A stretch of DNA of 39,364 nucleotides. Source: a virus. Positions 1 to 39,364 of the stretch are shown in pieces (position 1 is the first letter of the stretch; each line of letters starts with the position of its first letter). The stretch spans positions 1-39,364 of IMG/VR virus record IMGVR_UViG_3300029258_001738. The stretch is one strand, 5' to 3'. Under the pieces are notes generated by a model, which was not told where the DNA came from, made no database searches, and saw only the letters and a list, made by a program, of their open reading frames with translations. A program made the position numbers and the translations under genes.

Positions 1-36
1 GTTCGGTTCCCGTTTAGGGTAGGAGGTAGGTTCGGT

Positions 37-54
37 TTCCAATTTGAATTGGAA
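37..54. repeat. 18-bp palindrome, copy 1 of 4
   Basis: Perfect inverted repeat TTCCAATT-tg-AATTGGAA. It begins 2 nt beyond the 3' end of the initiator-like tRNA on the minus strand. Identical copies lie at 15664, 16012 and 19302. Its AT-rich arms stand out from the GC-rich surroundings. It could be a binding site for a dimeric protein or, here, a hairpin at the tRNA 3' end. Confidence 0.85.
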
Positions 55-56
55 AA

Positions 57-128
57 TGGCAGCGACCGGAATTGCACCGATGATCTTCGGGATATGAACC
101 CGACGGGATACTACTTCCCCACGCTGCG
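57..128 (-). tRNA. Initiator-like tRNA, anticodon CAT
   Basis: A 72-nt cloverleaf without encoded CCA. The acceptor strands CGCAGCG and CGCTGCC pair at six positions and leave a C1 x C72 mismatch. The D stem is GGGA/TCCC, the anticodon arm TCGGG-TTCATAT-CCCGA, and the T arm ATCGG-TGCAATT-CCGGT, with A at position 73. The unpaired 1:72 position, three consecutive G:C pairs closing the anticodon stem and a purine-11:pyrimidine-24 pair are the known marks of bacterial initiator tRNA, so this is tRNA-fMet-like rather than elongator Met. Two oddities: the D loop AGTAGTA lacks the usual GG pair, and the T loop has G instead of T at position 55, so the normal D-loop/T-loop contact is altered. It starts 8 nt after the protease gene stop, inside the head operon. 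Confidence 0.75.
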
Positions 129-136
129 TTAGTTGC

Positions 137-1105
137 TTATCGACTTCGAAGCGCCCGCACCAGATCCTGAGCCGTCAGGGGTTCGCCCTGGCCTTCCGTG
201 ACTGGTGTGGTTGCTGGTTTCTTCTTTGGTGGTGGCGTGGTCTGTCCTTCGAAACAGGATTCCCGATCGGCGATCAGGGCTTCCCGATCATCGGCCGATT
301 CCGTGGCCAGAAGTGTCTTTCGGAAGGCGTCTGACACCTGTTCGGCTGTCAGTTTGGACGCTGCCAATTCTGATTCCACGGCCGCCGCGAATTCCAGCTG
401 TCGCTTCTCCGCTTTCAGCTGGTCACGTTCCGCCGTAATGGCTTCCAGTTGTTCCGACTTGACCACCAACGCCTTCACGTCGTCCCGGCCTTCCACGATC
501 TGTTCCAGTGTGAGTTCTTCTAGTTTCACGGTTTCACCTTCAGTGAAAGAATCGGAATCTGTGATGTCATCAGAAACGCCTTCCGTGGCGGACGCGTCGT
601 CCGTGACTGATTCAAAAAAGCCTGACGTCGTGGCCGGATCTGCCACCAGATCCATCGAACGAACACCCGCGATGGATTCCACAACGGACTTCCCGCCCTT
701 TCGGGCGATGTGCAAGCTGGCGTTGTGACTGAACCCGACGATGGATGGATTGTTCGTGGCGTCCCAGACGATCTGTTCCGCCGCTTCGTGTTTCGGGTTG
801 AAATGAAAGTCCCCGAACACGCCCCGGCCTTCGATGAACCTGGCGGAACGAATGACGCCGATTCGGTCCCGAACCGATCGGGAATCCGTAGGCTTCGCGG
901 GATGGTCCAGATTGACTGGTGTATTTTCGTAGTGCTGAACAGCCGCCTTCAGCGTGGAAGGCGGATAGCTGCGCCCGTTCCGTGATTCGAACCCGATCAG
1001 CTTCACGCCCCGGATCACGAACGATTCGGAATCCACCTGACAGGATGTATCCGCCAGGGATTCGACGATCGTTTCGCTGATTTGCTTGGGCGTCGTTTTT
1101 ACCAT
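137..1105 (-). CDS. Capsid maturation protease with C-terminal scaffold-like region
   Basis: 322 aa. Residues about 25-165 resemble the phage prohead serine protease fold: a DHP stretch with H68 and a GFSHN stretch with S126 fit the catalytic His and Ser. Residues about 205-270 are Glu/Lys/Leu-rich and probably coiled coil, as expected for a scaffold fused to the protease that is removed during maturation. The tail is Pro/Lys-rich. The start at 1105 overlaps the preceding small reading frame by 7 nt; an ATG nine bases upstream (1114) is also possible. Portal, MuF protein, protease, then capsid protein is a standard order, so the major capsid gene should follow, but the window ends about 130 bp further on. 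Confidence 0.8.
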   Translation of the reverse strand: MVKTTPKQISETIVESLADTSCQVDSESFVIRGVKLIGFESRNGRSYPPSTLKAAVQHYENTPVNLDHPAKPTDSRSVRDRIGVIRSARFIEGRGVFGDFHFNPKHEAAEQIVWDATNNPSIVGFSHNASLHIARKGGKSVVESIAGVRSMDLVADPATTSGFFESVTDDASATEGVSDDITDSDSFTEGETVKLEELTLEQIVEGRDDVKALVVKSEQLEAITAERDQLKAEKRQLEFAAAVESELAASKLTAEQVSDAFRKTLLATESADDREALIADRESCFEGQTTPPPKKKPATTPVTEGQGEPLTAQDLVRALRSR

Positions 1106-1212
1106 TGGTCCCATGCCGTCTGGTTCAGAATTGCTTCGATGTTGCGAATACAATTCAGACCGTCAACAGCACAACAGCCGCCGCCGCATTGAATAGGTTC
1201 CGGCCCCGCCAC
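1099..1212 (-). CDS. Possible small Cys-rich protein
   Basis: 37 aa from a GTG start, too short to identify. It fills part of the 217-nt gap between the 89-aa gene and the protease. It holds a CGGGCC cluster at residues 9-14 and another Cys at 21, then a helix-like C-terminus ending in WDQW. Its stop overlaps the protease ATG by 7 nt (ATGGTAA), the kind of junction used throughout this operon. Against it, the ribosome-binding signal is poorly spaced: AGGAAGGA lies 18 nt upstream of the GTG. I cannot assign a function. Confidence 0.35.
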   Translation of the reverse strand: MAGPEPIQCGGGCCAVDGLNCIRNIEAILNQTAWDQW

Positions 1213-1322
1213 GTTCCCCGCCCGTGGGGTTCCTTCCTGATCGTTTCCGCCCCGTTCACTGTTTCACCGCCGCTGTTTTTCGACGCCTGTGTGTTTTTAG
1301 TGTTATTACTGTCGAATCCGTG

Positions 1323-1592
1323 TCAGTACACACGCCCGGGGGCTTCGTCGGGGTCTTCGTCCTGTTTTGGGGCGTAGACCATTTCCACATCGAAGTCCGC
1401 CACAGACTGGATCTGTTCGGCCAGTCGATTCAGTCCCACCCATAACGGCATGTACCCGAACGGGGAATCTGTGAACGTCATGGCTTCGGTCAGGTCCGCC
1501 AGGTCTTTCTTCGGGCCGAACTGCCGAACCCATGTCATGTCGTCATTCAACACCGCTTCGAATCCGGGTCGCGTGGCTTTCAATAGAATCAC
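1323..1592 (-). CDS. Hypothetical protein in head operon
   Basis: 89 aa, not recognised. The start is taken as GTG at 1592, which overlaps the MuF gene stop as GTGA and so suggests translational coupling. The N-terminal half looks like a small globular domain with Trp and Phe core residues (MTWVRQFG, GYMPLWVG). The C-terminus is acidic (QDEDPDEAP). Its place between the MuF protein and the protease suggests a minor head or packaging-associated protein, but nothing in the sequence proves this. Confidence 0.65.
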   Translation of the reverse strand: MILLKATRPGFEAVLNDDMTWVRQFGPKKDLADLTEAMTFTDSPFGYMPLWVGLNRLAEQIQSVADFDVEMVYAPKQDEDPDEAPGRVY

Positions 1593-3913
1593 AACAGCCC
1601 CCCCGTCAGAACCCCTACTGTGAAATCGAACCACTCCGGATCACTTCGGGCGAATCCAGCCGGGTCTTCGTACAACAGTTCCGCCCCCATCGACAGGATC
1701 TCCGTGGATCCGTTGTAGTGTTTCCCGGCATAGTAGGCGCTGTTCGCCGCGTCTTCGTGATCGCGAAGCCCTGTGTCCAGGTAGGTCTTCAGGAAGTCAT
1801 CTTTCCGCCCGGTTTCCCACGCGTCGTAATTCGCGGAAGGAACAACGTGTCGCATCAACACCGGGGCTTCGTCCCCTACCCGATGCAACAGAAAGCCCTT
1901 GCATAACTCGTGGACTTCGTCCAGTTCTTCGATACTGTGGGCCGCTTCGTGAACCCACGTTGTGGCTGGGGCATACTCCCGCATGAATACGCCTTCCCCG
2001 CTTCGATGCCAGCTGCGGTTCTTCCCCGACTTCCGCGCTTTGACATGATAGCCGCCCGCCGTTGTTCCATGGTGGGGATTTGCTGCGTGTTCCAGTGACG
2101 TGATCTCCGCCAGGAAGTCCGCCGCCCGTCCGCCGTGTTTTCCGATTGTTGCCTGTCGCCCCTTCCATTCGAACTGGACGCGATGGTCCGGCCGAATCGC
2201 TTCTATCAGCGCCTTCCGTTCTTCGTTCGTCTGGTCTGTGAACACGATGGCGTCTTCCCGGAACGAGGATCGTAGTTCTTTCAGGCGTTCGTGATTCGGT
2301 GGGATTTTCCGCCGCTCTTTTCGTAGTTCTTCCTGGCGTTTTCTGAAGTCGTCCCGGTCCAGTTTGTCATCGGGGACCGCGTCCAGAAACGCCTTCCGGA
2401 TCTGTTCCGCCCGTCCGGCCTGTTCCTTCATCTTCTTCTGGACCAGATCCACCCGGTCCTTCGATATCGCCAGTTCGTCCTGTGGCTTCTTCACGGTACG
2501 CCGTTTCTTCAGTCGGTCCTTCAGGGGACGGGCCGCGATGCGCTGAAGAATGGCCTTTCGGTCTTCTTTCGGCTGGACAGAATCCGGGCCGCCATTCGCG
2601 TCTGGCGTGTTTTTCTTCGGCTTCACCGGCTGGACAGGTTGGACAATCTCCGGGGGCTTCTTCTTCCGTCGCTTCCGCTTCGGCCGTGGTAGCTCGAACC
2701 CGCTGGCCCGAATATCGGCGATCATCTGGCGCCGTTCGTCGATCACGAACTGGACTTCCTGACGTCGGGCGTTCCGTTTTTCCGCTGTTTCGTTCTTTAG
2801 TCGTTCCGTAGGAACCAGCCGTCCTTCCGGATCCACGAAGTCCAGCCAGTCCGGTTCCCTTCCCAGTTTCTTCTTCACTTCGTTGTACCGGCGTTTCCCC
2901 ACGGCCAGCATTCGCCGCGATTCGTCCGCCTTCGAAAACCATTCATTGTAGACGGTAGGATCCGGGATGGCGTCCCCGTCCGCGTTCTGGAATTCCGCCG
3001 CCAGTTTCGGATCGTTTTTCACTTCGTCCGGCATCTTCATTACGGGGACATCAAAGCACCTGCAATTGGGTTCATCTGGCAACACGGGGAGCGTATCCAC
3101 GTTCGGCTGTCGTCTTCGATCGTTGTAGTGAATCCGCCCATTCCGAATCGCATGATGGGGCCGCGTGTGTTCGTCCAGCGTGGCCAGAATCTGTGTTCCG
3201 ACCATCAAATCCCCCAGGTCTTCGTACATTTCCCGTTGCATCGTGTTGGCGATCCTGAGCCCTTCTGTTCGCGCGATCCGTTTGGCCGATGCGCGGATGT
3301 TCCCGTCGATGTGTGGCAGGATCTCCCGCGCGATCTGGTCGACGTTCTGGCCTTCGCTGAAGGCGTCGGTCAGTTTCATGGCCGTGATTTCCGGTTCGAT
3401 CAGCCGAGACAGTTTTTCGATGCGTTGTTCCCATGTCTGGCCCATGGTAGGACGTCGGACGATCTCCCTGACGCGTTCTTCGGATGGCGGGGGCCAGACG
3501 TGTTCCTGAACCCACGCTTCCCATTCTTCATCGTCCAGGCGTTTCCCCACGATCGGTCCGGTTCCGTCACCGATCAGGAATGTATTGTCCCCATCGCCCA
3601 CGTCTTCCCCGACAAGTACCGTGGCCGGGTTCACCGCTCGGAACCACTTGCGCGGAAGTGTCCCCACCAGCACAGACACGGTTGCACGATGGGACCAACG
3701 GGCCAACCGCACGAAGGCCGTGTCCGCGATCCGGGACAGCCGGTTCGGCAGTTGAGCCAGTTCGTCCGAGATGCCCTGGGGATTTCGTTTCCCCATCACC
3801 TGTCGAATCGTGCGTCCCACCTGGGCGGACATCAGTTCCGCGATCGTTTCCACACGAAGAACGCGTTCGATCTGTAGGTGAGTGAACCGCGTGGCCAGTC
3901 GTCGATTGATCAT
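1589..3913 (-). CDS. MuF/SPP1-gp7-type head morphogenesis protein with C-terminal zincin-like motif
   Basis: 774 aa. Residues about 165-290 match the MuF (phage head morphogenesis) domain: the RTE helix near 215, a DEHTRP..H turn near 247-254 and the terminal CRC of the family near 284-286. These proteins sit at the portal and are packaged in small numbers. Residues 330-560 are very rich in Arg, Lys and Pro. The C-terminal region has HEAAH at about 655-659, an HExxH zinc-metallopeptidase signature, followed by TEILSMG near 738 that could supply a third ligand. MuF proteins often carry C-terminal enzymatic or effector domains delivered with the DNA, so a co-injected protease is a reasonable inference. 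ATGA overlap with the portal gene. Confidence 0.85.
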   Translation of the reverse strand: MINRRLATRFTHLQIERVLRVETIAELMSAQVGRTIRQVMGKRNPQGISDELAQLPNRLSRIADTAFVRLARWSHRATVSVLVGTLPRKWFRAVNPATVLVGEDVGDGDNTFLIGDGTGPIVGKRLDDEEWEAWVQEHVWPPPSEERVREIVRRPTMGQTWEQRIEKLSRLIEPEITAMKLTDAFSEGQNVDQIAREILPHIDGNIRASAKRIARTEGLRIANTMQREMYEDLGDLMVGTQILATLDEHTRPHHAIRNGRIHYNDRRRQPNVDTLPVLPDEPNCRCFDVPVMKMPDEVKNDPKLAAEFQNADGDAIPDPTVYNEWFSKADESRRMLAVGKRRYNEVKKKLGREPDWLDFVDPEGRLVPTERLKNETAEKRNARRQEVQFVIDERRQMIADIRASGFELPRPKRKRRKKKPPEIVQPVQPVKPKKNTPDANGGPDSVQPKEDRKAILQRIAARPLKDRLKKRRTVKKPQDELAISKDRVDLVQKKMKEQAGRAEQIRKAFLDAVPDDKLDRDDFRKRQEELRKERRKIPPNHERLKELRSSFREDAIVFTDQTNEERKALIEAIRPDHRVQFEWKGRQATIGKHGGRAADFLAEITSLEHAANPHHGTTAGGYHVKARKSGKNRSWHRSGEGVFMREYAPATTWVHEAAHSIEELDEVHELCKGFLLHRVGDEAPVLMRHVVPSANYDAWETGRKDDFLKTYLDTGLRDHEDAANSAYYAGKHYNGSTEILSMGAELLYEDPAGFARSDPEWFDFTVGVLTGGLL

Positions 3914-5415
3914 TCTTCGGCTTCGCTATCATCGGTCTCTTCGTCGTCCCCGTCCTGCCCATCATCTGACAGGAAGTCTGTAGGCAACACGCCCGGAACC
4001 ACGCCGCCACGATCATCGTGGGCGTCGATGTTGCTTTGTTCGCGTTCGTAGTCGTACCCGCTTTCGGCTGATGCCGTCTGTATCGACAGTTTTCCGGATT
4101 GAATATCGATCGCGTGTTGCTCTGCCAACTGTTTTCCGTCTTTCGATTTCAGGTCCGGCCCCTGAATGTCAACACGCGTGGCCGCGATGTCTTCTTCTGT
4201 AATCCGCCCGGATTCCTTCGCATAGTCCAGAACCCGATCGATGACTTCACGGTCATGGTCGACTTCGTGGGCCTGCAATCGTTCGAAGTTCCGACACACC
4301 GGGCCTTCCGCCACTTCCGCCGCCGCTCGGCTGGTGTCGTCCGTCTTCGCGCTGAACATCGATTCAGACATCACCAGACGCGCCGCGATGGTCCGAAGTT
4401 CCGCCTGAAGGGATGCCACATACTTCGCTGGATCAATCCCCATGGCAGGGAATTCGTAGTCGATATTTCCGGACGCGTTCACAATCGCCCCGGGGACGAA
4501 CTGCTGATATAGGGGCGTCTTGTCGCCGTCGTCTGGTTTCGTGGTGGCGTCTTTCGACTGTTTGGCCTGCCATGCCTGAACCGTGGCCCCGGACGTCTTC
4601 AGGAACTTCCGAACCATCCCGATCGCCGTCTGAATCTCCGTCACCGTGGAACCGTTCCGTAGAATCTTCAGGGCTCGACTGAGATTGTGGCGCACCGCCC
4701 AGAAGATCGGGGTTCCGCGTTTCGCTTCAGACGTCCCCCGCTTCCTGTGTTGAATTTCCCCCGCGTCGATCGATTCCCCGTTCACGAAGTAGGCCAGAAT
4801 TGTCTCGTGATCGCCCGGGTCGGTTTCGATGCCGAACGAATAGTGGCCCAGATTCGCCCGCTGATACTTCTTCGGCGTGGCGATCGCGCTCGGTTCCACG
4901 TACCGCACCAACAGGACACCTTCTTCCCCTTCGAAGAATCGAAGAAAGGCTTCCCCGTCGCGATCTTCGCGCAGGACGGTTTCCTGTTGTCGGCTGGGCC
5001 ACTTATTGGCTTCCTTGAAGTCATCCAGAACGGACTGGACTTTCTGGCGCTGTTCTTTCGACGCGCTGCCTTCTTCGCGATCAACCACCGTGTAGGTGTG
5101 GCCGGTTCCGATGATGTAACTGATTCGGTTTTCGTGTCCGTTGATCGCGAACGGGTTTTCTTTCGCGAAATGCCGACACACCCGCCGAATCTGTGTGAGT
5201 CCGGTTTCGTCGATGTAGGGCGTGGAACTTTCCAGTAGATTCAGCGAACCGCCGCCGTCACCGGATCCCACGGGTTCCCAGATCTGGCCGTCAGGGCCCA
5301 GGAAGGGCTCCATCGGATCGGCTGTGGTTACGCCTTCCAGAAAGGAACCGAGTTGATTCGCCACGGCATGTGTCGCCGCTACCAGTTGTTCGATTTCGTT
5401 CGTTGCTTGCATCAT
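3910..5415 (-). CDS. Portal protein
   Basis: 501 aa, the right size for the dodecameric portal that forms the DNA entry pore and docks terminase and neck. Portal-family features seen are an N-terminal region leading to GHENRISYIIGTGH, the central YVEPSAI and YQR segments, an IDAGEIQHRKRG stretch, and an acidic C-terminus (DDGQDGDDEETDDSEAEE). Position between TerL and the MuF protein agrees. The start overlaps the TerL stop; two adjacent ATGs (5415, 5412) are both possible. Confidence 0.88.
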   Translation of the reverse strand: MMQATNEIEQLVAATHAVANQLGSFLEGVTTADPMEPFLGPDGQIWEPVGSGDGGGSLNLLESSTPYIDETGLTQIRRVCRHFAKENPFAINGHENRISYIIGTGHTYTVVDREEGSASKEQRQKVQSVLDDFKEANKWPSRQQETVLREDRDGEAFLRFFEGEEGVLLVRYVEPSAIATPKKYQRANLGHYSFGIETDPGDHETILAYFVNGESIDAGEIQHRKRGTSEAKRGTPIFWAVRHNLSRALKILRNGSTVTEIQTAIGMVRKFLKTSGATVQAWQAKQSKDATTKPDDGDKTPLYQQFVPGAIVNASGNIDYEFPAMGIDPAKYVASLQAELRTIAARLVMSESMFSAKTDDTSRAAAEVAEGPVCRNFERLQAHEVDHDREVIDRVLDYAKESGRITEEDIAATRVDIQGPDLKSKDGKQLAEQHAIDIQSGKLSIQTASAESGYDYEREQSNIDAHDDRGGVVPGVLPTDFLSDDGQDGDDEETDDSEAEE

Positions 5416-6839
5416 GCCATTTCCACCAAAGAAGAACCCATTCCATCGTCTCGAATTTCGCCGCCCTGTAGTTCGATCAGAATCCGGATCGCCATTTCCA
5501 TCGCGTCCGGCCCGTCGTCATGTACTCCGCTGATTTCTTTCATCGAAAATGACCGACACTGATCGATCAGAAGCCGATTGTGGTGTGTGTCCCGAAGTCG
5601 GACTTTTCGCCGCGCGAAGTATGGGCCCAGCCGCCCGATTCTCAGTTTCTTATTGATCCGATTGTCGATCGTGTGAATCGGCAACGGCATCAGGTCACGT
5701 TCTTCGATCTGTCGTTCGTATTCCCCGACCAGCAATTCCTGAAACTGATTCGTTTCGATGCCGAACGCGTGGAGATGATGGCGATACTTCAACGCGTGAT
5801 CGATGCCGTCTTCCACGATCCGTTCCGTGGGGCGTCGATCGATAGACGAATCCACCCACAACTTCCCATCTTTCACCCCGACGAACACAATGGCCGAATA
5901 ATCCCCCCGCCGTCCGTCTTTCCCCTTCGATGGGTCCACGCCGATCGCGCCGAAATCGAATTCCGTGGGGAAGTCATCCGCCCACAAGTGTTCGCCCCAG
6001 TAGTCATCGGGCCATTCCGTCGATCCATGCCGCCCGGGGGCCTGTTGATACAGGGCTTCCCACCAATAGGCGTCCATCGCCCGCCGCTTCTGTTCCAGAA
6101 CATCCAGCGGGAACCGCGCGGGCCACAGCGCTTCCCCTTCCGCGCGTCCGAGCCAATCATCGGCTTCGGCGATCGCCGGAAGGCGTATTCGATTCACTGG
6201 GGGGCCTTCTCCGGAAGCCGCCGCCGCCAGCGTCTTTCCGCTTAGGTCGTCATTATGCCAGCGCGTTTGCATCAGGATCGTCAGGCCGCCCGGTTCCACA
6301 CGCGTCAGGGCCGTTGTTTGCATCCAGTCCCACAGCCCTTCCCGGATCGTGGGCGATAGCGCCTGTTCGGCGTTCTTGATCGTGTCGTCCAGAATCAACA
6401 GGTTCGCCCCGTAGCCCGTCAAGGCCCCGCCCGCACCAGCTGTGATCATGCCGCCGTCGTGCCCCGCTATGCCCCAGTCCGCCGCCGCCTTCCGCCACTT
6501 GTCCACCTGAACGCCCAAAATGTCACTGTGTTCCTGAACCAGATTCCGGGCCTTCTGTCCCCACGATCTGGCGAACTTCGTTTCGTAACTCGTCAGTATC
6601 GTTCTGTGATTCGGACGCGTGGCCGCCTGCCACGCCGGAAGGTATTTCGATATGTATTCCGACTTCCCGTGTCGTGGGGGCGCTTCGATCACAATAATTC
6701 GCGGGCCGAACCCCGCCAGGGCGCGTGTCACTTCGCGGTCTATCGCCATCAGGTGGGGCGCAGGAATCCACTGTCCGTCACTGATAGCCATGGCCATCAG
6801 CGCGGGCGTTGCGATTCGTGTTAGGTCCGCCACCATCAT
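5412..6839 (-). CDS. terL: Terminase large subunit
   Basis: 475 aa from the ATG that overlaps the terS stop (ATGA). It is the ATPase/nuclease motor that packages DNA through the portal. Walker A-like APPRHGKS at about 53-60, Walker B LLILDD and coupling motif MQTRWH are visible. The C-terminal RNase H-like nuclease is marked by GVDPSKG, an IETNQFQ strand and DGPDAMEMA. A longer in-frame extension upstream would overlap terS by more than 160 nt and lacks family sequence, so it was rejected. Confidence 0.95.
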   Translation of the reverse strand: MMVADLTRIATPALMAMAISDGQWIPAPHLMAIDREVTRALAGFGPRIIVIEAPPRHGKSEYISKYLPAWQAATRPNHRTILTSYETKFARSWGQKARNLVQEHSDILGVQVDKWRKAAADWGIAGHDGGMITAGAGGALTGYGANLLILDDTIKNAEQALSPTIREGLWDWMQTTALTRVEPGGLTILMQTRWHNDDLSGKTLAAAASGEGPPVNRIRLPAIAEADDWLGRAEGEALWPARFPLDVLEQKRRAMDAYWWEALYQQAPGRHGSTEWPDDYWGEHLWADDFPTEFDFGAIGVDPSKGKDGRRGDYSAIVFVGVKDGKLWVDSSIDRRPTERIVEDGIDHALKYRHHLHAFGIETNQFQELLVGEYERQIEERDLMPLPIHTIDNRINKKLRIGRLGPYFARRKVRLRDTHHNRLLIDQCRSFSMKEISGVHDDGPDAMEMAIRILIELQGGEIRDDGMGSSLVEMA

Positions 6840-7366
6840 TCCGCTGGTGTCTCCACTGCTGGGCCTTCGATCGTTTTCATGGCCTTCTGGCGCAGAAATT
6901 CCAGATAGTCGGGATCCTGTTGCATCGATTGCAGCACTTCCGCCGTTGTCGATCCGTTCTGTGTGACCACTGTATTCTGAACGTGTGTCGCGCCACACCA
7001 TTCAGGCGAATGCCGTTCCAGATAGCGTTCCAGAAGACGATCGGACTTGATGTATTCGACCACCTGTTCCCCGGTTTCCGGGTCCAGCAATGGTTCCCCC
7101 GTGGACGTGAATCGTTTTTTCGGTTCGCCGATCACCGCGCGTTTCCGAACTTCGGCTTCGATCAGTTCGACGCCTTCCGCGTGGGCCTGTTCGAACAGTT
7201 CCACATAAGCCGGGTTTTTCAGCCAGGTGTAGTGGAGTGTTCGCGAAATCCCTGTCACTTCGGCCGCCACGGTCTTGTTTAGACACTGCGTGTAGGCCTT
7301 CAGGAATGGCCGCGCTTTCGCTGACAGCCGCCCGGCCTTCTCGTTTTCGTTCGTTCCGTTGCTCAT
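6836..7366 (-). CDS. terS: Terminase small subunit
   Basis: 176 aa. An N-terminal helix-turn-helix (about 22-50: AYTQC..KTVAAEVTGISRTLHYTW) is of the type that recognises the packaging site. A middle part follows with VRKRAVIGEP and a LERYLERHSPEWCGA segment typical of small terminases of this class. It lies immediately before terL and starts by a TAATG junction with the preceding gene. Confidence 0.85.
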   Translation of the reverse strand: MSNGTNENEKAGRLSAKARPFLKAYTQCLNKTVAAEVTGISRTLHYTWLKNPAYVELFEQAHAEGVELIEAEVRKRAVIGEPKKRFTSTGEPLLDPETGEQVVEYIKSDRLLERYLERHSPEWCGATHVQNTVVTQNGSTTAEVLQSMQQDPDYLEFLRQKAMKTIEGPAVETPAE

Positions 7367-8046
7367 TATGCCGCCGTCCCTGAATAGTCCGATTTGACTG
7401 TCACTGATCCCGTGACGAAGGTTCTAACGTCCGTCGCGCTGTATTCCGCCTGAACGTCGAAATGCCAGGCACCCTGTGGAAGAAGAATCGATTCGGCCGG
7501 AAGGATAGTGACTTCCACCGACTGGAACCCCGTCGCTTCTTCGATACTGATATCTGTGGTCTTCGACAGTAACTGGTCCCCGCTGTTTCCTTTGATCCCG
7601 AACCGGATGGTGTTCCCCGTCAGATCCGGGACGACATCTTCCGTGTCCGAAGTGATCGTGAAGACGTGGCGGTCCCCCGCTTTGATCACCATGGAACCAT
7701 CCGACGCCACAGCACCGCCCGACAGAAGGAACGTGACAGATCCGATCCGGTCTGTTCGGTCCTTAATGGCCGCGTGGCTGTCTTCCATTTCCATCGCGTC
7801 GTGAATGATGTACGGGCCAGCGTCGTCGGCGATCGTCCGGATTGATGCCCCGACCACGGTTCCACTGATCAGCGTCTCGAACACGAACTGGCCCGCGTGG
7901 GCGCCTGTCACGTCCCCGGTGTAATAGTTCCCGGATTCTGACAGTGTAACGGTTTCCAGTATCGCCAGCGTGTCCGCGTTTCGCACACGAACCGTGGCTG
8001 TGAGTCCCGTAGGCATCCCCGGGAATCTGATTTCTGTGTCGGCCAT
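7366..8046 (-). CDS. Probable virion-associated beta-rich protein
   Basis: 226 aa from an internal ATG; sequence further upstream runs into the preceding gene and is Arg-rich out-of-frame translation. The C-terminal half (about 130-220) holds DLTGNTIRFGIKG followed by alternating strands and a SGSVTVKSDY end. This recalls BppU-like N-terminal domains of phage baseplate and fibre proteins; the match is by eye and weak. The layout resembles the C-terminal half of the 253-aa tail protein at 28441-29202. It sits between a second beta-rich protein and terS, so a decoration, fibre or adhesion role is likely. Confidence 0.65.
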   Translation of the reverse strand: MADTEIRFPGMPTGLTATVRVRNADTLAILETVTLSESGNYYTGDVTGAHAGQFVFETLISGTVVGASIRTIADDAGPYIIHDAMEMEDSHAAIKDRTDRIGSVTFLLSGGAVASDGSMVIKAGDRHVFTITSDTEDVVPDLTGNTIRFGIKGNSGDQLLSKTTDISIEEATGFQSVEVTILPAESILLPQGAWHFDVQAEYSATDVRTFVTGSVTVKSDYSGTAA

Positions 8047-8057
8047 TGTTGTCGCCT

Positions 8058-9119
8058 TTATTCTAAGAAGAACAGGAACGCTGTGTTTTGATCGGTCCCA
8101 TCGTTTGGATTCCCGCCGCCATCCGGGATCGACAGGGGATGGTCCAGGCACAGCGTGAAGTCTTCGTCCATGTTCACCTGGAAGTCTTCTGAATTGTGTT
8201 CCTGGCCTTCCAGAACGAACACCAGTGAATTCCCTGTCGTCCATCCTGCGCGGTTCACGACTTCCTGAACCAGTGACGTCACGTCCACAAGTGTCGGAAC
8301 GCCCCCGGCCCGATCGCCTATCGTCACGCTGGCTGTCGTCAGGGTTCGGCCGCTCACATTGTTTGTGGTTTCCACCAGTGCCGCTGGTGCGTCGGCGTCG
8401 TCACACTTGATCAAACAGTCCCCCACTGCGTCACTTCCAGGCGTGAACATCAGCCTGGCCGATGTGACGGTTTCGCCCTGCTCCAAATAGACCACCTGGA
8501 ACCATGCCGCGATCCATTCGTCTTCGTCGTCGATGTTCGAAGTTCCGCCCGGATCGCGCGTGACGGTCCCCCCGTCTGTTTCCCGTGCCAGGTCTGTTCC
8601 GGCCGCCGTGTAACATTCATCCTCAGCTGACACATCGTCATAGGTGTATTCGATGTAGATTTCGGCATACTCGTCTTCACTGTCCGCCTTGCCGATCGTA
8701 GCCGGTCCCGTCAGCGTCAGCAGGTAGTCACTAAAGTTGCCGCCGTCTTTCGGGATGCCCACATCGTCGAATTCCTGCGAATACCACCCGATACCGCTTC
8801 CAGTGACACTGTTGGGCGTCATCACCTGGCCGCTGTTCGTCGACAGTTCCAGTGTCGTCGTCTGATTCCCTTCAGCCGCCACGTAGTACCACAACTTCAG
8901 GTTCGTGATTCGTTCGTCTGTGCCCCCCGGAATCGAATCGAATTCGATCGTGTTGACCAGGGAACCGCCCGCGCCAGCGTAGATTCTTTCGCTGTTCGTG
9001 GGCGTGGTTGTGGGCGTGGACGGTTGAAGCACCTGGCCATCGACGTTCGTATAGGATCCATAGCTCCAGTCGTTCGTGGCCCCGTTTGCGTCCGGGTACA
9101 GATAGGCTGTCGTCGGCAT
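8058..9119 (-). CDS. Putative virion surface protein (beta-sandwich)
   Basis: 353 aa, unrecognised family. It is Ser/Thr/Gly/Asp-rich with regular aromatic strands (ITNLKLWYYV, TARLMF-like strands, SLVFVLEGQ) and almost no Lys, as in jelly-roll appendage proteins. Two roughly similar halves end in IYIEYTYDD and FTLCLDHPL. The latter lies before a Gly/Asn-rich linker and a hydrophobic FLFFLE end. It starts in a TGATG junction with the upstream gene; a GTG one codon earlier is possible. Confidence 0.6.
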   Translation of the reverse strand: MPTTAYLYPDANGATNDWSYGSYTNVDGQVLQPSTPTTTPTNSERIYAGAGGSLVNTIEFDSIPGGTDERITNLKLWYYVAAEGNQTTTLELSTNSGQVMTPNSVTGSGIGWYSQEFDDVGIPKDGGNFSDYLLTLTGPATIGKADSEDEYAEIYIEYTYDDVSAEDECYTAAGTDLARETDGGTVTRDPGGTSNIDDEDEWIAAWFQVVYLEQGETVTSARLMFTPGSDAVGDCLIKCDDADAPAALVETTNNVSGRTLTTASVTIGDRAGGVPTLVDVTSLVQEVVNRAGWTTGNSLVFVLEGQEHNSEDFQVNMDEDFTLCLDHPLSIPDGGGNPNDGTDQNTAFLFFLE

Positions 9120-9637
9120 CACCTACCCCCCTTCTTCGGCTTCTTCTTTCGTGGTGGGCGGTTTTTCCCCGGCCCTTCGTAGAGTTCATCCAGCCCCATC
9201 TTTTCCGCGCGTCGTTTGAAGTTCAGTTCGCGCCGATTGTGGCGTGTCTGATCCCCTTCCACTTCGTGACAGAAACGGTCTATTCCATCCGCGAACTCGG
9301 CCATGTGTTCCGATTCGTAACTGTCCTGTTGATACGCTCGCCAGTCTGTGATTCCCAGCGCGTCCAGTTCCTTCCGTAGTTTCCTGATCATCGTGGAACA
9401 CCACTGACGGGGCGTTCCTTCCGGGGACGGGACACCGACCAGAATCAGACAATCCCCTGGAGTGATCCTGTAGGCCAACGCCAGACGGAACCCACGCCCG
9501 GACCAGTACCACATTGCCACATCGTCCCGCTGTAGATTCACCATCACACGGGAGACATGGGGCGCGTAATCTTCGCATTCTGTCAGCAACTGCTGGAAGT
9601 CCGCGTTCGCCTGTCCTGTTTTCGCGTTGTGCCACAT
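9119..9637 (-). CDS. Hypothetical protein with basic C-terminus
   Basis: 172 aa, unrecognised. The N-terminal 100 residues form a mixed alpha/beta domain (VMVNLQRDD..MWYWSGRGFRLAL). The end is strongly basic (RPPRKKKPKKGGR). It sits directly after the collagen-like fibre gene with a one-base gap, so a fibre accessory or chaperone is possible, but I see no specific motif. Confidence 0.6.
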   Translation of the reverse strand: MWHNAKTGQANADFQQLLTECEDYAPHVSRVMVNLQRDDVAMWYWSGRGFRLALAYRITPGDCLILVGVPSPEGTPRQWCSTMIRKLRKELDALGITDWRAYQQDSYESEHMAEFADGIDRFCHEVEGDQTRHNRRELNFKRRAEKMGLDELYEGPGKNRPPRKKKPKKGGR

Positions 9638-9638
9638 C

Positions 9639-10835
9639 CTATCCGTCCTGCCCGATGATGAATCCTTCGTACACGCCTGAAGAAGTACAGATGAAGCCGA
9701 ACACGTCCACCGCCCCCGCGTCTGTCGTCAGCGTGGGAACAGTTCCGCCGCCGCTCCAACTGATTCCGCTGAACCATGTCGGAACCCGGGATCCTGTCCC
9801 ATCCTGAACCAAACGAAGAACGAACCGCTGTCCTACCGTCACGTTCGACAGGGCCAGTGTTCTGTTCCCGCCCATTGTGACCGTCTGGAAGTTCGAATTG
9901 CTAAGATCGAACGTGACCGTGGCCCCATCCGTGGCCGTATACATCAGATTGGAGACACCAGCCGCGCCCACCAGTGACGTCGCCGAGCCCCACGCGCCGC
10001 CTGTCTTCGGGCCGTAGATGTCGCTGGCCGCCGTGTCGATGTAGAAGTCCCCATCCGCACCTGTTCCGCCGCTCGGGGCACCAGAACCGCTCAACACTGT
10101 GGCACCGTCAGCACCGTCGGCACCATCCGCACCTGTTGGGCCAGTCGGCCCGATCATCGATGTGGCCGCTGGCCATGCTCCCGTGGCTTTTGGTCCGTAG
10201 ACGTTGTTCGCCACGGCGTCGATGTAGAAGTCCCCATCCACACCGTCCCCATTGTCTGGGGCCACGATCCCGCTCAGTACAGTATTGCCATCAGCGCCGT
10301 CGGCACCATCAGCGCCGTCCGCCCCTTCCAGCGAATCCAGCCAGTCCGTGACGGTCCCCACGAAGCCCTGATCGACAGCAATTTCATAGGCGGAATCCCC
10401 ATTCGTTCCGTTCGTGCCATCAACGCCCGCCAGGCTGTCCAGCCATTCTTCTTCCGTCCCGGAGAATCCCGCCGCGACCGCCAGTTCATAGGCCGAATTT
10501 CCGTCCGATCCACGCGGGATCGTGATTTCCAGATCGACGTTCGATGACGTTCCGACGTTCGTGATGATCACGGAACTTCCCGCCGCACCTGTGGTGACGC
10601 TACTGATCGTCCATGTGGCCGCCCCGTCCAGCCCATCCGCGCCATCGGCCCCATCACTTCCGTCGGCACCGTCGGCACCGACCAACGAAGCCAGCCACGC
10701 CGCTTCGTCACCCACGAACCCTTCCGCCACTGCGATATCGTAGGCTGAATCGCCATCGGCCCCTGTTTGCAGCTGGGCCGCTGTCTTCAGACTTCCATCT
10801 GAAATGTCCACCATGTGTGTCGCTATGAATCCCAT
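9639..10835 (-). CDS. Collagen-like tail fibre / receptor-binding protein
   Basis: 398 aa. Three tandem units of the form SAY-E-AV---GF-G----WL-SL, each followed by a short Gly-Ala-Asp collagen-like stretch, occupy about 27-175. Two copies of a VLSG.GAP...DFYID...YGPK module follow (about 185-290). The last 100 residues (FDLSNSNFQTVTMGGNR to GFIIGQDG) form a beta-rich tip. This composition is known from phage fibres and should trimerise. The ATG at 10835 has GAGAGGATC upstream and overlaps the preceding gene by 13 nt. The internal repeats make recombination and length variation likely. Confidence 0.8.
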   Translation of the reverse strand: MGFIATHMVDISDGSLKTAAQLQTGADGDSAYDIAVAEGFVGDEAAWLASLVGADGADGSDGADGADGLDGAATWTISSVTTGAAGSSVIITNVGTSSNVDLEITIPRGSDGNSAYELAVAAGFSGTEEEWLDSLAGVDGTNGTNGDSAYEIAVDQGFVGTVTDWLDSLEGADGADGADGADGNTVLSGIVAPDNGDGVDGDFYIDAVANNVYGPKATGAWPAATSMIGPTGPTGADGADGADGATVLSGSGAPSGGTGADGDFYIDTAASDIYGPKTGGAWGSATSLVGAAGVSNLMYTATDGATVTFDLSNSNFQTVTMGGNRTLALSNVTVGQRFVLRLVQDGTGSRVPTWFSGISWSGGGTVPTLTTDAGAVDVFGFICTSSGVYEGFIIGQDG

Positions 10836-11413
10836 TGCGGGTTGATCCTCTCACAACTGATGTATTGTCTGGCCGCTCGCCGATAACTGACCCCCAGACA
10901 CACGAACCCGATGGCCGTGTGTATTGCCATCGCCGACGACTCCCCCGGGATGTACCACTGCAATGAATGCCAGGAAGTGACGTGGCCCACCACGGCGACC
11001 GCCCCGATGAAGATCAGGCCTAGACCGATTCGCGAGACGCTGGCGTTTGGCATCGCCCACATCACGAACGAACACAACATGAAACCTACCACGGTCATCA
11101 TGGACGGTTCCCCCGGCTTCGCTGAATGGATCGCTTGTTCGTTTTCGAATAACACAGGCGGGCCTATCAACAGAATTGCCACCTGTAGACAGAACAGAAC
11201 CATGGCCATTCCGTGGCGATAGATCATCTGGCCCGTTGTTTCCTGTCGATGTCCGAGCCCACCGATCCCCGCCAGAATGAATGACATAGCCGTTACGAAC
11301 TTCATCGTGACGGCCCCGGGGATCACGCGCGTCAGCGAATCCACTCCTGCCAACCACCCGATACATACGACCAGGCCGGTTCCGGCTACTAAAGTGTGAA
11401 GCGTGTTCTTCAT
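10823..11413 (-). CDS. Multi-span membrane protein resembling a stand-alone sensor domain
   Basis: 196 aa with about five or six hydrophobic spans. The opening pattern, a first span ending GWLAGVDSLTRVIPG then VTMKFVTAMSFILAGIGGL, resembles the integral-membrane N-terminal domains found before histidine kinase or GGDEF modules, but no signalling domain follows. Start by a TGATG junction (ATG at 11413). Its place among small membrane proteins at the head of the late operon suggests lysis or membrane remodelling; a host-signalling decoy is an alternative. Function unknown. Confidence 0.65.
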   Translation of the reverse strand: MKNTLHTLVAGTGLVVCIGWLAGVDSLTRVIPGAVTMKFVTAMSFILAGIGGLGHRQETTGQMIYRHGMAMVLFCLQVAILLIGPPVLFENEQAIHSAKPGEPSMMTVVGFMLCSFVMWAMPNASVSRIGLGLIFIGAVAVVGHVTSWHSLQWYIPGESSAMAIHTAIGFVCLGVSYRRAARQYISCERINPQWDS

Positions 11414-11694
11414 CAATCCCCAACCCCTGACGCCACCCGCCGTTCCTGTTCGGCCATGCGTTCCAGCCGAATCGATGTTCGTTCCATCACGTCGGCCGTG
11501 ATTCGCATCGTCTGCGATGTGTCACGCAACACCTGAGCGCCACGGTTGAATTCTTCGTAGTCCGTTTTCGATCTGGCCAGTTCCGGCCTGACGATCACGA
11601 ACCAGATCAGCAACAACGCCATCACGCCGAACGCGTAGGGCCCGTACCGATCGCCGAATTGAATAATGGGATTCATCCCTGAACTCTGATTCAT
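11413..11694 (-). CDS. Small membrane protein with cytoplasmic or periplasmic helix
   Basis: 93 aa. One strong transmembrane segment (about 22-39, FGVMALLLIWFVIV) is followed by a long amphipathic, probably coiled-coil helix. ATGA overlap with the upstream gene fixes the start. Size and topology would fit a holin, antiholin or spanin-like component, but no family signature is present. Confidence 0.6.
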   Translation of the reverse strand: MNQSSGMNPIIQFGDRYGPYAFGVMALLLIWFVIVRPELARSKTDYEEFNRGAQVLRDTSQTMRITADVMERTSIRLERMAEQERRVASGVGD

Positions 11695-12071
11695 GGTTTC
11701 TGTTCTTCCGTGAGTTGTGACCGAATCACCCACACCAGCACCGCCCACACTGCCTGGCGTAACCCCCAGTACAACAGCGGGGCCAGAAACCCGCTGGGGA
11801 TCAGGCCTTCCTTCTCGCAATTCCGAAACGCTGAACGCGCTTCCAGTTCGACCAGTTCGTCCAGGGACACCCACCCCGCTTCGTCACCGCCGAACGGACG
11901 GAGTGTTGGAAGCCAGCCCGACGCTGTCAGATGGGCCACACACCGCCGCGCCGTGTCCCGGTGAATCGCTGGCGTGTCCGTTGATCGGATCGCGTCACTG
12001 ACTCGGCGCATCAAAACCGGGTCCGAACAGATGACGTCCTCAGCTTCGCGGGATGTGATCGCGTGTTTCAT
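11691..12071 (-). CDS. Hypothetical protein with C-terminal membrane segment
   Basis: 126 aa, start set by an ATGA overlap. The N-terminal 80 residues are soluble and resemble a small helical domain. Residues about 96-117 (SGFLAPLLYWGLRQAVWAVL) are a hydrophobic anchor near the C-terminus. Not recognised. It lies in a run of five overlapping genes encoding membrane proteins, so a joint role at the envelope is inferred. Confidence 0.6.
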   Translation of the reverse strand: MKHAITSREAEDVICSDPVLMRRVSDAIRSTDTPAIHRDTARRCVAHLTASGWLPTLRPFGGDEAGWVSLDELVELEARSAFRNCEKEGLIPSGFLAPLLYWGLRQAVWAVLVWVIRSQLTEEQKP

Positions 12072-13204
12072 GGTACGAATCTCACAGTGAAGTCGGGGCC
12101 GGTCAGATTGAACCGAACCGTTCGTCCGTTGTCCGTTACTCCCACACCATTCAGGGCGGTTCCGACTGTCAGGCCCCACTTCGTCAGTTTGACAGTAGCG
12201 GGGGGCTTGAAAACGACGTGTTCTGTGTCTTCCAGGACGATCGATCGCCGATCCCCGATCCACGATATCTGGATCCCCGCGTCTTCGATGTTCACCACGT
12301 CCCCGGCCATCAATTGCCGTAGTAGTTCCGGGACGATCACGGGCGTCTTCACGTCACGATCGAATAGACCGCCCACAGGGACGGCCGCCGCGTCTTCCTG
12401 TCGTCCCAGATGCAACGCCAGCGCTTCCAGCCCGGCCGCTACGGTGGGTTCCGCGTGAATCGTGGCCGTCACGCCCGGTTCGGATGTCGTGATCGCCTGA
12501 TTGACCTGGTGGCGTTGCAGAAGCCACTCGAGAGTTCCCCGGGATTGATACCCCGTTAGCCTCGAGACTTCCCCCCCGTCTTCATTCAACACAACAAACG
12601 TGGGAATAGATGGGGCCGCCCGGATGCCGTATCCGCTGGGATAGCTCGAGTTCTCGAGAACATCCACGGCTTCTATGGCCGCCGACGCGTCCCCGATCAG
12701 ATCCCCGGATTCCGCCTTCACACGCCGGCAGGGCGAACACGCGTCAGACGTCAACATCAGCACACGCGGAAGACGTGGCCCAGCTGTGGGGGCTTCTTCC
12801 GTGGACCATTCCACCACGACAGGGGGCGATGGGGGTAGTTCGATCAGGGGTTCTGGTTCGCCAGGGGGTTCGACAGTTTCCGCTTCGATCACCGGCTGGA
12901 ATTCGATTTCGATGAAATCCCCGGTCTGTTTCTTTCCTGTCCCGTCACATTCTTCGCATCTGATGACCGTTCGACCGTCGCCGACTTCCCCCCGACCATC
13001 ACAGGCGGGGCATGTGTCCGAGTCCGGCGCGTTCTCCGTCAGTCCGTGGGCGATAGCAATGGCCGAACGCGCGTGGTGATAACTGACATCGTCCCCACCG
13101 CTGGCCGTCGACAGAACCCACGCGAAAACCACGATAATCGCCACCACGATCAACAGATCCCCCCAACTGATCCGGCTGGGCTTCTGTTTGTTGTTTCTGG
13201 TCAT
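12068..13204 (-). CDS. Membrane-anchored zinc-finger/thioredoxin-like fusion protein
   Basis: 378 aa. Residues about 15-31 form an N-terminal transmembrane anchor. Two CxxCxGxG motifs (C65/C68 and C83/C86) form a DnaJ-type zinc-finger unit. A Pro/Glu-rich linker (about 105-145) follows. Residues about 147-230 look thioredoxin-like: LMLTSDACSPCR with CxxC at 156-159 and the cis-Pro loop SIPTFVV at 199-205. The last 130 residues are beta-rich and unrecognised. The combination suggests a membrane-tethered redox or chaperone factor acting outside the cytoplasm, perhaps on envelope or virion proteins; that role is inferred. Start overlaps the 79-aa gene by ATGA. Confidence 0.7.
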   Translation of the reverse strand: MTRNNKQKPSRISWGDLLIVVAIIVVFAWVLSTASGGDDVSYHHARSAIAIAHGLTENAPDSDTCPACDGRGEVGDGRTVIRCEECDGTGKKQTGDFIEIEFQPVIEAETVEPPGEPEPLIELPPSPPVVVEWSTEEAPTAGPRLPRVLMLTSDACSPCRRVKAESGDLIGDASAAIEAVDVLENSSYPSGYGIRAAPSIPTFVVLNEDGGEVSRLTGYQSRGTLEWLLQRHQVNQAITTSEPGVTATIHAEPTVAAGLEALALHLGRQEDAAAVPVGGLFDRDVKTPVIVPELLRQLMAGDVVNIEDAGIQISWIGDRRSIVLEDTEHVVFKPPATVKLTKWGLTVGTALNGVGVTDNGRTVRFNLTGPDFTVRFVP

Positions 13205-13440
13205 CCGTTCCGCCTTGCTTTCAGTTGTTGCTTGACGCCTTCTGTGCCAAAGAACAGGACCGCCAGTTCCAGCAACACGACGCCTTCCCCGTCCCAGTCG
13301 AACGACGTGGCGTTCATCTTCAGGAACACACCGGCCGCGATCAGATACACGATCGTCTGAAGTAGCCGCCAGATGGGATGATCCGGGCTTCGCATACCAT
13401 CACCGGATGGCTGTCCACAGCCGTTCGTTTCGTCGTTCAT
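13201..13440 (-). CDS. Holin-sized membrane protein
   Basis: 79 aa, start at the ATG overlapping the papain-like gene stop. Two hydrophobic stretches (WRLLQTIVYLIAAGVFL near 25-41 and VVLLELAVLFFG near 53-64) are followed by a basic tail KQQLKARRNG. Two spans plus a charged C-terminus is the usual class II holin plan, and the neighbour is a candidate lytic enzyme. Holin is therefore a plausible but unproven role. Confidence 0.6.
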   Translation of the reverse strand: MNDETNGCGQPSGDGMRSPDHPIWRLLQTIVYLIAAGVFLKMNATSFDWDGEGVVLLELAVLFFGTEGVKQQLKARRNG

Positions 13441-14405
13441 CCCAGCACCGAATGATCGAACCGCTGTTCCGGGAACCCTTTGAAGCGACTGTAGGCGATA
13501 CACTCCGAACCCCGCAGATGATGCCGTTCAAAGTCTTCCAGCCGCACACGCAGGAATCCGGGGGGCCACGGGTCGCCTGTTTCCAGGTCTACTAAATGCC
13601 CGTGTGCTGAGCGCCCCCACTGGTTCTTGATGGCAATCCAATCGTACTTCTCAGAGTAGCCCCAGATCGACATCTGATGGGACCAGTTCCCCGATGGCCG
13701 ATGGAAGCCACGTTCCCCGCCTTTCGCCTTCATCGTGTAGCCACAGTTCGAAGCGATCGTCAGGAAGTGATTGTTTGCCAGGCTGTCCATGACTTCGGAC
13801 ATCGTCGTCACCTGGGCCGTTGACTTGATCAGGAAGTCCGCCGCCGCTGGCATGTGTTCGCGGAACGTCTGGCCCTGTGCTGGCTTGTCATCGCCCCACG
13901 CGTCCACGTTCTTCTTCGTGTAGTTCGGGAGCCCGTCCGATATCGCCAGAACGCCATATTCCTTGTGTGCTTTCGCCTGCCAGCCCCCGATGGATCCGGG
14001 ACCGCCGCGAAGTCTGTTCTTTCCGATCAACACACGGCCTGTGGCATAGTGGAACGCGCTGTGGATGTCCCGCCATTCTTCGCGGTCGCCCGCTTTGATG
14101 TCAGCACACATCGTGCCCTGGACCACGTCATCGGATGCCGCCGCCACACAGTTTCCCGTAGGCTGGGGCGTGCAATCCGGGTCCATGCCCGTGATCTCCC
14201 GCCACAGTTCCCACAGACGAACCGTGTCTGGCCGGGCCGTCGTGGCCCCCGCGATGAAGAACCGTTCGTGATCATCCGCCGCCTGGCTGGAATCCCAGTA
14301 CCGAATGGCTTCTTCCAGGTTGAACCCGCATAGCTGCGCGCGATCCGCCGCGTTCCGTGGTTCCGGAACGTCGAACTTCTGACGTGGAATCCAGATCTTG
14401 GCCAT
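13437..14405 (-). CDS. Papain-fold cysteine peptidase-like protein
   Basis: 322 aa. GNCVAAA with C86, the preceding Q81, SHQMSIWGY with H243 and IKNQWG with N261 reproduce the Gln-Cys-His-Asn layout of C1-type (papain) peptidases, including the family-like NQWG end of the Asn motif. No signal peptide is seen. It lies among membrane proteins in the position where a lysis enzyme would be expected, and no other endolysin was found, so it may act on the cell wall or on envelope proteins. Alternatively it may be a virion or host-directed protease. Starts 6 nt after the preceding gene. Confidence 0.7.
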   Translation of the reverse strand: MAKIWIPRQKFDVPEPRNAADRAQLCGFNLEEAIRYWDSSQAADDHERFFIAGATTARPDTVRLWELWREITGMDPDCTPQPTGNCVAAASDDVVQGTMCADIKAGDREEWRDIHSAFHYATGRVLIGKNRLRGGPGSIGGWQAKAHKEYGVLAISDGLPNYTKKNVDAWGDDKPAQGQTFREHMPAAADFLIKSTAQVTTMSEVMDSLANNHFLTIASNCGYTMKAKGGERGFHRPSGNWSHQMSIWGYSEKYDWIAIKNQWGRSAHGHLVDLETGDPWPPGFLRVRLEDFERHHLRGSECIAYSRFKGFPEQRFDHSVLG

Positions 14406-14410
14406 GGGCT

Positions 14411-14818
14411 TCAGTCGCCCCCAGTCGTCAGTTCTTCACAGGCGTCCGCCAGCTTCACCCACACGGCCGCGTAGTCATCCCGATCCACGCCCGTTGTTTC
14501 GTAGTCCGCTGTTTCCCGTTTGACGATGTCACCCAACACGCCCGGAAGGTCGATAATCTGGTCCGCCTTCACCCATGCCTTCCGTAGCTGTGGGATGGAT
14601 TCATCCCCGTTCGCCAGTGTGTCCGCGATCGCTCGGAACCATCCCGCATATCGGGCCGCCATGTCGTCCGGCTGGCCTTCCAGGGCGGTCTGAATCTCCA
14701 CAGCCAGTTCGGACAGTTCATCTGGGGCGGGCGATGGGTCTGGCGTGGGTTGTTGCTTCTGAAACGTCAACGGAACCAACACGACCAGGGCGCACACTAT
14801 CAGAATCGTTGTTCGCAT
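14411..14818 (-). CDS. Exported or membrane-anchored hypothetical protein
   Basis: 135 aa. An N-terminal hydrophobic segment (residues 3-20, RTTILIVCALVVLVPLTF) after a single Arg looks like a signal peptide or anchor. A Pro-rich linker and a helical domain follow. No lipobox. Unrecognised; one of the envelope-directed late genes. Confidence 0.6.
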   Translation of the reverse strand: MRTTILIVCALVVLVPLTFQKQQPTPDPSPAPDELSELAVEIQTALEGQPDDMAARYAGWFRAIADTLANGDESIPQLRKAWVKADQIIDLPGVLGDIVKRETADYETTGVDRDDYAAVWVKLADACEELTTGGD

Positions 14819-14823
14819 GGCCG

Positions 14824-15099
14824 CTATTCCTCCAGGCCATCCAGCCCGTCTGATGTCCGTAATTGTATCCACTGGTTCAGCAATTCGACCGACCGCGCAC
14901 ACTTCCGGGCTCGGCTGTCGTCGATCAGTTCACGCCAGGCGGCATCCTTGTTGGCTTCCGCCATGCGTTCCTGTGTGGCCTTCGTGGTGAATCGGCTGAT
15001 GAAACGCCTGAACCCGTCCGCCTTCGCTCCGTAGGCCGTCAACAGGCCCACCACCAACGCGATTCCCTGAACGATTGTCGTGGTGTCTAAGTCGATCAT
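14824..15099 (-). CDS. Small membrane protein, holin-like size
   Basis: 91 aa, start by ATGA overlap. One hydrophobic stretch (about 8-24, IVQGIALVVGLLTAYGA) is followed by a basic amphipathic region. No family recognised. The short N-terminus and single span would suit a pinholin or antiholin, but the evidence is only topology and neighbourhood. Confidence 0.6.
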   Translation of the reverse strand: MIDLDTTTIVQGIALVVGLLTAYGAKADGFRRFISRFTTKATQERMAEANKDAAWRELIDDSRARKCARSVELLNQWIQLRTSDGLDGLEE

Positions 15100-15452
15100 G
15101 CGATAGCCAGCCCTTTCTGGGCGAATCGAAACACTTCGTCGATCACAGGTTTCAGGGCATCCCGGGCCGGGCCTTCCACGAAGCCACGAACCCACGCCGG
15201 AACCGCTGCCAGCGTCGAAGCGACCGCCATGTCCAGCGTCACAGCCGCGTATCGGTCCCGTTCTTCGTCCGTCAGGCCATCCGCCGCGTCGACCAGAAAC
15301 GGCCGGGCTTCCATTGGGATCTGGCCAGCGACCGCCATCACCGCCGAAGTCAGGATCTCCGCTTCGGTTTCTTCAGATACCCAGTCGCCCAGGATGTCGA
15401 TTCGGTTGTTCAGAATGGGGACAATACGCCGAACCAGTTCTTCCTTCGTCAT
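15096..15452 (-). CDS. First gene of the late operon, hypothetical
   Basis: 118 aa, predicted soluble and helical, Ala/Asp/Glu-rich, unrecognised. The ATG at 15452 is preferred because CGGAG lies about 10 nt upstream; the upstream in-frame extension would be translated across the putative promoter and operators. It is the first gene after the 626-bp control region and so is expressed from the candidate promoter at 15513-15540. Confidence 0.65.
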   Translation of the reverse strand: MTKEELVRRIVPILNNRIDILGDWVSEETEAEILTSAVMAVAGQIPMEARPFLVDAADGLTDEERDRYAAVTLDMAVASTLAAVPAWVRGFVEGPARDALKPVIDEVFRFAQKGLAIA

Positions 15453-15478
15453 CGTCAGGCACTCCGTTTGTGGCGATC

Positions 15479-15498
15479 TTGTCACAATGTTGTCACAA
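15479..15498 (-). promoter_or_regulatory. Tandem operator TTGTCACAA x2 in the late leader
   Basis: Two copies of the 9-bp palindrome TTGT-N-ACAA start at 15479 and 15490, an 11-bp period, one helical turn. They lie between the candidate -10 and the ribosome-binding site of the first late gene. The same pair with two base changes lies in front of the integrase at 26602-26621. Confidence 0.6.
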
Positions 15499-15512
15499 TA
15501 GTTGTCGCGTGG

Positions 15513-15540
15513 AGTGTGGCCCCGGCTGGTCAATTGTCAA
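15513..15540 (-). promoter_or_regulatory. Candidate late promoter
   Basis: Perfect -35 TTGACA at 15540-15535, then a 16-bp spacer and a weak -10 CACACT at 15518-15513, about 60 bp upstream of the first late gene. The -35 is convincing; the poor -10 suggests that activation is needed. Confidence 0.4.
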
Positions 15541-15663
15541 GATGAAGGCCCGCGAACTGTCGAACAAACGTCGAATTCCGTCCCCGTCGATCCTGTAGGG
15601 TTTCACCCCCTCCCCCGTCGATCATCAGCGAAAACACTGGCGAATCCGTTTCGCCTGTCGACT

Positions 15664-15681
15664 TTCCAATTTGAATTGGAA
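15664..15681. repeat. 18-bp palindrome, copy 2 of 4
   Basis: Identical to the copies at 37, 16012 and 19302. With the copy at 19302 it shares further flanking bases on both sides (ACT before, CTTCC after), so those two are part of a longer common sequence. Confidence 0.85.
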
Positions 15682-15719
15682 CTTCCGGTTTCGCTCCGGT
15701 TTACGGCCTTCAGCATGTC

Positions 15720-15786
15720 TTCACTGGGGTTGACCGCCTGTTCCGCAAACATCCAGGCTGGCTGCGCGCACCGATTCCCCAGTGAA
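15720..15786. repeat. 10-bp inverted repeat with 47-bp centre
   Basis: TTCACTGGGG at 15720-15729 and its exact complement CCCCAGTGAA at 15777-15786 bracket a segment containing TGCGCGCA. The second arm can alternatively pair with the adjacent GGGGAA as a short hairpin. Possible origin structure or leader RNA fold. Confidence 0.5.
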
Positions 15787-16011
15787 AGGGGAACCGGCAA
15801 GCCGCAAGGCATCCGAGTGATGACCGCTTGACCTGCTCACAGCACATTCAAAACGCGGTAGTGGCTGTTGGCTATTCCTGCCGCGTCGATCGTTGGCCCG
15901 TGGCGGGAATCGTGAAGGTTCCACGGCGATCGATATTCTGGACTATTCAGGGCCGTCCGTGCCTTCCACGCTCGCAAACGTGTGTTGCCCGTCTGGTGGG
16001 CCTATGTCGGT

Positions 16012-16029
16012 TTCCAATTTGAATTGGAA
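16012..16029. repeat. 18-bp palindrome, copy 3 of 4
   Basis: Exact copy of TTCCAATT-tg-AATTGGAA at the early-side edge of the control region, 50 bp beyond the stop of the 106-aa gene. Confidence 0.85.
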
Positions 16030-16078
16030 TCTCTGTTCATCGCGACCGTGTTAAACGAGCGCGCAGTTAAATAACAAG

Positions 16079-16399
16079 TTATCGGGATATGGTCAGCCGT
16101 GCTGCCACTTCGTAGACCTTGCTGATGATCTCGTAATTCGGTTTTTCTTCCGCGTCGATCATCTTGCAAATGTCCGCCATCCGAAACGTCAACGTGTCAA
16201 TCACTGCAAGCATCTCACCGTCAATCGACTCCCGCCGCAGGCGTTCCGCTGTGTCGCTAATCAATCCCGGTACATCCCAGCAATCGGGGTTTCCCAGTCG
16301 ATCCATCATTTCCGCGTAGCCTTCCGGCACGCTGTAGTGTTCATCGTTTTCGGCCTGCATCAACTCATGCTGACCTTGTTCGCTGTCCGTGTAATCCAT
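16079..16399 (-). CDS. Hypothetical acidic protein in the foreign block
   Basis: 106 aa, start at ATG 16399; upstream in-frame sequence passes through the attC-like repeat and a tRNA-like element and is not protein-like. Acidic and helical (MDYTDSEQGQHELMQAE...), no recognised domain. Its ATG lies 10 nt beyond the GTTAT end of the attC-like repeat and its stop reads CGATAACTTG, so it is placed like a gene in an integron-type cassette. Codon use is less GC-biased than in the phage structural genes. Confidence 0.55.
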   Translation of the reverse strand: MDYTDSEQGQHELMQAENDEHYSVPEGYAEMMDRLGNPDCWDVPGLISDTAERLRRESIDGEMLAVIDTLTFRMADICKMIDAEEKPNYEIISKVYEVAARLTISR

Positions 16400-16408
16400 C
16401 GCAATACC

Positions 16409-16497
16409 CGATAACAAAAAAATACACGCGGAGTTGCCGACCACGCGGAAAATGAACTCAACGTCACCGGCGGCAACCCGGTGATTTAAGCGTTCAT
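16409..16497. repeat. attC-like repeat E1
   Basis: Reads ATAACAA at one end and GCGTT at the other, with inner blocks CGGAGTTGCCG (16429-16439) and CGGCAACCCGG (16471-16481) able to fold on each other. Its right half has a perfect stem TCACCGG/CCGGTGA and outer arms AATGAAC/GTTCATT. The blocks and their order are shared with E2 at 17879-17967. Imperfect palindrome, end motifs and placement against gene ends are what integron attC sites show. Confidence 0.5.
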
Positions 16498-16501
16498 TTG
16501 A

Positions 16502-16600
16502 TTGACCGGATCGGGACTCGAACCCGCTGTGGGTAGGCCAAAATGCCACGGCTTAGCTATGCCTACCCTTTACCCAGATGCCCCCGTGGTGGCCCGGTCA
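16502..16600 (-). other. tRNA-like element with oversized interior
   Basis: A 7-bp acceptor stem GACCGGG/TCCGGTC followed by A, and a textbook T arm (CGGG-TTCGAGT-CCCG), look like a tRNA gene. The interior is about 60 nt and instead forms an 8-bp stem GGGTAGGC/GCCTACCC around a 22-nt loop, so I cannot place a normal anticodon arm. It could be a degenerate tRNA, one carrying an insertion, or an RNA mimic. It ends just before the attC-like repeat E1. Confidence 0.4.
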
Positions 16601-16603
16601 CTT

Positions 16604-16619
16604 GCCAGTCTCTCCCGGC
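16604..16619 (-). promoter_or_regulatory. GAGAGA-loop hairpin
   Basis: Minus-strand RNA would form GCCGG-GAGAGA-CTGGC between the two tRNA-like elements. Same loop as in the leaders at 20228-20243 and, as GAGAG, 24884-24900. Confidence 0.4.
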
Positions 16620-16638
16620 TGTCACTCAATAGCTTGGG

Positions 16639-16655
16639 CCGGGAGTCGAACCCGA
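16639..16655 (-). other. Isolated tRNA T arm
   Basis: TCGGG-TTCGACT-CCCGG is a perfect T arm followed by CCCAAGC. The only near match for the other acceptor strand (GCTTGGA) lies more than 100 nt upstream, beyond two other stable hairpins. Likely a tRNA remnant or a larger RNA with a tRNA-like 3' end. Confidence 0.35.
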
Positions 16656-16875
16656 CAACGTGATGCCCCTACTTCCGAAAGTCTACGCGAGTTTCGACCC
16701 CGCTCGCGGGCAACCTCTAAGATCGTCAATGGCATACGTTCCATGACCTAAGTGATCCCTCTACACATCCAAGCAAATGAACAATTGCGTCAACGGGAAC
16801 GGCACATCCCGCCGACATGAAATAGATCGTCAACGGGTGCCGTCCCGTTACGCATAGCGTTCCGGCGACGGGGTG

Positions 16876-17223
16876 TCACTGTCCGTCAGTGACCTGTGCC
16901 CGTTGGTTTTGATTCGCTTTGACTCGGCGTAGTTCTATGGTGTACCACTTCAGACGGTTCCCCATTTTCATCAACTCAACTGCTAGATCGCGTTCGCAGT
17001 CCATCTCATCATGGCCACTAAGACGCAGCATTTCCGACGCGGCCCGCAACATTGCTGATATCGCAGAATCAAAACGGCTGTCGCCGGAACGCTTCGGATT
17101 TCCGCTACGCTCCACATCCGATTGCCGGTCATCCGCACCGGAACAATCGGATGCAACTGACGGGCATGGCATTATCTTCGGGTGCGGGCATTGGCACCGC
17201 TCACAGTAGTACGTTCCAACCAT
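16876..17223 (-). CDS. Hypothetical protein with N-terminal Cys cluster
   Basis: 115 aa with a strong ribosome-binding site (AAAGGAGATAGCT before ATG). The N-terminus has C7, C10, C12 and C19 (YYCERCQCPHP..MPC), a possible small zinc-binding knuckle. The middle is Ser/Asp-rich and the C-terminus helical. No family recognised. It follows the methylase by 29 nt and is probably co-transcribed. Confidence 0.6.
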   Translation of the reverse strand: MVGTYYCERCQCPHPKIMPCPSVASDCSGADDRQSDVERSGNPKRSGDSRFDSAISAMLRAASEMLRLSGHDEMDCERDLAVELMKMGNRLKWYTIELRRVKANQNQRAQVTDGQ

Positions 17224-17252
17224 AGCTATCTCCTTTCAGTTGATCCGAAGCG

Positions 17253-17882
17253 TTATGCCGACAATCGAAGCATCAACGCGGCTCGAAGTTGCCAGCCCAA
17301 ATACTCTGTGTACGCGGGTGGTATGGCCTCCCGCAATTCGTCTCGTGTCATCCAGTCGATCCCCATCGCTCGGCGAGCCTGATCAACGCCGCTGAAATTC
17401 CCGACGACGTGCATCATCTCGCCCGGTTGTGGCGGTCGTCCCATTTTCGTCGTTCGTTTGTCGTGGTCTCGGTGCTTCGGTGCTGTCACCTTAATCGACG
17501 ATTCAAACAGTCTGTGGCGATACGTTCCCAGCCCGAACGAATACCCGCACAACACTATCGGATCAATCAATGGCGATCCTTCCACGTTCTCAATCACCCA
17601 CGGTTTGGCCGGCATTGCTTGCCGTGTCGCTTCGATTAATTCGGGGTGTTTCTGTTTCATAATCTTCGCCGCGTTGCTGTACGCTTGGCACGGTGGGCTT
17701 GCGTGTATCGCATCAAACCGCCGGCCGTTTTTTTTCAGGTATTCAATCGCGTCCGCCTGAAAAAACTCAAACGGGTAATTCTTCTGCGGCTCAATATCCA
17801 CGCCAACAACATCGAATCCTGCACGGTGGTAGCCCATCGCGGCACCTCCAGCTTTGCAGTACAGATCCAACAGCAGCGGCAT
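17253..17882 (-). CDS. Compact C5-cytosine DNA methyltransferase
   Basis: 209 aa from ATG 17882. SAM-binding motif I DLYCKAGGAAMGYHRAGF (residues 6-23), catalytic SPPCQAYS with C65, ENV at 98-100, the Arg motif GTYRHRLF and the C-terminal motif X IPPAYTEYLGWQL identify a Dcm-type enzyme that transfers methyl to C5 of cytosine. At 209 aa it is far shorter than the usual 300-plus, with little room for a target-recognition domain between motifs VIII and X. No restriction partner is seen, so it is probably an orphan protecting phage DNA. The ATG lies within the GTTATG end of attC-like repeat E2 and the stop reads TAACGC. Confidence 0.85.
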   Translation of the reverse strand: MPLLLDLYCKAGGAAMGYHRAGFDVVGVDIEPQKNYPFEFFQADAIEYLKKNGRRFDAIHASPPCQAYSNAAKIMKQKHPELIEATRQAMPAKPWVIENVEGSPLIDPIVLCGYSFGLGTYRHRLFESSIKVTAPKHRDHDKRTTKMGRPPQPGEMMHVVGNFSGVDQARRAMGIDWMTRDELREAIPPAYTEYLGWQLRAALMLRLSA

Positions 17883-17967
17883 AACAATATTTTGTACCGG
17901 AGTTGCCGGCACACCTTTCTGAAGTGGGAAGCCACACGCGGCAACCCGGTAAAAATGGGCGTTACTT
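17879..17967. repeat. attC-like repeat E2
   Basis: CATAACAA ... CGGAGTTGCCG (17898-17908) ... CGGCAACCCGGT (17939-17950) ... GCGTTAC. Same blocks, order and spacing as E1. It covers the stop codon of the 218-aa replication gene at one end and the start codon of the methylase at the other, as if the methylase had been joined there by site-specific recombination. Confidence 0.5.
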
Positions 17968-18618
17968 CACCCCTTGTGCTTCAATGGTTTTGTAACTGTT
18001 CACGGCTTCCCCGATGTGGGCCACGGGGACCGCCGCCCCACGATGTCCGAGAAACCCATTGTTCCGTTCGATCACGCCCACCAAAGGGACCGCCGCCCGG
18101 CTGGTGTTGGACATCGCCCGATAGATCTTCTGAAATTCTTTGGGCGTCCACTTCAGTAGTTCTTCGGATGTCTTGTTGCATAACACCACCCATCCCCCCA
18201 TGGCGTCGATCGCCGCGCTGATGGCTGGATCTTCGAACTGGACGGAGTAGTAGGCCCCGTACTGTCGAATTGCCTTCAGGACCGCGTCCCACGCCAACAC
18301 CGCCGCGTCTTCCGTGGTGGTCTGAACCCCGGCCAGTTCCCGGATCAGCTGGATGGAAAGGAATTCTTTCGAATGCTGTCTGGCATAGACTCCGATGGCC
18401 CTGGCGAATTCCGGGGCCGTCACATCGGACAGGGCCAGATACCACACACGCCCACGTTCCCGCGTGGGGGGCTTCCATCCCGCCGCGTCGAATAATCCAC
18501 ACAACAGTTCCCAGAATTCCTGTTTCGTCATCAGGGCGCTGCAATCGTCCAGCACATCGCCCCAGGTGACGGATTCAGAACGGGACACTTCCGTAACTGT
18601 TATCGCCTGGCTGTCCAT
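17962..18618 (-). CDS. Replication-associated protein (DUF6475-like)
   Basis: 218 aa. The stretch around residues 105-170 (VLAWDAVLKAIRQYG, DPAISAAIDAMGGW, EFQKIYRAM) matches a domain seen in phage proteins next to replication genes, where a helicase-loader role has been suggested. ATG 18618 is supported by AAAGGA 10 nt upstream although it overlaps the preceding gene by 44 nt. Its last codons lie in the attC-like repeat, so the native C-terminus may have been altered. Confidence 0.6.
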   Translation of the reverse strand: MDSQAITVTEVSRSESVTWGDVLDDCSALMTKQEFWELLCGLFDAAGWKPPTRERGRVWYLALSDVTAPEFARAIGVYARQHSKEFLSIQLIRELAGVQTTTEDAAVLAWDAVLKAIRQYGAYYSVQFEDPAISAAIDAMGGWVVLCNKTSEELLKWTPKEFQKIYRAMSNTSRAAVPLVGVIERNNGFLGHRGAAVPVAHIGEAVNSYKTIEAQGVK

Positions 18619-19543
18619 TGCTCGCTGTTCCTTTGAAGTAGCCTTCGTGTTGTGCCCGCATCACTGCCGACGTCCATTTCCGCATGATCTGTTTACCTTC
18701 CCGGTCCACAGTCCACCCCTTCTGGTCATAGAAGAACCAGAACTTGTGGGGGCACACGTCCGGCGCGTTCTCCGCACAGTAGGCCGCCACGTCTTCGATC
18801 CGAGGGGGAATGTCTGTGGCTGGGGGATCCATTTCGTCCGCCAGTTTTCTCAGCTTCTGAGCGCCCCGCCGTCTCTGTTTCATGTCCGTGACCGCTGACA
18901 GTTTCCGAATCGTCTTCGCGACCATGTCAATTCCGGCCTTCAGCGTGATCTGGTCCGCAATCGGAACCACGGGGATCACAGCATGTGGATCGGGCTTGTT
19001 TTTCGGGGCCTTCCGTGGCCCCTTCTCCGTCTTCGTGGCCTTCGTCGATGTGGCCGCTGGCTGTGTCTTCTTCGGGGCCTGTGGATTCTCCGCTGGCTTC
19101 CAGATCGGTTCGTCGGGTTCCGGGGCCGTGATCGTGGGCGTGGTGACAGGGTCCGCTTCCGGCTGTGTCAGATCTTCCCCGTTTCTGGCCCTGTGCCATG
19201 CCTTCATTTCGGCCACTGTGGCCCCGGTGTCTTCGGCCCATGTCAGGGCGTCTTCGCAGTCCGGCCAGTTCATGGCCGTGTAGTGATGTGTGAACGACAC
19301 TTTCCAATTTGAATTGGAACTTCCGAACCGTTCCCAGACCGTCCGCCGTTGCCGGACCTGTTCCCCTGACAGCCCAACACGTCGGCCGAAGTCTTCATCC
19401 GTTCGGCCCCGCGAAAACTTCTCCGTCCACTTGCTGGCACATTCGCCCGTCGTCCAGTCGCTGTCCGACAGGGCCGCCCGGCATCGGGCGAACAGTTCTT
19501 CTTCGGTTTCTTCGGCCTGTTGTGTGATCTGTTCCGGCATCAT
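18575..19543 (-). CDS. Putative replication initiator / DNA-binding protein
   Basis: 322 aa (ATG 19543; the next codon is also ATG). The N-terminal third has an HTH-like region (GRRVGLSGEQVRQRRTVWERFG) and SFTHHYTAMNW...GATVAEMKAW. A Pro/Thr/Lys linker (about 140-200) follows. The C-terminal 100 residues (PPRIEDVAAYCAENAP..FWFFYDQKGWTV..MRKWTSAV) resemble the tail domain common in phage replication proteins. The 18-bp palindrome lies inside its coding sequence and encodes SNSNWK. Origin location inside the initiator gene is known in lambda-like phages, so this palindrome may be its site; that is inference. Confidence 0.6.
   Translation of the reverse strand: MMPEQITQQAEETEEELFARCRAALSDSDWTTGECASKWTEKFSRGRTDEDFGRRVGLSGEQVRQRRTVWERFGSSNSNWKVSFTHHYTAMNWPDCEDALTWAEDTGATVAEMKAWHRARNGEDLTQPEADPVTTPTITAPEPDEPIWKPAENPQAPKKTQPAATSTKATKTEKGPRKAPKNKPDPHAVIPVVPIADQITLKAGIDMVAKTIRKLSAVTDMKQRRRGAQKLRKLADEMDPPATDIPPRIEDVAAYCAENAPDVCPHKFWFFYDQKGWTVDREGKQIMRKWTSAVMRAQHEGYFKGTASNGQPGDNSYGSVPF
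19302..19319. repeat. 18-bp palindrome, copy 4 of 4 (in coding sequence)
   Basis: Same sequence as the copies at 37, 15664 and 16012, here within the replication-type gene and translated. Confidence 0.85.
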
Positions 19544-20037
19544 GCCCGTGGTTCCCAGAAAAGTTCCGTTGTGGTGTTGGATGACAGATATAGGGGATGC
19601 TTCGGCTTCCCTGTTTTGTTGGTTCCCAGACAGTGAATCGGCCGCCCGATCACCTTGCAGATTTCGGCCTGCCGTTCGTCTGTGCAATGGTTCCCCCAGG
19701 CCGCTACGATCAGGTCAACGTGTTCGCCCCAGTAGGCCAGTGTTGAATTATTGGCTGGCCCTTCCGGGTCCGGGGCCGCTTGCATCACGCGCGGGTCCGT
19801 TGCTCGGAAGGCGTAGGCGTTCAACATGAACATTCCCGCGAACCCCCAGTCCTTCGCGAACTGAATACATCGCCGGACGGTGGGATCGTCCTGTGTTTCG
19901 TCCGCCGTGGATGGGTTCAGGCCCACGAACGCCACGAGGGGACGATTCACCGTCCCGCCCCATCGCCGCCACAGCGAATACCGCCACACGCGACAGGACG
20001 AAAACATCGCCCCGGATTCCTGAAGATCCCACTTCAT
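19540..20037 (-). CDS. DUF1643 protein
   Basis: 165 aa from ATG 20037. The family pattern is clear: RVWRYSLWRRWG, then FVGLNPSTADETQDDPTVRRC, then a KDWGFAGMFMLNAYAFRATDP strand-helix unit (quoted in part), and C-terminal GRPIHCLGTNKTGKPKHPLYL. DUF1643 is common in phages and islands; the biochemical role is not established. Both ends overlap neighbours by 1 to 4 nt. Confidence 0.85.
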   Translation of the reverse strand: MKWDLQESGAMFSSCRVWRYSLWRRWGGTVNRPLVAFVGLNPSTADETQDDPTVRRCIQFAKDWGFAGMFMLNAYAFRATDPRVMQAAPDPEGPANNSTLAYWGEHVDLIVAAWGNHCTDERQAEICKVIGRPIHCLGTNKTGKPKHPLYLSSNTTTELFWEPRA

Positions 20038-20201
20038 TTCGTCCCCGTTTCGTCTTCGGGGGCCGTGGACCGAGAATCGTTTCCAAATAATCCCATCTGG
20101 CCAGGTAGTGGCTTCACGGGTTTCTGATCCGTCACTGTCGGGACAGGGGCGTCCGCTTCGTTCTTCCAGTGTGTCCTGTCTTTTGGTTCGCCGCGTCCCA
20201 T
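20034..20201 (-). CDS. Small hypothetical protein
   Basis: 55 aa, start at ATG 20201 with GAAAGGAAACACC upstream; ATGA overlap with the DUF1643 gene. Polar, Pro-rich, with a PGQMGLFG stretch. No function seen. Confidence 0.6.
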   Translation of the reverse strand: MGRGEPKDRTHWKNEADAPVPTVTDQKPVKPLPGQMGLFGNDSRSTAPEDETGTK

Positions 20202-20227
20202 GGTGTTTCCTTTCGTGTGTGTCAGAT

Positions 20228-20243
20228 GCCCGTCTCTCCGGGC
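20228..20243 (-). promoter_or_regulatory. Leader hairpin with GAGAGA loop
   Basis: GCCCG-GAGAGA-CGGGC on the minus strand, followed by ATCTGACA and then the ribosome-binding site of the 55-aa gene, 27 nt before its ATG. The loop contains GGA (from the stem-loop junction), the core of CsrA sites. Confidence 0.5.
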
Positions 20244-20306
20244 CGTCAAGCCTGTGCCTTTTGTTTTGATGGAATAGCATTCCGGCTTCCCCGCTTAACC
20301 TGTCTC

Positions 20307-21419
20307 CTACACCAGCGTTCGGATCTGTTCCGCCGCGTCGTTCAGGATTCGCTGGATGTCGGCCGCGTAGTCGATCGCGTCATCTATCAACGTGTTGGGG
20401 ATGTCCATCGATTCGACGACGACCGCGAACGCTGCCAGTTGTTCCCGAATCGGCTTCAGGGCTTCTTCCTGAGCTTTCAGGGCCGCTTCTTCTTCCGCCG
20501 CCTGGCGTTCGCGTTCCTGTTCCAGTTTCCGTTCTTCTTCTTCCCGCCGCTGGGCTTCTTCGGCTTCCAGTCGTTTCCGTTCTTCTTCTTCCCGGGCTTC
20601 TTCCTGCGCTTTCAGCCGGTCCAGTTCGTCCTGTTGTGCCTTCAGCTTCGCTTCCAGTTTCTCCCGTTCCTTCTGTTCCCGGGCTTCCTGTTCTTCGCGG
20701 GCCTTCTGTTCTTCCGCCTGGCGTTCTTCGAAGGCTTCGCGGGCCGCCTTCACCATTTCCCACTGGTCATCGTGGGGCACATCCAGCAATTCTTCCGCCG
20801 TGACGTTCCGGCCGTACTCCGTCAGCTTCCCGGCCACTTCTTCCGCCACCGCTCGGATCTTCTCCACGCGTTGCTGTTCCGCGTAGCTTTCGGTCTGGTG
20901 TTTCAACAGCGCTTCGAAGTCCGAGTCTGCCATAGATCCCAGAACCGCCAGGCTGGTTCCGTCCCCGGTCGTGTCCCCGCCCACGGCCGTCAGTTTGTCC
21001 ACGCGATCCTGTAGACGGGCCGCCCGTTCCGCGTCCCTTTGGGCCTTCCGCCTGGCCTTCTCCGCGTCCACCTTATCCCGTTCGGCCTTCAGTCGGCCTT
21101 CGATCGGCGCTATGGCTTCCTTCAGCCGCCGCGCCTGTTTGTCGACCAGCTGGCCCCACTTCAACGCGTCTTCTTTTAATGCCTTGCGTGTCTTTTCCAC
21201 CTTCACGCGTACCGCCTTCACGCGCTTGTGGGCTTCCGTGACTTTGGCCACGACGGCCGTATCGTCCACGTCCGTCACTTCCAGCCCCGCGAAGTCGTCC
21301 GCCATTGTTGCGATGGCTTCGTCCGTTTCCTTCACGAACACTTCCAACTGATCCACCACGCTAAGTGGCTGGACTGGCTGTTCGATGATCTCCGTGGTTT
21401 CTTCTGTTGCTGTTGCCAC
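20307..21419 (-). CDS. Long coiled-coil protein of the recombination module (DUF1351-like)
   Basis: 370 aa from GTG 21419, chosen because GGGAG stands 8 nt upstream and an ATG 132 nt earlier would overlap the previous gene with unrelated Arg-rich sequence. Residues about 20-125 (LEVFVKETDEAIA, LEVTDVDD, KVEKTRKALKEDALKWG) resemble DUF1351 proteins found beside RecT and exonuclease genes. Residues 215-330 are one long Glu/Arg/Lys/Gln coiled coil. It probably forms elongated oligomers that assist recombination or end protection. Confidence 0.65.
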   Translation of the reverse strand: MATATEETTEIIEQPVQPLSVVDQLEVFVKETDEAIATMADDFAGLEVTDVDDTAVVAKVTEAHKRVKAVRVKVEKTRKALKEDALKWGQLVDKQARRLKEAIAPIEGRLKAERDKVDAEKARRKAQRDAERAARLQDRVDKLTAVGGDTTGDGTSLAVLGSMADSDFEALLKHQTESYAEQQRVEKIRAVAEEVAGKLTEYGRNVTAEELLDVPHDDQWEMVKAAREAFEERQAEEQKAREEQEAREQKEREKLEAKLKAQQDELDRLKAQEEAREEEERKRLEAEEAQRREEEERKLEQERERQAAEEEAALKAQEEALKPIREQLAAFAVVVESMDIPNTLIDDAIDYAADIQRILNDAAEQIRTLV

Positions 21420-21465
21420 TGTGCCGTTCTCCCGTCCTGTGTGTGTGAAAAGAATTCCCGATCGA

Positions 21466-21906
21466 TCAGCCGTGGGCCGACAATCGGAACCGTGATGGGA
21501 CATCCGTTCCGTTCGTGTCTTCCGTTTCCTCGGGTTCCGTGGGGGTTTCACTGGCCCCCGGAACCGCCTTTCGCCCGATGATCGCGTTCAGTTCGCCGAT
21601 CTGGCTGAGTTCGTGGCCCTGTGCCTGTGCCAGTTCTCGAATCGCCTTCGCGATCGTAACCAGTTTGTCGGCCATGGTCTGACTTCCCGCCCGCCGTTCA
21701 CCCCGACGCGACAGGTAGGTTAGCCCGCAATCCTTCAGTAGATGGCGCAACTGGCCTTCACTGACTTTCACGCCACAGTCTGATTGCTTCACAATCGTTC
21801 CGATCTCCCGAATGTTCAACTGGTTGATCGTGTCGGCCTTCCCGATCAGAACCGCCCCCACTTTCACGGCTTCGGCCCGCGTTAGTTGTTTTCGTGTTCC
21901 TGCCAT
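21466..21906 (-). CDS. Hypothetical DNA-associated protein
   Basis: 146 aa with AGGACGGGAG before ATG. Residues about 35-65 (IREIGTIVKQSDCGVKVSEGQLRHLLKDCG) look like a winged or HTH helix pair. The C-terminus is acidic and Pro/Thr-rich. Location between RecT and the coiled-coil protein suggests a role in early DNA metabolism; no family name can be given. Confidence 0.6.
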   Translation of the reverse strand: MAGTRKQLTRAEAVKVGAVLIGKADTINQLNIREIGTIVKQSDCGVKVSEGQLRHLLKDCGLTYLSRRGERRAGSQTMADKLVTIAKAIRELAQAQGHELSQIGELNAIIGRKAVPGASETPTEPEETEDTNGTDVPSRFRLSAHG

Positions 21907-21932
21907 TTCTCCCGTCCTTCAGCAATAAGACA

Positions 21933-21947
21933 GCGCCACGATGGCGC
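21933..21947 (-). promoter_or_regulatory. Leader hairpin
   Basis: Perfect stem GCGCCA-TCG-TGGCGC 27 nt before the start of the 146-aa gene, after the RecT stop. No T run, so not a classical terminator; possibly a processing or translation-control hairpin. Confidence 0.4.
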
Positions 21948-21978
21948 GAATGGTCCAACACCCACCATGGATGTCGCG

Positions 21979-23016
21979 TTACTTCTTCAGGGCGTCCGCC
22001 GCCGTGTCCATCAGGCCGGTCAGTTCCGCCAGTTGCGAATTCGTCAGACTGCCCGCATCTTTCGCCATGGCCTGACTGGCCGCGTTTAGTTCTTCCACGG
22101 ATGCCGCCGACAGAACCGCCGCCTTCAGTTCTTCGAATAGCCCGTCTGTGGCTTCGTCTTCCAACACCACGACTTCCGGGGCGTCGTCCGGTGTGGCGTC
22201 GATCTGTTCCGCCTGGTCTGGTGTCGTGGCCGGGGCTCGAAGTCGTCCCGCTACGGCCGCCGTTCGGCTGACAGGGGCCGGGATGGCCCGCCCGTTGCTG
22301 GCTGGTTCCGCCACGCGATCCGGGTTGTTTTCCAGAACTTCATCTTCCTGAGCCAGCGCCGCCTGAATCTGTAACTGATTCAACATCGGATCGATCGGCA
22401 CCACACGACGGGCGAACGCGTTTCGATACAGGGTTTTGATACACTGTTCTTCGAACCAGTTCTTCCAGATGTTGTCGGCCTGCGCACACTTGCGAGCCTT
22501 CGCAATCGTGGACGCCTTCACCGTGTGAAAAACGGGGGGTTGTCCATCCTTGAAGAACACAGTGATATAACCACCACGGATGTCGGCTGGCGTCTTGAAT
22601 TCCCGGTCCCCGAATGGGTCGAACTGGTGATGTGTTACCGTCTGTGTGGTCCCATCGAATTCGAATTCGTCCGTCGGATGAACCAGCGAATGGCTGATAC
22701 GCTGGACGTTCGGGTGACGCAACATCAACGCCGCCAGCCCTTGCCACTGTGGCATGACCGTTACTTCTTCCCCGCTCCCCTTCATCTTCCGGGGGATCAG
22801 GGCAACGTGTTGCATGGAAGGCAACATCCCCAACGCCGCGCAAGTGTGGGCCGCCTTGAACTTCGATTCGTCGGAACACAGGGCCAGCGTGGGATGGTTC
22901 AACGCAATCAGAATCTGTTCGATGTAGAAGTCCGGATCGAACGACTTCCCCAGCGCCTTCCCGATGCGGTCCCGAATTTCGCCCTGACTAAGCCATGTTG
23001 ATAGTGCGTTTGCCAT
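21979..23016 (-). CDS. recT: RecT-family single-strand annealing protein
   Basis: 345 aa. RecT signature: CAALGMLPS, HVALIPRKM, VMPQWQGLAALMLRHPNVQRI, the GGYITVFFKDG strand and the DNIWKNWFEEQCIKTLYRN helix. It anneals resected ends made by the neighbouring exonuclease, giving phage-type homologous recombination. The C-terminal 110 residues are Ala/Glu-rich, probably disordered then helical. Ribosome-binding site AAAGAAG before ATG. Confidence 0.92.
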   Translation of the reverse strand: MANALSTWLSQGEIRDRIGKALGKSFDPDFYIEQILIALNHPTLALCSDESKFKAAHTCAALGMLPSMQHVALIPRKMKGSGEEVTVMPQWQGLAALMLRHPNVQRISHSLVHPTDEFEFDGTTQTVTHHQFDPFGDREFKTPADIRGGYITVFFKDGQPPVFHTVKASTIAKARKCAQADNIWKNWFEEQCIKTLYRNAFARRVVPIDPMLNQLQIQAALAQEDEVLENNPDRVAEPASNGRAIPAPVSRTAAVAGRLRAPATTPDQAEQIDATPDDAPEVVVLEDEATDGLFEELKAAVLSAASVEELNAASQAMAKDAGSLTNSQLAELTGLMDTAADALKK

Positions 23017-23051
23017 GTTGTTCTTCTTTCCATTTCAAGTGGTGATCTGAA

Positions 23052-23121
23052 AGCCGCGACCGGGATTCGAACCCGGCTTTTCCTGACGTCCTGTCAGGCG
23101 TGTTCCCATACACATCACGGC
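23052..23121 (-). tRNA. Degenerate tRNA, anticodon position reads GGA
   Basis: 70-nt full cloverleaf: acceptor GCCGTGA/TCGCGGC, short D arm TGT-ATGGGA-ACA, anticodon arm CCTGA-CAGGACG-TCAGG, T arm CCGGG-TTCGAAT-CCCGG. The anticodon loop is abnormal: A instead of T at 33 and C at 37, with GGA at 34-36 (would read UCC, Ser, yet there is no long variable arm). It sits between the exonuclease and recT genes. Folding is good, but decoding competence is doubtful; it may be a decoy, a processing signal or a decaying tRNA. Confidence 0.6.
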
Positions 23122-23168
23122 AGATATCCCGTTTGGGGAGCCCGGACGGGATCACTCCGGGGGCAAGG

Positions 23169-24221
23169 TCAATCCTTCCGCTTCCGTGGACCTGACAGGC
23201 GTTCGTGGCCCTTGCGTTTCACTTCCCCGACACGTTCCGCGAACTTCACGACGTCTTCTTCCGTGACGTAACTGTCAGCGATCACGGAACGCTTCAACTT
23301 CTGGCCGTTCGGGAATTCCGCCACGGCCGCCCCGCGAAAACTGGCCAGAAGCCGATTGTGAATTTCGGACTTCTTCGCTTCTATTTCCTTGATCGTGGCG
23401 CCGAGTTCTTTGTACTGCCACCACAGGGCTTCGTGGCTGTCATCCAGTTCCACCGCGTCCGTTTCCGCGTTGAATCCATACAGCGCCCGAATCGCCCCGG
23501 CTGTTCCATCGTGGGACCATTCCGGATCGGGGGGCGTCCCTGCCAGAATCTGTTCCATCAGATTCTTCCCCGACTGGATCAGCTGTTCGATGATGTCTTC
23601 GTTTCGGCGTATTGAATACACACGCAACTTCGAACCATCGAACAAGACCGGAAAGTCCACGCGGTCCCATCCCATGACCGCCATCTGCCAGTGCCCTTGC
23701 AACAAATACACCGTTGGCACCTGATCCGTTCCGTCTTCTCCAAACGCGTCTTCGCTGTCCCCGTGGGCGTCGTACATCCGCCACGTCGTACACTTACATT
23801 CAACGCCCCATTCTTCATCGCTTCCGTGTTCGTGAGCGATGCCGTCCGGAGTACACGCCATCCAGTCGTGTTCCGGATGGAAGAACATTGGTTCGTCCGA
23901 TTCCACTGCCACACCCATTCGCAGGGCGTAGGCGTCCAGGACGATAGGTTCCAGTTTCAGCCCGAACGCCATTCGTTCCTGTTGTTCGTCGGAAAATTCT
24001 TTCGACAGTTCGCCGCGTTTTTCCAGATACAGATGAAGGGGCGTCGAATACGGACTGAGCCCACACACGGCCGCCGCGTCTGAAGCCCCCAGCACCACTG
24101 GCCGCGTCGTCCGTGACACGTCCAGTGATCTCAACGCGTACCATTCATCCGTGTGTGGCATCGGGCCCGCTGTTGGGATGTGTGTCCGTGTCACTTCCGC
24201 CGTTTCAATCGTCGCGCTCAT
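23169..24221 (-). CDS. YqaJ-type recombinase exonuclease
   Basis: 350 aa. LGASDAAAVCGLSPYSTPLHLY near 44-65 (quoted in part), then CTPDGI with a catalytic Asp, VECKCT (E-x-K) and the GHWQMAVMGWD Gln motif define a lambda-exonuclease/YqaJ PD-(D/E)XK nuclease. It resects double-strand ends for RecT. The C-terminal 100 residues are helical and Lys-rich. ATGA overlap with the 57-aa gene upstream. Confidence 0.9.
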   Translation of the reverse strand: MSATIETAEVTRTHIPTAGPMPHTDEWYALRSLDVSRTTRPVVLGASDAAAVCGLSPYSTPLHLYLEKRGELSKEFSDEQQERMAFGLKLEPIVLDAYALRMGVAVESDEPMFFHPEHDWMACTPDGIAHEHGSDEEWGVECKCTTWRMYDAHGDSEDAFGEDGTDQVPTVYLLQGHWQMAVMGWDRVDFPVLFDGSKLRVYSIRRNEDIIEQLIQSGKNLMEQILAGTPPDPEWSHDGTAGAIRALYGFNAETDAVELDDSHEALWWQYKELGATIKEIEAKKSEIHNRLLASFRGAAVAEFPNGQKLKRSVIADSYVTEEDVVKFAERVGEVKRKGHERLSGPRKRKD

Positions 24222-24391
24222 TTTGCTTGCCTTTCAATCTCCGCGATGGCCGCTTCGTAGACGGCCTGACTGAGTCCGCGCCGCTTCACCAACTGAGCGA
24301 CTTTCAGAGAACGGACGAAGCCGGATTCAATGCCTTCAGTGTCATGGACCAGGCGGTCCACTTGTTCCTGTGTGGTGTCTGTGGTGTTCAC
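24218..24391 (-). CDS. Small helical hypothetical protein
   Basis: 57 aa from GTG 24391, whose GTGA overlap with the rusA stop decides the start. Helical with a possible HTH-like segment (VAQLVKRRGLSQAVYEAAI). No family recognised; tightly coupled on both sides to recombination genes. Confidence 0.55.
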   Translation of the reverse strand: MNTTDTTQEQVDRLVHDTEGIESGFVRSLKVAQLVKRRGLSQAVYEAAIAEIERQAK

Positions 24392-24855
24392 GCCGCTTCC
24401 ACCCGTATATGACAGCCCGGGAATTCCACCCGCGACGAATACAACTTCGAAGCCGACAGAACGACGACGCACGAATCGTCTTCAATCACCACTTGAGTCA
24501 GGGCGTCCAGGACGGCCCGTTCCAGTTTGTCCAGGTCCGGCTTCTTCGTGTGATGAACCGGGGCGGAACCCTTCATCGTGTCCGCGTTCCGGCCTGTTCC
24601 GAAATGGCTTTTCGGTCGTGGAAATCGGAACGCCAGTTCCACCTTCACCGCCCCGCGTATCTGTCGACACTGTTTCGCCGCCGCGTACTTCACCGCCGCC
24701 CGCCAGTCCTTCAGGGCCGCCCCGGCTGATTCGACCATCGTGGGTTGTTTCGCCCCGGGACGATTGAACGCCCGTTTGCTCCCTTGAGGCTTCGGGATGC
24801 CTGCCACGTCGAATTCGATGGGCCGCGTGGTCTGTGTCACTGTCGCTGTCGTCAT
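24388..24855 (-). CDS. rusA: RusA-type Holliday junction resolvase
   Basis: 155 aa. GIPKPQGSKRAF near the N-terminus and KPDLDKLERAVLDAL ... IEDDSCVV with the family Asp residues identify RusA, which cuts four-way junctions made during phage recombination. It forms a module with the exonuclease and RecT. A GAGAG-loop hairpin lies in its leader. Confidence 0.92.
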   Translation of the reverse strand: MTTATVTQTTRPIEFDVAGIPKPQGSKRAFNRPGAKQPTMVESAGAALKDWRAAVKYAAAKQCRQIRGAVKVELAFRFPRPKSHFGTGRNADTMKGSAPVHHTKKPDLDKLERAVLDALTQVVIEDDSCVVVLSASKLYSSRVEFPGCHIRVEAA

Positions 24856-24883
24856 CGGCCTTGCCTTGCTGATGTCTCAAAAT

Positions 24884-24900
24884 GCCGGTCTCTCACCGGC
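24884..24900 (-). promoter_or_regulatory. Leader hairpin with GAGAG loop
   Basis: Perfect 6-bp stem GCCGGT-GAGAG-ACCGGC followed by ATTTTGAGACA, 29 nt before the rusA start. Sister of the hairpins at 20228 and 16604. Confidence 0.5.
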
Positions 24901-24960
24901 CCGTTTGGTGTACTGGCGGGGAACCAGTCCTGGCCCAACTGCCCACGGCGAACCCGTTTG

Positions 24961-25185
24961 TTATTGCACCCGGTTCGGCGCCGCACCGTCCGCGTTTTCG
25001 TTGTGCCAACTGGATTCCAACACGTCTTCTGGAATTCCACCGATCAGTTCGTCCCGAACGATCCGGACATCCCGGGGCGCTTCGATCCCCAGGCGTACCG
25101 TTTCGCCCCGTATCTCACACACCGTCAACACGATGTCTTCCCCGATCTGGATCCGCTGTTCTGCCTTCCGTGATAAGATCAACAC
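24961..25185 (-). CDS. csrA: CsrA-family RNA-binding regulator
   Basis: 74 aa from GTG, with AAAGGAATCGAC upstream. LILSRKAEQRIQIG at the start and VRLGIEAPRDVRIVRDEL contain the conserved beta1 and beta5 residues including the RNA-binding Arg. CsrA dimers bind GGA hairpins in leaders and block or stabilise mRNAs. The extra 15 residues at the C-terminus are variable. A phage copy could redirect host translation or control the phage leaders with GAGAGA loops. Confidence 0.93.
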   Translation of the reverse strand: MLILSRKAEQRIQIGEDIVLTVCEIRGETVRLGIEAPRDVRIVRDELIGGIPEDVLESSWHNENADGAAPNRVQ

Positions 25186-25215
25186 GTCGATTCCTTTCGT
25201 GTTCGTGGTAGATGC

Positions 25216-25231
25216 CCGGGAACCGTCCCGG
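25216..25231 (-). promoter_or_regulatory. Hairpin before csrA
   Basis: Stem CCGGGA-CGGT-TCCCGG directly after the zinc-finger gene stop and 31 nt before the csrA start; followed by GCATCTACCA. It includes GGA in the stem base, so autoregulation by CsrA is conceivable. Confidence 0.4.
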
Positions 25232-25432
25232 TCATTTCTTCAATGCTTCCGCCAGCGCTGTCGTTCGGCGTGGCAACATCAGGCCCTGGCGGACCAGTAT
25301 TTCGAACGTGGTTTCGCCCCGTTTTTGCATCCGATAGGCGCTGTCGTAGCACCGCCGACACAGGCCCCGCGTGAATGGTTTTTCCAGACAATCACCGACC
25401 AGGCATGTCTTCCGTTTTCGTGATGAAATCAC
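25232..25432 (-). CDS. Small zinc-finger protein
   Basis: 66 aa from GTG (AAAGGGACGCGACA upstream). CLVGDC ... GLCRRCY gives four Cys spaced C-x4-C-x11-C-x2-C, a zinc ribbon like those of short phage DNA-binding proteins. The remainder is basic. First gene of the early minus operon, directly behind the promoter at 25487-25515, so an early regulator is plausible. Confidence 0.7.
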   Translation of the reverse strand: MISSRKRKTCLVGDCLEKPFTRGLCRRCYDSAYRMQKRGETTFEILVRQGLMLPRRTTALAEALKK

Positions 25433-25486
25433 TGTCGCGTCCCTTTGGGTTGTTTTGTGTCACTGATGCCAGTGTCGTCATTACGT

Positions 25487-25515
25487 CTATAAATACAAGA
25501 CCATAACGATCACAA
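25487..25515 (-). promoter_or_regulatory. Candidate early leftward promoter
   Basis: TTGTGA at 25515-25510, 17-bp spacer, TTATAG at 25492-25487, about 55 bp before the first early gene. The AT-rich block TATTTATAG is unusual in this GC-rich genome. Confidence 0.5.
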
Positions 25516-25525
25516 TTCTGTGATC
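25508..25525. promoter_or_regulatory. Palindromic operator overlapping the early -35
   Basis: GATCACA-ATTC-TGTGATC, a 7-bp inverted repeat with 4-bp centre, covers the -35 hexamer, so a bound dimer would block the early promoter. Confidence 0.55.
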
Positions 25526-25576
25526 TTAACGTCCATGAACGCGTTCTTGTGACGTAACCCCAGCCCCTGTCGTGGC

Positions 25577-25604
25577 TTGTGTTCGTTTCGGTTTTTTGTA
25601 GGAT
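25577..25604 (+). promoter_or_regulatory. Candidate rightward promoter
   Basis: TTGTGT, 16-bp T-rich spacer, TAGGAT, 50 bp before the 84-aa gene; divergent from the early promoter. Weak but the only candidate for the three plus-strand genes. Confidence 0.3.
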
Positions 25605-25654
25605 TGTGGCGGTTTTTGCTTCCCACAGGGTTCTGGCAATGTTGCGATAACATC

Positions 25655-25909
25655 ATGGCAAACAAACAGCCCACAGCTTCTGAGAAGCGATACGGGTCCG
25701 TCTCTGCCGATGACCTGGACCAGCTGGCCGCCCGAATGGAAGATCTGGCCGCGAATGTCCGGGGCCATGCGAACAGCATGAGAGAACTACGCCTGGACAC
25801 GATCCGGATTGACGGGGCCACGAAGTGGGATCGGGGTGTAGAATTGCTGGCCGACTACTTTGGCAACATCACGAAACGTCTGGCCGTCGCCAAGATGGTG
25901 AAGAAGTAG
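25655..25909 (+). CDS. Hypothetical protein, paralogue A
   Basis: 84 aa from ATG 25655 (earlier in-frame codons are Phe/Trp-rich leader DNA). EKRYGSVSADDLDQL, EDLAANV and IDGATKWDRGVELLADYFGNI align with the second plus-strand protein at 26143-26418. Helical, no known domain; the invariant IDGATKW-RG-ELL core is probably functional. First gene of a three-gene plus-strand unit opposite the early operon, a place typical of lysogeny or superinfection genes. Confidence 0.65.
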   Translation: MANKQPTASEKRYGSVSADDLDQLAARMEDLAANVRGHANSMRELRLDTIRIDGATKWDRGVELLADYFGNITKRLAVAKMVKK

Positions 25910-25929
25910 CCAACACGAAAGGAAACCCC

Positions 25930-26127
25930 ATGTTGTATCTGGTTGCCCTGTTTATTCCCGGCCTGGCGATGATCCTGGCGGGTCGTGTCCTGTCCGGCGT
26001 GGCCTGTGCTGTTCTTCAATTGACACTGATTGGCTGGATCCCCGCCACGCTGTGGGCGTTCTTCGTTGTCATGGAACACAACAACGGAAAACGAATGGAC
26101 CAGATGGTCGCACAATTGCGGCGTTAG
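25930..26127 (+). CDS. Pmp3/YqaE-like small membrane protein
   Basis: 65 aa with CGAAAGGAAACCCC before ATG. Two spans: residues 2-20 and a second span with the LIGWIPATLWAFFVV signature of the Pmp3/YqaE (UPF0057) family, then a basic tail. Members sit in the cytoplasmic membrane and affect membrane potential or stress tolerance. In a lysogen it could alter the envelope, for example against superinfection; inferred. Confidence 0.75.
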   Translation: MLYLVALFIPGLAMILAGRVLSGVACAVLQLTLIGWIPATLWAFFVVMEHNNGKRMDQMVAQLRR

Positions 26128-26142
26128 AATTCACCGTGAACC

Positions 26143-26418
26143 ATGCCAAAGAAGAAGCCCCCGAAGAAACACGCGCCGACAGAGAAACGGCGCGGAAGCG
26201 TCACGCGTGAAGATCTTGAAACATGCCGTGACGATCTGGAAGACCTGGCCGCTGGCATCAGCGCGGCGCTGACATCCGCGAAAAAACTGAAGTCCCCCAC
26301 CTTCGATATCGATGGGGCCACGAAGTGGGAACGCGGGTTCGAACTGCTGAATCAGTACATCAACAACGTGAACCGAAGCCTGCGCGATTCACTGGCCGCC
26401 GAACGCCGTAACCGCTGA
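26143..26418 (+). CDS. Hypothetical protein, paralogue B
   Basis: 91 aa. Lys/Pro-rich N-terminus, then EKRRGSVTREDLE, EDLAAGI and IDGATKWERGFELLNQYINN, clearly related to paralogue A, with a basic end AERRNR. Diverged duplicate flanking the Pmp3-like gene. The ribosome-binding site is weak, as for paralogue A. Confidence 0.65.
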   Translation: MPKKKPPKKHAPTEKRRGSVTREDLETCRDDLEDLAAGISAALTSAKKLKSPTFDIDGATKWERGFELLNQYINNVNRSLRDSLAAERRNR

Positions 26419-26490
26419 CAAACGTAGCGAATGAAGCCCCACACACCCATAACACGAATCCGCCCAGCGTTTCAGCCTGATTCCTGCGCA

Positions 26491-26532
26491 CTCTTAATCA
26501 GTAGGTTGAAGGTTCGATTCCTTCTGGGAGCA
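26491..26532 (+). other. Phage attachment core: 3' half of a tRNA-Lys (CTT) gene
   Basis: From the anticodon loop CTCTTAA (anticodon CTT) through the variable loop and a T arm GAAGG-TTCGATT-CCTTC to the acceptor strand TGGGAGC and A73, without CCA. The bases before it do not pair with the anticodon stem and no 5' half exists, so identity with a tRNA begins in the anticodon loop, the usual crossover region for tyrosine integrases. It lies 150 bp from the integrase. Phage genes on both sides mark it as attP rather than attL/attR. Confidence 0.75.
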
Positions 26533-26560
26533 ATAATAAAAACGCCAACCACTGACACCG

Positions 26561-26586
26561 CCCCGCCTGTTTTGCGGGGTTTTTGT
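26561..26586 (+). terminator. Rho-independent terminator
   Basis: CCCCGC-ctgtttt-GCGGGG followed by TTTTTG. It ends transcription from the plus-strand genes, and after integration would serve the reconstituted tRNA. Confidence 0.8.
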
Positions 26587-26601
26587 TTCGTTTGTGTTTT
26601 G

Positions 26602-26621
26602 TTGTCACAACATTCTGACAA
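26602..26621 (+). promoter_or_regulatory. Operator pair before the integrase
   Basis: TTGTCACAA at 26602 and TTCTGACAA at 26613, again 11 bp apart, and overall only two changes from the late-leader pair (read on the minus strand). 60 bp before the integrase start, overlapping a plausible TTGTCA -35. Confidence 0.55.
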
Positions 26622-26680
26622 GGTTTTTACAAGACGAACCGGCCCACGGAATTTCGGCCCACTGTAGCGAAAGCGTAGCA

Positions 26681-27868
26681 ATGACACAGAAGATGCGCCT
26701 GAACAAACGGAACATTCAGAAGATTCCCACCCCCGACACAGGCCGTGTCTATCACCACGACGATCAGCTTCGGGGCTTCACAATCTGTGCCACGGCCGCT
26801 GGTGGGCGAATCTGGACACTCTACCGACGCGTGAACGGAACGCCGGTTCGTTTGTCGCTGGGAAGATATCCGGACCTGTCCCCGGATGACGCTCGGAAGA
26901 TGTGCCTGGACAAGCTGGGCCAGATCGCCCGGGGAGAAGATCCCCGAACACGCCCCACACGCTCCACGATTACGCTGGGGGATCTGTTCGCGCAGTACAT
27001 GGACGAACACGCCCGGCCGATGAAGAAGTCCGCCGACGAAGACCAGGCCGTCTTCCAGCGATACCTGGAACCCTACGCGAACCGCCCCCTGGACCAGTTC
27101 ACCCGCCAGACTGTCCGCCAGATCCACCTGAAGATGAAGCCCACACCGTTCGCCGCGAATCGAATGCTGTCCCTGGTGTCTAAGGTCTTCCGGTTCGCCG
27201 CGTACGACGCCGAAATCTTCCACGGAGAAAACCCCGCGACTGGCGTGGCCCGCTATCCTGAGAAGCCACGAACACGGTTCCTGACACTGGACGAAATCCC
27301 CCGGTTCTACGATGCGCTACGGAAGGAAAAACCCCTGTTTCGTGACTTCTTTCTGATGTGCCTCTACACCGGGGCCCGGAAGACGGACGTTCTGAAGATG
27401 CGGGGGGAACAGGTCAATCTGGATCATCACCTGTGGACGATTCCGAACCCGAAGAACGGGGAAGAAACGATCATCCATCTACCACTTCGGGCCGTGGAGA
27501 TACTACGCGCGAAGCCCCGCCGTGGCTGGATCTTCCCCAGCCCGGGGCCGAAATCGTCCGGGGGACCGTTGAAAGACCCGAAGACAGCGTGGAACCGGAT
27601 TCGTGAACGATCCGGCCTTCACGATCTCCGGATCCATGACCTGCGCCGTTCGTTGGGCAGCTGGCAAGCCATCCAGGGCGCCAGTCTGCCAGTGATCGGG
27701 AAAAGTCTGGGCCACAAGTCGCTGAAGTCCACCGAAATCTACGCCCGACTGTGCCTTGATCCCGTCAGGGATTCCGTGAACGCCGCCCTGGTCGATTTCA
27801 ACCGACTGACGGAAGATCCAGCGACTTCTGACGATCCCATGTCAGGCGAGCGTTCCCCCGCCGAATGA
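26681..27868 (+). CDS. int: Tyrosine integrase
   Basis: 395 aa from ATG 26681 (AGCGAAAGCG upstream; an earlier ATG would put the operator pair in the coding sequence). N-terminal arm-binding region with the RGFTICATAAGGRIWTLYRR strands of DUF4102-type integrases (quoted in part), core-binding domain about 98-180, catalytic domain with R233 (TGARKTD), K258, H319-x-x-R322, H345 and Y354 (TEIYAR). Catalyses attP x attB recombination at tRNA-Lys. Confidence 0.95.
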   Translation: MTQKMRLNKRNIQKIPTPDTGRVYHHDDQLRGFTICATAAGGRIWTLYRRVNGTPVRLSLGRYPDLSPDDARKMCLDKLGQIARGEDPRTRPTRSTITLGDLFAQYMDEHARPMKKSADEDQAVFQRYLEPYANRPLDQFTRQTVRQIHLKMKPTPFAANRMLSLVSKVFRFAAYDAEIFHGENPATGVARYPEKPRTRFLTLDEIPRFYDALRKEKPLFRDFFLMCLYTGARKTDVLKMRGEQVNLDHHLWTIPNPKNGEETIIHLPLRAVEILRAKPRRGWIFPSPGPKSSGGPLKDPKTAWNRIRERSGLHDLRIHDLRRSLGSWQAIQGASLPVIGKSLGHKSLKSTEIYARLCLDPVRDSVNAALVDFNRLTEDPATSDDPMSGERSPAE

Positions 27869-28019
27869 CCGTCCGTCCGGTTTCGTTAATTGCGTTGTAC
27901 CCCATCACAAACGCCTTCGCTTTCGCCAGGGATCGCTTCACGTCAAGATCGACCGACACAAATAATGGCCGGGCCGATGCACGGTCTGTGGTAACAACAT
28001 AACACTTCAGGTTCTTCAT
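27798..28019 (-). CDS. Small basic hypothetical protein
   Basis: 73 aa, good ribosome-binding site (AAGGAAAA, 8 nt before ATG). MKNLKCYVVTTDRAS..FVSVDLDVKR looks like a short beta-alpha protein; C-terminus basic. The 3' end overlaps the integrase gene antisense by 71 nt, so its transcript could also dampen int expression. Function unknown. Confidence 0.6.
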   Translation of the reverse strand: MKNLKCYVVTTDRASARPLFVSVDLDVKRSLAKAKAFVMGYNAINETGRTVIRRGNARLTWDRQKSLDLPSVG

Positions 28020-28021
28020 CT

Positions 28022-28162
28022 ATGTTTTCCTTCGTCTTGAAGTTAATTCGATGGGAATACTGGGGGCGACGACCGACGCCCGCCCAGTTGGTTCTGGCCA
28101 TAGTGGTGGCGCTGCTGGTGTTCCGATGGATTACTGAGCGCGCACCGGGGACCAGGGATTGA
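28022..28162 (+). CDS. Possible 46-aa single-span membrane protein
   Basis: Starts 2 nt from, and divergent to, the previous gene. N-terminal MFSFVLKLIRWEYWGRR, then a hydrophobic PAQLVLAIVVALLVFRWI span and a short polar end. No clear ribosome-binding site, so possibly a chance frame. Confidence 0.25.
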   Translation: MFSFVLKLIRWEYWGRRPTPAQLVLAIVVALLVFRWITERAPGTRD

Positions 28163-28329
28163 CCATAGAAACCAGACCGAGGTTAGCCGGGGATAACACC
28201 GGCCCAGTGCCGGCCAAAGTGTTCGCGGAACATTCCTACACTCATCCCGTGATGGGATGATGTGCCGAGTAGAAATGAGAGTTGACAGTCCACGAAAACC
28301 ACCTTCAGTGAAGTGATGCTGAGCCCTGA

Positions 28330-28338
28330 AATATAGCA
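28330..28338 (-). promoter_or_regulatory. Candidate extended -10 promoter
   Basis: TGC-TATATT on the minus strand, no good -35. It would give the 73-aa gene a roughly 300-nt structured leader. Confidence 0.3.
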
Positions 28339-28398
28339 CACAGGGCCGGGATGTTTCACGAACTGTTTTTGCGTTTTTCGTGGTTCGGCTCTTCCTAT

Positions 28399-28424
28399 TT
28401 CCGCCCACAACATCCTGGGCGGAA
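28399..28424 (-). terminator. Stem-loop at the end of the tail operon
   Basis: Perfect 9-bp stem TTCCGCCCA/TGGGCGGAA with 8-nt loop, 17 nt after the last tail gene stop. No U tract, so termination or 3'-end protection is an inference. Confidence 0.45.
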
Positions 28425-28440
28425 CACCTGTCCATGTGGA

Positions 28441-29202
28441 CTACGCAGTGTCCTTCGCGTTCGCTTCTCTCACCGTGGCCGATCCGGTAATCACGGTGAC
28501 GGGCGTGTCGTCTCCGATCCAGATCCGGACGTCATATAGCCATTCTTCCACCGTCACCGTGGATGTGTCGTCAGCCGCCACTTCGATGACGATTGTAGTC
28601 TTCCCGGTTTCCGCGTCGTGTGTGATGTCGTCCGGGTCGATCGTGCCTGTGATCTCCCCGGGGTTCCCGTAAACGTGCCGGAAGCCACACACCAACGCCG
28701 TGACACTCCCGTCCTTCAGTTGATCGAACAGAACTTCGTCAGGATCATCCTGGACCAGTTCGATCGCGTTCCCGGCCGCCTTCGTGTGGGCATCGCCTTT
28801 CACCATGGCGATGATACCACCCGGAAGAACATTCTCGACCACGACGCCGCCGCTACTGATGGCCGCCAGGAAAGAAGCCGTCTTGTTCGGCAACACCGCG
28901 ACACAATGCCAAGCGGTCTTGTAGTCCACGCCGCCGAATCGCGCCTTCTCTTCGAACGTGAAGATGTCGCCTTCTTCCGGTGTCTCTGGTGGTGGGTATT
29001 CGAACTGATAGACGCCGGTTTCCAGTTTTTCCCGGCTATAGTCTTCATCGTCGAAGTATTCGTTCGGCTGTTCTACTCCGTTTTTCCAGATCCGCAAACT
29101 GACCGTAGATTCCGAATCTTCCAACACGCCAGCGCTGTTTACTGTGCGCGCCTGCCACTTCAGACTGTTTCCTGCCACCAGAATTGTTGGTCGTTCGCTC
29201 AT
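28441..29202 (-). CDS. Tail/fibre-associated protein
   Basis: 253 aa. Beta-rich N-terminal domain (SLKWQARTVNS..TVSLRIWKNG) with an EYPPPETPEEGD turn. Middle contains VLPNKTASFLAAI. C-terminal about 90 residues (VTGTIDPDD..TTIVIEVAADDTS..WLYDVRIWIGDDTP) resemble BppU-like fibre attachment domains and the C-terminal half of the protein at 7366-8046. Last gene of the tail operon. Confidence 0.6.
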   Translation of the reverse strand: MSERPTILVAGNSLKWQARTVNSAGVLEDSESTVSLRIWKNGVEQPNEYFDDEDYSREKLETGVYQFEYPPPETPEEGDIFTFEEKARFGGVDYKTAWHCVAVLPNKTASFLAAISSGGVVVENVLPGGIIAMVKGDAHTKAAGNAIELVQDDPDEVLFDQLKDGSVTALVCGFRHVYGNPGEITGTIDPDDITHDAETGKTTIVIEVAADDTSTVTVEEWLYDVRIWIGDDTPVTVITGSATVREANAKDTA

Positions 29203-30305
29203 CGTATTCTTCCTTGCTGAAATGGATCATAGACACCGCCGCCGCTGTTATTCGCAGGCATCGCCCCCACGGACCCGCCGTATCGTCCAGCTGTGGCACC
29301 GGCCGCCGCCGCGACTAAACGAAAATCTCCGGATCCTGCGTTTACGTAGTCGGTTTCCGGGCCACCGTCGTCTGTCGTGACTTCACTACTGACTTCCGGG
29401 GCACAATTCACGCGGGGCGTGGTGACATCCCGAAGCCGATTGAATTCTTCCAACGTGACCAGATCCCCGCCCGTGTAGGCGTTGTTGATCCAGTTCACAC
29501 AGTCCGTGACGTGATTGTGTGAAAACTTCAGGGGCGAATCCACGTCTGTGACAGACGCGTCGATCTTCACCGCCGAACGTAGCCCGTGGAACGTACAATG
29601 ACTGATCACCATCATTCGATTCGCCGAAAGGCTGGAATTGATGTGGATGCCGTCACAACCCGTGGAACCATAGAACACACACGCTTCCGCGTTCACATAG
29701 TTGGCTTCTACCAGCGCCGCATCGGAAGCCCCGCCTTCAAATCGGCATCCGATCAGATCGTTGTCCGCATCAAACAGCGCTAGTGGGCCGTGTGTGGCTT
29801 CCGTGTTCACCAGATCACAGTTCATCATTGTGATGAAGTTGTCCGCGTACACACACGAACAGGCCGTGGAATCGCTTCTGTTTTCAATGCGGACGTTCCG
29901 GAAAATCGTTCGGTCTCCGGAAATCAGCCCGACCACACGCGTCGAAATCGTTCCGATCATCGACAGGTTCTGCAAGATGGTGTACCCGTTCGGGATCAGC
30001 GGGCCGTTCATCGTGAACGAAGGAAAATTCGTCGTTTGTAGCTTCCCAGTCGCCGCTACACGCGTCCCATCGTCCAGGTCTCCAATTGTTGCGTTGTACC
30101 CACGCCAGACCGAGTATTGTGTCGACGTCCCCACCGCTGGCAGTGTCTGTGACTCCACAGTGTAAGCGCCGCCCGCCTTAATGTTCACGCGGTCCCCTGT
30201 TGCCACATTCGCGACCGCTTCCGCGAACGTCCACGCGGTCCCTTCCGTTAGACCATCGCCGCCGCCTGTGGCCTGTGGTGTGACGTACTTTTCAGCGTAT
30301 GCCAT
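29199..30305 (-). CDS. Right-handed beta-helix virion protein
   Basis: 368 aa from ATG 30305, just after the stop of the previous gene with GAAGAAG as binding site; a longer frame would overlap it by 130 nt with basic nonsense sequence. AYAEKYVTPQATGGGDGLTEG... then repeated short rungs (TILQNLSMIGT, TIFRNVRIENRS, MMNCDLVNTEA, DLIGCRFEGG, MVISHCTFHGLRSA). This is the pectate-lyase-type solenoid of tailspikes and depolymerases. Likely binds or cleaves surface polysaccharide. Confidence 0.75.
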   Translation of the reverse strand: MAYAEKYVTPQATGGGDGLTEGTAWTFAEAVANVATGDRVNIKAGGAYTVESQTLPAVGTSTQYSVWRGYNATIGDLDDGTRVAATGKLQTTNFPSFTMNGPLIPNGYTILQNLSMIGTISTRVVGLISGDRTIFRNVRIENRSDSTACSCVYADNFITMMNCDLVNTEATHGPLALFDADNDLIGCRFEGGASDAALVEANYVNAEACVFYGSTGCDGIHINSSLSANRMMVISHCTFHGLRSAVKIDASVTDVDSPLKFSHNHVTDCVNWINNAYTGGDLVTLEEFNRLRDVTTPRVNCAPEVSSEVTTDDGGPETDYVNAGSGDFRLVAAAAGATAGRYGGSVGAMPANNSGGGVYDPFQQGRIR

Positions 30306-30306
30306 G

Positions 30307-39300: not shown

Positions 39301-39364
39301 GTTGTTCTTCCGAAAACAGGTTCCGTGGATGTGTGGTTCTGACAGCCCGGGCTTCCGCTCGTGG

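Follow-up and report, generated by a model that had tools for sequence, protein, structure and literature searches.

We report here that a phage genome carries four gene cassettes of the bacterial integron kind, in which the genes run opposite to the usual direction relative to their attC sites, and that similar phages hold different sets of such cassettes. This suggests that viruses, probably of planctomycete bacteria, use bacterial gene-capture machinery to pick up counter-defence genes. The window, meaning the whole stretch of DNA that was analysed, is the viral record IMGVR_UViG_3300029258_001738 of IMG/VR, with a length of 39,364 nucleotides. It contains terminase, portal, head and tape-measure genes, and no integron integrase was detected in it, either with the family model TIGR02249 or with an alignment of phage-type intI, although the record may be incomplete.

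The initial annotation had recognized two repeats (16409-16497 and 17879-17967) and proposed that they delimit integron gene cassettes in a phage devoid of integrase, an interpretation that our analysis supports. Both repeats are present and share the same sequence words in the same order, and the pattern GGAGTTGCCG-N20-50-CGGCAACCCG occurs twice in the window, against 0 in 100 dinucleotide shuffles. They also touch the stop of one gene and the start of the next: the stop codon of the 17962-18618 gene is the TTA of GCGTTA (17959-17964), and the ATG of a methylase gene (17880-17882) lies in CGGCATAAC (17877-17885). Two genes, the methylase and the 17962 gene, end in TAACGC, and the block is slightly AT-richer (GC 0.52-0.55 against 0.579 for the window). 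However, the annotation missed a third attC site, a weaker fourth one, the left end of the block at 16078/16079 and the fact that the genes run opposite to the attC direction. It also considered the acquisition of a methylase by this route to be unusual, but such a cassette is not unprecedented, since five predicted DNA methyltransferases have been reported in phage cassettes (Qi et al. 2023, PMC9892861). The features of the block are as follows:

16060-16079, + strand: attI-like left junction (GCGCAGTTAAATAACAAG|TT), exact left limit unknown
16079-16492: cassette 1 (414 bp)
16079-16399, - strand: cassette 1 gene, 106 aa, no family; its stop codon is the first three bases of the cassette
16407-16500, + strand: attC1
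16493-16859: cassette 2 (367 bp), no clear ORF; tRNA-like stretches on the - strand (16504-16601, 16611-16725)
16774-16867, + strand: attC2
16860-17252: cassette 3 (393 bp)
16876-17223, - strand: cassette 3 ORF, up to 115 aa, no family; it overlaps attC3, so the true start may lie further in
17136-17260, + strand: attC3, weak, with a long terminal loop
17253-17961: cassette 4 (709 bp)
17253-17882, - strand: cassette 4 gene, C5 cytosine DNA methyltransferase, 209 aa
17877-17969, + strand: attC4
17962-18618, - strand: flanking phage gene (DUF6475, phrog_10105); its stop codon abuts the array

To establish what the repeats are, we aligned 20 such sequences (of 35 deduplicated ones), none of which comes from the window. 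They fit into one structure with R boxes and a long stem interrupted by two extra bases on the left arm only, which would be the anatomy of attC sites. The stem strongly covaries: 97.0% of cells pair, 52 cells are changed on both sides against 15.7 in shuffles, and the score is 0.313 against 0.083 when shuffled (0 of 500) and 0.027-0.072 when slid. The search pattern had fixed both letters of 9 of the 22 pairs, the inner ones, so that only the other 13 are independent evidence. The covariance model built from this alignment (R1) finds attC4 at 71.5 bits (E 3.7e-18), attC1 at 64.5 bits (E 3.9e-16) and attC2, which had been missed, at 50.1 bits (E 5.7e-12). The + strand scores much better than the other (71.5 against 25 for attC4), so attC points along +. 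The case of attC3 is weaker, as it reaches 25 bits (E 7e-4) in an identical twin contig (L008 2001-2125; L191), but only 11.8 bits (E 0.68) in the scan of the window, although R and L boxes and an extra G can be seen by eye. As single strands, attC2 (z -4.9 for the - strand) and attC4 fold canonically, while attC1 does not fold into the canonical hairpin as its minimum-energy single strand, and z is only -1.5 for attC1 and -1.4 for attC3. Three clear sites and one weak site thus lie on one strand within 1.6 kb.

In an integron, the cassette circle closes its own attC, so that the first bases of a cassette should complement the R'' end, the start, of its own attC. In the window they do over 7-9 bases: GTTATCGGG (16078) with CCCGATAAC (16407), GTTCATTTG (16492) with CAAATGAAC (16774), GTTCCGG (16859) with CCGGAAC (17138), and GTTATGCCG (17252) with CGGCATAAC (17877). 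The 9-mers of cassettes 1, 2 and 4 are each unique on the + strand of the window, whereas the third pair matches at 8 of 9 and its 7-mer is not unique. Over seven arrays, the match is on average 8.24 of 9 for 41 own pairs, against 5.85 for 266 pairs with other attCs of the same arrays. The boundaries of the four cassettes are fixed accordingly, with those of cassette 1 at G16078|T16079 and G16492|T16493.

The 106-aa product of cassette 1 matches no significant family but has 44% identity over 52 aa (E 2e-5) to an ORF beside the array of the viral contig L025. In cassette 2 the longest ORFs are of 57 and 40 aa, and its tRNA-like stretches fold no more stably than shuffles (z -1.1 and -0.4). No tRNA was called there at default settings, and loosened settings of ARAGORN draw several poor folds, so we call it only tRNA-like. 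No Rfam family reaches its threshold in the block, and two weak matches (E 1.5 and 4.6) look like chance. The methylase of cassette 4 matches phrog_363 (E 2e-43) and PF00145 (E 1e-5) and is itself of a phage family, with 68% identity to the methylase of Mycobacterium phage Optimus. The flanking gene matches PF20081 (E 1e-12) and phrog_10105 (E 3e-32).

The same attC type is found in planctomycete genomes. Of 12 genomes holding such repeats, 10 being planctomycetes by record title, 10 have an integron integrase over the family cut-off, against 0 of 14 control genomes. Long arrays of this attC type lie beside intI in the loci L175 (14 sites), L176 (over 30) and L180. In 79 genomes drawn from the phylum, the seed genome included, 10 have matches with strict filters.

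It also occurs in 30 viral records. Those were kept by eye from 44 stretches for their attC context, 14 being dropped, so the fact that all 30 match R1 is partly due to selection, and they include near-duplicates (L004/L022/L027, L011/L012, L014/L032, L017/L043, L023/L038, L024/L030, and L008, the twin of the window). Only one of them, G018, has intI over the cut-off, together with portal, head protease and major head genes. Weak TIGR02249 or A6 matches in several viral records are far below the cut-off, and we take them for ordinary tyrosine recombinases. Hallmark genes were looked for in six records besides the window: G014, G022, G018 and L041 gave structural genes, L025 (one protein) a replication gene and the L019 record (two proteins) none, while the others rest on IMG/VR. 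This attC was not found in cultured phages at the sensitivity of our search.

Interestingly, cassettes move between phages of this kind. The L004 and L016 records, which have TerL and tape-measure genes, are 97% alike over 3836 nt up to the array and alike again beyond it (328 nt at 92%, by way of L022, the near-copy of L004), yet they carry different arrays. L005, in turn, shares one cassette with L004 at 99.2% over 379 nt in a different array. This was not seen for the lineage of the window, since the flanking gene was found only in a 100% identical twin. The next relative by terminase (L194, 63%) has no attC in its 28-kb record but is too diverged to show an empty site, and of 20 loci of terminase relatives searched with R1, only the twin and L206 matched.

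The left junction of the arrays was also examined. L004, L005 and L025 share a 49-56 nt site at the start of the array, of which L004 has about 24 nt more than L016. L016 gives a 22-nt match and L044 none in that search, though by eye both hold versions of it. The window junction, TTAAATAACAAG|TT, resembles the attI region beside intI of the chromosomal integron in the planctomycete genome G005, GATAAAAACAAG|TT (CCGGGATAAAAACAAG|TTATC), and the junction in the viral contig L019, but the match is short and we assign it with moderate confidence. By the complement rule, with GTT required, 11 of 26 viral arrays give a match of 9 or 10 of 10 and 20 of 26 at least 8 (L014 and L032 are near copies and have a second candidate). 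By our own estimate, 8 of 10 arises by chance in about a third of such searches. The short core alone is not diagnostic either: a similar 18-base pattern gave 3 viral contigs without attC. Another pattern gave L005, L025 and L245, the last with an attC and by eye the same first cassette as L005, and a long degenerate attI pattern matched none of 244 loci.

The strongest new point concerns gene polarity. In 66 viral cassettes, the longest ORF is antisense to attC in 47, sense in 2 and unclear in 17. This count uses 17 sources, some sharing cassettes, and includes first cassettes; the opposite-strand array of G040 and the array of G029 had been left out, and when counted separately afterwards they gave 13 antisense, 0 sense and 3 unclear of 16. 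In 61 cassettes of eight planctomycete-type loci, the longest ORF is on the contrary sense in 41, antisense in 4 and unclear in 16. The latter count leaves out L176 (many cassettes of about 256 nt) and L049, L179 and L184 (mostly reversed). The first count, over all 12 chromosomal loci, gave 57 sense, 20 antisense and 25 unclear of 102, 15 of those 20 coming from very short cassettes of L176 and from L179, L184 and L049, against 1 sense, 38 antisense and 14 unclear of 53 for viral cassettes. A Fisher test gave 1.6e-19, but it treats cassettes as independent, which they are not.

Protein families, at E up to 0.01, agree with this polarity. The antisense viral ORFs (65 of 66 scanned, the one of cassette 2 being left out) match 14 Pfam and 36 PHROG models, several of them weakly, among which are Lar restriction alleviation (E 2e-11), methylases, HNH, GIY-YIG and Q-like antitermination, while the 66 viral sense ORFs match none. 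Chromosomal sense ORFs match 32 Pfam models among 61, and antisense ones only five HTH models, one member each. As insertion is expected to fix the direction of attC, gene direction is a property of the cassette. With simple ORF calling, the ORFs beyond the far end of the arrays mostly run with the cassette genes (26 against 8), whereas those on the attI side do so about as often as not (25 against 20). This fits read-through from the phage operon and selection for cassettes of the right polarity, although that step is an inference.

Concerning the integrases, the intI of phage G018 and that beside reversed cassettes in G012 form a clade (100/100; 51.5% identity), apart from the planctomycete ones (31-39%). 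Two more viral contigs, L250 and L251, carry relatives at 82% beside R1 sites, where 2 of 3 ORFs of 80 aa or more each run opposite to attC. So a host or a co-infecting phage could supply the integrase, though neither is shown.

Taken together, we consider it likely that the block is an integrase-less integron in a phage, with an attI-like landing site at 16078/16079 followed by four cassettes, each ending in an attC whose top strand is the + strand. The most likely mechanism is that an integron integrase supplied in trans, from the chromosomal integron of a planctomycete host or from a co-infecting phage with its own intI, joins cassette circles to the attI-like or attC sites at G|TT through the folded bottom strand of attC. 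Unlike in ordinary cassettes, the genes run towards attI, so that phage transcription coming from the far end (the leftward operon with the DUF6475 gene) would read straight through them. Phages thus appear to draw on a pool of polarity-inverted cassettes carrying phage-useful genes such as methylases. The integrase in trans, the planctomycete host, the read-through expression, the present mobility and the activity in this particular phage are inferred. If this is right, integrons are not only bacterial stockpiles that now and then stray into phages, but are used by phages as exchange sites for counter-defence genes, with a cassette architecture adapted to phage transcription. This would explain how near-identical phages can differ in accessory genes, and gene polarity relative to attC would be a simple marker to tell phage-adapted from bacterial cassettes. 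More tentatively, phages of planctomycetes might keep dedicated attI landing sites and share a pool of inverted cassettes rich in counter-defence and regulatory genes, exchanged by borrowing the host integron integrase or one from co-infecting phages of a separate phage intI clade, as a viral counterpart of the bacterial integron.

Other explanations have to be considered. The block could be a relic, brought in once by illegitimate recombination and not mobile since, in line with the lack of detected intI, the weak attC3 and the identical twin. This seems unlikely, since cassette ends match their own attC exactly for three of four cassettes, similar phages differ in cassettes at one place, the genes run opposite to those of most host arrays counted and the methylase is of phage type. 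It is also possible, though we doubt it, that IntI inserted the cassettes at a chance secondary G|TT site rather than at an attI kept by the phage, given the short match in the window and the modest junction scores of many viral arrays. However, the 49-56 nt site is shared by L004, L005 and L025 at their junctions, in L004-L005 without other match on that side, and cores like AATAAATTG|TT recur beside phage and bacterial intI genes.

The reversed polarity might rather be a property of particular host lineages, whose phages would merely sample their cassettes. Reversed ORFs are indeed found in bacterial bins, some beside intI (5 of 6 in L179, 2 of 2 in L184, 2 of 2 in L049, and the first cassette of L178, on a contig with housekeeping genes), so the reversal is not confined to phages. 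Yet the L184 intI groups with the phage intI of G018 at 100/100 and lies on a 4.8-kb contig, so it may be a phage piece; the eight other planctomycete-type loci are mostly sense, as is L176 (16 sense, 6 antisense, 9 unclear of 31), and viral cassettes carry functions known from phages. We regard this reading as doubtful. That the repeats are terminators or dispersed intergenic repeats is very improbable: two terminator-like stems overlap attC4, but 5 such sites were found in the region against 4.2 expected, and the covariation with two unpaired bases on one arm, the R boxes, the complementarity of cassette ends and the arrays beside intI all speak against it.

The chromosomal integrons of Planctomycetota (G001, G002, G003 and G005) have the same attC sequence and structure type, with a similar attI core in G005, but they carry intI and mostly long arrays, and in the eight loci counted their genes mostly run with attC. 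The phage integron of G018, like the relatives of its intI in L250 and L251, has R1-type attC sites beside an integron integrase of a separate clade, none being found in the window, and 2 of the 3 cassettes of G018 are antisense by length. Ghaly et al. 2022 (PMC9668308) describe arrays of ORFs generally in the same orientation, and our literature searches, limited to an open-access library, showed no reversed cassette genes or planctomycete phages with integrons that we recognized. Integrons in phages are already in print: Qi et al. 2023 (PMC9892861) found integron components in 21 phages, including attC clusters without integrase (CALINs), methyltransferase cassettes, attC sites shown to work and, in a Shewanella prophage, a CALIN headed by attI. 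In the parts of that paper considered, gene direction relative to attC is not stated, two arrays being described as all in one direction, the typical structure, and 'Planctomycet' occurs 0 times in its main text. The array described here appears to be an integrase-less phage integron in which the cassette genes run opposite to attC, and near-identical phages of this kind differ in their cassettes.

Cassette 2 of the array has no clear ORF, but it contains, on the - strand of the window between 16504 and 16725, two stretches with tRNA T-arm-like words (GGGTTCGAGTCCC, GGGTTCGACTCCC). In the first of these, an acceptor-like stem and an enlarged anticodon arm can also be found, although the folds are not more stable than those of shuffled sequences. 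A tRNA-like word (GGGCAGGACTCGAACCTGC) also follows the array of another phage (contig L004), beyond its last attC, but ARAGORN calls no tRNA there.

Outside the cassettes, a palindromic word, TTTCCAATTTGAATTGGAA or nearly so, occurs four times in the window (34-60, 15661-15687, 16009-16035 and 19299-19325). Two of the copies lie in the gene-poor stretch left of the array and one is found inside the 18575-19687 ORF. This word could be an operator or a small mobile repeat. The window also contains, at 9639-10835, a gene with repeats of 183-nt spacing, which read by eye as Gly-Ala-Asp triplets on the - strand, and which perhaps encodes a tail fibre.

Other viral records were also found to carry attC sites. 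In particular, viral record G040 (locus L255) has attC sites on both strands, three on the + strand at 34.8-35.2 kb or nearby and twelve on the - strand at 37.7-44.0 kb, as if two arrays face each other. A distant relative of the window phage (locus L206, terminase 38%) also has attC sites near a contig end (17224-17968). Finally, in the chromosomal integron of the Planctomycetota genome G005, the cassette next to attI (contig L178, 14519-14882), on a contig with housekeeping genes, holds an 87-aa ORF opposite to attC, and this cassette may be a recent arrival from the phage pool.
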